DNA from: a bacterium
GTDB taxonomy: Bacteria; JAMCPX01
Assembly: GCA_021792615.1 (NCBI GenBank)
Contig: JAJYUJ010000007.1
Coordinates: 16,195 to 80,194, forward strand
Length of the DNA stretch: 64,000 bases
Reading direction: 5' to 3'
Under the pieces are notes generated by a model that made no database searches, was not told where the DNA came from, and saw only the letters and a program-made list of their open reading frames with translations. The stretch's first letter is position 1, and each line of letters begins with the position of its first letter. A program made the translations under genes and the position numbers. Shown here piece by piece: positions 1 through 64,000 of the stretch.

Positions 1-49
1 CCTTTGGATTTTATAAGCCCTTCTTTTTTGAAGAGCAGAGATTATCTAC

Positions 50-77
50 TATTTAAATTAACTTTGTATAAAGTCAA
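50..77 (-). promoter_or_regulatory. Putative sigma-70-like promoter reading leftwards out of the window
   Basis: On the minus strand TTGACT (72-77) is followed after 16 bases by TAAATA (50-55). It lies beyond the hsp20 terminator and points towards the left edge, so it probably serves a gene outside the window. Only the consensus match supports it. Confidence 0.4.
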
Positions 78-96
78 GGACATTCAATTCTCCAAC

Positions 97-130
97 AAAA
101 AACGGGCGGTCAGATACCCGGCCGCCCGTT
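97..130 (-). terminator. Rho-independent terminator of the dnaK-hsp20 operon
   Basis: A perfect 9-bp stem, AACGGGCGG (101-109) against CCGCCCGTT (122-130), has a 12-base loop. On the minus strand it is followed by a run of T residues. It begins 19 bases after the hsp20 stop, so it fits a terminator for the leftward operon. Confidence 0.85.
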
Positions 131-148
131 GAGGAGAAGGCTTTCGCC

Positions 149-598
149 TTATTCAATTTCCACGTTTACCTGTTTTGGTTTCGCTGCCTCTGTCTTGGGT
201 ATGGTTACCTCCAGTACACCGTCCTTGAATTTCGCCTTCACCTTGTCTTTGTCAACGGATGCAGGAAGAGTAAAGGAGCGGGTAAAAGAACCATAGGCTC
301 TTTCCATCCGGTAGTAGTTTTCCTCTTTCGTCTCTTTTTCGGATTTTCTCTCACCCTTGAGGGTCAGCATATTGTCTTTTACTTCTATGGAAAAATCTTT
401 TTTCTCCATGCCTGGCAATTCAGCTTTCAGCACAACATTGTCCTTGGTTTCATAAATATCAACGGCCGGATTCCATGATCCTGCTGATAGCTCAACATCG
501 GGGAACCTAACCCTCCCCATATTCTCGTCAAACAACCTGTTGATCCTGTCCTGAATGGTGGTAAGCTCTTTAAAGGGGTCCCACTTCATTATCGCCAT
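149..598 (-). CDS. Small heat shock protein, Hsp20/alpha-crystallin family
   Basis: ATP-independent holdase that binds unfolding proteins in the cytoplasm and passes them to DnaK. The 149-residue product has the usual N-terminus (MAIMKWDPFKEL followed by an amphipathic helix), an alpha-crystallin domain over roughly residues 38-130 with the AELPG and GVLEVTIPK motifs, and a short C-terminal tail whose VNV may serve as the I-x-I anchoring motif. The frame is open seven codons further upstream (ATG at 619), but those codons contain the ribosome binding site GGGAGGTG, so the ATG at 598 is the better start. It lies 61 bases downstream of dnaK and is very probably co-transcribed with it. A strong terminator follows. 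Family assignment is secure; the exact paralogue is not. Confidence 0.93.
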   Translation of the reverse strand: MAIMKWDPFKELTTIQDRINRLFDENMGRVRFPDVELSAGSWNPAVDIYETKDNVVLKAELPGMEKKDFSIEVKDNMLTLKGERKSEKETKEENYYRMERAYGSFTRSFTLPASVDKDKVKAKFKDGVLEVTIPKTEAAKPKQVNVEIE

Positions 599-659
599 GT
601 TTTTTTCACCTCCCTTCAACGAATTTATTCAACGAAAAGCCTCAACCTTTCTGGCGGGT

Positions 660-2567
660 TTACTTTTTCTCCTCAAATTCAGCATCTATTACATCTTCTT
701 TCTTGGCTGACTCTTCGCCCTGAGCGGATTGTGCCTGTTCCGCATCAGGAGCACCTTTGCCTGCTGCCGATGCCTTTTTATACATCTCCTCTGCAAGATG
801 GTGTGAGTCTTTGTTCAGCTGCTCAATGGATGCCTTCATCTTATCGATATCCCTTTCCTGGAGTACTGCTTTGGCCTTTTCTATGCTTTCTTCCAGCCTT
901 TTGGTTTCATCCGGGTTCAGTTTGTCTTTATTCTCGTTAATCAGCTTCTGAATACTGTAGATGAGGCTGTCCAAATTGTTGGCAACCTCTATGGTCTCTT
1001 TGTTCTTTTTGTCTTCTTCCGCATGTTTCTCGGCCTCTTTTACCATCTTCTCGACGTCCTCTTTCGCAAGGCCGCTTGATGCCGTGATAACGATCTTCTG
1101 CTCTTTCGCTGTTGCGAGATCCTTTGCCGATACATTCAGGATACCGTTTGCGTCGATATCGAAGGTAACCTCAACCTGAGGTATCCCCCTCGGTGCCGGA
1201 GGTAAGCCTACAAGCTGGAACCTGCCGAGCGTCCTGTTTGCGCCTGCCATCTCCCGTTCACCCTGCAGTATGTGTATTTCTACACTTGTCTGATTGTCTG
1301 CTGCGGTCGTGAAGATCTCGCTCTTCCGTGTCGGTATCGTCGTATTCCTGTTGATGAGTTTCGTCATGACGCCGCCGAGGGTCTCTATGCCGAGTGAAAG
1401 CGGCGTAACATCGAGCAAAAGCACATCCTTTACCTCGCCGGAAAGCACGGCCGCCTGTATGGCTGCACCGACAGCAACAACCTCGTCCGGATTCACCCCT
1501 TTATGGGGTTCCTTGCCGAAGAATTCCTTTACCATCTGCTGGATCTTGGGCATTCTTGTTTGTCCGCCGACCAGCACAACCTCGTTGATTTCAGATGCTT
1601 TCAGCCCTGCATCTTTTAAAGCCTGCTTCATGGGTTCAAAGCTCAGCTCAAGAAGATCCATACACAACTGTTCCAGCTTTGCCCTGCTCAATTTCAGAAT
1701 CAAGTGTTTTGGTCCTGCTGCGTCTGCCGTAATAAAGGGCAGGTTTATCTCCGATTCCATGGTGGATGAAAGCTCTATCTTTGCCTTTTCCGCAGCTTCT
1801 TTCAGACGCTGTATGGCCATGATATCTTTACTGAGGTCTATGCCCTGGTCTTTCTTAAACTCGCCGATGATCCATTCAACAATGCGCTGGTCCACATTAT
1901 CGCCCCCGAGGTGCGTATTCCCGTTCGTGGATTTGACTTCTACGATATTCTCGCCGACTTCAAGGATCGATATATCGAACGTGCCGCCTCCGAAATCATA
2001 GACCGCTATTACTTCTTCCTTCTTTTTATCAAGACCGTATGCAAGTGCAGCTGCCGTAGGTTCATTGATTATCCTTTTTACATCAAGCCCTGCTATCTTG
2101 CCCGCATCCTTTGTCGCCTGTCGCTGACTGTCATTAAAATATGCCGGAACGGTTATGACCGCCTCTGTAACCTTTTCACCCAGGTATGCCTCGGCAGCCT
2201 TTTTCAGCTTCTGAAGAATCATTGCGGATATTTCCGGGGGAGAATAAAGTTTTCCCTTTATATTGACCCGTACGTCCTGGTTATCCGCGGAGACAACCTT
2301 GTACGGTACCATCTTCATCTCTTCCGTTACCTCGTTATATCGTCTTCCCATGAACCTCTTTATAGAATAAACCGTATTTTCTGCGTTGGTCACCGCCTGC
2401 CTTTTTGCAACCTGGCCGACAAGGATCTCTCCTTCCTTTGTAAAACCGACGACCGATGGTGTTAACCTGCTCCCCTCTTCATTGGGGATAACAACCGGTT
2501 CGCCCTTTTCAACAAAGGCCACAACAGAATTAGTAGTACCTAAATCAATACCTATGACTTTTCCCAT
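660..2567 (-). CDS. dnaK: Chaperone protein DnaK (Hsp70)
   Basis: ATP-driven chaperone for folding and stress recovery in the cytoplasm. The 635-residue length is normal. The nucleotide-binding domain starts with GIDLGTTNS (residues 6-14) and contains [11 protein letters not shown] and a GGGTFD phosphate loop. The substrate-binding domain (about 390-500) and helical lid follow, and the acidic tail ends DAEFEEKK. The ATG at 2567 has AAAGGAG just upstream. The partners grpE and dnaJ are not in this window; the next gene is hsp20, an uncommon direct pairing that suggests joint stress control. I found no CIRCE inverted repeat upstream. Confidence 0.98.
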
Positions 2568-2588
2568 GACTTTACTCCTTTACCTTTA

Positions 2589-2616
2589 AAAATAATCATT
2601 TCTCGGCTATCGTCAA
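2589..2616 (-). promoter_or_regulatory. Putative dnaK promoter
   Basis: On the minus strand TTGACG (2611-2616) is separated by 16 bases from TATTTT (2589-2594), about 20 bases before the dnaK start. It looks sigma-70-like rather than sigma-32-like. No CIRCE or HAIR-type operator is evident. Confidence 0.45.
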
Positions 2617-2750
2617 TATTTGCAGGCTATATTGCAATATTTGTCATTTTTACAAATAAGCACTACTTTTAACAGATACAAGGACAGGTAAAAGTGGAAT
2701 GAATCTTTCAAAGTGTGCTATACTATACATGAACGTAACCTATAAAAAAT

Positions 2751-4280
2751 ATGGATATTAAAAACAAAACACCGGAAACCCTGATACTGACCGAACTGGA
2801 AAAGCTGATTCGGCTGTTTTCCTTTTATCCCGCGGGACACTCCTATTTACAGGTAGCTTCTGTACGTATACTGACGGCAATAAAACAGCAGTTCGGCACC
2901 TTAAAAAACGTGCTGTATACCATAGACCGAAGGCATGTTTTCATAAACGACAACCCGCTCGACGGCTTTGAAAAACTTTCCAAATTGCTTTTTTACAAAA
3001 GGATAAAGACCCTGATACTGCACAGTACGGTCAAATCCGAAGAGTTGCTCACCTTTATTCATGAGATATCCTCCGGGGATCTTATTTTACCGAAGGACAA
3101 GAGTATCAAACAGATGCTGTTCAAACATAATATCACCGGCATCGAGGTGGATGAGGTAGATTACGATACAATCCGGGAAGAGCTTGACAACGACATGGAT
3201 CAGCAGGCAGACAATGCCGAGGAAGAGGTAAACCTCGAGAACGTTGTACAGGACCTTACCAATGACGAGCAGGAAGCGATACGGCTTATAAACCTTATCG
3301 AAAAGGAAAATGCGCCCCAGCGGTACAGCGATCTGTCGGATGCGCTGGCCGTCATCATAGAAAGGCTCTCGGAGATAGAACGGTACGAGATCCCGCTTAT
3401 AGCCATACGGACATTCACCCAGCATGTATACCAAAAAAACAAGGACAGGGATATTGCCGCGAGGGCAAAAACCATGGTTGAGGTCATATCCGCAGGAAAG
3501 GGTATAATCCCGAAAATTATAGAGCCAATCGTAACAGGTAACCCCTATTATTATGCGTCATCCGTCAAAACGGTAACTATCGTGGGAGAACCCGCACTCG
3601 ACGAACTGACCGGTATCATGATCACTACCGATGTACTGCAATCCATCAAATTTATTGCAAGGGCACTATCCGTATTTCAAAAGCAGGCATACATGCATTT
3701 ACAGAAGGTTATCCTTTCCGATAACTATAAATCCTCTCTGGTGGCTATAGATACTGCAGTGCATATAAAGACCGGTTCGGAACCGACTCTATCCGCGGGG
3801 CTCACCCACAAAGATATGCGGATCCGGAAAAGGGCACTGCAGGCATTGTTCGAGGTCAACACGGCACACGGGAACATTATAATCGAAAAACTGCTAACCA
3901 CCAATAAAGAGCAGAGAATGACCGACCTTATCATCACGCTGATAGGAAAGTACAAACGACAGATGTTTATTCCATGGATCAAGCACATGCTGCGCGACCC
4001 TGCTGTTGCATACTCCATTAAACACGATGCCCTGCTCGTCCTCGGAGAGCTCGGCAGCAAGGAGGCAACAAGCGTCATCATCGAATCCGCTTTTGATCCG
4101 TCTGCATTCCTGCCGAAGCAATACCCGGACATAAAGATTGCCGGTATAAAAGCGCTCGGAGCTGCCATGAATGAAATTGCTATTGCAAATCTTGTAAAGT
4201 TGTTGGAACATAAGGAAGAACGCATAAGGACGACGACGTGGAATACGCTCAATGAAATCGGGAAGAAATTAAATGCATGA
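2751..4280 (+). CDS. HEAT-repeat protein sharing an N-terminal domain with the downstream HD-GYP protein
   Basis: A 509-residue protein without a signal peptide or membrane segment. Residues about 14-115 (LIRLFSFYPAGHSYLQVA, then a beta/alpha stretch ending LTFIHEIS) resemble residues 8-110 of the next gene product. An acidic linker (about 145-185) follows, then HEAT/armadillo-like helical repeats to the C-terminus, clearest in the last 250 residues (for example VAYSIKHDALLVLGELGSKE and IAIANLVKLLEHKEERIRT). Such repeats are normally protein-binding scaffolds. The gene overlaps the HD-GYP gene by 8 bases, so the products are likely made in step and may interact. A TATACT box lies at 2719-2724. 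The ATG at 2751 has no clear Shine-Dalgarno sequence. No enzymatic function is visible. Confidence 0.8.
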   Translation: MDIKNKTPETLILTELEKLIRLFSFYPAGHSYLQVASVRILTAIKQQFGTLKNVLYTIDRRHVFINDNPLDGFEKLSKLLFYKRIKTLILHSTVKSEELLTFIHEISSGDLILPKDKSIKQMLFKHNITGIEVDEVDYDTIREELDNDMDQQADNAEEEVNLENVVQDLTNDEQEAIRLINLIEKENAPQRYSDLSDALAVIIERLSEIERYEIPLIAIRTFTQHVYQKNKDRDIAARAKTMVEVISAGKGIIPKIIEPIVTGNPYYYASSVKTVTIVGEPALDELTGIMITTDVLQSIKFIARALSVFQKQAYMHLQKVILSDNYKSSLVAIDTAVHIKTGSEPTLSAGLTHKDMRIRKRALQALFEVNTAHGNIIIEKLLTTNKEQRMTDLIITLIGKYKRQMFIPWIKHMLRDPAVAYSIKHDALLVLGELGSKEATSVIIESAFDPSAFLPKQYPDIKIAGIKALGAAMNEIAIANLVKLLEHKEERIRTTTWNTLNEIGKKLNA

Positions 4281-5631
4281 GAACGAACAATTGAATGAAT
4301 TTATAACGCTTATCACCGGGAGCGTTAGAAACCTGTCTCTGTATCCCAGAACACACCCAACGGTTCAAACCGCGGTAAAAAGAGCGAACACCATACTGCA
4401 CAAGCTGCTGTCTACGCAGCGGGAGATCGTCGTTGCGGTCATAAAGAATACCCTCCTTATAGAAAAGACACCGTTTTATACCACGACCAAGGGCATAGAG
4501 GAGTTCATTGACCGGCTTGCAAGGATAGGAATCAACGGGATCGTATTTTACAGGACGATCAACGAGAAGGAAATACTCATCCTGCTTGAAAGCATGATAA
4601 TTCCGCCCGAAGATCTCAACAAACAGGGCGGCATAGCGCTCAGACTCAAGAACCTCGGGGTAAAAGGCATCGAGATCAAAAAAATAGAAGAGGATATCAA
4701 AACGGAGATTTTCAAAACATACACGGCAGCACGGGATGAGATCTTCAACATCATGAGCGAGCTGCGACTCGGACATATACCCGAAAAGACGACGATAAAG
4801 GAAATTATCAGTGACCTGAACGATGCTATGCTGAAAGACAAAAACACCCTCCTCTGTCTTACTATGCTTCAGGACTATGACGAATACACGTTCAACCATT
4901 CCGTGAATGTCGGCATACTGTCGCTCTCACTCGCACAGGAACTGGGATTTAAGAGCGACGAGCTTTTACATGTCGGGCTTGCTGGTATGCTTCACGATAT
5001 AGGTAAAACAAGGGTACAAAGGGACATCATACTCAAACCTTCAAAGCTCAGTTCTGAAGAATGGGTCGAGATGAAAAAGCACCCGGTTCACAGCAGAAAC
5101 ATTATAAAAGAAATAGGCGGCATAAGCGATACGACGGCTACCTACGTTTTGTATCATCATCTCAGGCGGAACCTTTCGGGATATCCGGACTCAAACGGCA
5201 TACCGGAACAGCCCGATGGATCGAAAATAGTAGCCATTGCGGACACCTATGACTCTATGACAACCCTGCGGCCGTATCAAAAAAGATTTGATCCCCGGGA
5301 ATCCATCGAATTCATCAATAACAGGGCAGGAGAAGATTTCGAACAGAATTATGTCAAGGCGTTCATAAAAGCACTCGGTATATACCCTGTCGGTTCCGTG
5401 GTCAGGTTTGATACAAACGAAATCGGTGTCGTGACAAAGATCAGCGATTCGGACCCTCTCCGGCCTTCCGTAAAACTCATCATGGATGAAAATGGAGGCA
5501 CGATAAATAAAATAGAAGAGGTATCTCTTGAGGAAAAAGACCCCTCGACCCGCCGGTATAAGCGTACCATAGCCGGTACCGTCGGCACAGCGCAGCAGGG
5601 CCTGCTCGATCTGAACAAATACCTGAAATAA
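4273..5631 (+). CDS. HD-GYP-type phosphohydrolase with a novel N-terminal domain
   Basis: A 452-residue protein. The N-terminal domain (residues 8-110) is shared with the upstream HEAT protein. The HD-GYP domain spans about 190-385, with H209, the HD pair H241-D242 in MLHDIGK, H270 and H273, H295-H296 and GYP at 303-305. HD-GYP enzymes hydrolyse cyclic di-GMP. Here the signature reads HHLRRNLSGYP instead of HHExxDGxGYP: the Glu, Asp and first Gly are replaced, so activity may be altered or lost. There is no receiver or membrane segment, so input probably comes through the N-terminal domain. The start overlaps the previous gene by 8 bases. The stop is 4 bases from that of the convergent OYE gene. 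Confidence 0.88.
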   Translation: MHENEQLNEFITLITGSVRNLSLYPRTHPTVQTAVKRANTILHKLLSTQREIVVAVIKNTLLIEKTPFYTTTKGIEEFIDRLARIGINGIVFYRTINEKEILILLESMIIPPEDLNKQGGIALRLKNLGVKGIEIKKIEEDIKTEIFKTYTAARDEIFNIMSELRLGHIPEKTTIKEIISDLNDAMLKDKNTLLCLTMLQDYDEYTFNHSVNVGILSLSLAQELGFKSDELLHVGLAGMLHDIGKTRVQRDIILKPSKLSSEEWVEMKKHPVHSRNIIKEIGGISDTTATYVLYHHLRRNLSGYPDSNGIPEQPDGSKIVAIADTYDSMTTLRPYQKRFDPRESIEFINNRAGEDFEQNYVKAFIKALGIYPVGSVVRFDTNEIGVVTKISDSDPLRPSVKLIMDENGGTINKIEEVSLEEKDPSTRRYKRTIAGTVGTAQQGLLDLNKYLK

Positions 5632-5635
5632 CGCT

Positions 5636-6703
5636 CTAATTCTTTGCTCTACTGTACTGTTTTGGCCATGGTATATCGGCTTTGAGCACTTTGGCGGCAT
5701 ACAGGGGCCAGTACGGGTTTCTCAACACTTCTCTTCCCATAACAACCGCATCTGCAACGCCCGTTGCGATGATCTGCTCCGCCTGAAACGGATCGGTAAT
5801 CATACCCACGGTCCCTGTTGCTATACCGGCATCCTTTCTTACTGCATAGGCAAAGGGTGTCTGATACCCCGGGCCCTCGGGTATAACCGCATACGGCACC
5901 AGACCACCGCTCGAGCAATCGATCAGGTCTATGCCGGACTGTTTGAGCATGGATGCAAACCGCACGGTTTGCTCAATATCCCAGCCACCCTCAACCCAAT
6001 CTGTCGAGGATACCCGCACAAAGACAGGCAGGTTGTCCGGCCATTGTTTCCGTACAGTTTGGGCAACCAGCAACGGCATCCTGATGCGGTTGTCGAAACC
6101 GCCTCCATAAGCATCGGTCCGGTGATTTGAAAGCGGAGACAGAAATTCATGAAGCAGGTAACCGTGTGCCATGTGTATCTCTATGACCTCAAACCCGGCT
6201 TCGATGCTTCGTTGAACAGCGGATGAAAACTGTGTTACTACCTCATGGATTTGATCTTGTGTCATCTCCACCGGTGTCTGGTAATATTCGGCAAACGGGA
6301 TCGACGAGGGTGCCATGGGCTGCCATGCCTGGTCTCCCCGCGGGATAGGTTTACCGCCGTTCCACGGGGCATACGTCGAAGCCTTGCGTCCAGCATGTGC
6401 GAGCTGGACGCCCGGCACGGCTCCCTGTGCCTTGATAAAAGCGGTTATGCGTTTAAGCTGCTGGATGTGCTCGTCCGACCACAAGCCGAGGTCATCCGGC
6501 GAAATACGGCCCTCGGGCGAAACAGCCGTGGCCTCGGTCATCACCAGTCCTGCCCCGCCGACCGCTCGGCTGCCCAGATGTACCAGATGCCAGTCTGAGG
6601 CCATGCCATTCTCGCACGAATACTGGCACATCGGCGACATAAAAATGCGGTTCTTGAATTCGATTTCACGCAACGTCAGTTTGGAAAATAATTTTGCTTC
6701 CAT
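5636..6703 (-). CDS. NADPH dehydrogenase / ene-reductase, YqjM-XenA type of the Old Yellow Enzyme family
   Basis: FMN-dependent TIM-barrel oxidoreductase that reduces activated C=C bonds or nitro compounds with NADPH. The 355-residue product carries the YqjM-class FMN motif SPMCQYS with the redox-tuning Cys, the substrate pair in LAHAGRKAS, HGYLLHEFLSPLSNHR, and the C-terminal phosphate-binding segment VVMGREVLRNPYW. The frame opens two codons earlier at a GTG, but GGAGG is correctly spaced only for the ATG at 6703. It is a single gene divergent from the homospermidine operon. The physiological substrate cannot be read from sequence. Confidence 0.92.
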   Translation of the reverse strand: MEAKLFSKLTLREIEFKNRIFMSPMCQYSCENGMASDWHLVHLGSRAVGGAGLVMTEATAVSPEGRISPDDLGLWSDEHIQQLKRITAFIKAQGAVPGVQLAHAGRKASTYAPWNGGKPIPRGDQAWQPMAPSSIPFAEYYQTPVEMTQDQIHEVVTQFSSAVQRSIEAGFEVIEIHMAHGYLLHEFLSPLSNHRTDAYGGGFDNRIRMPLLVAQTVRKQWPDNLPVFVRVSSTDWVEGGWDIEQTVRFASMLKQSGIDLIDCSSGGLVPYAVIPEGPGYQTPFAYAVRKDAGIATGTVGMITDPFQAEQIIATGVADAVVMGREVLRNPYWPLYAAKVLKADIPWPKQYSRAKN

Positions 6704-6850
6704 AAACACCTCCAGCCTTTATTTATTCCTTTTATAGTAATGCACTATGAACAATTCGTAAAGTCGCGGTATCGGAATGATGATCGTTTTATTCCGGGAT
6801 CCGGGTTACCGGCTTTATGGAGGGATGAATGGTTGCATGCAAAAAAAACA

Positions 6851-6879
6851 TTGACTTAATGGAAACATTTCTCTATTTA
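6851..6879 (+). promoter_or_regulatory. Putative promoter of the homospermidine synthase operon
   Basis: TTGACT (6851-6856), a 17-base spacer and TATTTA (6874-6879) lie 16 bases before the start codon. The predicted leader is only about ten bases and has no Shine-Dalgarno sequence. Confidence 0.5.
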
Positions 6880-6895
6880 TTGCAGTACATAATCC

Positions 6896-8341
6896 ATGAA
6901 ACTAACCTTCAACAACAAAATTTTAATTATAGGGTACGGCGCCGTTTCCCGGTGCACGCTCCCCATTTTTCTCGATCATATCGATGCACCGAGGAAAAAC
7001 ATCACGATCATAGATTTTGAGGACAAATCAGGCCCGCTGAAACCATTTACCGATACGGGAATAAATTTCGTCCATAAAAAGATAACGCCGGAAAACCTGA
7101 CATCGGTTTTGGATACCTATGCAGGCAAAAATGCGCTCATCGTCGATCTGGCATGGAATATAGAAACCACGGACACCTTGACATGGTGTCATCGTAATAA
7201 CGCTTTGTACGTAGATACCTCGATCGAATTATGGAATCCCTACAAGAACGACGATATTTTCGAGAAAACCCTTTACCGGAGACAGATGCGGATCAAAGAG
7301 CTGAAAGAAAAGTTCGGGGATTCACCGACAGCTATTTTAGATCATGGAGCGAACCCGGGTTTGATCTCTCATTTTACGAAACAGGGGTTAATGGATATCG
7401 CAGACGCCGTTATAAGAGATAAAAAGTTTTCAGGGGCATTGCTCGAGGAATTATCGGGCTACAAAAAAGGAAAAGATTTTGCAAACTTAGCCAGGGTACT
7501 CGGCGTCAAGGTCATTCATTGCAGCGAACGGGACACCCAGGTGACCAACAAGCCGAAAGAGGTCGATGAATTCGTGAATACCTGGAGTATAGAAGGTTTC
7601 CGGGAAGAAGGGATAGCACCGGCTGAGATGGGCTGGGGTACCCATGAAAAAAAACATCCACCGCTCACCTTCGAGGCACCCTATGGCCCGAAAAACCAGA
7701 TATTCCTTGCCCGTATGGGCATGAACACCCGCATTAAATCTTTTGTTCCTGAAGTCGGGCCTATAGAAGGTATGATCGTACGGCACGGAGAGGCATTCGG
7801 CATATCAGACCGGCTGACGGTCTACGATAAAAACGGCGATCCGATCTACAGACCCACCGTGCATTATGCGTACATGCCCTGCCATGAAGCACTGGTTTCC
7901 CTGGATGAATTGAGGGCAAGAAATTATGAATTGCAGCCGAAGCTCAGGATCATGACCGATGAGATTACCTCGGGGAAAGATATTCTCGGCGCATTATTGA
8001 TGGGGCACCCCTATGATTCCTGGTGGACAGGCTCGATCCTCAGCATCGAAGAAACGAGGAAGATAGCACCCGGACAGAATGCAACAACACTGCAGGTAGC
8101 TGCGGGTGTCGTCTCGGCAGTAAGATACATGATTGAGAACCCCCAAAAGGGCATCCTAATCCCCGACGATATACCCCATGATTATATTTTAACGATAGCA
8201 AAGCCTTATCTTGGAGAACTCCATTCAAAACCGTATGATTGGAATCCGCTGAAAAGCAGACCGGTATTTTTTAAGGAAAACCCGAGACATGCCGTCGACG
8301 AAGATCCGTGGCAGTTCGAGTGTTTCATGCCTTTACCGTGA
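6896..8341 (+). CDS. hss: Homospermidine synthase
   Basis: NAD-dependent enzyme that makes the polyamine sym-homospermidine from two putrescines, or from putrescine and spermidine. The 481-residue length is typical. The N-terminal Rossmann fold (ILIIGYGAVSRCTLPIF, residues about 9-25) is that of the saccharopine dehydrogenase superfamily, and DHGANPGLISHF plus the C-terminal WTGSILSIEETR stretch are characteristic of bacterial homospermidine synthases. The stop is 3 bases before the decarboxylase start, so the two form an operon that could supply and then use putrescine. The alternative, carboxynorspermidine dehydrogenase, is usually about 400 residues and fits less well. Confidence 0.9.
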   Translation: MKLTFNNKILIIGYGAVSRCTLPIFLDHIDAPRKNITIIDFEDKSGPLKPFTDTGINFVHKKITPENLTSVLDTYAGKNALIVDLAWNIETTDTLTWCHRNNALYVDTSIELWNPYKNDDIFEKTLYRRQMRIKELKEKFGDSPTAILDHGANPGLISHFTKQGLMDIADAVIRDKKFSGALLEELSGYKKGKDFANLARVLGVKVIHCSERDTQVTNKPKEVDEFVNTWSIEGFREEGIAPAEMGWGTHEKKHPPLTFEAPYGPKNQIFLARMGMNTRIKSFVPEVGPIEGMIVRHGEAFGISDRLTVYDKNGDPIYRPTVHYAYMPCHEALVSLDELRARNYELQPKLRIMTDEITSGKDILGALLMGHPYDSWWTGSILSIEETRKIAPGQNATTLQVAAGVVSAVRYMIENPQKGILIPDDIPHDYILTIAKPYLGELHSKPYDWNPLKSRPVFFKENPRHAVDEDPWQFECFMPLP

Positions 8342-8344
8342 ACA

Positions 8345-9535
8345 ATGAATAAGAAAATCATCAAACAATTAGCCGAAGAACACGGGACGCCTCTCCTGAT
8401 CATCGATCACGAGCAGATACGGAAGAACTACCGTGAATTCAGAAAACGGCTTCCGAGAATACAGGTCTACTATGCAATAAAGGCAAACTCGGATCCCGAA
8501 ATTATAAAAACACTGCTGAAGCTCGGCGCGAGCTTTGATGTGGCTTCTCTGAACGAATTCAACCTGATCTTCGATCAGGTAAAACACCTCGAGCCCCGGG
8601 AACTGCAGAATTTCATCTGGGACAACATCATTTACGCAAACCCGGTTAAAAAGCCTGATTCCCTGCACGTTTTAAATTTATACAAGCCGCTCCTGACCTT
8701 TGACAGCATCGAGGAGATGAGGAAGATAAAACTACACTCACCGGATGCCGGCCTTTTGCTGAGGATAAAGATTTCGGATGAAGGTTCTGTCGTAAAATTT
8801 TCCAATAAGTTTGGCATTGACCCAAAACAGGCATTGGATTTGATAAAAAAAACAAAAGAAAACCGCATGACCATCGAGGGCATCAGCTTCCATGCCGGGA
8901 GTCAATGCAACCAGCCCGGGAATTTCGTGAAGGCATTGAGGACCGTTGCCGGGATCTTCAAACAGGCGGACGCAAAAGGCTATGAGATCGGAGAAACGGT
9001 AACCAGGGGATACCCGATAAAGATCGTGGACATCGGGGGAGGCTTTCCGGTCAAATATAAAGGAGACGAGCAGTCTTTCGAGGGACTCGCTGCCATCATC
9101 AACAAGGAGGTGGACAAGTTATTCCCCAGGGACAAGGTACTGCTGCTCGCAGAGCCCGGGAGGTTTTTAGTCGCGAACGCAGGCACAGAGGTTGCCAGCG
9201 TGGTGCTGGCAAAGCATTCAACGAATCCTCCCTCCTATCATATCGATGACGGTGTCTATCATACCTTTTCGGCATTGGTCTACGACCACATCCCGATAAC
9301 TGTGCGCGCCATTAAAGGCGGAACCCCGAAAGAATGCAGGTTATTCGGACCGACCTGCGACGGATTGGATACTCTGTCCGAGAACGAATATATCCATAAT
9401 ACAGGAAAGGTCTTCCTGCCGTATCTCCAGGAGGGGGATCTCGTGTATACGGAAAATATGGGTGCTTATACAACAGCCTCTTCGACAAATTTCAACGGCA
9501 TGCCGCCCGCAAAGGTCGTCCATATCAATCTGTAA
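8345..9535 (+). CDS. Ornithine/diamino-acid decarboxylase, alanine-racemase fold (group IV)
   Basis: PLP-dependent decarboxylase, most likely ornithine to putrescine, possibly also lysine. The 396-residue product has the PLP lysine K46 in YYAIKANSD, the glycine-rich phosphate loop IVDIGGGFP, the PGRF segment and the active-site Cys motif GPTCDGLD contributed by the second subunit of the dimer. It follows homospermidine synthase by 3 bases, which favours ornithine as substrate because putrescine feeds that enzyme. Diaminopimelate decarboxylase is a less likely alternative given the context. The start has no strong Shine-Dalgarno sequence, suggesting translational coupling. Confidence 0.88.
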   Translation: MNKKIIKQLAEEHGTPLLIIDHEQIRKNYREFRKRLPRIQVYYAIKANSDPEIIKTLLKLGASFDVASLNEFNLIFDQVKHLEPRELQNFIWDNIIYANPVKKPDSLHVLNLYKPLLTFDSIEEMRKIKLHSPDAGLLLRIKISDEGSVVKFSNKFGIDPKQALDLIKKTKENRMTIEGISFHAGSQCNQPGNFVKALRTVAGIFKQADAKGYEIGETVTRGYPIKIVDIGGGFPVKYKGDEQSFEGLAAIINKEVDKLFPRDKVLLLAEPGRFLVANAGTEVASVVLAKHSTNPPSYHIDDGVYHTFSALVYDHIPITVRAIKGGTPKECRLFGPTCDGLDTLSENEYIHNTGKVFLPYLQEGDLVYTENMGAYTTASSTNFNGMPPAKVVHINL

Positions 9536-9644
9536 TACCCGTTCTTCCTTAAGGTCGTCTGCAATGTTTTCGAAAAGGAGGCCGTGCCAGAATCCTGAAA
9601 TCAGTTACGTTCGGCCGTTTCGACAGTACCGGTCATCCGGTTCA

Positions 9645-10994
9645 TCACCCTCCCTGTATCCACCTGTCGAACAGAAGTTCAATGTTCTTTACCTGCACGA
9701 TCTCAATGCCCCTGATATCGATGCCTTTTGTGCCGTTTTCGGGCACATACGCCCTTTTGAACCCGAGCTTGTACGCCTCTTTCAAACGCTTTTCCATCAT
9801 ACCCACAGCGCGTATCTCTCCGGTCAGACCGACCTCTCCTATAAAAACAGCATCGGCCTGCAAGGGCTTTCTTTTATAACTTGATAGAAGTGCCGACACA
9901 ACACACAGGTCAGCACCCGGCTCGTCGATACTCACGCCGCCCACGACATTGATATAAATATCCTGCCCTCCGAGATTCAGTCCCGCCCTCTTGTCCAATA
10001 CCGCTACCAGCATGGACAGCCGTGTCTGATCGATACCGACCGCGGTCCTGCGCGGCATTGCGAGGTAACTCTGGCTCACCAGCGATTGTATCTCCACCAG
10101 CAAAGCCCTGGTCCCCTCGATGCTCGCAAATACGGCGGAGCCCTCCTTGGGCTGCTGCCGGTCCGAGAGAAACAGGAACGACGGGTTTTTGATCTCCGTC
10201 AACCCGGTTTCCGTCATCTCAAAAACGCCTATCTCATTGGTAGATCCAAACCTGTTTTTTATGGCGCGAAGGATCCTGAAGTTCGTGTTCCTGTCTCCTT
10301 CGAAATACAGTACCGTGTCCACCATGTGTTCGAGGAGCTTTGGCCCTGCTATGACACCTTCTTTCGTTACGTGACCTATGATAAGGAAGCTGACGTTGTT
10401 CTCTTTCGAGAAACGCATGAGTCTGTCCGTGATCTCCTTGAGCTGGGCAACACTCCCCCGCGGTGCCGCCGTGGTCGGGCTTTCGACGGTCTGTATGGAA
10501 TCGATGACCACCACACCGGGCTTGTTCTTATCTATTACATCGAAGATTGCATCCAGCTCAGTTTCCGCAAGTGCATCCATCGCTCCGTCCACCCCGAGCC
10601 TTCCCGCCCTGAGCTTGAGCTGCTGCAGGGACTCCTCTCCTGTCACATACAGGACTTTCTTCCCTGCCTTCAGAATGCCGTCCATGGCAACCAGCGCAAG
10701 CGTCGATTTGCCGATCCCGGGGTCCCCGCCGATGAGTGTAAGCCCTCCGCGTACGATACCGCCTCCCAGCACCCTGTCGAACTCTTCCATGCCTGTCGAA
10801 ACCCTGTCCTGCTGCTCCGACGTTATGTCGTTCAGCCTGATGCTGTGCGATCCTTTTGATTCCCTCTTCGCCTGCTTCTCATGGGCTACCTGAACAAAGG
10901 TATTCCACTCTCCGCAGTTCGGGCACCTGCCGAGCCATTTTCCGGAGGTGTACGAGCACGAGCTGCAAACAAACTCTCTGTTCTTATCATTCAT
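9645..10994 (-). CDS. radA: DNA repair protein RadA (Sms)
   Basis: RecA-like branch-migration ATPase that processes recombination intermediates. The 449-residue length is normal. Domains in order are a C4 zinc finger (VCSSCSYTSGKWLGRCPNC), a RecA core with Walker A GDPGIGKST, the RadA-specific KNRFGS motif, and a C-terminal Lon-protease-like domain. It is a single minus-strand gene. The 109-base gap to the convergent decarboxylase gene shows no clear terminator. Confidence 0.97.
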   Translation of the reverse strand: MNDKNREFVCSSCSYTSGKWLGRCPNCGEWNTFVQVAHEKQAKRESKGSHSIRLNDITSEQQDRVSTGMEEFDRVLGGGIVRGGLTLIGGDPGIGKSTLALVAMDGILKAGKKVLYVTGEESLQQLKLRAGRLGVDGAMDALAETELDAIFDVIDKNKPGVVVIDSIQTVESPTTAAPRGSVAQLKEITDRLMRFSKENNVSFLIIGHVTKEGVIAGPKLLEHMVDTVLYFEGDRNTNFRILRAIKNRFGSTNEIGVFEMTETGLTEIKNPSFLFLSDRQQPKEGSAVFASIEGTRALLVEIQSLVSQSYLAMPRRTAVGIDQTRLSMLVAVLDKRAGLNLGGQDIYINVVGGVSIDEPGADLCVVSALLSSYKRKPLQADAVFIGEVGLTGEIRAVGMMEKRLKEAYKLGFKRAYVPENGTKGIDIRGIEIVQVKNIELLFDRWIQGG

Positions 10995-11058
10995 TCTGAT
11001 ACATCTTTAATTTGATAATCGGAAAAAGGCAATAAAACAAAAAGAGCAGCAACAGAAT

Positions 11059-12003
11059 CTAATACAGGTGGCACGCAACCGAATGCCCGGGTGACACTTC
11101 TTTCAGATCAGGGCTGATATCCATGCAGATGTCCTTCGCAAGTCCGCATCTCGGATAAAACACGCATCCGTGCTCATGCCCGTTGGCTTGTTCTTTCTGA
11201 TCGGTTGTCCTGCGATCCTTTGATGGAATACTCGAGAGCAAGAGCTTTGTATAGGGATGCAACGGGCCGGTGATCAGCTCTTTCGTCTGCGCAAGCTCCA
11301 TGATCCTGCCGAGGTACATAACGGCAACACGGTGGGCAATAAACGCAACGGTCCTGAGATCATGCGAAATAAACAGGTAACTCACGCCCTCTTTTTCCTG
11401 GATCTCTTTAAAGAGATTCAAAAGCTGCGCCTGGATCGAGATGTCGAGGCTCGAAACCGGTTCATCCGCCACAATGAACCTCGGACCTATGGACAGGGCC
11501 CGTGCTATGCTGATCCTCTGCCTCTGTCCGCCGGAAAACGCGTAGGGGTAGGTATCATAAGCAGAGGCAGGAAGCCCGACAAGCTCCAGGAGACGCAAGG
11601 CTTTTTCTTTCAGAACTTTCCTTCCTCTAACACCGTGCACCCGCAGGGGATCCGCTATAATCTTACCCACTTTCATCCTCGGGTTTAAAGAACCGTAAGG
11701 GTCCTGAAATACAATCTGGGCTTCCCGTCTGAACTTTTTCATTGCCGGCCTGTTTTTATGCACGGCGGCATTTACGATATCGACGCCGTCAAAGAGGATA
11801 CTGCCGGCTGTCGGCTTGATCAGCAGCAGTGCGGCCCTGCCCAGCGTGGATTTGCCCGATCCGCTTTCGCCGACGAGCCCCAGAGTTTCGTGATCGTTTA
11901 CAAACAAAGAAACCCCGTCAACTGCCTTTGTAACGGATTGTTTGCGAAACAGGCCGTGACCTGTATAGTAGACTTTCAGATCCTGTATACGTATAAGAGA
12001 CAT
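11059..12003 (-). CDS. Oligopeptide/dipeptide ABC transporter ATP-binding protein, OppF/DppF type
   Basis: A 314-residue ATPase subunit of a peptide or nickel-type ABC importer. Visible motifs are Walker A GESGSGKST, the Q-loop, the signature SGGQRQRISIARAL, Walker B ADEPVSSLD and the H-loop ISHDL. The C-terminal oligopeptide extension (HPYTKLLLSSIP, then CVFYPRCGLAKDIC) could bind an iron-sulfur cluster as in some members. No permease, binding protein or OppD partner is adjacent, so the rest of the transporter must lie elsewhere. The substrate cannot be inferred. Confidence 0.9.
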   Translation of the reverse strand: MSLIRIQDLKVYYTGHGLFRKQSVTKAVDGVSLFVNDHETLGLVGESGSGKSTLGRAALLLIKPTAGSILFDGVDIVNAAVHKNRPAMKKFRREAQIVFQDPYGSLNPRMKVGKIIADPLRVHGVRGRKVLKEKALRLLELVGLPASAYDTYPYAFSGGQRQRISIARALSIGPRFIVADEPVSSLDISIQAQLLNLFKEIQEKEGVSYLFISHDLRTVAFIAHRVAVMYLGRIMELAQTKELITGPLHPYTKLLLSSIPSKDRRTTDQKEQANGHEHGCVFYPRCGLAKDICMDISPDLKEVSPGHSVACHLY

Positions 12004-12049
12004 GCGGTATTCATAGCTTGAACCTTGAGATTATGCAAGTCTCGATTGC

Positions 12050-12077
12050 TTGAAACTACGGCAATAATTGTTATGTT
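12050..12077 (+). promoter_or_regulatory. Putative ndk promoter
   Basis: TTGAAA (12050-12055) and TATGTT (12072-12077) are separated by 16 bases, 28 bases before the ndk start. Only a moderate consensus match. Confidence 0.35.
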
Positions 12078-12105
12078 GATACATAAAAAACAAAAAGGAG
12101 ATACT

Positions 12106-12522
12106 GTGCAAAGAACACTTTCAATCGTAAAACCGGACGGAGTCAGGAAACAGGTAATAGGGAAGGTTGTTTCCCTGTTTGAGGAAAAGGGTATAAAGGT
12201 CGTCGGTATGAAGATGCTGTCCCTGACCAGGGAAAAGGCAATGGGCTTTTACCGGGTACATAAAGACAGGCCTTTTTTTGGCAGCCTTACAACGTTTATG
12301 TCGTCGGGACCTGTTGTGGTCATGGTTCTGGAGGGAGAGGACGCCATCACTAAGGTCAGGACCATCATGGGTGCAACAGACCCGAAAAAGGCTGATAAAG
12401 GCACCATCCGGAACATGTTCGCATCGGACATCGAGCAGAACATCGTACACGGTTCGGACAGCCCTGAAAGCGCGGCAACCGAGATCCCGTACTTTTTTTC
12501 TGAAATGGAGATCAACGGATAA
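12106..12522 (+). CDS. ndk: Nucleoside diphosphate kinase
   Basis: Transfers the gamma-phosphate of ATP to nucleoside diphosphates through a phospho-histidine. The 138-residue product is full length, with [10 protein letters not shown] at the N-terminus and the active-site histidine H115 in [12 protein letters not shown]. The frame is open 27 codons upstream, but AAGGAG is spaced for the GTG at 12106 and the family begins at this point, so GTG is chosen. It is followed by rlmN on the same strand. Confidence 0.96.
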
Positions 12523-12616
12523 AAGGACAAATTGCACAGCGCAGGAAACGGCAGGATAATCGAAGAATGAACGCTTGTCAGGTGAAAATCGCGGAAAGCA
12601 ACACTATATTCATGGT

Positions 12617-13660
12617 ATGAACAAGATTGATATAAAAAACCTTTCCCAGGAAGACCTTGAGCAGGCACTCAAACAGCTTGGCTTGCCTGCCTACAGTGCA
12701 AAGCAGATATTTATATGGCTTTATAAAAAGCATATTTCTGATTTCGGACAGATGACAAATCTGTCCCTGTCATCGCGACGCCTGCTCGCAGAGCAGTTCG
12801 AAATTCCTTCCCTCGCCATACACCAGAAAAAAATCAGTCGCGACCGTACGACAAAGTATCAATTCTTTCTGAACGACGGTACTGCAGTAGAATCCGTGCT
12901 CATACCCATGGGCAGATGGCATACGCTGTGCGTGTCCTCGCAGGCTGGCTGCGCTCTGGGGTGCAAGTTCTGCCTTACCGGTATAAAAGGATTCAAACGC
13001 AACCTCAGCGTCTCCGAGATTACGGACCAGCTCGCTGCCGTGCAGGCTGAAAGCCGGGACACCCCGATATCCCACATTGTGTTCATGGGTATGGGAGAGC
13101 CCTTTGCGAATTACGACAACACGCTGAAGGCTATAGACATCCTGACATCTGAATTCGGGTATCAATACTCACACCGCAGGATCACGGTATCAACAGCAGG
13201 GCTTGTCCCGCAGATAAAACGGTTTATCGGAGAATCCAAAGCAAACCTAGCCGTGTCCCTGAACGCACTGTATGATGATACGAGGACTGCCCTCATGCCC
13301 ATCAATGCAAGATACCCTCTGGATAAGCTGACGGCTGTCCTGAAAGATTATCATCAGAAAAGAAAGGGCTGGGTCACTTTTGAGTACGTCATGATTAAAG
13401 ATATAAATGACGGGATAGCGCATGCGATACAGCTCGCAAAGCTGCTTAAGGAATTCCCCTTCAAGGTAAATCTTATCCCCTTTAATGAGCACTGGGGTAC
13501 CGGCTATAAACGGCCCGATGAGGAGCATATCCGGGCATTTCAGGAATACCTTGTAAACCACACCATCGCATGCATGGTCAGGACCACACACGGTGAGGAG
13601 ATCGAGGCTGCATGCGGACAACTGGGAGGCATCAAAGTTCCACAGGAGGATGTCCAATGA
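12617..13660 (+). CDS. rlmN: Dual-specificity 23S rRNA/tRNA adenine-C2 methyltransferase RlmN
   Basis: Radical-SAM methyltransferase modifying A2503 of 23S rRNA and A37 of some tRNAs. The 347-residue product holds the 4Fe-4S cluster motif CALGCKFC (C112, C116, C119) and the C-terminal methyl-carrying/resolving cysteine C333 in THGEEIEAACGQL. The ATG at 12617 is preferred to the in-frame TTG at 12575 because family members begin near it, although the Shine-Dalgarno sequence is weak. The stop overlaps the next start (ATGA). Confidence 0.95.
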   Translation: MNKIDIKNLSQEDLEQALKQLGLPAYSAKQIFIWLYKKHISDFGQMTNLSLSSRRLLAEQFEIPSLAIHQKKISRDRTTKYQFFLNDGTAVESVLIPMGRWHTLCVSSQAGCALGCKFCLTGIKGFKRNLSVSEITDQLAAVQAESRDTPISHIVFMGMGEPFANYDNTLKAIDILTSEFGYQYSHRRITVSTAGLVPQIKRFIGESKANLAVSLNALYDDTRTALMPINARYPLDKLTAVLKDYHQKRKGWVTFEYVMIKDINDGIAHAIQLAKLLKEFPFKVNLIPFNEHWGTGYKRPDEEHIRAFQEYLVNHTIACMVRTTHGEEIEAACGQLGGIKVPQEDVQ

Positions 13661-14544
13661 AGATAACCATTCTGGACCTCAATTTTTTTAAATCGGAGTC
13701 AATCGCAAGCTTCCTGATAGAGACCGGCGATGGACCGGTACTGATCGAGACGGGACCGGACACCACCTATAACAATCTTACGGGATTGCTGAAAAAATCC
13801 GGGTATGCGCCGAAGGATGTACGCGGTGTTTTTGTGAGCCATATCCATCTCGACCATGCCGGTGCTGCATGGCACTTTGCGGATGAAGGTGCAACAGTAT
13901 ACGTTCACGCAAACGGTGCACGGCACATGGCGGATCCCTCGAAACTGTTTGCATCGGCAAAGCAGATCTATAAAGACGACATGGACCGGCTGTGGGGACA
14001 GCTCAAACCCATTTCTCAGGACCGTATCCACCCGACCGAAGACGGAGAAAAAATCACTATAGGGGGCGTTACCATTCAGGCATTTGCAACCCCGGGACAT
14101 GCGTCCCATCACAATGTATATCTTATCGACGGCATGATGTTTACCGGCGATGTCGGAGGCATCCGCATCAACGACGGCCCCATCTTTGCACCCACACCCC
14201 CGCCGGATATCAATATTGAGGTCTGGCAGCAGTCCCTCCAGAAGATGCGCCAGATAGGCCCGTCGGCCCTTTACCTTACCCATTTCGGCGTGTTCAATGA
14301 TGTCCGGGAACACCTAAGACTGCTCGAGGACATGCTTCTGCAATGGACGGCTTGGATCGGGGAAAGGTTAAAGCAGGGCAATCCCGACGCGGAGATCGTG
14401 AAAGAGTTCGAAGCCTATTTTAAAGACCTCATTCGTCATAAGAATACCGACCAGGTGCTTTTTGAGCGCTACGAACTTGCCGATCCGGCATACATGAATG
14501 CACCTGGACTCATCCGCTATTGGAGAAAGTTCAGAGGTATATAA
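13657..14544 (+). CDS. Metallo-beta-lactamase-fold hydrolase, glyoxalase II-like
   Basis: A 295-residue soluble hydrolase. The dinuclear metal site is visible as HIHLDH (H62, H64, D66, H67), then GHASHHN, FTGDVGG and LTHFG. A C-terminal helical extension of about 80 residues follows. Substrates of this broad class include thioesters, lactones and phosphodiesters, and nothing narrows the choice here. The frame opens 15 codons earlier, but AGGAGG sits 8 bases before the ATG at 13657. It overlaps rlmN by 4 bases and is probably co-transcribed. Confidence 0.85.
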   Translation: MKITILDLNFFKSESIASFLIETGDGPVLIETGPDTTYNNLTGLLKKSGYAPKDVRGVFVSHIHLDHAGAAWHFADEGATVYVHANGARHMADPSKLFASAKQIYKDDMDRLWGQLKPISQDRIHPTEDGEKITIGGVTIQAFATPGHASHHNVYLIDGMMFTGDVGGIRINDGPIFAPTPPPDINIEVWQQSLQKMRQIGPSALYLTHFGVFNDVREHLRLLEDMLLQWTAWIGERLKQGNPDAEIVKEFEAYFKDLIRHKNTDQVLFERYELADPAYMNAPGLIRYWRKFRGI

Positions 14545-14602
14545 TCGGCTTGCCCTGTGGTGTACAGACCTGTCCTCTGGATACGCTGACGCAGATTGTT
14601 TA

Positions 14603-14717
14603 AAACGGCATGGATTCTTCGTCGGTATGGAATATATCAATCGTATAGTTTGCCCGACCCAGCTTAGCTGTGTGCCCGCCACTATAAATAGCGTGGATTG
14701 CGGCGAACACCAGTTCA
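14603..14717 (+). repeat. Dispersed ~115-base repeat, copy 1
   Basis: This stretch matches 56065-56180 at roughly 88% identity over 109 aligned bases (about 12 substitutions and one single-base indel), in the same orientation. It lies between the stops of two convergent genes and ends 4 bases before the receiver gene's stop. Near its end CACTATAAATAGCGTG can form an imperfect hairpin that is a perfect palindrome in copy 2. The minus strand is open across about 35 codons in both copies. Not a family I can name. Confidence 0.8.
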
Positions 14718-14721
14718 CGGG

Positions 14722-15108
14722 TTAAATAAGGATGTCCTGTTCGTCTTTTTGAACATGTTTTTTTACTGCTTCGGCAATGGCCTGTTCGTGGATCGGTTTA
14801 TGTATGATAGCAGCACACCCAGCCTGAGTAAACCGCTCTATCTCCTGCTTCGTGCACATCGCTGAAAGGGCAATTACCGGGACATGATGGGTGCGGGTAC
14901 TCGTTTTGAATAGCTTTGTAAGCGTGGTGCCGTCAATCCCGGGCAAAGACATATCCACCAATATCAGGTCGGGGATATTGTCATTGATAATCCTCATGGC
15001 TGACAGTCCATTGCCGGCCTCCAATACAACATACTTGTATGATTCGAGTATGCCCTTAATGAGCCTCGCGTGCTTTACATCGTCTTCAACAACAAGCACC
15101 TTGATCAT
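14722..15108 (-). CDS. Single-domain response regulator (CheY-like receiver)
   Basis: A 128-residue stand-alone receiver. The acidic pair E8-D9-D10, the phosphoacceptor D52 in LVDMSLPG, the Ser switch residue in ALSA and the Lys in HKPIHE are all present, so it should be phosphorylated. There is no output domain and no adjacent kinase; the partner is unknown. The frame is open 24 codons further upstream, but AAGGAGGAG lies just before the ATG at 15108, which also gives the canonical N-terminus MIKVLVVEDD. Confidence 0.88.
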   Translation of the reverse strand: MIKVLVVEDDVKHARLIKGILESYKYVVLEAGNGLSAMRIINDNIPDLILVDMSLPGIDGTTLTKLFKTSTRTHHVPVIALSAMCTKQEIERFTQAGCAAIIHKPIHEQAIAEAVKKHVQKDEQDILI

Positions 15109-15252
15109 ACACTCCTCCTTCAATCGGATATCGGTCCATACCTGCATCATGTTTTTATCATGCAATACCTTACAGATCACTTACAGGGCTATGGAAACGG
15201 TGAAAATGCAGCTGCAGCCGCTGGGAGGAAGGGTTGAATGAGCTCAGTTTTT

Positions 15253-15561
15253 CTACCGGGGCTTCCGGGACAACCTCTGCGCGCCCCATGACAGCCCGGC
15301 GCACAGCAAGACCATGATGAGCAGCCACAGGTATGCAACGTGGTGTACCAAAAAGAAGATGGTAGTCCGGTGTAGTGTTATAATAAAAGGAACACACAAT
15401 CCCAGAGCGAGAACAAACGCAAGGACCTTCATGCCGGAATGCGCACTTTTGAAGAGCTTGATCAATGCCCTGTACGCAACAAGAATGAACAGAATATCGG
15501 CAACTACGCTGAGCAGTAAGATACCCATAACAGCTATGCCTTCGACACTCAGCCAATGCAT
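15253..15561 (-). CDS. Small integral membrane protein of unknown function
   Basis: A 102-residue protein with three to four hydrophobic helices (around VEGIAVMGILLLSVVADILF, VLAFVLALGLCVPFII and VAYLWLLIMVLLCAGLSW) and a basic C-terminus. I do not recognise the family. The chosen ATG is one base after the pyrD stop (TGATATG), so it is probably translated by coupling from pyrD. A longer frame reaching into pyrD is possible but would overlap it by about 90 bases. Confidence 0.65.
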   Translation of the reverse strand: MHWLSVEGIAVMGILLLSVVADILFILVAYRALIKLFKSAHSGMKVLAFVLALGLCVPFIITLHRTTIFFLVHHVAYLWLLIMVLLCAGLSWGAQRLSRKPR

Positions 15562-15562
15562 A

Positions 15563-16492
15563 TCAACTGCCAATACTACTCTTTGCCGCACCGACGATTG
15601 ATGCGAATGACCTGATACCGGCACCGGTAAGGTAATCATGCAGATCCGATGCAAGCTTTGCCGTAATCTCCGGATTTATGAAGTTCGCCGTACCTGTCTG
15701 TATTGCCGCCGCGCCAGCAAACGCATACTCCAGGACGTCCTCTGCGCTCGATATTCCGCCGACACCGATGATCGGTATATTGATCTTGCCGAAGGCGTCG
15801 TAAACAAGTTTTAATGTTATGGGTTTGATCGCAGGTCCGGACAATCCTCCTGTTTTTGCGCCGAGAAACGGCTTCCTGCTCTTGAGGTCCATCGCCATCG
15901 CGGGATAGGTATTTGCGATACTCACGGCATCGGCCCCGCCTTCCTGCGCAGCAACTGCCACATCAACGATGCTCGTTACCATGGGCGACAACTTAACGAT
16001 GAGAGGCTTATTCGTTACGTCCCTTACCTTCTGCGTAATGGTCTGCACAACCAGCGGGTCTTTCCCGAACTCCGCTCCCCCTGCCTTCACGTTCGGACAG
16101 GATATGTTCAGTTCGATGCCGTCTATCCGTTTGATCCTGTTCAGTCTGTGTGCAAGCTCCACGTACTCGTCCATGGCAGTGCCGAAGATGTTGACGATGA
16201 TCGCAGTACCGGCATCCTCTATCCCCGGCATAACGTCCCTGAGGAATGCATCCATGCCTATGTTCTCAAGTCCAATGGAGTTTATCAGCCCGGAAGGGGT
16301 TTCTTTAATCCTCGGCTCCGGGTTGCCCTTGCGCGGTTCCAGGGACAGCCCCTTCGTTACAAAACCACCGATACTCCCGAGGGAGATAAATTTTTTATAC
16401 TCCGCTCCGTAACCAAAGGTACCGGAAGCGCCGATAATGGGGTTCTTGAGAACCATGCTCCCGATTTTTACCTGTAATAATTTTTTATTCAT
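15563..16492 (-). CDS. pyrD: Dihydroorotate dehydrogenase, class 1B catalytic subunit
   Basis: FMN enzyme oxidising dihydroorotate to orotate in pyrimidine synthesis. The 309-residue product has the N-terminal GASGTFGYG, the class-1 motif NISCPNVKAGG, GLSGPAIKP and the phosphate-binding GVGGISSAED and GTANF segments. The class 1B form normally works with the iron-sulfur/FAD subunit PyrK and NAD; no pyrK is next to it here. The start at 16492 faces away from the P-type ATPase gene. Confidence 0.95.
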   Translation of the reverse strand: MNKKLLQVKIGSMVLKNPIIGASGTFGYGAEYKKFISLGSIGGFVTKGLSLEPRKGNPEPRIKETPSGLINSIGLENIGMDAFLRDVMPGIEDAGTAIIVNIFGTAMDEYVELAHRLNRIKRIDGIELNISCPNVKAGGAEFGKDPLVVQTITQKVRDVTNKPLIVKLSPMVTSIVDVAVAAQEGGADAVSIANTYPAMAMDLKSRKPFLGAKTGGLSGPAIKPITLKLVYDAFGKINIPIIGVGGISSAEDVLEYAFAGAAAIQTGTANFINPEITAKLASDLHDYLTGAGIRSFASIVGAAKSSIGS

Positions 16493-16610
16493 GTCTTTTT
16501 ACCGCTGCGATTTTGCATCATTGACCAAAAAAATGCAACAAGAAGGGTTGCATCATTGTCCGTGCTTTTATTGACGCTTGCACCGCGGGTCTGATAGACG
16601 TGAGCTTATC

Positions 16611-19169
16611 ATGGAGCAGGATACAGACGGCATAACGGGCCTTTCATCCGCAGAGGTATTGCAAAGGCTGAAACAGGACGGTTATAATGAACTCCCGTCT
16701 TCAAAAAGGAGAAATATCTTCAGGATCGCCTTGGATGTCGTGAAGGAACCCATGCTCCTTTTATTGGTTGCATGCGGTACGCTCTATTTCGCAATCGGTG
16801 ATATAAAAGAAGCGGTGATCCTGATCAGCTTTGTGTTCGTGGTCATCGGCATCACCCTCTATCAGGAACGGAAAACCGAGAGGGCGCTCGAGGCACTCCG
16901 CGACCTCTCCAGTCCAAGGGCCATGGTCATACGGGACAACATGCACGTACGGATCCCGGGCAGAGAGGTGGTGACCGGAGACATCGTGATAGTATCCGAG
17001 GGCGACCGCGTCCCCGCGGATGCCGTGCTGCTCAACGCCAATAATATTACCGTTGATGAGTCGCTTTTGACCGGGGAATCGGTCCCGGTACGCAAATCAT
17101 CCTGGGACGGAAAACAGGAGATGAACACTCCCGGAGGAGACGACCTGCCGTTCATATACTCGGGCACTCTTATCGTACAGGGCCAGGGCACAGCCAGGGT
17201 CCTGAAAACAGGGCTCAACACCGAGCTGGGGAAAATAGGCAAGATACTGCAGGTCCTGGAACCCGAGGAAACCCTTCTCCATAAAGAGGTGCGAAGACTC
17301 GTGCGTAACTTCACGATCTTTGCGGTTACTCTCTCGGCCCTTGTCATAGTCGTCTACGGCATAACACGGGCGAACTGGTCCAACGGATTTCTCGCGGGAC
17401 TTACCCTAGCCATGGCTATATTGCCCGAGGAGTTTCCCGTTGTTCTTACCATATTCCTCGCACTCGGTGCATGGCGGATCTCGAAAGAGCACGTTCTTAC
17501 CCGCAGGGTATCTGCCATCGAGACCCTCGGTGCCGCGACTGTACTCTGCGTGGACAAAACAGGCACGTTGACGCAGAACAGGATGTCCGTGGAAAAATTA
17601 TTCTGCAATAATGAATTCTATGATCTCAACCGGGACCATGCCAAACCGCTGCCCGAGAACTTCCACCAGCTCCTCGAATTTGCAATCCTTTCAAGTCAGA
17701 GCGATCCCAGGGACCCGATGGAAAGCGCCCTGAAGGGTCTCGGTAATGAACTACTGTCTCACACGGAACACCTTCATACGGACTGGAACATGGAACATGA
17801 ATATCCTCTTTCAAAGGAGCTTCTTGCCATGTCCAGGGTATGGAAATCCGCAGACGGCAAGGATTATGTCATAGCTGCCAAAGGAGCTCCCGAGGCGATA
17901 GCGGACCTATGCCACATGAGCCCGGAAGAAAAACAGCACCTCTCGGATCAGGTAAGCATCATGGCCGGAGAAGGCCTGCGTGTGCTCGGCATAGCCAAGG
18001 CGTATTTCAGTCTGCATAACCTGCCGAGGATCCAGCATGACTTTGACTTCCAGTTCATCGGCCTTACCGGATTTGCGGACCCCATCAGGCCTTCCGTTCC
18101 CGGGGCGCTGCAGGAATGTTACGGTGCTGGCATACGCGTGATCATGATAACGGGCGACTATCCGGTTACCGCAAAAAGCATAGCGGCACAGATCGGACTC
18201 AGCGGCGCTGACGACGTAATCACGGGACAGGAGCTTGATACCCTGCGTGACGAAGAACTGAGGGAACGGCTAAAGGCCGTGAACATCTTTGCGCGGGTTG
18301 TGCCGGAACAGAAACTGCGCATCGTCGATGCACTCAAGGCGAACGGCGAGATCGTCGCCATGACCGGTGACGGGGTCAATGATGCACCTGCACTCAAGTC
18401 CGCTCACATCGGCATAGCCATGGGAGCGCGGGGAACGGATGTTGCCAGAGAAGCGGCATCCCTCGTGCTGCTCGATGACGATTTCTCCTCAATCGTAAAG
18501 TCCGTCAGGATGGGCAGGAGGATTTACGACAATCTAAAAAAGGCAATGGCATACATCCTTGCCATCCACGTACCGATAGCGGGTATTTCCCTTATACCCG
18601 TGCTGTTCGGATGGCCTCTCATCCTTATGCCCGTACATATAGCGTTTCTCGAACTCATCATAGACCCGTCAAGCTCGGTCGTATTCGAAGCAGAGGCGGA
18701 AGAAACAGACACCATGAAGCGCAAGCCGCGAAGGTTTGACGAACGGCTTTTCAATAAGCGGACGTTCGGCATAAGCCTGCTGCAGGGCTGTGTCGTACTT
18801 GCAATCGTGCTCGGGATCTTCATCGTGTCCATGCATCTGGGTCAAACAGAAACGCAATCAAGGGCGCTGACGTTTACGACGCTGATCATCGCGAACCTCG
18901 GGCTTATCCTCACCAACCGTTCCTGGTCCAGGACCATCGTATCGACGCTGGGCATAAAAAACAGGGCACTCTGGGGGGTCGTTTCGGGCGCAATGGTGTT
19001 CCTTGCCCTTACTATCTACGTACCTTTCCTGCAAACTCTTTTCAGGTTCTCAACGCTTCATCCGTTTGATATCGGCATCGGTTTTGGCGCAGGGCTGCTC
19101 AGCGTAGGGTGGTTTGAGACAATGAAACTGTATGCACAATTGAAAAATAAAAAGGTAAACCGGGATTAA
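16611..19169 (+). CDS. Cation-transporting P-type ATPase with PEEFP motif
   Basis: An 852-residue membrane ATPase of the type II (Ca2+/Mg2+/Na+) architecture: N-terminal cation-ATPase domain, actuator TGES (154-157), M4 motif PEEFP (272-276), phosphorylated D315 in DKTGTLT, hinge TGDGVND, and a C-terminal membrane domain. Classical Ca2+ pumps have PEGLP and MgtA has PEMLP at the M4 position. The Glu-Phe variant occurs in a poorly characterised bacterial group, so the ion is uncertain. The ATG at 16611 is preferred to the TTG at 16578, although its Shine-Dalgarno sequence is weak. It is convergent with cheB across a large palindrome. Confidence 0.9.
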   Translation: MEQDTDGITGLSSAEVLQRLKQDGYNELPSSKRRNIFRIALDVVKEPMLLLLVACGTLYFAIGDIKEAVILISFVFVVIGITLYQERKTERALEALRDLSSPRAMVIRDNMHVRIPGREVVTGDIVIVSEGDRVPADAVLLNANNITVDESLLTGESVPVRKSSWDGKQEMNTPGGDDLPFIYSGTLIVQGQGTARVLKTGLNTELGKIGKILQVLEPEETLLHKEVRRLVRNFTIFAVTLSALVIVVYGITRANWSNGFLAGLTLAMAILPEEFPVVLTIFLALGAWRISKEHVLTRRVSAIETLGAATVLCVDKTGTLTQNRMSVEKLFCNNEFYDLNRDHAKPLPENFHQLLEFAILSSQSDPRDPMESALKGLGNELLSHTEHLHTDWNMEHEYPLSKELLAMSRVWKSADGKDYVIAAKGAPEAIADLCHMSPEEKQHLSDQVSIMAGEGLRVLGIAKAYFSLHNLPRIQHDFDFQFIGLTGFADPIRPSVPGALQECYGAGIRVIMITGDYPVTAKSIAAQIGLSGADDVITGQELDTLRDEELRERLKAVNIFARVVPEQKLRIVDALKANGEIVAMTGDGVNDAPALKSAHIGIAMGARGTDVAREAASLVLLDDDFSSIVKSVRMGRRIYDNLKKAMAYILAIHVPIAGISLIPVLFGWPLILMPVHIAFLELIIDPSSSVVFEAEAEETDTMKRKPRRFDERLFNKRTFGISLLQGCVVLAIVLGIFIVSMHLGQTETQSRALTFTTLIIANLGLILTNRSWSRTIVSTLGIKNRALWGVVSGAMVFLALTIYVPFLQTLFRFSTLHPFDIGIGFGAGLLSVGWFETMKLYAQLKNKKVNRD

Positions 19170-19260
19170 CCTGAAAAATGCAATAAGGAGGTTTACGTAT
19201 TCGTTCAACCACGCGCATTGCATAAACCTCCTTATTTTACAATCGCATTTTTCGGGTTAA
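19166..19260. terminator. Large nested palindrome between convergent genes, likely bidirectional terminator
   Basis: An outer arm of 16 bases (19166-19181, TTAACCTGAAAAATGC) pairs with 19245-19260 with one mismatch. Directly inside it a perfect 14-bp arm, AATAAGGAGGTTTA (19182-19195), pairs with 19223-19236. The outer arms include the stop codons of both flanking genes. T-rich stretches follow the stems on both strands. It could equally be a fixed palindromic repeat. Confidence 0.7.
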
Positions 19261-20351
19261 CCTTTTGCCCAGCGGTTGAGTTCCATAGCAATAAGATAAT
19301 AGGGCAGTACCCGGTCGACCTTTCCCGTGGCTATTGCCTCCCGGGGCATGCCGAAGATAACTGCGGTCTCTTCGGACTCTGCTATCGTGTAACCTCCTGC
19401 ATCTTTTATCTTTTCTATGCCTTTTTTGCCGTCATCCCCCATTCCGGTGAGAACGACTCCGGCGCACATCTTACCGAACTCCTGGGCTGCAGAGGCAAAC
19501 ATTTCATTGACCGATGGTATGAATTTATCCTCTTGCCTGCGCGGTATCAATTTGAGTATCCTTTTATTGTCGAGGAACATTATCGAAATACTGTACCCGC
19601 CCGGGCACACGAAGATCATACCCTGCCTGAGCGGCTCGTTATCTTCCGCTTCTTTGACACTGAGACTTGTATACTTGTTTAGTCTCTGTGCAAAGGTTGC
19701 CGTAAAGCCCGGAGGCATGTGCTGTGAAACGATAACACTGATCTTCATATTTTTATCCAGGCCCGATATCACCCTCTGTAATGCCGAAGGGCCTCCGGTG
19801 GAGGAACCAATTGCGATCAACTTGAACCCGGCATAAATGCCAGAAGGCTCGTTTCCTGCGCCGGTAATCTTTACTATGGGTTTTGCCGCCGTATCTATGC
19901 CGAGACTCAGTTTTAAATTAATATCCGCTATTCTTCTCTGGACGTTTTTCAGATTAATGTTCCGTACGTTCAGCACTTTTTTTATAACGTCCTCTTTTAT
20001 CGAGTAGAGTTCCATGGACGCCCTGTTTACCGGCTTTGGAATAAAATCAACCGCGCCGAGCTCCATTGCCTTGAATACGCTTTCGGAATCCGCTTTTGAG
20101 CTGATCACAATGGTCGGCGTAGGCTTTGTCCTCATGAGGATCCTCAGGAACGTAAATCCGTCCATGCGAGGCATTTCGAGATCCAGCGTGACAACGTCGG
20201 GGTCAAGGTCATTCAGTTTTTTCAGACCGTCCTCTCCGTCCGTAGCGGTACCTACAACCCTGATGGTACGGTTCGATTCCAGCATCGTCTTCAACGAGCG
20301 CCGGTTAAACGCCGAATCATCTATAATAAGCACCTTGATCTGATCGGTCAT
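19257..20351 (-). CDS. cheB: Chemotaxis protein-glutamate methylesterase/glutamine deamidase CheB
   Basis: Removes methyl groups from chemoreceptor glutamates when phosphorylated by CheA. The 364-residue product has a receiver domain (D11-D12, phosphoacceptor D57, K106) and a C-terminal esterase domain with the catalytic triad S184 (GSSTGGP), H211 (SQHMPPGF) and D307 (TGMGDDG). The frame opens 33 codons earlier inside cheR; the ATG at 20351 overlaps the cheR stop (ATGA) and gives the normal N-terminus. It is the last gene of the chemosensory operon. Confidence 0.96.
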   Translation of the reverse strand: MTDQIKVLIIDDSAFNRRSLKTMLESNRTIRVVGTATDGEDGLKKLNDLDPDVVTLDLEMPRMDGFTFLRILMRTKPTPTIVISSKADSESVFKAMELGAVDFIPKPVNRASMELYSIKEDVIKKVLNVRNINLKNVQRRIADINLKLSLGIDTAAKPIVKITGAGNEPSGIYAGFKLIAIGSSTGGPSALQRVISGLDKNMKISVIVSQHMPPGFTATFAQRLNKYTSLSVKEAEDNEPLRQGMIFVCPGGYSISIMFLDNKRILKLIPRRQEDKFIPSVNEMFASAAQEFGKMCAGVVLTGMGDDGKKGIEKIKDAGGYTIAESEETAVIFGMPREAIATGKVDRVLPYYLIAMELNRWAKG

Positions 20352-21217
20352 TTTTGCGGCTTCCTGTAAACAAGATCGTTTTTGAGCTGTACCAGCTTGA
20401 ACAGACTGGTAATATTTATTAAAGACTCCGCATGTCCCAGCAAGAGCCATCCGTTACTGCCCAGTTTGTCATAGAATTTTTCGATAAGCTTTTTCTTCGA
20501 TTCAAGATCGAAGTATATGAGAACATTGCGGCATATAATCACATCCATCGATGAGAGCAGGTTAATGACCGTGCTGTCCATAAGGTTGATATGGGAAATC
20601 TTGATCATATTTTTGATCTCGTCTTTTATTTTCAGCTTATCCCCGTACGGCTCGAAATATTTTTTTTTGTAATACTCGTCGGTGACCCTGAAAGAAGCAT
20701 TCCCATAGATGCCCTTTCTGGATATGGATAAAACTCTCTGACTTATGTCCGTAGCGTAGATCTCTATATTGAAGTCTTTATCTATACCGTATTCCTTTGC
20801 CATGATCGAGACCGTATACGGCTCCTCGCCGGTGGAGGAACCTGCACTCCATATCCGCAACGATGGCCTGCTGATGTAGGACTTTTCTGCCTTTATGATC
20901 GGTATAATTTCTTCAAAGAGCGCCTTGAGCTGCAATATTTCTCTGAAAAAGTACGTCTCATTCGTTGTGAGGAGATCGACGACGATGCTCAATTCATCTT
21001 CCCGCTCCTTGTCATATTTCAGGAAGAAGTAATAATCCTTAAAAGAATTCAGTTTTCTTATGCCCAATCTGCTCGTAAGCCTGGATACGAATATGTATTT
21101 TTGCTCATCGGAAAAGAAGATACCGCTGTACTCTTTTATAAAATCCCTGAGTCTGCGGAAATCATCATCCTCGAGATCGACAGCCGTATTGCTTGTATGC
21201 GTCAAGGTACTGTACAT
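20348..21217 (-). CDS. cheR: Chemotaxis protein methyltransferase CheR
   Basis: SAM-dependent methylation of receptor glutamates, opposing CheB. The product is about 289 residues, with an N-terminal helical domain (LEDDDFRRLRDFIKEYSG) and a Rossmann methyltransferase domain (IWSAGSSTGEEPYTV, then MDVIICRNVLIYF). Two starts are possible: ATG at 21217, 5 bases after the HEAT gene stop, and ATG at 21244, overlapping that gene by 23 bases. Neither has a strong Shine-Dalgarno sequence. I chose the first. There is no TPR extension. Confidence 0.94.
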   Translation of the reverse strand: MYSTLTHTSNTAVDLEDDDFRRLRDFIKEYSGIFFSDEQKYIFVSRLTSRLGIRKLNSFKDYYFFLKYDKEREDELSIVVDLLTTNETYFFREILQLKALFEEIIPIIKAEKSYISRPSLRIWSAGSSTGEEPYTVSIMAKEYGIDKDFNIEIYATDISQRVLSISRKGIYGNASFRVTDEYYKKKYFEPYGDKLKIKDEIKNMIKISHINLMDSTVINLLSSMDVIICRNVLIYFDLESKKKLIEKFYDKLGSNGWLLLGHAESLINITSLFKLVQLKNDLVYRKPQK

Positions 21218-21221
21218 AGGT

Positions 21222-23162
21222 TCAGCGATCTTCCGAATGCGCATACCGTCCGAGAACGGACAACGCTTTCTCCCTGATTTTTTGCTCCGGACCCGAAGCG
21301 AGCCTCTTCAATATGCCGTGAGAAGTCTTGTTGTTTGCCTTCCCCAGCATATAAATGACCTCCATAACAATGTCCTGATCCTTGCTTGAAAGTACTTGTT
21401 CTATCTCACCGGTACAATCCTCGACGGAAATGTCCATCAGGACCTGGAGGGCTGACAGGACAACCGCAGGCGATTCATCCCGGATGTACTTCGTCAAGAT
21501 ACCCTTTGCCTCACCCGTCTGCGGAGAATGCTTGAGGTGTTTGATAATTTCTATCTTCACCCATTGATCGTCGTCATTGATAAGCCATTTGACGGTATCG
21601 ATAAATTTTTCCGGTATGAGGATGGCCGTTGTCCGTACCGCTTCAATTCTTACGTCCCTGTTTTCATCGGCCAGCGCCATCTGGATGTCTTCGCCAAAGT
21701 TGTTGAGTGATAGGGTACCGATCGACGCGATAATTGCCGCGCGCACGGCAGCCTCACTGTCATTGAGCAGTGTTTTTATGTCTTCAGCCATATCTTCTTT
21801 GTAAAAGCTTGCAACGAGTTTTGCCGAGGCAAGCCGTAACAGATAATCGCTGCTGTGCACCATACCATGGATCATGACCAGCGCCTGATCCGGAATATTC
21901 TTGCCGACCTTGACGAAGCTGTCGATCGAAGCCGCGGTTACCGCCTTATTGTCGGATCCCATCAGCTTGACCAGCAGTTTGAGACTGTGCGGATCAAGGA
22001 AGGTACCGAAGATGCGGGCAAGGAGCACGGGGATTTCCTCAGTTTCATCCGACTCGAGGAGGTAGGATAACCCTTCCGGAGGTGCATCCGGAGAGTCCGG
22101 TAATTGAGACAGATAGAGAAGGCCTGCCTTGATCTGGGACACACTCTTGTTCCCGACGAGCAGTGCGACAACGTCAGCCCTGATGGAATCACCCCGGTCT
22201 ATCAGTGCCGCCACACACGCGACGGCAAGATCGGGATCGTCGGCATATTTCAGGATCGTCCCGGGAGCGCTTTTTTCGCCGGACCAGCCGAGGATCCTGA
22301 TACCGGCCTTGACCGTTGCACTGTCGACGCTCGAGAGCATTTTTTCCATGATATACGAGTCATGGATGTTCGATTGCCGTACTGAACTTCTTACAAAAGC
22401 AGCGTCCTGTTCGTTCAGGCTGTCATAGAGCTGAAGCAATGATCTTGCCGCTGCATCTCTGTTGGATCGTTTGTTGTCTTTTATTCCCTCAATAAGATAG
22501 GACGCGACAACGGGATCATGGGTTGCACCGAGCAGGTCGAACACAGCTTTTTTGAGGAGCGGGTCTTCCATGAGAGGCACGATGTCCGCTATGGGGATCT
22601 TGAATCCTTTTTTGCCGAGATTGGCAAGGGCTTCGATGGCTGAGAAAACGATATAAATCTCTTTTTGTTTCAGGAGCCCTGTTATGGAGAGAATGACATC
22701 TTCTGTACCGATCTTGCCGAGCGCCTCCGTAGCTGCCGTAGACAAATTCTGCTGGGGGCTCGATGTCAGTTTTATGAGAACGGGAATTACCTCGGGATCT
22801 CCTATGTCTCCCAGAACATCGACGAGAAGCTTCGATAACTCCCACTGGTCTGCATCGATCGCCCGTATAATGTGTTTGATGGCTTTTTTACCGGTTTTTG
22901 TCAGTCCTTCAACCCCGGCCGTTCTCAGCCCGGCATTATCCTGAGAATTTATTATATCTATAAAAAGACCGGTAAGTTTGTCCGGATCCTGCGCTCTCAA
23001 GAGCGACTCCAGAGCGGTTTTCCGTACTCTGAAACTCTCGTCGCCGAGCAACACCGTAAAGAGCTCCCTGTTGTCATCGAACAGCAGGGTACCGATGCTT
23101 CCGGCAAAGGCAACCTTTTCCTCTTCAGACATACTGCCTACATCGTACCGTGTTTCCGTCAT
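21222..23162 (-). CDS. HEAT-repeat protein of the chemosensory operon
   Basis: A 646-residue soluble protein made almost entirely of HEAT/PBS-lyase-like helical repeats, for example IGDPEVIPVLIKLTSS, EALGKIGTEDVILSITGL, AVRAAIIASIGTL and NKTSHGILKRLASGPEQK. No catalytic motif is seen. Such repeats form protein-binding solenoids. The start overlaps the upstream zinc-ribbon receiver stop (ATGA) and cheR follows within a few bases, so it is a fixed member of the operon rather than a passenger. It may scaffold receptor-adaptation or receiver proteins; that is inference. Confidence 0.85.
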   Translation of the reverse strand: MTETRYDVGSMSEEEKVAFAGSIGTLLFDDNRELFTVLLGDESFRVRKTALESLLRAQDPDKLTGLFIDIINSQDNAGLRTAGVEGLTKTGKKAIKHIIRAIDADQWELSKLLVDVLGDIGDPEVIPVLIKLTSSPQQNLSTAATEALGKIGTEDVILSITGLLKQKEIYIVFSAIEALANLGKKGFKIPIADIVPLMEDPLLKKAVFDLLGATHDPVVASYLIEGIKDNKRSNRDAAARSLLQLYDSLNEQDAAFVRSSVRQSNIHDSYIMEKMLSSVDSATVKAGIRILGWSGEKSAPGTILKYADDPDLAVACVAALIDRGDSIRADVVALLVGNKSVSQIKAGLLYLSQLPDSPDAPPEGLSYLLESDETEEIPVLLARIFGTFLDPHSLKLLVKLMGSDNKAVTAASIDSFVKVGKNIPDQALVMIHGMVHSSDYLLRLASAKLVASFYKEDMAEDIKTLLNDSEAAVRAAIIASIGTLSLNNFGEDIQMALADENRDVRIEAVRTTAILIPEKFIDTVKWLINDDDQWVKIEIIKHLKHSPQTGEAKGILTKYIRDESPAVVLSALQVLMDISVEDCTGEIEQVLSSKDQDIVMEVIYMLGKANNKTSHGILKRLASGPEQKIREKALSVLGRYAHSEDR

Positions 23163-24094
23163 TGCTCAATCCCCAGTTCTTTTTTCTTTTTCTGCACCAG
23201 CTCGTCGAGAGATTCTTTTAAAAAATCCTCCTGCTGACGTATGTGTTCTGCGATCCTTTTTTTAAAGAGCTTCTTCCCTTCTTCGAGATCTTTTTCCAGA
23301 ACCTCTTCAACCATATTCTGCCGGATGCCCTGTTCAAGGACATCCTGATTGTACAGTGCAATATCGGATATAATAATGCGCGCAAGTCTTCTTGCCTTTT
23401 CTCTATCCTGCATATCTGCCGGTGTTTGTACGAGCTCTTCTTCGTTGAACTTCTCGGTATCGCTGGTTTTCACCTCGGGCGAGGGTGATTCACTCACTCC
23501 CACACCGACCTGGGCTGCTTCCGCTACCGCGGGTGTTTCCTGAACCTCTTCCTGCCTGCTGATCAGCCTGTTTATTTTGGCTGCCAGGCTGTCCCTGATA
23601 TGGTGCTTCTCTATAAAATCATCCGCGCCGTAAAGGCTCTGCGGTATGCGCTTGTAGCGTGTTTTATCGTATATCGACGCCACGAGTATGACCTTGATGC
23701 TCTGCAAACGTTTATCTTTCTTGATCAGCTCCGGGAATTCGAAGCCGAATATGTCCGGCAGTGCGACATCCACGATCACCACTTCGGGGTGGGTGTCCTC
23801 CATAATGGAGACCGCCTCGACACCGTTCTTTGCATACAGGGGGAAGAATTTCTCCTCCCGGAGGAGCTCCCCCATCATTTCCCGCATTGAACTCGAGGGA
23901 TGCGCAATCAGTACCTTCCTTCCTTCCGCAATAACCGGCAGTTCCTCTTTCGCTCTTTCCGGAACTGGAACTGCCTTCTTCTTCAGGAGGAATATCTGTC
24001 CGCACTTCGAACATCTCAGTTTCAGGCTGTCGCCGGATATTCTGTTATCGTCCACTTTATAGGTTGTAGCGCATTGGGGGCAGCGTATGATCAT
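23159..24094 (-). CDS. Zinc-ribbon protein with receiver-like domain
   Basis: A 311-residue protein. An N-terminal MJ0042-type zinc ribbon has C5, C8, C28 and C31. Residues about 58-170 form a response-regulator receiver: the phosphoacceptor D109 (VIVDVALPD) and the Lys in IEKHHI remain, but the acidic pair at the end of strand 1 is replaced (VLIAHPSS), which should weaken Mg2+ binding. A variable linker follows, and a C-terminal helical region (about 225-311) rich in Lys and Glu may form a coiled coil. It lies between the MCP and HEAT genes, overlapping the latter by 4 bases. Its role is unknown. Confidence 0.85.
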   Translation of the reverse strand: MIIRCPQCATTYKVDDNRISGDSLKLRCSKCGQIFLLKKKAVPVPERAKEELPVIAEGRKVLIAHPSSSMREMMGELLREEKFFPLYAKNGVEAVSIMEDTHPEVVIVDVALPDIFGFEFPELIKKDKRLQSIKVILVASIYDKTRYKRIPQSLYGADDFIEKHHIRDSLAAKINRLISRQEEVQETPAVAEAAQVGVGVSESPSPEVKTSDTEKFNEEELVQTPADMQDREKARRLARIIISDIALYNQDVLEQGIRQNMVEEVLEKDLEEGKKLFKKRIAEHIRQQEDFLKESLDELVQKKKKELGIEQ

Positions 24095-24101
24095 GGTACC
24101 G

Positions 24102-26216
24102 TTACACCTTAAACATTTTTAATATGTCCTGCAGGACACTGGACTGCTTATCGAGGAGTTTTGATATCTCGTTGAGCTGGGAAACATTCGAGACGTTTTC
24201 ACCGGACGATGTTTTGATCCTTCCCAGCGAAGACATAACAAATTCGTTTGTCTTTGCCTGTTCCTGCGTTGCCTTATTAATAAAATTAACCATCTCCGAG
24301 ATATTTTCTATAGCCTGGCTGATGAATTTGCTGCTCTTTGACTGCTCCTCCATTGAATTCTTCACCTGCTCGGAAACGCTCCGCATCCTCTCCGATGCTT
24401 TGGTGATCTGTTCCGATCCCCGTGCCTGTTCCTGCGTTGCCTTGGCTATCTCTACCATCATCGTCGTTATATTGGTTATTGCGTTGGTTACTTCTTTGGA
24501 AGCCTTTGTCTGATCCTGCGTTGCCCGTGCTATCTCTCCGGACATCAGGCTCGCCTGGGAAGAACTTTCGGATATTTTCAACAATGCCGTTCCCGCGGAG
24601 TTCGCAAGCTCGCTTCCCTTCTCTACTGCTTTATTGACGGAAACTACGGAATCCTGCGCTTGTATGGATTCGGACTGGACTGCCCGTATAATGTTCGTTA
24701 TCTCCTTGGTTGAAGACGCTGTCCTCTCTGCGAGTTCTTTTATCTCATCTGCGACAACCGCAAAACTCTTTCCGTATTCTCCGGACTGGGAGGCGATAAT
24801 AGCGGCATTGAGGGCAAGGAGGTTGGTCTGTGCGGTAACCTCTTCTATTACATTCAGGATCTTGCCTATATCGTCGACCTTCTGGACGAAACTGCCGATT
24901 GTTTCCGCCACATGATTCGAGGCCTCCTTGATCTGCTTCATGCCCTCTATCGTTATGTTTACGGAAGAGACCCCTTCTTGCGCGTCTGCCATAACCTTGT
25001 TCGCTATGACAAAGGTTTCATTCGTATTGGCCTCTATTTGCTTTGTCGAGGCATCCATCTCAACGATGGATGTCGCGGTCTCGTCGGTTATCCTGAGCAG
25101 TTGCTCGACGTTGCCGGCCACCTGTTTTATCGATGCACTCATCTCTTCTATGGATGATGTTGTTTCCTCTATGGCCGAAGACAGCATCTCCACGTTTTCG
25201 AGCACCTCTTCGATACTCGACGAAAGCTCCAGTACCGAAGACGCACTCTCTGTCGATGAGTTATGCAGGGTATCGGTGTTCTTGGCTATGTCCTTTATAG
25301 ATGCATTGAGCTCGGTCATGGATGATGTCGTGTCCTCTACGGATTTTTGCTGTATCTCCGAAGACTCAAGCAGGGATACGGCGTTCTTGGTTATCTTATG
25401 CACAACATCCACGATGGCCTCCGACGTAGCCCGGACATTGCTCAAGACCTGTCTCAGGTTTTCCGACATGGCATTAAAAGAACCGGCAAGAAGCCCTATT
25501 TCATCTTTCGATCTCGACGGTACGGTCTGGGTAAGATCGCCCTCCGAAAGTGCGGATGCCCTCTCCGCAATCACCGGTATCTGCCCGACGATGCGCTGCA
25601 CAAAAAAGAACGTCAGCACGGTACCGATAATGAAGTTTATCAGTACAATCAGAACAGCCCCGAGCATAAGCGATCTAAATTTTTTGCTGATACTGTTGAA
25701 CGACATGCCGAGATATACATATCCCCGTACCGTTTTCGACTGCCCGGACTCGTTTTGCCCGTTCAACGAAGAACTGGTTGTAACGACGTCCTTATTTATC
25801 TCCAGGAATTTTCCCGACGTGCCCAGACTGACCGTTTCACTCTTGCCTTTCGGACTCGCAAGTATCGAACTCAACTCATTGGAAAGCCCCGATTGCCTGA
25901 ACCTCGATACGAGCACATTGTCCTTTCCGTCCGTAACTACGACGTACGCGATATCCCCGTCCTTTAAGATATTATCCATGAGCTCGTTCAACAGTACTTT
26001 GTCTTCCGCAATGACGCCGAACCGTATGTTGTAAGCGAAATTTTCCGCTATCATGTCCCCCCGTTTTTTGAGCTCATCCGTAGACAGGGATCTCGTCAGG
26101 AGGAGATAATATCCGCTGTAAACGATACTCAGTGCAATGATGCCCCAAATGATATAAAAAATAAATTTCAATCTCAGGCTGTGCCGTATATTCTGGAATT
26201 CCCCGATAAATTTCAT
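24102..26216 (-). CDS. Methyl-accepting chemotaxis protein
   Basis: A 704-residue membrane chemoreceptor. TM1 spans about residues 17-40, a periplasmic region about 41-181 follows, then TM2 about 182-206, HAMP about 207-259 and a long cytoplasmic signalling coiled coil. The hairpin tip reads [20 protein letters not shown], with Ile in place of the usual Glu in NAAIEA. Several EQ-containing heptads could be methylated by CheR. The periplasmic part lacks a recognisable Cache signature. It overlaps cheW by 4 bases (ATGA). It is the only receptor in the window and therefore the likely input of this CheA. Confidence 0.96.
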
Positions 26217-26758
26217 TCTTTGCCTCCTGTTTCCTGTTTTTTGTTTTTAAAAACAAGATTCTTAAATTGGACCCTTTCAGTCGTCGTCAATATCCGGTCC
26301 AGATTCAGCACCAATATGATTCTGCCCCGATCGCTGACAACGCTCGATAAATACTCCGATTCTATACCCTGAACGATCCTGGGCGGAGGTAAAACCTTTT
26401 TTGCAGGCACCCGTAAAACCTCTTTCACCCCGTCGACGATAAGCCCCGCTACTTTATCAATGACCTTTATGATAACTATCCGTAGCTTGTCCTGTGTGTC
26501 GCCGGCGGGGACCTCGAAGCGTTTTCTCATATCTATGACGGGTATAATATCGCCCCGAAGATCGATGACGCCCTCTAAAAACTCCGGGGCTCTCGGTACA
26601 GGCGTTACCGGCATATATTTGATGATTTCGACTATCTTCATAATATCTATCGCATAAAACGCGCTGCCAATGCTTATAAGAATAAGCTGCACGCTGTCTT
26701 CCGCGGTGGATGCCGTCTTGATGTTGTTTTGTGTATTCATATCTGCCATACTGTTCAT
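26213..26758 (-). CDS. cheW: Chemotaxis coupling protein CheW (first copy)
   Basis: A 181-residue CheW-domain adaptor linking receptors to CheA. Typical motifs are [41 protein letters not shown] and [19 protein letters not shown] short polar N-terminus and a Lys-rich tail flank the domain. Start and stop overlap the neighbours (ATGA at both ends). Met4 or Met7 could also be the start. Confidence 0.93.
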
Positions 26759-27483
26759 TTTGCCTTGAGCATGTCGGATTGCTTCAGTATTTCTTCGAGT
26801 TTCAGCAGGACAGTAAATCCACCCTTGCTGGTACTGATTCCTGAAAGGAACCGGATATCCACACTGCCGACCATGTCTGCCGATTGTATTGATCCGGCCG
26901 CCACCCTTTTTACGTCCGGTATGCTGTCTACCACGAGTCCGGTCATCGCGCCCTCGAAAGAAATCATGACAAACCTCGTGCTGGCTGTAAAATCCAAAAA
27001 GGGCAGTCCTATGCGTTTCCTTAAATCGATAACAGGAATAATTTCCCCGCGCAGGACCGTAATGCCGAGAACGAAATCAGCAGTGTTCGGTACAGGCGTT
27101 ATCTCCTTTATTCTGATGATCTCCTTCACGGTACTCAGGTCTATGGCATACTCCGCCTCTCCAAGTCGGAAACAAAGCAATTCCCTGTCCTGAACATCCG
27201 GTGAATGCTTTTTCAATTCATCCTTCGCCAGTTCCGCGAACGGCTTCTCCTCTCCCCCGGAGAGTTTCTCCGCCGGGCTGTTGTCCTCTATTTTTATCTC
27301 CTGTTCACGGACAGCGATCTCCGGTTGCGGACTGTGCGCTTCAACTCCCGGAGCACCGGCCGCCGGCGGTTGGGCCTGCATCAGCTGCTCATGATCGGGA
27401 ACTTTGTGCTCTTTATCCCCCACCTGCCGCTTCATGGCTGCTTGCTGTTCTTTTGCTTTTTTTCTCAGTTTTGAAATATCCAT
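26755..27483 (-). CDS. CheW-domain protein with long N-terminal linker (second copy)
   Basis: A 242-residue protein. The first ~110 residues are charged, Pro/Glu/Gln-rich and probably disordered, starting with a basic coiled segment (MDISKLRKKAKEQQAAMKRQ). The C-terminal CheW domain (about 112-242) has EYAIDLSTVKEIIRIKEITPVP, GVITVLRG-like GITVLRGEIIPVIDLRKR and GLVVDSIPDVKRV. The linker suggests a second docking function. It overlaps the other cheW by 4 bases and begins 3 bases after the AAA ATPase gene. Confidence 0.9.
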   Translation of the reverse strand: MDISKLRKKAKEQQAAMKRQVGDKEHKVPDHEQLMQAQPPAAGAPGVEAHSPQPEIAVREQEIKIEDNSPAEKLSGGEEKPFAELAKDELKKHSPDVQDRELLCFRLGEAEYAIDLSTVKEIIRIKEITPVPNTADFVLGITVLRGEIIPVIDLRKRIGLPFLDFTASTRFVMISFEGAMTGLVVDSIPDVKRVAAGSIQSADMVGSVDIRFLSGISTSKGGFTVLLKLEEILKQSDMLKAK

Positions 27484-27486
27484 ACC

Positions 27487-28296
27487 TTATGCCAGACTTA
27501 TCCTTATATCGTCTATGATAGCCTCTATAACACGGGCGTCTATGGCGTTAAGTTCTTCCCCATACCCATACAGCAAGGCATTGTTGCAAAGGGTGTTTAT
27601 CGTCCTCGGGATCCCGTTCGAATACTTGTGAATAAGTTCTACCGCAGATGCCGTAAAGAGGGGTTCTGACCTGCCCGCTATGCGGAGCCTGAACTCTATA
27701 TATTTAGCCGTGTCCTCGGGACCGAGGGACCCGAGATGATATGACATGCCTATCCGCTGCCTGAATGCGGTGTAGTGTTTTGCCTGCAGCCTTTCTCTGA
27801 ATTCTGTCTGGCCGATGAGGATGATCGTTATGAGGTTCATATTGTCGAGCTGGTAATTCGTCAGGAGACGGATCTCATCTATGGTATCTTTTGAAGGTAT
27901 CAACTGTGCCTCATCCACAAACACGACAGGGGTAATATGCTGCTCGTAGAGTTCCGCTATCCGCTCGCTCATTTGTTCTATGATGTCCTGTTTAAAGTAC
28001 TTGATATCCTTGATGCCGAGCCTTTTCGAGATTGTTTTTAAAAACTGGGCCGGTGAAAGCCTCGGGTTTATTATGTTGACGACCAGAGAGCTGTCGTCGA
28101 GTGAATCCATTGCTGTCCTGGATATCGTTGTCTTACCGGAACCTATATCGCCCGTCAACACGGCAAGTTCTTTTTCCTGAATCGCAAAGAGTATACGTTC
28201 GAGGGCTTCTTCATGCTGACGCGATTTGTAGAGATACCGGGGATCGGGCGTTTTGCTGAAAGGCTTCTCCTGTAATCCATAGAAACGTTCGTACAT
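27487..28296 (-). CDS. ExeA/GspA-like AAA ATPase in the chemosensory operon
   Basis: A 269-residue AAA ATPase with Walker A GDIGSGKTT, Walker B PVVFVDEAQ, sensor 1 IILIGQTE and an arginine-finger region FRQRIGMSYHL. The N-terminal MYERFYGLQEKPFSKTPD is characteristic of the ExeA family, whose founding member helps assemble the type II secretin through a peptidoglycan-binding partner; related proteins include the MSHA/TniB group. This copy ends with the ATPase domain and has no transmembrane or peptidoglycan-binding segment. It sits between cheA and cheW with 2-3 base gaps, an unusual place. Its function here is not known. Confidence 0.9.
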   Translation of the reverse strand: MYERFYGLQEKPFSKTPDPRYLYKSRQHEEALERILFAIQEKELAVLTGDIGSGKTTISRTAMDSLDDSSLVVNIINPRLSPAQFLKTISKRLGIKDIKYFKQDIIEQMSERIAELYEQHITPVVFVDEAQLIPSKDTIDEIRLLTNYQLDNMNLITIILIGQTEFRERLQAKHYTAFRQRIGMSYHLGSLGPEDTAKYIEFRLRIAGRSEPLFTASAVELIHKYSNGIPRTINTLCNNALLYGYGEELNAIDARVIEAIIDDIRISLA

Positions 28297-28298
28297 AG

Positions 28299-30305
28299 TT
28301 ATACCTTCACCGCCTCTTCTATAAAGACCGACACATCCAGTACAAGCACAATCTCTCCCGAGCCTATGTCGGCGGCACCGGATATCCCCCTCGTACCTTT
28401 TAACAGTTTTCCGAGAGGTTTGATAACGACGTCCTGCTGCCCGACAAACCTGTCCGCCAGTATGCCTATCCAGCGCTCCCCGCTTCCGACAACTACGATA
28501 TAATAATTATCTGCTTTTTCCGGTTTCTCCGTATGAAAGTTAAAGAACCTCGGGAGCCGGATGACCGGGATAACGCTTTCCCTGAGCTTTATAACTTCTT
28601 TGTTTTCAATAATCCTTATTTCGTCCGCACCGATGGAGAGGCTTTCGTTGATGGAATTCAGCGGCACCGCATAACGCTTCCCCTCGGACTCGATAAGGAG
28701 TGCCTGTATGATTGCAAGGGTAACCGGAAGGGTCAGGGTAAACCTTGTCCATTTGCCCTCCTGCGTATCGACATCTATCATTCCACTGATGACCCGTAAG
28801 TTCGTTTTTACGACATCGAGTCCGACGCCCCTTCCCGATACCTCGCTCACATCCGATTTTGTGGAAAAACCGGGAAGGAACAGCAGGTTAAAAAGCTCTT
28901 CACGCGTAGGCTTCGCCGTATTACTCAGTAATCCTTTTTCCACAGCCTTGCGTTGTACCGAGGAGAGCGAGACACCCCTGCCGTCATCCTCCACCTCTAT
29001 AAGGACATGGTTGCCTTTTTGGTAGGCACGAATGGTTATCTTACCCTTGGAAGGCTTGCCCGCTATGATCCTTTCGTCAGCGGGCTCGATGCCGTGATCA
29101 ATCGAATTGCGGATTATGTGCATCATGGGATCGGTCAGTTCCTCGATAATAAGCTTGTCCAGCTCCGTATCTGCCCCGTAAAATTCCAATTCTATTTCCT
29201 TCCCGAGGTCCTTTGCTATTCTTGTTGCCGTTCTCGTGAGTTTGTCGAAAAGCTGACTCAACGGTATCATTCTTATTTCAATGACCCCTGTCTGGAGATC
29301 CCGCATTTTTCTTTCCATGTCCTTTATGGTCTTGTTGAGTTCAACCGCTATGCCTTTAAACCCTATCTCTTGCCGTATACTCTCCGCTATCTTCATAAGG
29401 TTGGTCTTCGAGAGTACGAGTTCACCGACGATATTCATGATATAATCGAGTTTGGATATATCTACCCGCACAGTCTGCGCTATGCCCTTTATCGAGGTGG
29501 TCTCATCCAGAACCCCCCTGGCACCATTGTTCACATCAGCACTTTTCTTTTCCTCCGCAGCAACAACGGTTTGTTTTCTTATGTTTTGTATTTTTATATT
29601 TTTAAAATCGATTCCTGCGGTCAATTGTTCTTCCCGCACCTTTGTTCCGAGAAGTATATCGAATTTTATCTCTCCTTCTTTCGCCTCGGTCGTACTGGGG
29701 AGGGTTGTAATGATTTCGCCGAAATTCTTCATCTGGGCGGTAAGGTCGGCAAGTTCTTTGTCGAAACTTAGCAGGCTGAACGAAACGTCTATTTTAAAAA
29801 GGTTGTTCTGGTCCTTGATATTCTCCCGCAATCTTGATTCTTCATATTCGGTGAGTACCGAGAGTATGTCTTTGTTTAGGGTAAGCCCGTCGAAAAGGGT
29901 ATCCTTCTGTTCAGCCTGTTTGCCAATTTCGGCATCTTTCAACTGTTTGAGCAGAGGCTCCACATCCATTCCTTTGCCAAACGTGTCGGAAGATATCATG
30001 GTTCTCAGCATATCGCCCGCTGCATACAGCGTCTTTATCAGTTGATCCGTGATCGCTACCTTGCTCAGCCTGACCTTGTCCAGGAGATCTTCCATCTTGT
30101 GGCTCGTCTCCGTGATCTCCTTATATCCGAACATACTCGAGATTCCTTTTAAGGAATGAGCCGAGCGGAACAGCTCGTTGATGGTATCGGGATTCGGCTT
30201 ACCTGTTTTTCTGACAGAGTCTATTTCATTAATGTCTTTGAATATCTTGTCGATTAATTCTTCCGATTCTGCAACAAACTCTTTTGCTGCCTTGTTTTGT
30301 TCCAT
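28299..30305 (-). CDS. cheA: Chemotaxis histidine kinase CheA
   Basis: A 668-residue kinase. The Hpt domain carries H50 in FRSAHSLKGISSMFG. A middle region (about 130-250) may be a divergent regulator-binding domain. Dimerisation, HATPase and C-terminal CheW domains follow. ATP-binding boxes are HIIRNSIDHGIEP (N), VEDDGRGV (G1) and SGRGVGLDVVKTN (G2). It presumably phosphorylates CheY, CheB and perhaps the two atypical receivers encoded beside it. It starts 3 bases after cheY. Confidence 0.97.
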   Translation of the reverse strand: MEQNKAAKEFVAESEELIDKIFKDINEIDSVRKTGKPNPDTINELFRSAHSLKGISSMFGYKEITETSHKMEDLLDKVRLSKVAITDQLIKTLYAAGDMLRTMISSDTFGKGMDVEPLLKQLKDAEIGKQAEQKDTLFDGLTLNKDILSVLTEYEESRLRENIKDQNNLFKIDVSFSLLSFDKELADLTAQMKNFGEIITTLPSTTEAKEGEIKFDILLGTKVREEQLTAGIDFKNIKIQNIRKQTVVAAEEKKSADVNNGARGVLDETTSIKGIAQTVRVDISKLDYIMNIVGELVLSKTNLMKIAESIRQEIGFKGIAVELNKTIKDMERKMRDLQTGVIEIRMIPLSQLFDKLTRTATRIAKDLGKEIELEFYGADTELDKLIIEELTDPMMHIIRNSIDHGIEPADERIIAGKPSKGKITIRAYQKGNHVLIEVEDDGRGVSLSSVQRKAVEKGLLSNTAKPTREELFNLLFLPGFSTKSDVSEVSGRGVGLDVVKTNLRVISGMIDVDTQEGKWTRFTLTLPVTLAIIQALLIESEGKRYAVPLNSINESLSIGADEIRIIENKEVIKLRESVIPVIRLPRFFNFHTEKPEKADNYYIVVVGSGERWIGILADRFVGQQDVVIKPLGKLLKGTRGISGAADIGSGEIVLVLDVSVFIEEAVKV

Positions 30306-30308
30306 AGC

Positions 30309-30677
30309 TTACCCGATATACCTTTTCAGGATCCCCTGCAGTTCTTCAGGCTTAAAGGGTTTGACCAGGTATTCGTTGGCTCCGAGCGCCATGCCTTTCT
30401 GCCTGTCCATTTCCGTGCCTTCGGTGGAAATGATAATGAGCGGTATGTCTTTGTATTGCTGATTTTTTCTTACAAAACTGATGAGTTCAAGGCCGTTTAT
30501 ATCCGGCATATTGATGTCGGTCACGATCATGTTGAAATCTACCTGCGGCAGGAGTTTGAGCGCTTCAAAGCCCGTGGCGCTCTCGTACACTTCATAACTA
30601 CCATAACTCTCTATGGCGGAAGATATGAACGCTCTCATCGTAGGAGAGTCTTCTACGATAAGTATGTTTTTACTCAT
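30309..30677 (-). CDS. cheY: Chemotaxis response regulator CheY
   Basis: A 122-residue single receiver domain with the complete site: acidic residues in IVEDSPTMRAF, phosphoacceptor in VTDINMPD, Thr in IISTEG and Lys in VKPFK. It overlaps the upstream PATAN gene by 4 bases and precedes cheA by 3. No flagellar switch genes are present in the window, so the target is unknown. Confidence 0.94.
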   Translation of the reverse strand: MSKNILIVEDSPTMRAFISSAIESYGSYEVYESATGFEALKLLPQVDFNMIVTDINMPDINGLELISFVRKNQQYKDIPLIIISTEGTEMDRQKGMALGANEYLVKPFKPEELQGILKRYIG

Positions 30678-32356
30678 TGTTCATCCTTTCGCTCCCTTAT
30701 TATCCTTTCGAGATACGCCTTCTCCATAACGATGCTTGCCTGACTCATGAAAATCTCAAACGTCGTCATGTCCGGTATCTTCTTCTTGAGAGGTACATTA
30801 TCACCATAAAATACGGCCGCAACTCTATTCGCCGTTAAAAGGGGCACGACATAGGATTCCACAGGCCATTCCCCGCCTATCTGCCCCAAAAAATTTTTGT
30901 TGCCCTCCGTTTGTTCGGGTGCTTCTTTCAGGGACACTTTGTATTTTAAGACCTTCCCTATCAGAGAATGTTCGTCCACTTCTATTTCCATTTTTTTAAC
31001 CACAACATTGGGATTATCAAAAAAGGCCTCGAGGCCGAATTGACCGAGTCCCTTGATCTTATTTCTTGTTACCAGGAACAGAATTCCCCTGTTCAATAAC
31101 TCGCTGGCGAATCTCATGATCAAAAGGGTAACCTCTCCGGTAAAATTCGGGCTCATAAGTTCATCTATCATGGATTTCAAGGTAAGCAAACCGGGGCTCG
31201 TATCCGCGCGCTGTTCAGTCGTCTCGGGCAGGAGTTCTGTTTCGTCCTGAAATTCTTTTGTAAGCTCCTCCGTTATGTCCTGAACAAACCGGGACCCTGT
31301 ATCTTCCTCGTCCGGAACGACATCCGCTCTTGGTTTGACATCCTTCATACCCGGCTTGAACGTAAAGCCCGCTTCCTGATATTGCCGGAAAAGGGTTGTT
31401 ACCTTCTCCAGTATCTCCATGAATATATCGATGTCCGGAGAAGTCCTCGAGAATTTTTTCGGTTTTTTCAAATAGGCATAGACCCCGCTCAGTTTTGCCT
31501 CTTTTAAGACCTCTTCATTGTTGACACTGCTTAAAAGGATAACGGGCACCTTCATCTTCTTGTCAAGGATCCATTCCAGCAATTCCATCCCGCCCAGCAT
31601 TCCCTCGCCCTTTGCTTTCGGTATGGTAAGGTCCGCTATTACCATGGGGAATCTCGGGGAATCTTTGATCGTTTCGAGATATTCATACAGTGCGTTCAAA
31701 TCGGCCATGGCCGACGTCCTGAATCCTCTCGATTCAAGACTGTCCTTGAGGAATGTCTGGGAATCCGCATTTTGATCGATAATAATGAATTCTTCCATCT
31801 CCCGGATCTGATCTGCAAATTCGTCCTTTTGTTCTGGCTCGAACCCCCGATCTCGTCGTTTCTCATCTGACTTCCGTGCTCCTTCTATGGCAACATACTG
31901 CGGATTCAGCGGCACCGCGAGATAGCTTTCCCTCTGGGGTTTGTAAACATCCTTCAGATTTTCGGTAATTTCAAAATCGAAATTGCCCTCGGTCCATGAA
32001 AAAAAACCGAAAATGATTCCGTTCATGTAGGTTTGTACGACCTCTTCCGCAACATCTTCGTTTACAATTTTTGATTGAATAAGAAATGATTTTGCATCGG
32101 AGGTTCCGCTCTTATCAATCTGGTTGCCCAGTTCTTCCATGAACTTGTCCTCTATAATGCCCTTCTCGTGCAGTAATCGAAGGATATCATTGGAATCGGT
32201 ACTGTTTGAAGCGGAGATGATCTGGCCGTCGATGAAAACGATCTTTCCCTCTTCTCCTTTCCTTGTCAGATAGAGAATACCGGAGCGTCTGCTCAAACTG
32301 AGGATTTGGAGTATATCTCCCAGCGCCAGATCTTCAAGGCTACCAATTAAACTCAT
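30674..32356 (-). CDS. PATAN (DUF4388)-receiver protein with C-terminal GAF-like region
   Basis: A 560-residue protein. An N-terminal PATAN/DUF4388 domain (about 1-160; MSLIGSLEDLALGDILQIL, GKIVFIDGQIISA) is followed by a receiver domain (about 187-325) with phosphoacceptor D242 in VIADLTIPK, where a ~10-residue insertion follows, and a C-terminal ~170-residue region resembling a GAF-type sensor. PATAN proteins are known to pair with chemosensory and pilus-control regulators in cyanobacteria and deltaproteobacteria. The frame opens 40 codons upstream, but AGGAG and a promoter favour the ATG at 32356. It is the first gene of the chemosensory transcription unit. Confidence 0.85.
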   Translation of the reverse strand: MSLIGSLEDLALGDILQILSLSRRSGILYLTRKGEEGKIVFIDGQIISASNSTDSNDILRLLHEKGIIEDKFMEELGNQIDKSGTSDAKSFLIQSKIVNEDVAEEVVQTYMNGIIFGFFSWTEGNFDFEITENLKDVYKPQRESYLAVPLNPQYVAIEGARKSDEKRRDRGFEPEQKDEFADQIREMEEFIIIDQNADSQTFLKDSLESRGFRTSAMADLNALYEYLETIKDSPRFPMVIADLTIPKAKGEGMLGGMELLEWILDKKMKVPVILLSSVNNEEVLKEAKLSGVYAYLKKPKKFSRTSPDIDIFMEILEKVTTLFRQYQEAGFTFKPGMKDVKPRADVVPDEEDTGSRFVQDITEELTKEFQDETELLPETTEQRADTSPGLLTLKSMIDELMSPNFTGEVTLLIMRFASELLNRGILFLVTRNKIKGLGQFGLEAFFDNPNVVVKKMEIEVDEHSLIGKVLKYKVSLKEAPEQTEGNKNFLGQIGGEWPVESYVVPLLTANRVAAVFYGDNVPLKKKIPDMTTFEIFMSQASIVMEKAYLERIIRERKDEQ

Positions 32357-32398
32357 GTATTTTGTTTTTCTCCTCTTCTGTTCTCTCGTACTTTTCCT

Positions 32399-32426
32399 AT
32401 CATACCCTATGTCCTGTGTAAAGCAA
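32399..32426 (-). promoter_or_regulatory. Putative promoter of the chemosensory operon
   Basis: On the minus strand TTGCTT (32421-32426), a 16-base spacer and TATGAT (32399-32404) lie about 40 bases before the PATAN gene start, in the 149-base gap after the SMC-like ATPase gene. This is the largest internal gap between ffh and cheB. Confidence 0.5.
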
Positions 32427-32505
32427 CACACAGACTCACGGGCATGCAGATCTCCCTGAGTAAAACGGATTTCCACGAACAGATGCCACGATTGGCTGTC
32501 GTGGA

Positions 32506-34464
32506 TTATAACGATATAAAGGTATCAGCGAATGGTTTTAGATTGCCGTCTTTTGTTAAGAAAAGTACCTGGGTTTCCTTTGAGAGGTTTTTTACCATAC
32601 GGTAAACTGCGGCTCTGTTGGCATCATCGAGCAGCATAATGGGGTCATCCATGACAAGAGGCCATGGCCACTTCTCGGCGGCAAGTTCCGAGACGGCTAC
32701 AATCACGGAGAGCATGCCCCTTTCCCGGACCGAACCCGATACATTGTTCAATTCAACTTCTCTGCCCGTATCCGTGATGCAAACGATCCTGTTGTCTGCG
32801 ATCGAAATTTCCTGAAATTTTCCGAAGGTCAGCGTTTTAAAATGGGAACTCGCAGTTGTTCCTATGAGAGACAGAATTTTGTCTTTTCCTTCCCCGATAA
32901 TGTCTGCCATGCTGTTTATATTCTTCATAAAAGCCGGCACCGGCACCTGCCGGGGCTGACGGACTTCTTCATAGTGTTTTTGCTGCACCGGGGGTTCTTT
33001 TTTTTGTTGCACCGCTTCGTTCCCCGTCTTGCTGAGTTTGTTTTTCAGGCTTTCTATCTGCTGGGATATCGAGTAAGGGTCCATGCCGGACATTGCCATC
33101 GTCCTTACTTCTTCCTGCACCGCTTCCAGATCCGATTTTAGCTTGTCCTCCCGTTGTTTGAGAATATCCGGTCCGTTCTCGGTTACTGCGGTGTTATACC
33201 TCGACTTGGCCTTTGCAAATTCCTCGAGAACCTCCCTGTACCTCTTGATGCCTTCTTTCAATGAGGCGGGCGATTCGAGTTTCATGGAGCTTATGATGCT
33301 CTTAATAACAGAGCCTTCAATTTCATACTTATTCCTCTGTTCTTTTATCTGTTTCTCAAGTGCGGCAACAGCCACTTTCCTTTTTTTGATTTCTCCTCTT
33401 TTCCCCGCATCTTTCCAGAGGGCATATCCCATCGTACCCAGGCCGGCAAACACACCCGCCGAGAAGTACATACCCCAGGAACCTGCAAAGATTGATAAGA
33501 GGATGGGTATCACGATAAACGATAAAACCAGTCCGGCGCCTGCAATAAAAATTTTATCCTTGTAAAAGGGAGGCATATCTGCACTCACCGATTCAAACTG
33601 CGTCCTCTGCCGCTCTATCTCATCTATTTCTTTTTTTATCCTTCCTTCAAATTTTAAGTATTCATCTATCTTGGTCTCGATATCGTCGGGTAAATCCGAG
33701 AACTTGTTCAAGGTGTTTACCTGTTTTTCTATGTCCTGTAACGTCGTTTGGAGATCGTTTATGACCCTGATTTTATCCTGAACGTCCGTAATCTCCGATT
33801 CCAGTTGTTCTGCCTTATCCTGCTTCTCTGTCGCAGCAGACGCGCGTTTAAGCTCATCCTCGAGCTTTCCAATTTCCGAAAGGATCTCTTCCCCGGTCAT
33901 GGCATTTTGATGCAGGTCTTCGACCGCTGCATACGACGAGGGCTCGAAGTCATTGACACCGCCGAAACCGGTGTTTACATCTCCGGTTAGGGTAAATTGC
34001 TCCGGCTCCCGGGTAATCGAAGACTCCTCACTGGGAGATGAATCCATACTGCTGTAAGGATTGATCAGGAAAAGGTCTTTGTACACATCCAGGGGTTTGA
34101 ACAAAAGATCCCGTTTGAAAAATTCCCTTATCTCTTTTTTATCCTTTGAAACAAAGTCGAATTTTTTGGTCTCCTGATTGTATTTCGACAATAGTACCGC
34201 ATCGGTGCTTACATCCATAAGAAGCCTGAAATTATCAGGACCGTCTCTCAGGGTAATGCCGAGTCTTGTCTCCTTTGCACCGTCGCTTACCAGTCTTTCC
34301 TGTTGCTCCCCGGTCAGGGAAAGTAAAAAGAAAATGGCATCTGCTATTGTCGTTTTCCCTTTCTCATTGCCGCCAAAAAATACATTCAACCCGTTGCTCA
34401 GCTGGAACCGTATCGGTTCCCTGAATCTTCCGACCCCCTGAAGGATAAATTCCTTTATTACCAT
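32506..34464 (-). CDS. SMC/RecF-like ATPase with two central transmembrane helices
   Basis: A 652-residue protein. The N-terminal half-ATPase has Walker A GGNEKGKT (31-38). A coiled coil (about 190-295) leads into two adjacent hydrophobic helices (about 305-326 and 330-350), then a second coiled coil, and a C-terminal half-ATPase with SVRERGMLSV (signature-like), Walker B WPLVMDDPIMLLDD and a VLFLTKD segment. The layout resembles the YhaN group of AAA proteins, whose function is poorly known. It starts 13 bases after rplS and shares that operon; the chemosensory promoter lies after it. A 6-bp hairpin (CCACGA/TCGTGG) without a T-run follows its stop. Confidence 0.8.
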   Translation of the reverse strand: MVIKEFILQGVGRFREPIRFQLSNGLNVFFGGNEKGKTTIADAIFFLLSLTGEQQERLVSDGAKETRLGITLRDGPDNFRLLMDVSTDAVLLSKYNQETKKFDFVSKDKKEIREFFKRDLLFKPLDVYKDLFLINPYSSMDSSPSEESSITREPEQFTLTGDVNTGFGGVNDFEPSSYAAVEDLHQNAMTGEEILSEIGKLEDELKRASAATEKQDKAEQLESEITDVQDKIRVINDLQTTLQDIEKQVNTLNKFSDLPDDIETKIDEYLKFEGRIKKEIDEIERQRTQFESVSADMPPFYKDKIFIAGAGLVLSFIVIPILLSIFAGSWGMYFSAGVFAGLGTMGYALWKDAGKRGEIKKRKVAVAALEKQIKEQRNKYEIEGSVIKSIISSMKLESPASLKEGIKRYREVLEEFAKAKSRYNTAVTENGPDILKQREDKLKSDLEAVQEEVRTMAMSGMDPYSISQQIESLKNKLSKTGNEAVQQKKEPPVQQKHYEEVRQPRQVPVPAFMKNINSMADIIGEGKDKILSLIGTTASSHFKTLTFGKFQEISIADNRIVCITDTGREVELNNVSGSVRERGMLSVIVAVSELAAEKWPWPLVMDDPIMLLDDANRAAVYRMVKNLSKETQVLFLTKDGNLKPFADTFISL

Positions 34465-34477
34465 TGAGTCTTATGCG

Positions 34478-34885
34478 TTATTTCGTATCGCCCGCAACCG
34501 GCTGCCCGGCATCTGCTTCCTGTACAAGGAGTTCCGTGTCTTTCATCCGCTTCAGCCTGCTCGATTTTGAACTCAGCCCTCTTAAATAATATAACTTCGC
34601 TCTTTTGACCTTCATTCTCTGAACAACATCGACCTTCTCTATGAACGGGGAGTAAAGCGGAAAAATCCTCTCGACACCGACGCCGTAAGATACTTTCCTT
34701 ATGGTGAAGTTCGTGTTAATCCCCCCGCCGCTTATACCGATCACCACGCCTTCGAATTGCTGGACCCTTGTCTTATCGCCTTCTTTGTATTTGGTAAACA
34801 CCTTTACCGTGTCGCCTGCCCTGAAATCTATCCGTTTCTTTTCACTGCCCGTTATCTCTTTTTCCATGAATGTAAGATTGTCCAT
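34478..34885 (-). CDS. rplS: 50S ribosomal protein L19
   Basis: A 135-residue ribosomal protein at the 30S-50S interface. [31 protein letters not shown] and [16 protein letters not shown] are family-defining, and the ~15-residue C-terminal tail is an extension. AGGAGGAAAA precedes the ATG. It lies 8 bases after trmD. Confidence 0.97.
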
Positions 34886-34893
34886 TTTTCCTC

Positions 34894-35628
34894 CTAATTT
34901 GTTTTCTCTATGGTTTCAATAATACGTAAAATATCCCGATCCTGTTTAGCCTTTTCCAGAAGGTCCGGCCTTTTGTCTGCGGTCTGCCTGACCGATTGTT
35001 CCATACGCCATTTTTCCACTTCCTTGTGATTGCCGGATAATAATACCGGGGGTACTTCGTGACCCTCAAACGTCCTCGGCTTTGTATACTGCGGGTATTC
35101 CAGCAGTCCTTTCTCATAGGATTCACGGACGATGGATTCCTCATTGCCGATAAAACCCGGTACCAGTCTCGAAACACTTTCTATAAAAACGAGCGCTGCT
35201 GCCTCGCCTCCGGAAAGCACATAGTCGCCTATCGATAATTCTTCGTCCGCATAAAAGGCAGGCACCCTGTCATCGATGCCCTCATACCTTCCGCACACCA
35301 GGACAAATTTCCTCGATCGGGAAAACCGCTTTGCCTCATGTTGATCGAATCTTTTTCCCCTGGGGGAAAACACAATGACCTTATATTCTTTATCATCCGC
35401 CCTGGCGTTTCGTATGGCAGACACGATGGGTTCCGGCTTCATGACCATACCGGCACCTCCGCCATACGGCGTATCATCAACTGTTCTGTGTTTATCATGT
35501 GCAAAGTCCCTTATATCCGTTATATCTATTTTCAGATTACCTTTGCCTATCGCCTGTTTCAGCAAGCCATCCATAAATGGTGATGCAAAGTATTTTGGAA
35601 AAATGCTCAGGATCTTAAAATGAAGCAT
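34894..35628 (-). CDS. trmD: tRNA (guanine-N1)-methyltransferase TrmD
   Basis: Methylates G37 of tRNAs using SAM bound in a trefoil knot. The 244-residue product shows [30 protein letters not shown] and [15 protein letters not shown]. The ATG at 35628 starts the usual [11 protein letters not shown]; an in-frame GTG four codons earlier is less likely. The gene that commonly precedes trmD, rimM, is absent here: only 43 bases separate it from khpA. Confidence 0.96.
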
Positions 35629-35671
35629 ACAACATCGCACAACGTAATACGGTAACGGTTCGGTAAACCGT

Positions 35672-35902
35672 TCAATCCAATATTTCCAGCACGAATCTCT
35701 TCTTCAGCTTATTACCGGCAGCACTCAGGATAGTCCGTATGGCTTTCGCCGTTTTTCCTTCCTTACCGATTACCTTACCCATGTCTTCCTTATCAACCCT
35801 GAGTTCAATGACCGATGTGTGTTCACTTTCTACGATCTTAACCTCAACCTTCTCCGGTTTATCAACGAGCTGCTTTGCAATGCTTTCTACCAGGTCCTTC
35901 AT
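35672..35902 (-). CDS. khpA: KH-domain RNA-binding protein KhpA
   Basis: A 76-residue single KH domain with [17 protein letters not shown] containing the GxxG loop. Members bind structured RNA, and in some bacteria pair with KhpB to influence cell division. GGAGG precedes the ATG. It lies 12 bases after rpsP, the usual position. Confidence 0.94.
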
Positions 35903-35914
35903 GGTTAACCTCCA

Positions 35915-36154
35915 TCATACGATCTTTTGAGCCTCCAGTAAGCTCTTCACCCGTGAAGAGAGTTGGGCGCCTTTCCCTACCCATTGTTTTATTTTTTCAG
36001 CATCGATCTTGAGCGTGTACGGATCCGTTTTGGGGCTGAAATTCCCCAGCACCTCGAGTACCCTGCCGCCGGCCGTATACCGGGAATCTTCAACGACGAT
36101 CCTGTACTGCTGAATATGCTTTCTGCCGAATTTTTTAAGCCTGATTGCTATCAT
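35915..36154 (-). CDS. rpsP: 30S ribosomal protein S16
   Basis: A 79-residue ribosomal protein beginning MIAIRLKKFGRKHIQQYRIV and containing FSPKTDPYTLKIDAEKI, both diagnostic. GGAGGAAAAAGG precedes the start. It lies 16 bases after ffh. Confidence 0.98.
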   Translation of the reverse strand: MIAIRLKKFGRKHIQQYRIVVEDSRYTAGGRVLEVLGNFSPKTDPYTLKIDAEKIKQWVGKGAQLSSRVKSLLEAQKIV

Positions 36155-36170
36155 CCTTTTTCCTCCATTC

Positions 36171-37487
36171 CTAATGTAGATATTTCTTTATTCCTTTTAT
36201 ACCACCTTTTTGAAGAATGTCCATCATACGCTGTGATTCATAAAAACGCTTTATAAGCCTGTTCACGTCCTCCGGCTTCGTGCCGCTCCCTTTTGCTATC
36301 CTCTGTTTCCTTTTCCCGTTCAAAAGATCGGGATTGCTCCGCTCCTGGCCGGTCATGGAATTGATAATCGCTTCATATACTTTCATATCTTTCTTTACCG
36401 CATCCGGCTGTATGTTGTTTTTTATCTTGCCGAACCCGGGTACCATATCAAACAACGATTCTATGGACCCGATCTTTTTCACCATCTTCAGTTGCTTTAT
36501 GAAATCCTGGAAGGTAAACTTTCCCTTTGCAAGATGCTTGGCATCCTCTACGTCTTCCTGCGTTACAACCTCGGTCATTTTTTCTACAAGGCCGCTCAGA
36601 TCTCCACTGCCGATAATCCGAGCAACGAGCTTGTCCGGATCGAATGGCTCCAGTGCGGAAACAGCCTCTCCGATTCCGGTATAAAAAATGGGCTTATCGA
36701 TAATCTTCCTGAACGATATGACGGCTCCGCCCCTGGTGTCGCCTTCGAATTTCGTAAATATTGCCCCGTCGTATCCGACTCCCTGCATGAAGCCTTCCGC
36801 CATTTTGAGGACATCGTGTCCCATCATAGAATCAACGACCAGTACGGTCTGCGCCGGATTCAGCGTTTCCTTCACCTGTTTGAGTTCGCTCACCAGTGCC
36901 GTATCGATATGCAGTCTGCCCGCCGTATCGACGATGATAAAATCGCACCCCTGGCGTGCGGAAACGAGACGCAGGTCCTTCAATGCTTCGTATCCTTTCG
37001 AGGAAATATCCTCGTTCACAGGGAACCCGTTTGCCTTTGCAAGCGTTATGAGCTGCTCCTGTGCGGCAGGCCGGTTGAAATCAATGGACACGAGGTACGG
37101 CTTTAACCCCCGCTTGTCCTTCATATACTTTGCAAGTTTGACCGCTGTCGTGGTTTTGCCCGTACCCTGAAGCCCGACCAGCATGACAATGTCCCCCGTA
37201 CCGTTGATTTTGACGGGTGCGGGATCACCCATGATGCGTATCAGCTCGGCCTTCAGGATACCGAGGAGGAACTGTGACGGATTGATGCTTTTCGCTAATT
37301 CCTCGCCCATGACCTTCTGCTTGACGCTTTCGAGCAGCTCTTTGACGACGCGGTAATGAACATCCGCTTCAAGCAAGGCAATCCTGATGTCTTTCAGGGC
37401 ATCGTCTATGTCTTGTTCCGAAAGCAATCCCCTCTTGGACAGTTTATCAAAAAGTTTTGTAATTTTTTCCTGAAGAAACTCTAACAT
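36171..37487 (-). CDS. ffh: Signal recognition particle protein Ffh
   Basis: GTPase that with 4.5S RNA targets membrane and secreted proteins to FtsY. The 438-residue product has the N domain, G domain (G1 GLQGTGKTTT, DTAGRL, TKFEGDTRGG) and the C-terminal M domain (LLNGKRKQRIAKGSG). The ATG at 37487 follows ACGGAG. First gene of the ffh-rpsP-khpA-trmD-rplS operon, with a good promoter upstream. Confidence 0.98.
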   Translation of the reverse strand: MLEFLQEKITKLFDKLSKRGLLSEQDIDDALKDIRIALLEADVHYRVVKELLESVKQKVMGEELAKSINPSQFLLGILKAELIRIMGDPAPVKINGTGDIVMLVGLQGTGKTTTAVKLAKYMKDKRGLKPYLVSIDFNRPAAQEQLITLAKANGFPVNEDISSKGYEALKDLRLVSARQGCDFIIVDTAGRLHIDTALVSELKQVKETLNPAQTVLVVDSMMGHDVLKMAEGFMQGVGYDGAIFTKFEGDTRGGAVISFRKIIDKPIFYTGIGEAVSALEPFDPDKLVARIIGSGDLSGLVEKMTEVVTQEDVEDAKHLAKGKFTFQDFIKQLKMVKKIGSIESLFDMVPGFGKIKNNIQPDAVKKDMKVYEAIINSMTGQERSNPDLLNGKRKQRIAKGSGTKPEDVNRLIKRFYESQRMMDILQKGGIKGIKKYLH

Positions 37488-37513
37488 TATTACTCCGTTT
37501 TATCGAACTTATC

Positions 37514-37542
37514 TTTGTATTTTATAAAAAGTGGCTTGTCAA
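37514..37542 (-). promoter_or_regulatory. Putative promoter of the ffh operon
   Basis: On the minus strand TTGACA (37537-37542) is 17 bases from TACAAA (37514-37519), 27 bases before the ffh start, in the 124-base gap after the sterol-reductase-like gene. Confidence 0.55.
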
Positions 37543-37611
37543 GGATATGCAGTTTTTTATTGTCAAAACGAACCGATTGGAATGATCGAATCATTTTTAA
37601 TCTTCCGGGAC

Positions 37612-38697
37612 TCAATAGATGCCGGGAATTATTCTCCGGGGAACGCGGCGCACGTACTCCGTCCACAGGCCGCCGTACTTTGCTGCACACCGGCGCTCGT
37701 CGGAACGCTCTCTCGGAAAAAGCAATGCGATATAATACAGGGGATACAGCCATGCCGCCCATAACGCCGGCCGTCCCAGAACCAGGGTCAGGCCAACGGC
37801 CATCAGGATCTCGCCAAGGTAGTTTACGTGCCGGGCAACCTTCCAGAACCCGCTGCACAGAAGCATGTGCCTGCCATCGCTTAGAACCCCGGGTTTCATG
37901 ATACCGAGGAATGCATGGTCCGGCCTGGTTTTGAAATAATATTTCTGCATGTTTGCACCCCGGGAAAGCATCCAGCCCGCGAAAAAAATGCAGGTGTAGA
38001 TCACGAGGAGCCACGGGGCAGTAACCGGGCAGGGCCGATCCACCACCGCCCATAGTCCAATCATATAAAAATAAGGATAGAAGGCAAGACTGCCCCATCC
38101 GAGCTTGAAACCCACGCGTTCGGCGAAGATATCATAAGTATAGAGGTGTACCCGTTCAAAGAAGAGATAGTCGATCACAAACCAGAAGAAAAGAAAGCTA
38201 TACAACAGTACTCCCTGCGACGAGCCCATTCCAAATATCAGCAGGTGATGCGCCAGAAAAGAGCTGATATTCAAAGCGAGCAGGATCGCACCTGCCAGAT
38301 AGAGAAACATCTTGGCATCGACCCGGCCGCGAAAAAATTGGATGTTTTCGGAGCGTCCCGAATAGAGATCGACAACAAATTTCCGTCCCGTACCTCTGGC
38401 CGGTAAAACGACAGCAACGCTGAAGAGCACCCCCAGTACGCAGGAGCCTGTGAGACTCGACCAGCGGTGTAAATAGAGCCAGTCCCACGGCAGTAAGCCT
38501 GAGTATCCGATGAGCGCCCATAGAGCGACGGTCATCGCCATGACCGGCAGTCCATTGAGCCTGTACCGGAGCGGTTCGCCTGTACGGGTGTCGTGAACAT
38601 AGCCCGTGATCTCCCGTGCGGGAAGCACAAGATGCATGACCAGGATGGACGCAGCGATGATCCAGGGTGCAAAGAATCCGGCAAGAAAGCCGCTCAT
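37612..38697 (-). CDS. ERG4/ERG24-family sterol reductase homologue
   Basis: A 361-residue polytopic membrane protein with about eight hydrophobic segments. The C-terminal half matches the eukaryotic delta14/delta24/7-dehydrocholesterol reductase family: LYTYDIFAERVGFKLGWG fits signature 1, LLCSGFWKVARHVNYLGEIL (279-298) fits the LLxSGWWGxxRHxNYxGDL signature, and the protein ends RRVPRRIIPGIY much like LBR and DHCR7. These enzymes reduce sterol double bonds with NADPH. Bacterial members are rare. No squalene epoxidase or oxidosqualene cyclase lies in the window, so the substrate may be another isoprenoid. It overlaps the SDR gene by 4 bases. Confidence 0.88.
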   Translation of the reverse strand: MSGFLAGFFAPWIIAASILVMHLVLPAREITGYVHDTRTGEPLRYRLNGLPVMAMTVALWALIGYSGLLPWDWLYLHRWSSLTGSCVLGVLFSVAVVLPARGTGRKFVVDLYSGRSENIQFFRGRVDAKMFLYLAGAILLALNISSFLAHHLLIFGMGSSQGVLLYSFLFFWFVIDYLFFERVHLYTYDIFAERVGFKLGWGSLAFYPYFYMIGLWAVVDRPCPVTAPWLLVIYTCIFFAGWMLSRGANMQKYYFKTRPDHAFLGIMKPGVLSDGRHMLLCSGFWKVARHVNYLGEILMAVGLTLVLGRPALWAAWLYPLYYIALLFPRERSDERRCAAKYGGLWTEYVRRVPRRIIPGIY

Positions 38698-39539
38698 GAC
38701 GATACCTTCGATGTTCCGGACCGGGCAAGATCCTTCGTGGAACGTGCCATGATACCGATAGCCGCTTTCCGCGGCAGCAGGCGGCCCATAATCGCGTAAG
38801 CCACTCCATTGATAAACCCCGGAACGACCAAAGGCTTTCGTCCCAAAGCTCGCAGTGTCTTCTCAACAACAACCCCGGGATCAAGGGTGCCCGGGGCATC
38901 CTTGCCAACCGTATTCGCATAGCCCGGTGTGCGTACAGCTCCGGCAAAACATGAGATTACCTCTATCCCTTTATCCTTGAGCTCATACCACAAGCCTTCG
39001 GCTAAAACCCTGTTAAATGCCTTACTTGCGGCGTAGGCCGCTATCCTCGGTGTTCCCTGATTTCCGGCGAGCGAGGACATCAGAATGATCGCTCCGCGCT
39101 TTCGCTCAATCATGGAGGGCAGGAGCATCCGCAGCAGAGTAACCGGCCCCCGCACATTGACATCCACCACCCGCATGAGATCCAGGACATCTACGCCGGC
39201 AAAATCCCCGACCGGCGCATGGGCTGCATTGTACACAAGCATGCCGAGATCGAGTCTCGAGGTCACGCGCCGCAGGTTTTCAAGAAAATCCGGCACTGCA
39301 AGATCACCATCAACGCAGAGCGTTTCTATGCCAAACCGTGCATGTAAATCCTTCGCGAGTTCATCCAGTAATGCCCTTCTTCTTGCTACCAGCACGATGT
39401 TCATACCGCGCTGAGCCAGCGCTTGTGCGAACGCCACCCCAATACCCTCGGACGCACCCGCTACCAACGCCCATTCACCATACCGGTCCGGAAACCCGTT
39501 ATGACCTGTCCGGCCGGTGCTTTTGGTATGATTTAACAT
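38694..39539 (-). CDS. Short-chain dehydrogenase/reductase
   Basis: A 281-residue classical SDR. The NAD(P)-binding motif is AGASEGIG (27-34), with basic residues in VARRR suggesting NADPH. NAAH replaces NNAG, and the catalytic triad is S156, Y169 and K173 (YAASK). The closest known themes are 17-beta-hydroxysteroid/3-ketoacyl reductases, but specificity is not readable. The stop overlaps the start of the sterol reductase homologue (ATGA), so the pair is likely one pathway. AAGGAT precedes the start. Confidence 0.9.
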   Translation of the reverse strand: MLNHTKSTGRTGHNGFPDRYGEWALVAGASEGIGVAFAQALAQRGMNIVLVARRRALLDELAKDLHARFGIETLCVDGDLAVPDFLENLRRVTSRLDLGMLVYNAAHAPVGDFAGVDVLDLMRVVDVNVRGPVTLLRMLLPSMIERKRGAIILMSSLAGNQGTPRIAAYAASKAFNRVLAEGLWYELKDKGIEVISCFAGAVRTPGYANTVGKDAPGTLDPGVVVEKTLRALGRKPLVVPGFINGVAYAIMGRLLPRKAAIGIMARSTKDLARSGTSKVSS

Positions 39540-39789
39540 TTTTATCCTTTTTGCCTGTCATCTCACCGGTGCTCCCGTCAGTCCTATTCCCTGCATCCGT
39601 ACTGTTTTACGTGCCCCTCCAGCGAAAATTCGACAGGCCGCTTCACCGGTATATCCTTTTGTTTTTTTTGAAACGATTGTTTTATAAAATCACAACAGAC
39701 CATCTTTTTCAACCGTTTGAACAGGATACAGCGGTCACCGGTTTTACCGTTTTTTCCAAAAACCTCGTGAGACAAGCCCTCGTGCGTCC

Positions 39790-39818
39790 TTGACACTCCT
39801 CACCGCTTGTGGTTTTAA
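39790..39818 (+). promoter_or_regulatory. Strong sigma-70-like promoter abutting the TPR gene
   Basis: TTGACA (39790-39795), a 17-base spacer and TTTTAA (39813-39818). The start codon at 39825 is only six bases after the -10 box, implying a leaderless or nearly leaderless transcript. Alternatively translation starts at a downstream Met. Confidence 0.6.
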
Positions 39819-39824
39819 TGGAGT

Positions 39825-41381
39825 ATGGAAGAAAAGCGGCAGCCACAGCCAGATAAAAAAGAAATCAAATTTGTTATGTCACCCGAGATAGAGCGGCACA
39901 TGCAGATCCTGCGCAAGGATCCGAAATCCCCTGTCTTTGCAATACTGAGCGAGGCTTACAGAAAGGGAGGCTTGCTGGACGAGGCGATAGCTACGGCCGT
40001 TGAGGGACTAAAGTTCAACCCGAATTATATAAGCGGAAGGGTTGCGCTGGGCAGGGCATATTTTGATAAAGGCGAGATGGACAAGGCTATAGAAGAGTTG
40101 AAAAAAGTCACAAAAGCAACGCCGGACAATATTATATCCCACAAGCTTATAGCGGATATCTATATAAAAAAATCAGATACGTCCTCTGCACTGCAGGAGT
40201 TGAAAACCATCCTCTACCTGTCACCCGATGATAAGGAAGCAAAAACATTGATGGCTGCCTTATCAAAGCCATTGCCTGCGGAAGAAAAAGAACCGCAGGC
40301 TGCAAAACCTCCCGTACCAGAACAGCAGGCGGAAAGACCAATGGAACAACCACAAGAACCCTTGCCGCAGGAACAGAAGGAAACGCCTGCCGTACCGCAG
40401 CACGTTGAGGAACACGGGACACCGGTAGTTGAACATCTTCCAGAGGCCGGGCTGGCAGAACCCGGACACCGGGTTGGGGAACAGGACCATGGGCCTGCGG
40501 AAGAACCGCCTGCCGTTGCTCAGACAACTGAAACAGAACCGGGACATAAGGTAATAACAGAGCCGCAAAACGAAGTTATACAAAGTCCGGAAATCGATCA
40601 GCAAATACCGGGTGAAGAACCTGCTGCCGCAGCGGCCGGGAACGTGCCGTCAATAGACAGCGAGCTGGAAAACGCTCTGAACAATCCGATAAGCGAATCA
40701 AAAACAGACGAAATACCGGTTAAACCGGAACAGGACATTATAGAACCTGAAGTCCCGGTCACCCCGGTCCAGGAGCCGGATCAAAAAACAGCGTTTACCG
40801 GAACAAGGACAGATGAACAAGCCGGTGTGAAAGAAGAAGAGCTCGAGGCTGTTTTCGAAGACTTGGCACAGACTGCCGAAACCCCGTCCCAGCCACAGTC
40901 CGCTCCATCCCAGCCGCAACTAAGAGAAGAAGAGCAGCCTTCCGGGGTTGAACACACTCAAACCCAAGAAATTGACGGGATTGAGATAGCCTCCCCTCAT
41001 ACGGATGCACCAGAACCCGCATCTCCATTGCAGGAACAAGCATCATTGGAAAATCAAAAAACTTCCGAACTGCATGGAGAGGATATCCAGACCGTAACCA
41101 TGGCGGATCTCTACATTAAACAGGGTCATCTCGACAAGGCATACCATATTTACAGGACAATTCTTTTAAAAGCACCTGATAGCCCGGTCATCAGGGCAAA
41201 ACTCGTAAAAGTCAAAAAACTTATGGAGTCGAAACAGCAAGAGGAACTCGACAAAAAGAAGCTTGAAGCATTAAGGGAACGTGAACCAAAACCAGCGGTG
41301 ATAGCGGAACAATCCGACTCCATGAAGGATAACATGAAAAGACTGAACGCCTGGCTGGAAAAAATCAAAAAAGGAGGATAA
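39825..41381 (+). CDS. TPR protein with long disordered central region
   Basis: A 518-residue cytoplasmic protein. N-terminal TPRs (about residues 18-150: FAILSEAYRKGGLLDEAI, GRVALGRAYFDKGEMDKAIE) are followed by a ~260-residue Pro/Glu/Gln-rich low-complexity stretch and a C-terminal TPR (MADLYIKQGHLDKAYHIYRT), then a Lys/Glu-rich helix. It is probably an adaptor. The next gene encodes a roadblock protein and starts on the base after this stop, so the two likely function together. Met18 is an alternative start. Confidence 0.85.
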   Translation: MEEKRQPQPDKKEIKFVMSPEIERHMQILRKDPKSPVFAILSEAYRKGGLLDEAIATAVEGLKFNPNYISGRVALGRAYFDKGEMDKAIEELKKVTKATPDNIISHKLIADIYIKKSDTSSALQELKTILYLSPDDKEAKTLMAALSKPLPAEEKEPQAAKPPVPEQQAERPMEQPQEPLPQEQKETPAVPQHVEEHGTPVVEHLPEAGLAEPGHRVGEQDHGPAEEPPAVAQTTETEPGHKVITEPQNEVIQSPEIDQQIPGEEPAAAAAGNVPSIDSELENALNNPISESKTDEIPVKPEQDIIEPEVPVTPVQEPDQKTAFTGTRTDEQAGVKEEELEAVFEDLAQTAETPSQPQSAPSQPQLREEEQPSGVEHTQTQEIDGIEIASPHTDAPEPASPLQEQASLENQKTSELHGEDIQTVTMADLYIKQGHLDKAYHIYRTILLKAPDSPVIRAKLVKVKKLMESKQQEELDKKKLEALREREPKPAVIAEQSDSMKDNMKRLNAWLEKIKKGG

Positions 41382-41741
41382 ATGGCATTTTTAGATATCC
41401 TGAAGCAAATAGTCGATAGTTTTGAGGGCTGTATAGGCGGTATCGTGATCGGTATAGACGGGATAGCCGTCGAGCAATACATGAAGGGAAATGAGAACAT
41501 AGATTTTCAGAATATCGGCGCAGAATTTATGAATCTTATGAAAACCGTTACGGAAACATCAAACACCCTGGGATTCGAAGAACCCGAGCAGCTTATTGTT
41601 GAATACCGTGAAACTACCCTGATTGTGCGCAGCATAAACAAAGACTATTTCGTGATACTGGCTGCGAAAAACAGCGGCAATGTGGGCAAAGGGCGGTTTC
41701 TCCTCAGAAAGAATATCCTTAATTTCTCCAAAGAATTCTGA
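41382..41741 (+). CDS. Roadblock/LC7-domain protein (MglB-like)
   Basis: A 119-residue single roadblock/LC7 domain (GCIGGIVIGIDGIAVEQY at the N-terminus, LIVRSINKDYFVILAAKN centrally). These domains dimerise and regulate small Ras-like GTPases; MglB is the GTPase-activating partner of the polarity switch MglA. No mglA-type gene is adjacent. The start codon follows the TPR stop immediately (TAAATG), with GGAGGAT at the end of the TPR gene as ribosome binding site. Confidence 0.88.
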   Translation: MAFLDILKQIVDSFEGCIGGIVIGIDGIAVEQYMKGNENIDFQNIGAEFMNLMKTVTETSNTLGFEEPEQLIVEYRETTLIVRSINKDYFVILAAKNSGNVGKGRFLLRKNILNFSKEF

Positions 41742-41776
41742 TCGTTCGATAAAAACATCAGGACTCTGCATTTTTT

Positions 41777-42844
41777 ATGAACCAGCCTTTAAAAACGCTG
41801 CTGAAATTACTCGATCGGTTGAATCTCGACACCGCTGTAGTCGTTTCGAGGTCTAATAAGTTTTATCTCACCGGTTATGAGTACGATGAAGGCTACCTCC
41901 TCATCAACGCTTCGGGCATACGGTTATTCGTCGATCCAAGGTTCAGCATCTATGCACGGAAGCAGGTTTCCGATGCCGAGGTAATCGAATCAAGGCAGCC
42001 GTTGATTGAACTGAATAAACATTTACGGAAATCAAAGCATATAGGTTTTGACGGATCCGCACTCATGCATAAAGACTTTATGATAATGACATCGGAATTA
42101 AACGGGAAAAAGTTTCTCTTTATAGACCAGCACCTGTTGAAGATGCGGGCGGTAAAAAGCACCGGCGAGATTGGCCATATCAAGAAGGCTTCCTCTATAT
42201 CCGGTGCCGCAATAAAACGATTGATATACAGGCTCTCCTCCGGCTGGACGGAAAAACAGGTGGCAGCAATGCTCGACCTCGAGCTTATAAATTCCGGGGC
42301 TGATGATATCTCTTTCGATACGGTTATCGCTTTTGATGAGCGTGCAGCCTATGCGCATGCCCTGCCGTCAAATACGGTAACACTCAGGGACAAGCGGCTG
42401 ATCCTCTGTGACTTCGGCGCCCTGTACAAAGGGTACCACTCGGATGAAACCCACACTTTTTTCGCCGGTACTCCGGGCAGGGATGAGAAAAAAGTATACG
42501 ATGCCGTGCTCGGTGCGCATAACAGGGCTATCGATGCCGTTAAACCCGGCATGAAGGCATCCGAACTCGACAGGGTGGCAAGGGGCTTCCTTGACAAACA
42601 AGGTTATGGCAAATACTTCGGTCATGCACTCGGTCACGGGGTAGGACTGGACGTTCATGAATCGCCGTCCATATCGTACCGATCGAAGGATGTTTTGAAA
42701 TGCGGTATGGTCTTTACCATTGAACCCGGCGTATACATACCGGACTGGGGTGGCGTACGGATAGAGAGTATGGTATATCTTTCCGATAGCGGGAAAGAGG
42801 TTTTAACCGCAAGACATAATCCTGTTCTAAATCTGGAGGTGTAA
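41777..42844 (+). CDS. Xaa-Pro aminopeptidase/dipeptidase (M24 family)
   Basis: A 355-residue pita-bread metallopeptidase that removes residues next to proline. The metal ligands are in LCDFGALYKGYHSDETHTF (two Asp), GHALGHGVGLDVHE (His), FTIEPGVYIP (Glu) and GGVRIESM (Glu). The N-terminal creatinase-like domain is about 125 residues. The stop overlaps the accB start by one base (TAATG). In many genomes efp lies between this gene and accB; here it does not. Confidence 0.93.
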   Translation: MNQPLKTLLKLLDRLNLDTAVVVSRSNKFYLTGYEYDEGYLLINASGIRLFVDPRFSIYARKQVSDAEVIESRQPLIELNKHLRKSKHIGFDGSALMHKDFMIMTSELNGKKFLFIDQHLLKMRAVKSTGEIGHIKKASSISGAAIKRLIYRLSSGWTEKQVAAMLDLELINSGADDISFDTVIAFDERAAYAHALPSNTVTLRDKRLILCDFGALYKGYHSDETHTFFAGTPGRDEKKVYDAVLGAHNRAIDAVKPGMKASELDRVARGFLDKQGYGKYFGHALGHGVGLDVHESPSISYRSKDVLKCGMVFTIEPGVYIPDWGGVRIESMVYLSDSGKEVLTARHNPVLNLEV

Positions 42845-43284
42845 TGGATATTCATGAAATAGAAGAACTTATCGAACTCATCGAAAACAAAGATATCATG
42901 GAGATAGAATACAGCAAAGGTGATGAAAAGATAAGGATAGTCAGAGCAGTTGAGATTACAAAGAAGGCCGGCAAAATACAACAGGAAAGACCTGATGAGA
43001 TGCCGGGAGCCCTCCACCCGGATACGGGCGAGGGAAATGCTTTTATCAGTGTGAATTCTCCGTTCGTCGGCACATTTTACTGTGCACCCTCGCCGAGTGA
43101 AAAGCCCTTCGTTGAGATTGGAACTAAAGTCAAAAAAGGACAGACTATCGGCATCGTTGAGGCCATGAAACTCATGAATGCAATAGAGGCGGACGCCGAC
43201 GGCGCTATCAAACAGATCCTCAAGAAGGACGGTGATCCCGTAGAGTTCGGGGAGCCTCTTTTTATCATAGACCCCGAAGGCTGA
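42844..43284 (+). CDS. accB: Biotin carboxyl carrier protein of acetyl-CoA carboxylase
   Basis: A 146-residue carrier. The N-terminal acidic helix-rich segment (MDIHEIEELIELIE) is followed by a linker and a C-terminal biotinyl domain with K109 in VEAMKLMNA, the residue that receives biotin. It works with AccC, encoded 2 bases downstream. Confidence 0.97.
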   Translation: MDIHEIEELIELIENKDIMEIEYSKGDEKIRIVRAVEITKKAGKIQQERPDEMPGALHPDTGEGNAFISVNSPFVGTFYCAPSPSEKPFVEIGTKVKKGQTIGIVEAMKLMNAIEADADGAIKQILKKDGDPVEFGEPLFIIDPEG

Positions 43285-43286
43285 CA

Positions 43287-44621
43287 GTGTTTACCAAGGT
43301 ACTTGTTGCAAACAGGGGCGAGATTGCAATAAGGATCATTCGCGCTCTCAAGGAACTCGGCATACGGTCCGTGGCTGTATACTCTACGGCGGATAAGAAC
43401 GCTTTGCACACGAGAATTGCCGATGAAAAGGTCTGCATAGGTTCCGCACAGAGCAAAAACAGCTACCTCAATGCACCTGCCCTCATCAGTGCGGCACAGA
43501 TAAAAGGTGTCGATGCCATACATCCGGGCTACGGTTTTCTGTCCGAAGATGCCGGTTTTGCGGAGGTATGCGAAGCTGCTGGCATAAAGTTTATAGGACC
43601 CAAACCCCAGGACATAGAGCTCATGGGCAACAAACTCAAGGCGCGGGAGCATGTAAACAAGCTCGGCATCCAGGTCATGCCCGGCACGTTTCAGGAGATA
43701 GAGGACGAGCAGCACGCCATCCGGATTGCGAAAGAGATCGGCCTGCCCCTCATGGTCAAAGCAGCCGAAGGAGGCGGTGGTAGGGGTATGAAGATCATCT
43801 ACGAAGAAGACCAGATACCGAATATCATCAAGATCGCCAGGGCAGAGGCAAAGACCGCGTTCGGCAACACCTCGTTGTACATAGAAAAATACTTTGAGAA
43901 CGTGCGCCATGTCGAGATCCAGATTATCGGGGACGGGAACGGAGGCGTGGTTTCCCTTGGAGAGAGGGAGTGCTCCATACAGAGGAGACACCAGAAGTTT
44001 ATAGAAGAGTCCCCGTCGGTTGCAGTGGACGATAAACTCAGGAACAAAATGAACGATGCGGCACTCAGGATCACAAAGCATATCAATTACCGCGGTGTCG
44101 GCACCATAGAATTCCTGCTCGATGAAAAGGGAAAGTTCTATTTCATGGAGATGAACACCCGGCTTCAGGTAGAGCATCCGGTAACGGAGTTTGTTACGGG
44201 CATGGACATCGTGGCCGAACAAATAAACATTGCCGGCGGGCAGAAGATGTCTGTCTCGCAAAAAGATATCAAACTCAAAGGACACGCCATAGAGTGCAGG
44301 ATAAATGCCGAAGACCCGGAAACCCTTGTTCCCTCTTCCGGTATAATCCATACCTACATACAACCCGGAGGTCCATGGGTACGGGTTGACGGCCATGTCT
44401 ATTGCGGCTATGAAGTACCTCCCTATTACGATTCACTTATTGCGAAGCTCATCGTCTGGGCCGAAGACCGCGACAGTGCCATCAGGCGGATGCAGAGGTC
44501 ACTCGATGAGTTCATCATAGAAGGCATAAAAACAAACATCCCCCTTCACAAGAAGATACTTGCGAGCAAGGAATTCCTGCTCGGCAACATATCCACACGG
44601 TTCATAGAAAAGTTTATTTGA
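43287..44621 (+). CDS. accC: Biotin carboxylase subunit of acetyl-CoA carboxylase
   Basis: A 444-residue ATP-grasp enzyme carboxylating biotin on AccB, the first step of fatty-acid synthesis. Motifs are KVLVANRGEIAIRII, HPGYGFLSEDAGFAE, the glycine loop GGGGRGM, and MEMNTRLQVEHPVTE. The start is GTG, 2 bases after the accB stop. The carboxyltransferase genes accA and accD are not here. Confidence 0.98.
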   Translation: MFTKVLVANRGEIAIRIIRALKELGIRSVAVYSTADKNALHTRIADEKVCIGSAQSKNSYLNAPALISAAQIKGVDAIHPGYGFLSEDAGFAEVCEAAGIKFIGPKPQDIELMGNKLKAREHVNKLGIQVMPGTFQEIEDEQHAIRIAKEIGLPLMVKAAEGGGGRGMKIIYEEDQIPNIIKIARAEAKTAFGNTSLYIEKYFENVRHVEIQIIGDGNGGVVSLGERECSIQRRHQKFIEESPSVAVDDKLRNKMNDAALRITKHINYRGVGTIEFLLDEKGKFYFMEMNTRLQVEHPVTEFVTGMDIVAEQINIAGGQKMSVSQKDIKLKGHAIECRINAEDPETLVPSSGIIHTYIQPGGPWVRVDGHVYCGYEVPPYYDSLIAKLIVWAEDRDSAIRRMQRSLDEFIIEGIKTNIPLHKKILASKEFLLGNISTRFIEKFI

Positions 44622-44622
44622 T

Positions 44623-45288
44623 ATGAACCGGATGAGGTACCTTGGCTTTTCCAGCCTTGAACCCGCCTTAACGATGGCGATCGATGAAATCCTTTTCAAC
44701 AGGGCCGTGGAAAACAACGGCTCCGCATCCCTGAGGTTTTTTACCTTTAACAAACCATGCATCTCGATCGGCAGGAACCAGCGCACGGAAAACCTGCCTG
44801 CGGGTTTTATCCGGGACAACACGGAGATCGTAAGAAGACCTACCGGGGGCGGTGCCGTGTTCCACGGCAGCGACCTGTGCTACAGCATTGTTATGCCGGA
44901 AGCCTACCTTGGAAAGGCCGGCTCGTTGTTGAAGAGCTATAGTATGATAACCCATGGACTGAAAGACGGATTTAACTTATGCGGTATCGATGTCCAGTAC
45001 GGGAACAGTACCATAGATTCCGAACAACCACTCTGCTTCAACCAGGCTCTTTCTTACGAATTGACCGTGAGCGGTAAAAAACTTGTCGGGAGTGCTCAGA
45101 GAAGGGCAAAGGGCATACTGCTCCAGCAGGGCTCCATAGCATATGATCACAGAGTAACGCAGGACATTCTTATCAAGGCACTGCTTGAAGGATTGAAGTC
45201 CTCCCTGCACTTAGAATACGTCCGCGAGCCGTTGACCGGGGATGAGATAGCGGCATCGAAAGCACACATTCACCTTTTTTCGGTTTAA
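44623..45288 (+). CDS. lipM: Octanoyltransferase LipM / lipoate-protein ligase family protein
   Basis: A 221-residue protein of the biotin/lipoate ligase fold. RRPTGGGAVFHGSDLCYS, the acyl-thioester Cys C138 in PLCFNQALSYEL and K153 in GKKLVGSAQRR match LipM, which transfers octanoate from ACP to lipoyl domains. It is shorter than typical LipM (about 278 residues). It starts one base after accC; linkage to fatty-acid synthesis fits octanoyl supply. A lipoate ligase lacking the accessory domain is the alternative. Confidence 0.85.
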   Translation: MNRMRYLGFSSLEPALTMAIDEILFNRAVENNGSASLRFFTFNKPCISIGRNQRTENLPAGFIRDNTEIVRRPTGGGAVFHGSDLCYSIVMPEAYLGKAGSLLKSYSMITHGLKDGFNLCGIDVQYGNSTIDSEQPLCFNQALSYELTVSGKKLVGSAQRRAKGILLQQGSIAYDHRVTQDILIKALLEGLKSSLHLEYVREPLTGDEIAASKAHIHLFSV

Positions 45289-45305
45289 TCCGCTTTTTGT
45301 TTTTC

Positions 45306-46454
45306 TTACGGATAATAGATCCCGCCCGGCACGAATGCCCGGGATGAGCCTGTTATTTTTTTGAAGCTAACCGGTATTTTATTGATCCCGAGATACCCGA
45401 GGTATGCGAAGAGCATGGGTTCTATCGCAGATGAGCTGTAGCCGAGTTCTTCTACGGTCTTTATAGTTACCCCCGGCATCAACCCGGAAAGCTGTTTCAG
45501 TATCGCTCCGTTGCGGGCACCGCCACCGCACACGATAAGATGCTTCATGCGCCCTTTGACAAAACGATCTATATTGTAGGCAACGGCGTGCGCCGTAAAA
45601 GCGGTTAATGTCGCAATGGTATCGAGATCACCCGAAGGCACGGCATTCGCGGCAAAATAGGACATATTGTAATACTCCCGCCCCGTGCTTTTGGGCGGTG
45701 TTTTTTTGACAAATCGATCGCGCATGAGCCGTTCAAGCAATAAAGCATTTATCCCTCCCCTGCTGGCAAACCTTCCGTTTCTGTCAAATGTCTTTCTTCC
45801 CTGTGTGTAGGCTTCGACAGCCATGTCGATCAGCCTGTTCCCGGGGCCAGTATCAAACCCGTAGACTCTGGAAAAATCGTCCTGCAAGGGTATCACGGTT
45901 ATATTGGCGATGCCTCCAATGTTCAGGACAACGGCTGGCGCGTAATTCCTGAACAGTTCGAAGTGGAGAACCGGTGCAAGGGGTGCACCCTGGCCGCCGG
46001 AAGCGACATCCTTTTGTCTGAAATGCGCGACAACCGGAATGCCGGTCGTCTCTGCAACAACAGACGGACTGCCGAGCTGAATCGTTGAACCGCCCGCAAA
46101 CCGCCTGCTGCCGGAGCGTCCCGGTGCGTGCCAGACCGTTTGTCCGTGGGAGCCGATGCAGGCAACAGCAGATCGTTTTATACCCGAGGACTGCATGGCT
46201 TTTGCTACGGCATCGGAAAATGCAATGCCAAGACCGGAATCGAACCGTCCTGCCATATCGAACCATGCCGGAGCTGTGATCGTATTTGCACTATCAACCA
46301 GATTCAAATACAATCGCTTGAGCTGTGCGGGATAAGGATAGGTGCCTGACCACAGAAGGTTAACCGGAGGATGAGAGCGCGCCCTTCCGAACTCCACCAT
46401 CGCGACATCGATTCCATCAGCCGATGTCCCTGTATTGATACCAATGACAATCAT
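45306..46454 (-). CDS. anmK: Anhydro-N-acetylmuramic acid kinase
   Basis: Phosphorylates and opens 1,6-anhydroMurNAc in peptidoglycan recycling. The 382-residue product has the N-terminal GINTGTSADGIDVAM phosphate motif, GSHGQTVWH, NIGGIANIT, FDTGPGN and the C-terminal VCGGGARN. It is convergent with lipM, 17 bases apart. A 247-base gap upstream to nadA has no recognisable element beyond A/T-rich and G-rich stretches. Confidence 0.95.
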   Translation of the reverse strand: MIVIGINTGTSADGIDVAMVEFGRARSHPPVNLLWSGTYPYPAQLKRLYLNLVDSANTITAPAWFDMAGRFDSGLGIAFSDAVAKAMQSSGIKRSAVACIGSHGQTVWHAPGRSGSRRFAGGSTIQLGSPSVVAETTGIPVVAHFRQKDVASGGQGAPLAPVLHFELFRNYAPAVVLNIGGIANITVIPLQDDFSRVYGFDTGPGNRLIDMAVEAYTQGRKTFDRNGRFASRGGINALLLERLMRDRFVKKTPPKSTGREYYNMSYFAANAVPSGDLDTIATLTAFTAHAVAYNIDRFVKGRMKHLIVCGGGARNGAILKQLSGLMPGVTIKTVEELGYSSSAIEPMLFAYLGYLGINKIPVSFKKITGSSRAFVPGGIYYP

Positions 46455-46701
46455 AAAGCTTCCTTAAAATCCATAGGGAGATACTATCACAAGCAGGCTA
46501 CAAATCAAAACCCGTTCAATCCCGGATCTCGGCAAGGGGGTAAGGGCCGCTCATGGATTAGGTTCGCATCAAAACGCTGCCTGACGAGCAAAGGTGACTG
46601 ACACCTCCCCCTCGATGCCCCTGTTGCAGAACAAGCTTTCGCGTTGGCTTTTCCGGGTTAACTCAATGAGATGCTGATTTGGGAATATAAAATATACGTC
46701 G

Positions 46702-47628
46702 TCACTTGGCTGCAGGAACCGCTCCCACTTCGATCATCCGCTCGAGCGGGAGCCTTGCCTTTTCTATGATTGCCGGCGACAGCGTGATTTCGTATTGTTT
46801 TTTTTCCAGTGCCAGTACAATATCCTCAAGCCTTGTCTTCTTCATATTCGGGCATATAAACCCGTTCGAAGCGAGGATGAATTCCTTTTCAGGGCTGTTC
46901 TTCCTGAGCTGGTACATGATGCCTTCTTCAGTGCCAATGATAAACCGGTGATGCGGGTCTTCCTTCGTATACTTTATGATACCGGATGTAGATGTTACCT
47001 TGTCTGCGAGTTCGACGACATCGGGTCTGCATTCGGGGTGGCATACAAACGGCGCATCAGGATATTTCTCTTTCAGCAGCTTTATCTCTTCGGGGTAAAT
47101 GTGGTGATGGGTCGGGCAATAGCCGTTCCAGATAATCATATCCTTGTCTGAGAATTTTTTAACATAGCTGCCAAGGTTCTTGTCCGGGACAAAGATCACC
47201 TTTTTTGCAGGAACAGCCCTGACGATAGTCACCGCATTCGATGATGTACAACACACGTCCGATAGTGCCTTGACATCCGCATTGGTGTTTACATAGCTCA
47301 CGACATAGGCATCCGGGTACTGGGATCTCAGCCCTTCCAGTTGCTGTGCTGTAATCATATCGGCCATGGTGCAGCCTGCACCTGCATTGGGAAGGAGGAC
47401 CGTCTTGCCGGGCGAGAGTATCTTTGCGCTCTCCGCCATGAACCGCACACCGCAAAATACTATTATATCAGCATCTGTCCTGGATGCCTTCACACTCAAC
47501 TCGTACGAATCGCCGGTAAGGTCTGCGATCTCCTGTATCTCTTCCCTCTGGTAGTTATGAGCAAGGAGTATTGCATTCTTTTCTTTTACCAGCCTGCGTA
47601 TTCGATCCTGAAGTTCTTTTTTCTCCAT
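46702..47628 (-). CDS. nadA: Quinolinate synthase A
   Basis: 4Fe-4S enzyme condensing iminoaspartate with dihydroxyacetone phosphate in NAD synthesis. The 308-residue product has cluster cysteines at C86 (NAGAGCTMAD), C171 (WNGYCPTHH) and C259 (CPNMK), with spacing like that of thermophilic NadA. LLAHNYQREEIQ and TEEGIMYQL are further family motifs. nadB and nadC are not adjacent. Confidence 0.97.
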   Translation of the reverse strand: MEKKELQDRIRRLVKEKNAILLAHNYQREEIQEIADLTGDSYELSVKASRTDADIIVFCGVRFMAESAKILSPGKTVLLPNAGAGCTMADMITAQQLEGLRSQYPDAYVVSYVNTNADVKALSDVCCTSSNAVTIVRAVPAKKVIFVPDKNLGSYVKKFSDKDMIIWNGYCPTHHHIYPEEIKLLKEKYPDAPFVCHPECRPDVVELADKVTSTSGIIKYTKEDPHHRFIIGTEEGIMYQLRKNSPEKEFILASNGFICPNMKKTRLEDIVLALEKKQYEITLSPAIIEKARLPLERMIEVGAVPAAK

Positions 47629-47679
47629 CGTAGAACTATGTTAATCACACAAACATAAAATTACAACCATACGCCCGCG

Positions 47680-49014
47680 TTATATCTTCACAAGCTTCCA
47701 CTTGCCCCTCTTGAGCCCTATCAGCATCAACATGCTCAGTAAGAACACGTAGGTGTCCGCAGACAGCCATAGACCTACAATATTCAGACCTGCGACGACA
47801 CCGAGTACATAGGAGAGGGGTACGAACAGCAGCCAGTGCAAAGAGACGTCTACAACCATGACATACTTCGTGTACCCGGCTCCGAATAATGACTGACTGG
47901 CAATAATGCCGACAGCTTCGAAAACCATTGCAAGGCTGAATATGATCAAAGCCTTTGAACCTTCTACGATAACAGCGTTGGTATCCGTAAACAACCCGAT
48001 GACTTGCTGGGGAAAAGCTATAAACACCAGCGCCAGAAAAGCGATGATAACCGTACCGAGTTTTATCGAACTAAAAGCGTATTTCTCCGCCTGATCCGGG
48101 TTACCTGCACCGAGACTCTGTCCCACCATAGTTGCCGCAGCCGTACCAAACCCGAGCAAGGGCAAAAATGTCAGGGAAGCGAGCTGTGTCATTATCGTTG
48201 TGGCAGCCTGCGTTACGACATTGATCTTGCCGGATATGACGATGAACGCCTCAAACCCCAATGTCGTAAGCACTGCTGCAATAGCCGCTGGGTAGCTGAT
48301 CTTGACGACCTCTCCGACGAGCCTGAAATTAATCTTACAGACTTTGTATATATTGAACGCCCGGAACCTGCGTGAAAAACTGTAAAGAATGATGGCCGCA
48401 GCGCCTACAAACGAACTTGCGGTTGCGGATATGCCGGCACCCTCGACTCCGAGTCTTGGAAAGCCCAGATGTCCGAGGATCAAGCCGTAGGAAAGGACCA
48501 CATTGACGATATTCATGATGATCTCCACATACATGAATACCCACGTCTTTCCCAATGCATCGAAAAACGCCTTATACACGATGATGATCAGGAACGGAAG
48601 CAGCCCTATAAACCTGAACCGGATAAACTTTGCACCTTCTACTGCAACAACCTGATTGTGGGTAAGCAGCGCAAACAACGGCTTTGCTATGACATAACCG
48701 ATTATGCCCATCGCTGTTCCGAGCACAATAGCCATAACAATACCTACGAAGAGTACCTCGCCCGCCTTCTCATATTCCTTTTCGCCGAACCTGCGCGTAA
48801 CGAGGCTGAGAATACCGACCGATATTGCATTCAGTGCGCCGCCAAAGACCCAGAGTGTTATGATGCCGACCCCGAGTGCCGCAAGAGCTGTCTTTGCATC
48901 CACACCAAGCCTGCCGACCATTGCTACATCGAACAGGTTGATGAACGTCTGGGTAAGCATGCCGATCATGACAGGGACTGCAAGTCTTGCCACCGTCGTA
49001 TAAATATTTTTCAC
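47680..49014 (-). CDS. MATE-family multidrug/metabolite efflux transporter
   Basis: A 444-residue inner-membrane transporter with about twelve hydrophobic helices. VPVMIGMLTQTFINLFDVAM and the second-half GFGTAAATMVGQSLGAGNP are typical of the NorM/DinF superfamily. The GTG start overlaps the stop of the upstream peptidase-barrel gene (GTGA), so the two are coupled. The substrate is unknown. Confidence 0.92.
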   Translation of the reverse strand: MKNIYTTVARLAVPVMIGMLTQTFINLFDVAMVGRLGVDAKTALAALGVGIITLWVFGGALNAISVGILSLVTRRFGEKEYEKAGEVLFVGIVMAIVLGTAMGIIGYVIAKPLFALLTHNQVVAVEGAKFIRFRFIGLLPFLIIIVYKAFFDALGKTWVFMYVEIIMNIVNVVLSYGLILGHLGFPRLGVEGAGISATASSFVGAAAIILYSFSRRFRAFNIYKVCKINFRLVGEVVKISYPAAIAAVLTTLGFEAFIVISGKINVVTQAATTIMTQLASLTFLPLLGFGTAAATMVGQSLGAGNPDQAEKYAFSSIKLGTVIIAFLALVFIAFPQQVIGLFTDTNAVIVEGSKALIIFSLAMVFEAVGIIASQSLFGAGYTKYVMVVDVSLHWLLFVPLSYVLGVVAGLNIVGLWLSADTYVFLLSMLMLIGLKRGKWKLVKI

Positions 49015-51854
49015 GGAATAGTTTCTCCCACGAGGAAATAAAATGATGATGCTGGATATATGTTGTAGGCATAAGCATACCCTATTGTAAACCGAAAAGG
49101 AAAAAGATAGCCGATGTAGGTGTCGAGGTTCAATTCTATGCCGGCCGAGGTGAGTGACTTCTCTGTGTTACCTGCACTATCGATAAACGGGAACAGGGAT
49201 ATCTTGTCGAGATAAAACGGCAGGGTGCTGATGCCCCTGTCTATGATGCCGACCGGATACCGGTACTCAAGGGTTACGGCGTACGCCTTTGTACCGGTCA
49301 GTGTACCTGATGGATAGCCCCTGACCGGAACACTGGAATAATCGGGGACCGTATAAAACGGCTGGATGCCTCCGACCGAAAACAGGGAATTGTTTTTCGA
49401 AGCACCCGCGGTAATTCCGAATATGCCTTTTAGATAGATAACGTGGTTTGTGCCGAACCCGGGAAGGTACCCTTTGATTGTCGAGTAGGATCTGGACAGG
49501 TCCCGGTCGCTGCCGAGGGCTGCAAGATCCCGTTCAAAGTATGTATTGAAAGAGAGGCCGTCTTCATCGCTGATCGAGGTATCGAAAACCGATGTCGTAT
49601 CGAGGGAGTAGCTTGCCGTAAGCCCGCTGAGTACGCCGGTAAAGGGTGGATTTGTAACATACGAGGGAAGCTGTGTAAGCGATTCCGTATAGCTATAATT
49701 ATATCCGGCACCCACCGCCTGTCTATATCGCACGTGATTTATAGGATAGGTTATATTCAGGGCTATATCGCTGTCCTGCTGCAGGTATGAATGACTGGTA
49801 CCTGAAGCCGGGTCCGTGTATGTTGCCGCAATAGAGGGCATAATCGATCCGGCAATGCCGATGTCCGGTGTGTACGATGTATTGTCATAGGTTGCTGAAA
49901 ACCCCGGTCTCCACTGCGCATGAGGGTATGCGGTATATCCTGCCTGAACCGTATAATTGTTATGATCGAGGAGATCGGAGCCCGCGGTGTAGGCACCCAG
50001 AGAATAGGCATCGCTTGCCAATGAAATTGCCGGGAGCCACCATGTCGGGACCAGTGTGGCAAACGGGGAATAACGAGTTTCTTTTACGTCAATGTGCTTA
50101 TACGGGTTAGCCTCTTCGACCGTGAATTCCTTCGGTGGATTAACTTGTCTGAACGCAGCCGGAGAGAACGGCATGGTATATATATCGAAGCCCTTGCCGT
50201 CATATTCGGTCACGGCTATCGTTTTATTGTCCGGCGACACCTGGGCCTCATACGCTCCGCCTATAACATTGCTAACTTGATACAGAGACTGTCCGGTTAT
50301 TGAATACGCATACAGGTTCGCAATACCGGTCATGTCTGAAGAAAAAAGTACGTACCGGTCGTCTCTGGACCAAGATGGGAATAAATTCAGGTGATCTCCG
50401 GATATGACCGTCGTAAAATCCCGGCCGTCGCTCCCGAGAATTTTTATCGTTGATTCTCCGTTGTTGTTTTTTTCGGTGACCGCGATATGACTGCCGTCCC
50501 ATGACCACCGGGGATCCAGAAACTGCCCGTTCATTTTCATGCTTGCAATGGTCTCTATAAAGCCGGGGTCTGTCAGATAATATACCATCAAATCTGATGT
50601 AGTCGCTGTGTTCGATACGAAAACGATTTTAGTACAGTCCGGCGACACATCCGCACCGTGTGCGCGTACGCCGGATGTAAGCTTTTTTACGCTGCCGGTT
50701 TTGGTGTCGAGCTCATAGAGATCGTTGTAGAGATAAAAATTGTGATAAAATTCATTCTGGGAAAAGAAAAAGTTGTCTTTGCACAGAGAGCCCGAGAATC
50801 CGCTGTCCCTCCGGACAACCCATTTTCTTTTACCATCTGCCAATCCCGTATAAAAAATGCCCATCTGGCTTTCACCGTTGTACGAGGTATAGTATATACC
50901 GCTGCCTCCGGCATCCCAAACAGGGCCTCTCGTATCGGCGCCGCTGTACGTTATCTGTTTCGAGCTTGTTCTCCAGGAAAACATCAGGGAAACGACCGAG
51001 AGGAGCGCCTGTTTTCTGACGCTGTTCTGCCAATCCCTCCACAGGGAGGTAAAGCTTCGCCCGTCAAATGCAACCCGGGCGTCCCTGTTCAGCAACAGCG
51101 GAAGGTAGGTATATTCTTTGGAATAATCAGCGACTGACCTGGCCGAATATTTGTTTGCTATATACTGCATGAATTTGCCGCCGTATACATAGGGATATTC
51201 ACCGAACGGCCACTTACTCGGCATCCCGTCGCCTGCGTCTATAGGCGGCAGATCGTTATGAAGTGCCTGCATCCTTAAGATCGCATTGTAATAGCTTCCG
51301 TTGTCCCTGCCGGCGGATGTCAGCGCTGACTCATTGTAAACGGCATAACCTTCAATGATCCAGTCCGGCTCTATCTGGTTTACAAACAAAACCCTGCCGA
51401 AAATATCATTCAAAAAACCGAAAAATCCTCTCGTCTGATCCAGATGCAGGATGTGTGTATACTCATGGGTAAAGATCATCTTGAGCCAGTCATCATAGTT
51501 GACAATACTTGAATAGGCATCCGGAGGGATTGCAAAAACAACGATGTGATCGTAATAATAGGGCGTGGTTTCGGCATTCGCTGCATCCGTTGCATTGGAA
51601 ATGAGCAGATATGTTTTTCTTGCCGGAGTCCATCCCATACGCATGGTCATACGCGGATAGTAATATTCGGCCATGTCGATCAGCTTATGCGCAAGCCTGC
51701 TGTCGTGCGCGGGAAATGTAATCGAAAAATGTTCTGATTCTATGGTGCGCCAGACCTCACCCGGGGGCGCATTCCTGAAATCCTGAGTCATACCCGCGAT
51801 TGACGTGAGCAGCACGATAAAAAGAGTTCCTAATAAAATAACTGTTGGTCTCAT
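49011..51854 (-). CDS. Putative surface metallopeptidase with TolB-like propeller and outer-membrane barrel
   Basis: A 947-residue exported protein. A signal peptide covers residues 1-23 (MRPTVILLGTLFIVLLTSIAG). A gluzincin-like zinc site follows: H130-E131-xx-H134 in HEYTHILH and E168 in IIEGYAVYNE. Four or more TolB/WD40-like blades (about 410-610; SPDCTKIVFVS, WSWDGSHIAVTE, WSRDDRYVLFSS, SPDNKTIAVTEY) precede a C-terminal ~300-residue Tyr/Ser/Thr-rich beta-rich region resembling an outer-membrane beta-barrel. Similar three-part proteins are annotated as bacterial surface protein assembly or peptidase MA-like proteins. The ATG at 51854 is preferred to longer frames because the signal peptide begins there. 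It overlaps the MATE gene by 4 bases. Confidence 0.82.
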   Translation of the reverse strand: MRPTVILLGTLFIVLLTSIAGMTQDFRNAPPGEVWRTIESEHFSITFPAHDSRLAHKLIDMAEYYYPRMTMRMGWTPARKTYLLISNATDAANAETTPYYYDHIVVFAIPPDAYSSIVNYDDWLKMIFTHEYTHILHLDQTRGFFGFLNDIFGRVLFVNQIEPDWIIEGYAVYNESALTSAGRDNGSYYNAILRMQALHNDLPPIDAGDGMPSKWPFGEYPYVYGGKFMQYIANKYSARSVADYSKEYTYLPLLLNRDARVAFDGRSFTSLWRDWQNSVRKQALLSVVSLMFSWRTSSKQITYSGADTRGPVWDAGGSGIYYTSYNGESQMGIFYTGLADGKRKWVVRRDSGFSGSLCKDNFFFSQNEFYHNFYLYNDLYELDTKTGSVKKLTSGVRAHGADVSPDCTKIVFVSNTATTSDLMVYYLTDPGFIETIASMKMNGQFLDPRWSWDGSHIAVTEKNNNGESTIKILGSDGRDFTTVISGDHLNLFPSWSRDDRYVLFSSDMTGIANLYAYSITGQSLYQVSNVIGGAYEAQVSPDNKTIAVTEYDGKGFDIYTMPFSPAAFRQVNPPKEFTVEEANPYKHIDVKETRYSPFATLVPTWWLPAISLASDAYSLGAYTAGSDLLDHNNYTVQAGYTAYPHAQWRPGFSATYDNTSYTPDIGIAGSIMPSIAATYTDPASGTSHSYLQQDSDIALNITYPINHVRYRQAVGAGYNYSYTESLTQLPSYVTNPPFTGVLSGLTASYSLDTTSVFDTSISDEDGLSFNTYFERDLAALGSDRDLSRSYSTIKGYLPGFGTNHVIYLKGIFGITAGASKNNSLFSVGGIQPFYTVPDYSSVPVRGYPSGTLTGTKAYAVTLEYRYPVGIIDRGISTLPFYLDKISLFPFIDSAGNTEKSLTSAGIELNLDTYIGYLFPFRFTIGYAYAYNIYPASSFYFLVGETIP

Positions 51855-51974
51855 AGTTATAGTCCATTGCACAAAGGACCCGGACTGACAATGATAACGA
51901 TCACATTTTAAGCGGGTGCTATTCAGGAGTAGACTACCGCCGCCGCAGGCGGCTTCAGAGGAATGAGCCCTCAA

Positions 51975-52047
51975 TGTCATCCCGAGCCTGACTTGGAATC
52001 CAGAGAAAATCGTAAAAACTCCGGGCTCCTGCTTTCGCGGGAATCCA
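51975..52047. repeat. Degenerate REP-like palindromic repeat
   Basis: TGTCATCCCGAGCCTGACTT near one end and GCTTTCGCGGGAATCC near the other resemble the widespread intergenic repeats of the TGTCATTCCCG...CGGGAATCCAG class found in many proteobacteria. The arms here are diverged. Just before it, GCCGCC/GGCGGC around 51940-51953 forms a short perfect hairpin. The rest of the gap (51855-52096) shows nothing further. Confidence 0.5.
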
Positions 52048-52096
52048 TATTTTCTTCGGACGCTGCTCTTACAAATTCATTTTTTGGTTCAACCAA

Positions 52097-53377
52097 TCAC
52101 GGGTTGAACATGTGGAATACAAGTCCGGACAATAGCTTCGGATAGAAAAAGGTTGTTTTCTGGGGCATGTTCAGCCCTTTCAATGCAACGGCCTTTACAT
52201 CCTTTGCAGACGGAGCATTCAAAACAAATGCAACATCCCCCGGCTTCATAGAGGTCAGAGCGGTATCCAGCTCATGAAAATAAGACAACCTGCCCCCGGT
52301 TGAGAAGGTGCTTTCCGGGATATTGAGAATACCTTCGAGTATTTCTTTATTGAGGATAAACACGTCGAGGGATTTTAACGCCTCAGGCGTTGGATCGTTC
52401 TTCAGACTGTTCTGCCGGTAATTGTAGAGTATATAAAGATTATCCGTGCCATAGAACCGGACACCGCACGCCTTGCCGGCTCTCTCTATTTCTTTTTCCC
52501 AGTCGTGTATGGCCGTTTTGTCCATTGTACTGCCGAACAATTTGACGTCAAAAACCGGCTTGAGCTTTTTGATAAACTCTTCTTCCGTATAGGGAACTTC
52601 ATGCACTATCCTGTGGGTCGGGAGTATGACAAGTCCCTGATCGCTTATATTGGTAAAATATGCGAGCACATAATTATAGCTTGCCTGCTCATTTTTACCG
52701 TGTTGTGAAAACATGTAATCCCTGTACCGTATCGCCGTCTCGTACCGGTGGTGTCCGTCGGCAATATATACCCGCTGATCCGAGAGTAATTTTTGCACCG
52801 TGTTTATAATCTTTTCATCCGTGATTCTATAGAAAAAATGCTCTTCATCTCCTTCTTTGATGTGAGCAATCAGCGTATGGATTGCGGGACTTATCGTAAT
52901 ACATTCGACGCACCGTTTCTCATCATCGTACAGCACAAAGATCGGCGACATGTTGCCTTCACACGCCTTCATCAGCTCGAACCGGTCTTCTTTTGGTTTC
53001 GCAAGTGTTTTCTCGTGTGTATAAATATCGCTTTCCAGTCTCATCAGGGTCACAAACCCATGCCGCTCATAGGCCTTACCGTGGATAGTGAATTTCTGCA
53101 CATACAGATAAATAGAAGGGGCGCTGTCCCTGATCAGTACGTTGGACTGCGTCCATTCGTCTATAAACTTCCGGGCACGCGTATACCGGTTGTTTTTTTC
53201 GTTGTCGTCGTCGTGTTGTTTGCCGAGTATGAGCCTTATGGTGTTGTACGGGTGTTTTTTATACAGCATCTCCTGCTGCGCCTCGTTGATAACATCATAC
53301 GGCGGGGCTACTACCACGGATGGATCAACAAGCTTACTGTTATACCGTGTTCCTTTAAATGGTTTTATTTCTGTCAT
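52097..53377 (-). CDS. DUF1015 family protein
   Basis: A 426-residue cytoplasmic protein. IKPFKGTRYNSKLVDPSVVVAPPYDVI at the N-terminus (the first segment) and IYIADGHHRYETAIRYRD in the centre are the family hallmarks. A catalytic role is suspected from the conserved DGHHR motif, but no activity can be assigned from sequence. The start lies inside the 3' end of tsaC (23-base overlap). Confidence 0.9.
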   Translation of the reverse strand: MTEIKPFKGTRYNSKLVDPSVVVAPPYDVINEAQQEMLYKKHPYNTIRLILGKQHDDDNEKNNRYTRARKFIDEWTQSNVLIRDSAPSIYLYVQKFTIHGKAYERHGFVTLMRLESDIYTHEKTLAKPKEDRFELMKACEGNMSPIFVLYDDEKRCVECITISPAIHTLIAHIKEGDEEHFFYRITDEKIINTVQKLLSDQRVYIADGHHRYETAIRYRDYMFSQHGKNEQASYNYVLAYFTNISDQGLVILPTHRIVHEVPYTEEEFIKKLKPVFDVKLFGSTMDKTAIHDWEKEIERAGKACGVRFYGTDNLYILYNYRQNSLKNDPTPEALKSLDVFILNKEILEGILNIPESTFSTGGRLSYFHELDTALTSMKPGDVAFVLNAPSAKDVKAVALKGLNMPQKTTFFYPKLLSGLVFHMFNP

Positions 53378-53996
53378 ATAACAACCTTTCTATAGAAGTT
53401 TTGTTTACTGCTCCTTCCCTTATATACACAATTCCCTTTTCCGCAACATCAATTACCGTAGAAGGAATACTGTTTATTCTACCCCCGTCAATTATAAGGT
53501 CAACCTTATCGGTAATAAATGTCGGTATGTCCTTTATAGCTGCTGCCGGCGCTTCGTTCGAGATGTTCGCACTTGTAGAGACAAGGGGATGCCCATAGAC
53601 CTGAAAGATGGATGCTACGAGAGGATGCGGAGACTGCCGCACGCCGATTCTGCCCGTACCGCCGGTCAATAGACTGCTGATACCCGGCTTTGCCTTGAAT
53701 ATCATGGTAAGGGGGCCGGGCCAGAATGCCATCATGAGCCGCCGGGCAAGTGGTGTAATTCCAACGGCAAGTTCATCCAGCATGCTCATATCCTTGATCA
53801 GGAGTATGAGAGGTTTGTTCTGCGGACGCTGCTTTATCTCAAAGACCCTGCCTACCGCGGTCTCATTGAATGCATCGCATCCTATGCCGTAAATTGTTTC
53901 CGTGGGATAAATGAAGAGCTTCCCCGATCCAAGATAATCGGTTATAAGCCGGCGTTCGTCGTTATCCTTAAATGTTCCGTTGAATCTGATAAGCAA
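53355..53996 (-). CDS. tsaC: L-threonylcarbamoyladenylate synthase (Sua5/YrdC/TsaC family)
   Basis: Makes the threonylcarbamoyl-AMP used for t6A37 in tRNA. The 213-residue product has IYPTETIYGIGCDAFNE, the KxR-type motif KQRPQNKPL and STSANISNE, then PSTVID. The only start that fits is TTG at 53996, 2 bases after the purE stop, with no strong Shine-Dalgarno sequence, so coupling with purE is likely. It overlaps the next gene by 23 bases. Confidence 0.92.
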   Translation of the reverse strand: MLIRFNGTFKDNDERRLITDYLGSGKLFIYPTETIYGIGCDAFNETAVGRVFEIKQRPQNKPLILLIKDMSMLDELAVGITPLARRLMMAFWPGPLTMIFKAKPGISSLLTGGTGRIGVRQSPHPLVASIFQVYGHPLVSTSANISNEAPAAAIKDIPTFITDKVDLIIDGGRINSIPSTVIDVAEKGIVYIREGAVNKTSIERLLYDRNKTI

Positions 53997-53998
53997 GG

Positions 53999-54478
53999 TT
54001 ATTTTTTATCTGAAACACTCTTGGAAAAAGTCTTCCTGTAATCGATGATTTTTTTATGCAGGGAATCATCCTGTAAAGCAAGGATCTCTATGGCAAGCAG
54101 GGCTGCATTCTTTGCCCCCGCTTCTCCGATGGCAACGGTTGCGACGGGGATCCCCCCGGGCATCTGTACGGTTGATAACAGGGCATCCATGCCGGACAGG
54201 TAGGATGACGGCAGGGGCACGCCTATGACCGGCAGGAGGGTTTCGGATGCGATCACCCCTGCAAGGTGGGCTGCACCTCCTGCCCCAGCTATGATGACGC
54301 GATATCCGTTTTCCTTTGCCTTCACCGCAAGGTCTCTCGTTTTATCGGGCGTCCTGTGGGCCGAAGAGACAACCATGTCATATCCGACAGAGAAACTTTC
54401 CAGCACCTTTGCACTCTCCGACATAAATTTCTCATCGGAACTACTCCCCATGACAATCAATACTTTTTTTGTATCCAT
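53999..54478 (-). CDS. purE: N5-carboxyaminoimidazole ribonucleotide mutase, class I PurE
   Basis: Purine biosynthesis enzyme, 159 residues. VLIVMGSSSDEKFM binds the phosphate, SAHRTPD holds the catalytic His, and GAGGAAHLAGV and PGGIPVATV complete the family pattern. The ATG at 54478 is chosen over an in-frame start nine codons earlier because the core begins directly after it. purK is not adjacent. Confidence 0.96.
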   Translation of the reverse strand: MDTKKVLIVMGSSSDEKFMSESAKVLESFSVGYDMVVSSAHRTPDKTRDLAVKAKENGYRVIIAGAGGAAHLAGVIASETLLPVIGVPLPSSYLSGMDALLSTVQMPGGIPVATVAIGEAGAKNAALLAIEILALQDDSLHKKIIDYRKTFSKSVSDKK

Positions 54479-54550
54479 ATTTTTTTTTAAACATACGTAC
54501 GGCATTTAATCAACTAAATGCTGCGGCATGCCCTCTGTGAATCAGGAGGG

Positions 54551-55879
54551 TTATTTGATACGTTTTTTGTAATGTTTGCTTGCCACGCTGGTAAAAAGTG
54601 ATGACAGGGCAAAGGCCGCAATGATAAGCATATACGGCAGTACCGGAAGCCTGAACCTCGGTTCCGCCTCGGGACCTGCAGACACTACGACAAAATATGC
54701 TATAATAAACAACATTATCAAAAGTTCTTTGATAAAACCTTCGCCGGCAATGATAAGCATGCCTATTGCAATGAGTAATCCAATGATTAGAGTAAATAAC
54801 AACTGATACATAACAACACTCGACACAATAACCGGATCCGACATCAACATGTTCAGTGCCTGGTGTATACTATGACCTTGCCACATAATACCTAAAAACC
54901 TTGGTTTTATATCGGCAAGTTTGAATACGGCATAACGCTCCGGCGATAAAAGCATATTGATACTGCCTTTCAGCATTACTTTTAAATAAGCATACGGGTG
55001 ATGTATAATCACACTTACAGCCTTGTCCCTCAAAAACTGATATTTATTTGCAAGAGAAAGCCCTGATGGGACCGCTTTTTCAAGCCTGTCCTGCACCTCT
55101 CTCAAGGGCAGATGCTCCATGTCCGAAATGACCCCGGCTGCCCTCCAGTAATAAAGGTTTATATCCTGGATGGAACAAAAACCCTTATACCGGTCAACGA
55201 TATAATTCCTTGTAACCCACGGCAGGACAGTCAGTCCCGTTATGAGCACAATACCAAGGGCATACTTTATCCTGTCTTTGAATGAAAGCCATGAAACAGC
55301 TATGTACATAAACGCATATGCAAGCGGCAAATAGAGTATAACCGGCCTGAAGTATGCACCAATACCTGTCATTATTGCGGACACAAAAAGGGCGGTTGTG
55401 TTTTTATTCTTCATGGACTTTATAAAGAAGTAGGTGCTAAGAAGCAGGAACACAACGAACAGGGTCTCTGATAAAAGCAAGTTTGCATAGATAATGCTTA
55501 CCGGTTCAACGATGGATAGTACAGATGCGATCCGGGCAACCCTTTTCGAAAATAACAATTCCGCGTTCATGTAGAGAAATAGTGGGATAAGTCCGGAGAG
55601 TACAATCTGTAAAAACAGGGCAATAGCCGGCTTTACTCCAAAAAGCTTGTACACTGCTGCGAGGTACAGAGGATAGCCGGGGGATCTCCTGAGTCCAGGC
55701 TCCCCTCCATGTGGTGTATAGTACCCGTGCTGTGCTATATTCACGCCGAGGAGACTGTACTCATAGGAATCAACAAGAAAAAACCTGCTGGTATTGTTAA
55801 ACGTAGAAAAAAAAGGGACAAGCCTTATGCCTACATACAGCACAAAGACAATAAACAAGAAACCCATATTCTTCTTCAT
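54551..55879 (-). CDS. GT-C fold glycosyltransferase, dolichyl-phosphate-mannose mannosyltransferase-like
   Basis: A 442-residue polytopic membrane protein with about eleven hydrophobic segments. The first periplasmic loop carries the DSYEYSLLG and RRSPGYPLY segments expected of GT-39/PMT_2-type enzymes that use lipid-linked sugars (the acidic residue after TM1 is the presumed catalytic one). The acceptor, probably cell-envelope glycan or lipid A-like material, is unknown. It is monocistronic and downstream of a repeat-rich gap. Confidence 0.85.
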   Translation of the reverse strand: MKKNMGFLFIVFVLYVGIRLVPFFSTFNNTSRFFLVDSYEYSLLGVNIAQHGYYTPHGGEPGLRRSPGYPLYLAAVYKLFGVKPAIALFLQIVLSGLIPLFLYMNAELLFSKRVARIASVLSIVEPVSIIYANLLLSETLFVVFLLLSTYFFIKSMKNKNTTALFVSAIMTGIGAYFRPVILYLPLAYAFMYIAVSWLSFKDRIKYALGIVLITGLTVLPWVTRNYIVDRYKGFCSIQDINLYYWRAAGVISDMEHLPLREVQDRLEKAVPSGLSLANKYQFLRDKAVSVIIHHPYAYLKVMLKGSINMLLSPERYAVFKLADIKPRFLGIMWQGHSIHQALNMLMSDPVIVSSVVMYQLLFTLIIGLLIAIGMLIIAGEGFIKELLIMLFIIAYFVVVSAGPEAEPRFRLPVLPYMLIIAAFALSSLFTSVASKHYKKRIK

Positions 55880-55966
55880 AGTTATCCTGCCTCCATCATG
55901 GTTTTTATCTACTTAAGACAAAAAATACAATCAGGTGATTTATTCACCCAAAAATCCACTTATTTA

Positions 55967-55986
55967 CAAATGTACTCTTACATTTG
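55967..55986. promoter_or_regulatory. Perfect inverted repeat upstream of the glycosyltransferase gene
   Basis: CAAATGTA (55967-55974) and TACATTTG (55979-55986) flank a 4-base spacer, about 90 bases before the glycosyltransferase start. It could be an operator or a leader hairpin. No regulator is suggested by the context. Confidence 0.4.
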
Positions 55987-56064
55987 ACTCGTAATCCTCT
56001 GTAGTCTTGCCATAGGTGTTCTTTTATCCTTCCCCTATCGGTTAAAATTGAATAATCACGCTGC

Positions 56065-56180
56065 AAACAGCATGGATTCTTCGTTGGGTATGGAACATGT
56101 TAATCGCATAGTTCACCCGACCCAGCTTCGCTGTGTGCCCGCCGCTATAAATAGCGGGGATTGCGGCGAACACCCATTCA
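56065..56180 (+). repeat. Dispersed ~115-base repeat, copy 2
   Basis: About 88% identical to 14603-14717 in the same orientation. It contains the perfect 16-base palindrome CCGCTATAAATAGCGG (56142-56157). Here it is followed by two strong hairpins that copy 1 lacks, so the shared unit ends near 56180. Confidence 0.8.
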
Positions 56181-56197
56181 AAAGTGCACATCTCAAA

Positions 56198-56290
56198 ATG
56201 TCCTCCCCCTTGACGGGGGAGGACATGTGGGGGTGTGAAATATAAGTCAAAATTCACCCTCCCCTTGATCCCCTCCAGTCAAGGGAGGGG
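56198..56290. repeat. Two related C-rich palindromes
   Basis: The first is a perfect 12-bp stem, ATGTCCTCCCCC (56198-56209) with 56215-56226, loop TTGAC. The second pairs CTCCCCTTGA (56259-56268) with TCAAGGGAG (56279-56287) with one bulge. Both share CTCCCC and TTGA. They lie just beyond the 3' end of the S8-like gene and may act as terminators or be REP-like elements. Confidence 0.65.
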
Positions 56291-56366
56291 ATGTTTAGGA
56301 TATTCCACGGCTTGCCGCGGAAAGATTTCACCAAATTTTTTACCTTTCTTCTCACCACTCTCATGG

Positions 56367-59300
56367 TTATACCTTTTTCTTTCTTTTGAAGAAAAGGAGG
56401 AACAAAACCGGCATTATCCCGATAAACAGAGAAAGCATGATATCCGAAGCATGGGTACTGCCTGTGGTATTACAGGAACATCCGCCGGATGACCCTGAAC
56501 TGCTGCCCGGGGCCTTCCACAAATACAGGTATCCTTCCCGTGTGGCTGCCGCTATGGCAAGCCTCCCATTCCTTACCGGAAGTGCTGTCTGAGAATTACC
56601 CGTGTGCCAGAGATCGTGATGAAAGTCCGCCCATTGGATTGCATTCGGCGCTGACGTATTGCTCTTCGTATCCACATTACCAACAGCAGCAGATGCAAGC
56701 ATCCAGCCGCCGGTGAATTTTGGCCATCCCTGCGGAATGGTACCGTCTGCATTCCATGCCCACAACTGATAGCCTGCGCTGCCCTCGATAACATCCGGCA
56801 TACCATTGCCATTGATATCCGCTATTGCCGGGTTATTCAGCATCTGCCAGTCTTCGATGTCCCTTGGAAAATTCGACGCGTATGTATTATTATTGACATC
56901 CCAGAGTGAAACAAGATGATTGAACGGCTCCCGCAAGGCTCCGTTCGCCTCCATGTTGAGTATATGCAGACCAACCGCGCCATACGTGAGCTGGGTGTCT
57001 CCTCCTGCAAGCGATCCGGCCGACATATTCGATATCAGGGTTATCTCCTGTGTTTCGGATGTATCGGCGTTTGCAGGAAATGTACCTGCAACATGTTGAA
57101 ACACGCTGCCGTCAGGATTGAAAATAACGGGTTCAGACGACACCGGATTGAATGCCACCTTCAATCCCGGGCTGCTCCCGTACGGGAAAACAACCGGCGA
57201 AGTCGGTATACCGACACCGATATACGGAAGTATACTTGCAAATAGAGCAGGAATCTGCTGCGGCCAGCCCGGTGCATACGTACCGTCAATATTCATCACG
57301 TATGCCTGCGTTGCCCCGTTGTAAACCTCATTTGTGCCCAACGCGATTTGGACGCTGCCATTGCCAAGTATGTCACCCACAGCAGGCGTTGAAAGTATCC
57401 TTGTGTACTGCCTGTAGTAGGGAACATTTTTATTGTATACTGCAAAATCGGTAATCAATGTGCCGGTCCCGTTCCATATATAAACATGCTGATCCTCTGC
57501 GGCAACAATGATATCAAGCCCGTTGGGGCCGAGAGGGTACAGTACCGGGGAAGCAAGGATCGCATGATCCGGAACATCGCTCTGCGGATTCGGTGCACAT
57601 TTGGGATCCGTACTTGTATTGCAATTCAATGATTGAAGTATGTGGTTCCTTAATGTTGTATTGGTAAACAGATCCGAATAGCCATAGTTGATGTGTACCG
57701 GAAAGCCCGGCAGCAGGATGCCCTGATTGTCCCACGCATACACGTGCCCGTCCATCGTAGCTGCAACAATATCCGTTATACCGTTGCCGAGCAGATCTCC
57801 CACGGCAACAGTACTTACAATGGCAGCGGATGCCGGTGTAATCGAACCTCCTGCATAAGCCGGCGAGGCAAGGTGGTTTGCAGGATTCGACGGATCGAAC
57901 ACATCGAGCGGCTTCGTCGTGAGCGGAAATCCGGGCAATGGGTTACCGTTTTTATCGAATCCATAAACCTTACCGTCTGAACCGCCGATAAGAAGGACAT
58001 CCTTGCCGGTACCGTAGAGATCCGCAAGTACAGGGGATGATTCCAAAGATGTACCGAGGTATATCGGATAATGGGGATAAAGGTCAGGGTCATGATGAAT
58101 AAATATCTCTCTCCTGTCCTCACCGTACAGCCGCGTATCACCGGTTGACAGAACAGGAAGTTCGTATTGGTTTTTGTGCTGATTATCGAATACCCGTACC
58201 CGTATGGTGAGTGCATAATCATTCGCACCTCCCTCGGTCCACGTCTCAACCTTCGTGATCGGTTGTTCGGATATCGGAAGATTTGCGACATTAATGGTAC
58301 ACAGCTTACCCGAAACCGGGCCTGTTAAACCCTTTTGCTGGCATACGGTGATAAACGATGACGGCGTTATGCCAACACCGTACTGTACGTCGTAATCGTA
58401 CGAGCTTGCCCAGCGCGCATTGACGTAGCCATAAACATCAAGGTCAGGCGTCGTAACGGGATCAATGGTCTGGAACCAGTTCGGCGCTGTTATATAAGAC
58501 TCGGGCGGTATTGCGGTTGTGGTAACAGACAGGACTGCCTTGTAAAGATTTGCCCTGCCGTAACCGAAGTATTGGTCCCATCCCGGTAGTGATTCGTACA
58601 GGGTCGGATCGTAGTTTGAAGAGCCCGGAACGGAATTAGGAATATTGATGTCATCCGCAGTAAGGGTCAATATCTGTTTAACCTCGTTTGCCGTGAGAGA
58701 AATGCCCTGCGTAAACGCCATGGACTCTACAATACCGGCCATCCCGGACGTCTTGCCCGTTGCCTCGGATGAGCAGCTCTTCCCGGGCGTCGAGAGCACG
58801 AGATGTGCGCCATAATTTGTACAATTATTGAATGCAAGGAATGAGGTGATGGGAACAGTTGGATGCCCAAGATTGTTCGGCGCTATCGCATGTACCATGA
58901 TAACATGGTTGCCGCTTGCAGGGTAATTGTGGTGCATGCTGTCCTCGTCCGCTGCAGATGCGATGATCACAACATTATGGTTGAACGCATAGTCGATAGC
59001 CTGTTGGGCAAATGCCGACATATCGATTGTGCCGAGCGCCTCCTGAATGATCCGCGCGCCGCTGTCCGTCGCAAAGAGCACCCCCTCCGCAAAATGGTTT
59101 GAATCGGCAACAAAGCTGTCTCCTACCCTTACCGGCATAAACATGCATTTCGGGCATACGCCCGGACTTCCGATTAAAGGATCGTTTGCAGGCGCGGACG
59201 AATCCTCAGCCTCACCCGTACCATGCCCGAATCCGTTGAGGTCCCAGGGGTCGTTGTTGTTGTCCCTGAAGTTCCATCCTGCGATGTCCCGTGCATAGCC

Positions 59301-60092
59301 ATCGCCATCCGCGTCAACACCGTCCTGTCCGAAAAGTAAGATCAAATCCTCGGGGTCTATAAAGCCGTTATTGTTCGCATCCGTTACCGGAATTTGAGCA
59401 CCGGTGGGATTATTGGGATCCGTAAACCATGCATAGCCGGCACCACCCCTTGAACCATCGTAATCTGCCACATTGAAAACACCGTCCTTGTTCCAGTCAT
59501 AACAGGAAAGGTTGTAATAACCGCCGCCTGAAACACAGGAAGTTGTTGCGGAAACAGATCCCGATGCTGTCTGGCATGTGCACCCTGTTACAAAACCGCC
59601 GGTTGCAGGAATAATTGTAGGGTTATACGGTGGAGGCAACTCCCTGTAATTCAGATGGATCTTATCGGTGAGGTCCTTTCTGTCCCATTCTATGCCTGAA
59701 TCGAGTATTGCTATCAGGATGTGCGGATCTCCTGTTGAATACTGCCATGCCCTGTCGGCACTGAACCCGCTGACACCATAGAGCTGCTCCGGTGTATTAA
59801 GGGATGCTGTTGCCTGAACAAGGGATGGTTCAAAACTGAAATAATTCCAGTCCTCGTCCAGTACCCCTGCACCCGCGCTGTAGTAAGTACCGGTGGGTCC
59901 AAACCCGGGTTCTGCTTTGGCATAATTGGGATCCCACGGAAGATACGGCACCCAGTCGGAACTTTTTATGGAATTGGGCGTACCGGGTGTGCCGGGCCAG
60001 TTCGGGTTGCCGCTCTGGGCAAACAGTTTAACGCTTGCCAGTAAGCCTATCGCTGAAACAACCGTAACGATTGTTACCACCTTCGTTTTCAT
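56367..60092 (-). CDS. Large S8-like (subtilisin) surface protein with FG-GAP/propeller repeats and C-terminal anchor
   Basis: A 1241-residue exported protein. Signal peptide about 1-25. The S8-like domain has D131 (AILDSGIEW), H290 (GHGTGEAED) and a candidate S449 in ATGKTSGMAG rather than the canonical GTSMAxP, so activity is uncertain. Between Asp and His lies a ~130-residue insertion with calcium-loop motifs (DWNKDGVFNVAD, TDANNNGFID, DADGDG) and paired cysteines. The C-terminal half has at least five FG-GAP/propeller-type repeats (GSDGKVYGFDKNGNPLPGFP, MDGHVYAWDNQGILLPGFP and others). It ends with GGCSC, a hydrophobic helix and FKRKKKV, like a sorting signal. Single gene. Confidence 0.85.
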   Translation of the reverse strand: MKTKVVTIVTVVSAIGLLASVKLFAQSGNPNWPGTPGTPNSIKSSDWVPYLPWDPNYAKAEPGFGPTGTYYSAGAGVLDEDWNYFSFEPSLVQATASLNTPEQLYGVSGFSADRAWQYSTGDPHILIAILDSGIEWDRKDLTDKIHLNYRELPPPYNPTIIPATGGFVTGCTCQTASGSVSATTSCVSGGGYYNLSCYDWNKDGVFNVADYDGSRGGAGYAWFTDPNNPTGAQIPVTDANNNGFIDPEDLILLFGQDGVDADGDGYARDIAGWNFRDNNNDPWDLNGFGHGTGEAEDSSAPANDPLIGSPGVCPKCMFMPVRVGDSFVADSNHFAEGVLFATDSGARIIQEALGTIDMSAFAQQAIDYAFNHNVVIIASAADEDSMHHNYPASGNHVIMVHAIAPNNLGHPTVPITSFLAFNNCTNYGAHLVLSTPGKSCSSEATGKTSGMAGIVESMAFTQGISLTANEVKQILTLTADDINIPNSVPGSSNYDPTLYESLPGWDQYFGYGRANLYKAVLSVTTTAIPPESYITAPNWFQTIDPVTTPDLDVYGYVNARWASSYDYDVQYGVGITPSSFITVCQQKGLTGPVSGKLCTINVANLPISEQPITKVETWTEGGANDYALTIRVRVFDNQHKNQYELPVLSTGDTRLYGEDRREIFIHHDPDLYPHYPIYLGTSLESSPVLADLYGTGKDVLLIGGSDGKVYGFDKNGNPLPGFPLTTKPLDVFDPSNPANHLASPAYAGGSITPASAAIVSTVAVGDLLGNGITDIVAATMDGHVYAWDNQGILLPGFPVHINYGYSDLFTNTTLRNHILQSLNCNTSTDPKCAPNPQSDVPDHAILASPVLYPLGPNGLDIIVAAEDQHVYIWNGTGTLITDFAVYNKNVPYYRQYTRILSTPAVGDILGNGSVQIALGTNEVYNGATQAYVMNIDGTYAPGWPQQIPALFASILPYIGVGIPTSPVVFPYGSSPGLKVAFNPVSSEPVIFNPDGSVFQHVAGTFPANADTSETQEITLISNMSAGSLAGGDTQLTYGAVGLHILNMEANGALREPFNHLVSLWDVNNNTYASNFPRDIEDWQMLNNPAIADINGNGMPDVIEGSAGYQLWAWNADGTIPQGWPKFTGGWMLASAAVGNVDTKSNTSAPNAIQWADFHHDLWHTGNSQTALPVRNGRLAIAAATREGYLYLWKAPGSSSGSSGGCSCNTTGSTHASDIMLSLFIGIMPVLFLLFFKRKKKV

Positions 60093-60118
60093 GTGCCTCC
60101 CTCCTCATCCCTCTCTTG

Positions 60119-60139
60119 CCCCCTTTAGTAAAATGGGGG
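60119..60139. repeat. Short palindrome between two minus-strand genes
   Basis: CCCCC and GGGGG flank TTTAGTAAAAT in the 61-base gap between the flavoprotein stop and the S8-like gene start. It has no T-run and resembles short dispersed palindromes of the CCCCCTTTAGTAAAGGGGG kind. Confidence 0.4.
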
Positions 60140-60153
60140 AAAAGGAAATTTGC

Positions 60154-62172
60154 TTATATGCTTAATGCCAATTCGAACCCCTGTTTTATGGCATCCAGAG
60201 CCTTAGCTGTAGAAACCGCGTCTCCGATAACATGGATGCGCTTGTCTTTTGACTGCGCGAAGGGGTTGTAGGGGATCACACCGGTTGCCAGGACAATCAC
60301 ACCTGCGTCAAATGCCTGGGTCTGACCGTTGTTCTCTGCATATACCTTTCCTTCTTCTATTCTGGTCACCTTTGTGTTGGTATACATCTTGACGCCCCGC
60401 CGCTTCAATTGCTGCATGATGGGCCACCGGGTAGACCTGCCGATGTCTTTGCCGGTCTTATCAAGCATTTCAAGCATGATAACCTTTCTGGTCGACTGCT
60501 TCAGGAGTTGCTGAACAAGCAGGGGATCTTCAGCGTCGTTTTCGAGCAGGAACCGGGCTGTTTTCTCGTTCATGGTACCGTCCTGGGTAAGGTACAGCGC
60601 TACATCACATCCAACCGCCCCGCCGCCGATTATCACGATATCTTCAGAGGTTCCGGGAAACTCGGAGGATAAAACATCCCATGCAAGCCTTACCGACCCC
60701 TCCTCAAGTCCCTCTGCGAGGCCCTCTATCTTCGGTATAAGAGGGGTACCGCCTGTTGCAACGATGATCTCGTCGGCCTTGAGCTTTCCGAGCTTGTTTT
60801 TACCGACAGGTGTTCCGAGATGGAGTTTCACGCCGTGATGCTCAAGCTGGTGTGCGTAATAGAGCATCAGGTTATAAAACCCTTCCTTGTCCGGTACCAC
60901 ACTTGCAAGATTGAATTGCCCGCCAATCCATTGTTCCTTTTCATAGAGATCCACTTTGTGTCCTCTTTTGGCGAGTGTCACGGCGGCTTCAAGACCTCCG
61001 GGACCTGCTCCTATGATAGCAATCTTTTTCGGTTTCCTGGTTTTGCCGACCTTTATCTCGTGTTCCCTGCCGGTAATGGGATTCACCAGACAATTGGCAG
61101 GAAGACCGTTGAATATATTATCAAAACATCCCTGGTTGCAGGCTATGCAGGAGTTTATTTCGTGCAGTTCGCCTTTCCGCGCCTTTTCAGGAAACATCGG
61201 GTCTGCAATCAATGCCCTGCCCATAACAACCATGTCGGCCCAGCCGTCATTGATGAAACGCTCCGCAAGCTTTGGATCGTTGATCCTGTTCGACGCTATA
61301 ACAGGAATCCGTACAGCCTGCCTGACCTTCATTGCGAGGTACGAGAACGCTCCCTCGGGTACGGAGAAGGTGAGCTGGGGCACGTGCGTTTCATGCCAGC
61401 CGCCGGTTATATTGAACCCGTTTATGCCCAGCTGCTCCAATGATTTGGCAAACTCTACTGTTTCGTTTATCGTATTGCTTCCTTTTACAAAATCACTTCC
61501 CGAAAGCCTCATGATGATTGCAAAGTCATCACCGACTGCCTCTCGTATCTTTTTGTATACCTCAATACCAAACCGCATCCTATTATCCCGTGTACCGCCG
61601 TACTCGTCGGTCCTTTGATTGGTCAGAGGTGACAGAAACTGACATATTAAATAGCCTGCCGATGCAAGGATCTCGATACCGTCCATACCCGCCTTTTTTG
61701 CCCGGAGAGCCGCATCGGCGTAATACTGCTGAATCTGCTGAATTTCATCCTTTGTCAGCGGCCTCGGTGCCTCATTGGTAAGCTTCGAAGGCACTGCGGA
61801 AGCCGATACCGGTGTTTCTCCGTTTATCATCCATGACGCAACATACCGCCCTGCATGATAAAGTTGTGCAAATACTTTTGTTCCGTGGGCATGGATTTTT
61901 TGTGTCAGGGCAGTCATCCCGGGAACAAAGTCGTCCGTGTCAAGCCGGATCATGAAATGGCCGCCGCCGACCTTATCTATCGTACAGCCGCCGACCACGA
62001 TCAATCCGGCTCCGCCCTTTGCCCGGTTCTCGTAGAATGCGGTCATCTGATCCGTAACATAGCCTTCAGGCGTGTAGTTCAGATGCATCGCAGGAAAGAC
62101 GATCCTGTTTTTTATTTCGAGCTTGTTCACCTTAATGGGGCTGAACAAGGCAGTAAAATGTGTATTGTTCAT
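60154..62172 (-). CDS. 2,4-dienoyl-CoA reductase / enoate reductase-type iron-sulfur flavoprotein
   Basis: A 672-residue three-cofactor reductase. An N-terminal OYE-like TIM barrel (about 1-350; FPAMHLNY, AQLYHAGRY, FLSPLTNQRTDEYGG) is followed by a 4Fe-4S motif CIACNQGCFDN with a fourth Cys downstream, then an FAD domain (AIIGAGPGGLEAA) and an NAD(P)-binding insert (IVIIGGGAVGCDVA). FadH, 2-enoate reductase and trimethylamine dehydrogenase share this plan, so the substrate is open. The Met four codons earlier is rejected because GGAGG lies between it and the ATG at 62172. It follows the E1-like gene by 73 bases. Confidence 0.9.
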   Translation of the reverse strand: MNNTHFTALFSPIKVNKLEIKNRIVFPAMHLNYTPEGYVTDQMTAFYENRAKGGAGLIVVGGCTIDKVGGGHFMIRLDTDDFVPGMTALTQKIHAHGTKVFAQLYHAGRYVASWMINGETPVSASAVPSKLTNEAPRPLTKDEIQQIQQYYADAALRAKKAGMDGIEILASAGYLICQFLSPLTNQRTDEYGGTRDNRMRFGIEVYKKIREAVGDDFAIIMRLSGSDFVKGSNTINETVEFAKSLEQLGINGFNITGGWHETHVPQLTFSVPEGAFSYLAMKVRQAVRIPVIASNRINDPKLAERFINDGWADMVVMGRALIADPMFPEKARKGELHEINSCIACNQGCFDNIFNGLPANCLVNPITGREHEIKVGKTRKPKKIAIIGAGPGGLEAAVTLAKRGHKVDLYEKEQWIGGQFNLASVVPDKEGFYNLMLYYAHQLEHHGVKLHLGTPVGKNKLGKLKADEIIVATGGTPLIPKIEGLAEGLEEGSVRLAWDVLSSEFPGTSEDIVIIGGGAVGCDVALYLTQDGTMNEKTARFLLENDAEDPLLVQQLLKQSTRKVIMLEMLDKTGKDIGRSTRWPIMQQLKRRGVKMYTNTKVTRIEEGKVYAENNGQTQAFDAGVIVLATGVIPYNPFAQSKDKRIHVIGDAVSTAKALDAIKQGFELALSI

Positions 62173-62245
62173 GTGTTCCTCCATTTTTTAGCCTATACAT
62201 CACCGGCTCTCCGATGTCTATATAAATAACTCGGGGACTGAGTTC

Positions 62246-62980
62246 CTATTTGCCCCCGCAGCTCGGACAATGGGGATTTTTTTGTAAGGTAAATGTCCGG
62301 AATTGTGTTGTCTCGCCCTCCCATATCAACAGTTTGCTCTTGAGCGGCTTGCCTATGCCGGTGAGGTATTTGATGGCCTCAAGCGCCTGCAGGGAGCCGA
62401 TGACCCCGGGGGTAGCACCCAGTACCGGGAAAACCTCCTTGGGAGGTGCTTCCTCGAAAATACATCTCAGACAAGGTGTTTCGGGAGATTGTATAAAAGA
62501 TAACCTCCCTTCAATACCCCATATACTACCGTACACCATGGGAATGTGTTTTCGGATCGCACAATCATTGAGGATATAGCGTGTCGGGAAATTATCCATG
62601 CAATCCAGAATAATTTTCGCATCTCCTACCAATTCGTCAACGTTATCTTCAACGATCTTATCCGTAATGGCTGTTACGTTGATATTCGGATTGAGTTTTT
62701 CAAGCGTCATCTTTGCGGATACGGCCTTATTGATACCGATCCTCGAGTGGTCGTGCAGTATCTGGCGGTTGAGGTTCGAAAGATCCGGTGAATCAAAATC
62801 GCAGATAACGATATGCCCTATACCGGCAACCGTAAGATAGATCGAAACAGGCGAACCGAGCCCTCCTGCACCCGCAATAAAAACCGTCGAAGCTTTAAGC
62901 TTTTCCTGCGTTGCTTCGCCCCATCCGTCCATCATCATCTGCCGCGTGTAACGTTTTTTTTCATCTTCCGTCAGTGCCAT
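62246..62980 (-). CDS. ThiF/MoeB/HesA-family E1-like adenylyltransferase
   Basis: A 244-residue enzyme that adenylates the C-terminus of a ubiquitin-like sulfur carrier (MoaD, ThiS or similar). Motifs are GAGGLGSPVSIYLT (nucleotide loop), NLNRQILH, DCMDNFPTRY and the zinc cysteines CLRC and CPSC at the C-terminus. There is no rhodanese domain. No carrier-protein gene is next to it, so ThiF, MoeB and other carriers cannot be told apart. It is the first gene of a two-gene unit with the flavoprotein. Confidence 0.92.
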   Translation of the reverse strand: MALTEDEKKRYTRQMMMDGWGEATQEKLKASTVFIAGAGGLGSPVSIYLTVAGIGHIVICDFDSPDLSNLNRQILHDHSRIGINKAVSAKMTLEKLNPNINVTAITDKIVEDNVDELVGDAKIILDCMDNFPTRYILNDCAIRKHIPMVYGSIWGIEGRLSFIQSPETPCLRCIFEEAPPKEVFPVLGATPGVIGSLQALEAIKYLTGIGKPLKSKLLIWEGETTQFRTFTLQKNPHCPSCGGK

Positions 62981-63033
62981 GCTCTACCTCCATCGTATCG
63001 AATATTTAAAATTCTCCGTGAGTCGCTCTATTT

Positions 63034-63068
63034 GCCCCTTTAGAAAGCCACGCCCGTGCTAATGGGGC
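63034..63068. repeat. Palindrome overlapping the stop of the lipid-kinase remnant
   Basis: GCCCCTTTAG (63034-63043) pairs with CTAATGGGGC (63059-63068) with one mismatch and a 15-base loop. It includes the stop codon and has no T-run, so it is only a weak terminator candidate. Confidence 0.45.
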
Positions 63069-63912
63069 TTACTGTTCGTATGGTTTACAATAAAATTGCC
63101 GTTCAGCCAATGCCTGGATGTAAAGCCTATTCTATTTGTCCGCACGGATTCCGGTGCTACAAGAAAATTGATTACAGGTCCTTCTTCTATCGTGACATCG
63201 GTATACCCGTCATTCGTTAATTCTCCATCGATACCATATCCGCTGTCCGATTGTATAGTTACTTTGCCTGCAACACCGTTGAATGCTTTTTCATGGAGCA
63301 TTCTGCCGCTTGATAATGCACGAATGTTTGCTATGATCGAAAAAGAATTCATGGACACCGACAGGAAATAGAAGTTATCGATGCCTTTTTTTTCAGGCTG
63401 ATAGAAGGGTTTGAACCAAAGGACAAGCTTTTGGAGCACCGAGGCAACCGATAAAAGGGTTTTATTGTAAGGGTATACCCTGCCGTCGATTGTTATATGC
63501 GCCCGGATCTTTTCAAAGAAGAACTTACCTTTTTGTGTACCGAGGATAAAGTTTCCTATGATCGTTGTCGTAAGGTTCGCCGCGGTCTGAAAGCTCGGGT
63601 TGCCCGTGGCATAATATTCTTTTTGTATCTTATAAACGATGCCGTTGGAAAACGTAAACCCGTACCTTGTGCCGTGCTCGGTATCTTTTATTTTTAAAAC
63701 CTTAAGCGGTATCGTCGAAAGGCGTTCTTCACCCTTATGGAAGTCCCTGATATGATCCATGATTATGCGTACCGTGTCGATCGGAGATTTCCGTATGCCG
63801 AGATTGTTTGCAGCCATATTCATGGTTCCGCCCCTGAGCGGCAGCATGATGGGAATTTTATCTTGGGGCAGGTGCTTTAGAGGATATATCAAATTTAGTT
63901 GAAATTTGAAAT
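63059..63912 (-). pseudogene. 5'-truncated diacylglycerol/lipid kinase (DagK-YegS-like)
   Basis: The reading frame of about 280 codons contains IMLPLRGGTMNMAANNLGI, the second conserved block (GGTxN) of the diacylglycerol-kinase catalytic domain, and the C-terminal beta-rich domain (GKVTIQSDSG, GYTDVTIEEGPVINF, EPSVRTNR-like stretch). The preceding ~60-75 residues with the nucleotide-binding GGDGT motif are missing: upstream the frame reaches an in-frame stop at 63923-63925 within what looks like an insertion element, and only weak starts such as TTG at 63892 remain. I infer that the insertion cut off the 5' end. Confidence 0.7.
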
Positions 63913-64000
63913 AGTGGCTCCCTTATGGGATAACCCATAAAGCATTAGAATTTAAAGAAAGGAGCCACTAATGAAAGTAAACACGAGAAACAGGAAAAAA
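63913..64000 (+). mobile_element. Left end of a probable insertion element, cut by the window edge
   Basis: The unit begins near where the lipid-kinase homology stops. It holds AGTGGCTCC (63913-63921), a perfect hairpin TTATGGG-ATAA-CCCATAA (63923-63940), and GGAGCCACT (63961-63969), the exact complement of the first 9 bases, followed at once by a start codon. The other end and any target duplication are outside the window, so the family cannot be set. Confidence 0.5.
63971..64000 (+). CDS. Start of a coding sequence truncated by the window, possibly a transposase
   Basis: ATG at 63971 follows AAAGGAG and reads MKVNTRNRKK to the last base. A short basic N-terminus is common in transposases, for example of the IS1380/IS4 type, but ten residues are too few to decide. 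The Shine-Dalgarno sequence lies in the arm GGAGCCACT, which can pair with 63913-63921, so translation could be damped when transcription enters from outside. Confidence 0.45.
   Translation, partial: MKVNTRNRKK

Follow-up and report, generated by a model that had tools for sequence, protein, structure and literature searches.

A laterally spread bacterial gene pair couples an ERG4/ERG24-family membrane reductase to an SDR

Bacterial proteins of the ERG24 family tend to be taken as signs of sterol metabolism. The closest described relatives of the protein discussed here are the MaSR1/ERG24 C14-sterol reductases (PF01222), represented by the bacterial enzyme MaSR1 (PDB 4QUV). Published modelling of MaSR1 proposes Tyr241 and Asp363 as catalytic residues (PMC12489058), and N359 and R395 are NADPH contacts (PMC4951196). 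Yeast Asp287, the counterpart of MaSR1 Asp271, was modelled near the sterol C3-OH in a few poses only. Two further systems pair an SDR with reduction of a carbon-carbon double bond. In the first, DHRSX and SRD5A3 convert polyprenol to polyprenal, dolichal and finally dolichol (PMC11607601), a type of route that is conserved in yeast (PMC13229312). In the second, cholesterol is converted to cholestenone, coprostanone and coprostanol, with an SDR-type HSD responsible for the first and last steps; the ene-reductase of this route is not identified in that study (PMC7435688). Finally, steroid 5-alpha-reductases act on enones, yet the tyrosine of their superfamily is part of a published Q-E-Y motif.

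Here, we describe a gene pair from a 64,000-nucleotide stretch of a bacterial contig (the window). Both genes are on the minus strand: an ERG4/ERG24-family membrane reductase of 361 aa (37612..38697) and, directly upstream of it, a classical SDR of 281 aa (38694..39539; adh_short, E 6.6e-39). The start codon of the reductase and the stop codon of the SDR share four bases, ATGA (38694..38697). Both ORFs and their overlap are as given in the original prediction, and the two motifs that it quoted, LLCSGFWKVARHVNYLGEIL and RRVPRRIIPGIY, are present in the reductase. Between the SDR start and a divergent TPR gene lies an intergenic region (39540..39824) that, from the gene layout, is the probable promoter region of the pair; no minus-strand promoter-like site was found in it, with a sigma-70 promoter/terminator scan performing at about the level of chance.

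The assignment of the reductase to the ERG4/ERG24 family, which the original prediction had made from the letters of the DNA, was borne out by profile and by fold. Residues 18–361 match PF01222 at 142.9 bits, where the cut-off is 27 (E 1.7e-41), covering profile positions 81–432 of 432, and residues 5–361 match 4QUV (E 3.6e-31), the closest solved structure both by sequence and by predicted fold. An AlphaFold2 model built with 13 related proteins (mean pLDDT 82.4, pTM 0.84) superimposes on 4QUV with a TM score of 0.78 and a Z score of 31.4 over 344 residues (rmsd 3.6). By contrast, the structures of PbSRD5A and SRD5A2 (7C83, 7BW1), which have 7 TM helices and 13–17% identity to the reductase, share with the model part of the helical core; superposition on steroid 5-alpha-reductase structures is partial (Z 10–11, TM 0.35–0.38), so that the 7-TM SRD5A fold does not extend over the whole protein (TM 0.38, against 0.78 for 4QUV). 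The ORF is a real gene: it is full length and shares 68–94% identity with homologues in five genomes of its genus and 54–71% with those in other phyla, which rules out a chance reading frame.

Despite the shared fold, the reductase belongs to a clade of its own. We built a tree of 33 proteins of this type (the module clade) with 36 sterol reductases for comparison, the references being MaSR1, 9L5R and otherwise bacterial sequences (34 loci) rather than eukaryotic ERG4 or DHCR7. A branch with 100/100 support separates the two sets; this is not the placement within ERG24 that the original prediction had named as support for sterol use. The label “sterol reductase” for the 36 sequences reflects family score and the fact that MaSR1 and 9L5R branch among them in the tree, rather than assayed activity. 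The division extends to the active site. In an alignment anchored near Y241 by the I-D-Y and E249 positions, the place of MaSR1 Tyr241 is occupied by Phe in 33/33 module proteins (Phe173 here, codon 38179..38181, minus strand, as for the codons below) and by Tyr in 36/36 sterol reductases. The Asp363 position is Glu throughout the module clade (Glu296, 37810..37812), compared with 29 Asp and 7 Glu in the sterol-reductase set, and the Asp271 position is Cys or Ser in all 33 (Ser203, 38089..38091). Furthermore, Q220 is replaced by His in 27 of the 33, L275 by Tyr, and Q282 mostly by Gly.

The cofactor site is a different matter. All compared NADPH-site residues are kept in the module clade, with N316, K319, R356, H357, N359, Y360, R395, D399, K406, Y407 and Y414 (MaSR1 numbering) identical in 33/33 proteins. 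Four of these (R356, H357, N359 and Y360) correspond to R289, H290, N292 and Y293 within the first quoted motif (37804..37863, minus strand), and the C-terminal signature is likewise shared with MaSR1. The original prediction had counted loss of the NADPH and sterol pocket residues against itself; the outcome is split, with an intact NADPH site but substitutions of both the Tyr proposed to be catalytic and the Asp reported to lie close to the sterol C3-OH.

The gene content of the host also separates the protein from sterol synthesis. Profile searches of the 2.54-Mb assembly, which is 99.55% complete, returned no match to squalene/phytoene synthase (PF00494), squalene/hopene or oxidosqualene cyclase (PF13243) or squalene epoxidase (PF08491), all of which were matched in control genomes. 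The host therefore makes no sterols by the known route, no hopanoids and no carotenoids, and endogenous pathways for these lipids were rejected. Accordingly, neither the tailoring of sterols that the bacterium itself makes nor a carotenoid precursor, both raised in the original prediction, agrees with the genome. Taken together, profile, fold and cofactor site place the reductase in the ERG4/ERG24 family, while active site, tree and genome context set it apart from the C14-sterol reductases.

The reductase is conserved within its genus and patchily distributed beyond it. A full-length copy is present in 5/5 genus genomes examined and absent from four genomes of the family's other three genera, which make up the rest of the phylum examined. 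A genome scan yielded 12 loci with 54–94% identity, with record titles naming Spirochaetaceae, Thermoleophilia, Actinobacteria/Actinomycetota, Gammaproteobacteria, Deltaproteobacteria and Bacteroidetes. Full-length PF01222 proteins were found in 1/398 genomes sampled in one phylum (that of G013), 5/396 in Actinomycetota (the phylum of G012) and 72/377 in a third phylum, probably Myxococcota (that of G014). In this last phylum, PF01222 scores form two classes, at about 210–447 and about 127–180 bits, and a profile of the module proteins splits them completely, scoring 469–604 bits for 16 low-class loci and 109–206 for the 34 others. Squalene/phytoene synthase was absent from 10 of 12 further carriers tested; since these are largely MAGs whose completeness is moderate or not known, single absences are weak and the agreement across carriers is stronger. 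A convincing squalene-hopene-type cyclase was found in just one of the carriers tested (G015), whose reductase has no SDR beside it. We found nothing on the module clade in the open-access literature on PF01222 in bacteria.

The second protein of the pair has the features of a classical SDR, with the Rossmann glycine motif GASEGIG and an N128-S156-Y169-K173 tetrad; the tetrad and R53 are conserved in 14/14 SDRs examined. Arg53 and Arg54 suggest that it would be NADP(H)-dependent. Among solved structures, the nearest to it is 5FYD, a bile-acid 7-beta-HSDH (E 6.3e-26), with which it has the N-terminus YGEW...GA(S/T)EG(I/V)G in common. Among NCBIfam models, mycolate reductase ranks first, over most of the length (145.7 bits), and 7-beta-HSDH third (112.6 bits). 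The classical SDR fold is common to all of these, but both scores are far under the respective cut-offs of 380 and 300.

The coupling of the two genes, also part of the original prediction, is strongly conserved. The SDR is directly upstream on the same strand for 25 of the 33 module proteins and adjacent for 26, and the same 4-base overlap recurs in several relatives. At one locus (L093), the order is reversed, with the SDR (2199-1402, minus strand) directly downstream of the reductase (3266-2196, minus strand) and a 4-base overlap kept nonetheless, which suggests that the two genes were joined anew on a separate occasion. At another (L028:7300-7820), the SDR has decayed, with an in-frame stop and parts missing, and the adjoining reductase is intact. 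Five loci (L027, L035, L078, L082 and L092) have no adjacent SDR, and one more (L086) ends with its contig. Thus, the reductase may not always need the SDR, given its retention beside the decayed copy and at these five loci. This SDR was found beside none of the 34 bacterial sterol-reductase loci, for flanks of mostly ~1.5 kb per side. We found no further gene family that recurs between unrelated loci, and a longer operon was rejected; other common ORFs are mostly overlapping or antisense frames of the two genes.

The two-gene module is real, conserved and laterally spread. Its reductases form a well-supported clade, lie mostly in genomes that have no means of making squalene, are missing the Tyr proposed as catalytic and come linked to an SDR. 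Inferring a sterol pathway from PF01222 matches alone would be wrong for this clade; in the set examined, PF01222 score, the Tyr/Phe position and the SDR neighbor together split the two groups cleanly.

The evidence points to a reductase that uses NADPH on lipid double bonds and has an SDR as its partner; any function beyond this we infer. An SDR paired with an NADPH-dependent ene-reductase of the membrane suggests a conjugated-carbonyl cycle. The explanation that we prefer, with moderate confidence, is a redox module that has spread horizontally and acts on a lipid soluble in the membrane, with the SDR working alongside a reductase of conjugated double bonds. The SDR would oxidize a hydroxyl group, giving a ketone or aldehyde; the ERG24-fold protein would then use hydride from NADPH to saturate the double bond conjugated with that carbonyl, as in the reduction of an enone or enal; and the SDR would return the saturated carbonyl product to an alcohol. 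We propose that the Tyr presumed to protonate the isolated double bond in sterol reductases is dispensable here, and Phe found clade-wide, because the carbonyl activates the double bond. Loss of the Tyr would fit an activated substrate in this way; it cannot simply be read as a mark of enone reduction, because the enone-reducing steroid 5-alpha-reductases have a Tyr in Q-E-Y. The same logic can be seen in DHRSX with SRD5A3 and in the cholesterol-to-coprostanol route of the IsmA type, where in anaerobes an SDR-type HSD forms a 3-ketone before the double bond is reduced and reduces this ketone afterwards. The likeness to the IsmA route is one of reaction logic.

An alternative that we regard as unlikely, if the best placed of those considered, is that the pair saturates the alpha-isoprene unit of the bacterium's own polyprenol, as a bacterial parallel of DHRSX and SRD5A3, or a quinone side chain. 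The pairing of enzyme classes matches, the membrane partner being in both cases an NADPH-dependent ene-reductase from one superfamily, and so do the chemistry (PMC11607601) and the three-step logic proposed here. Polyprenols are present in every bacterium, and a UbiA-family gene was found in 17/17 carriers. However, a lateral distribution as patchy as that in Actinomycetota and the phylum of G013 suggests an accessory substrate. Moreover, SRD5A3 is in the distinct 7-TM steroid-5-alpha-reductase branch, whose solved SRD5A structures fit the model much less well than 4QUV does; the DHRSX and SRD5A3 genes are eukaryotic and do not form one operon. For the original suggestion of another isoprenoid such as a quinone, the UbiA-family genes are compatible with it, and nothing found favors a quinone.

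More doubtful is the possibility that the reductase acts on an isolated double bond of environmental sterols, as in presumed scavenging bacteria, with the SDR acting in parallel at C3. All characterized relatives act on sterols, and in the phylum of G014 a sterol-type PF01222 protein accompanies the module in 8/17 carriers, compared with 55/360 non-carriers (Fisher p 0.003, a statistic that ignores phylogeny and genome completeness). Weighing against this are the clade-wide loss of the proposed proton-donating Tyr and the altered pocket, with its mostly His, Cys/Ser and Tyr substitutions at Q220, D271 and L275. A beta-keto couple for fatty-acyl or other lipid substrates, with a ketoreductase and an enoyl reductase as in eukaryotic fatty-acid elongation, is improbable: it would accommodate the mycolate reductase model as the best NCBIfam match of the SDR, although that match is below its cut-off, and an elongation-type condensing enzyme or dehydratase recurs nowhere beside the pair. 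A true sterol reductase of the C14, C7 or C24 type in the bacterium's own sterol synthesis would explain the family membership and the MaSR1-like fold, but the missing synthase, cyclase and epoxidase, the position outside the sterol-reductase clade and the Phe in every member make it very improbable. Lastly, an ICMT-like methyltransferase or DUF1295 protein, the identity that the original prediction had set against its own, was rejected as scarcely credible: the C-terminal matches to DUF1295 (26 bits, above a cut-off of 20.4, over 87/235 positions) and ICMT (23.2 bits, below a cut-off of 24) are weak and partial, compared with a full-length PF01222 match, a Z score of 8.6–9.6 for ICMT against 31.4 for 4QUV, and the kept NADPH residues.

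Returning to the conjugated-carbonyl cycle, we tentatively put an environmental steroid or cyclic terpenoid first among its possible substrates, given the proposed reaction. An endogenous polyprenol or quinone side chain is somewhat unlikely, and another lipid less likely again. Co-occurrence with sterol-type PF01222 proteins and the context of one locus are hints only as to substrate. At that locus (L041; G567:C1:265500-285000), the pair lies among genes for a mycofactocin-coupled SDR, a thiolase with an OB_ChsH2 protein, a curcumin-reductase-like zinc oxidoreductase, an EthD protein, an FAD flavoprotein and a VOC-like protein, surroundings that look catabolic. With an environmental sterol as substrate, the pair would supply candidates for the genes that hydrogenate sterols in sediments; with a polyprenol, it would be a bacterial parallel to dolichol synthesis. 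A broader and rather speculative reading sees in the pair an unrecognized module for hydrogenation that has spread laterally. It could, for example, provide the ene-reductase and dehydrogenase still missing from the conversion of sterols to stanols in anoxic sediments and peat, or a bacterial path to polyprenols saturated at the alpha position (dolichol-type) that arose from the sterol-reductase fold.

Several minor observations concern individual genomes. Within the genus, the pair is found at two chromosomal locations, and identity to the copies in G002 and G003 is 68%, compared with 70–71% to other phyla. These figures suggested two separate acquisitions, which are not supported: a tree test does not reject a single clade for the genus (p-AU 0.364), and its members group together in the SDR tree. 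In two genus genomes, a conserved protein of ~180 aa without a Pfam match is encoded divergently from the pair (L022:3085-3624 and L023:332-877). A weak C-terminal PF01222 match of 23 bits lies in a 224-aa frame (L002; G000:C45:71618-71845) and is seen also in the family's other genera; this is probably an ICMT-like protein and not a second module. In genome G013 there is another module-clade reductase, which is divergent and has no adjoining SDR (L035:1465-2565). A stand-alone reductase copy at L098 (10263-11390) adjoins ORFs (3393-9258) that by eye resemble B12-binding radical-SAM and phytanoyl-CoA-dioxygenase proteins, possibly a specialized-metabolite cluster. Finally, a Rieske-oxygenase-like ORF, again recognized by eye, is found at L103:4689-5753. 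A stand-alone reductase copy lies ~7 kb away, and the genome encodes a sterol-type PF01222 protein as well.
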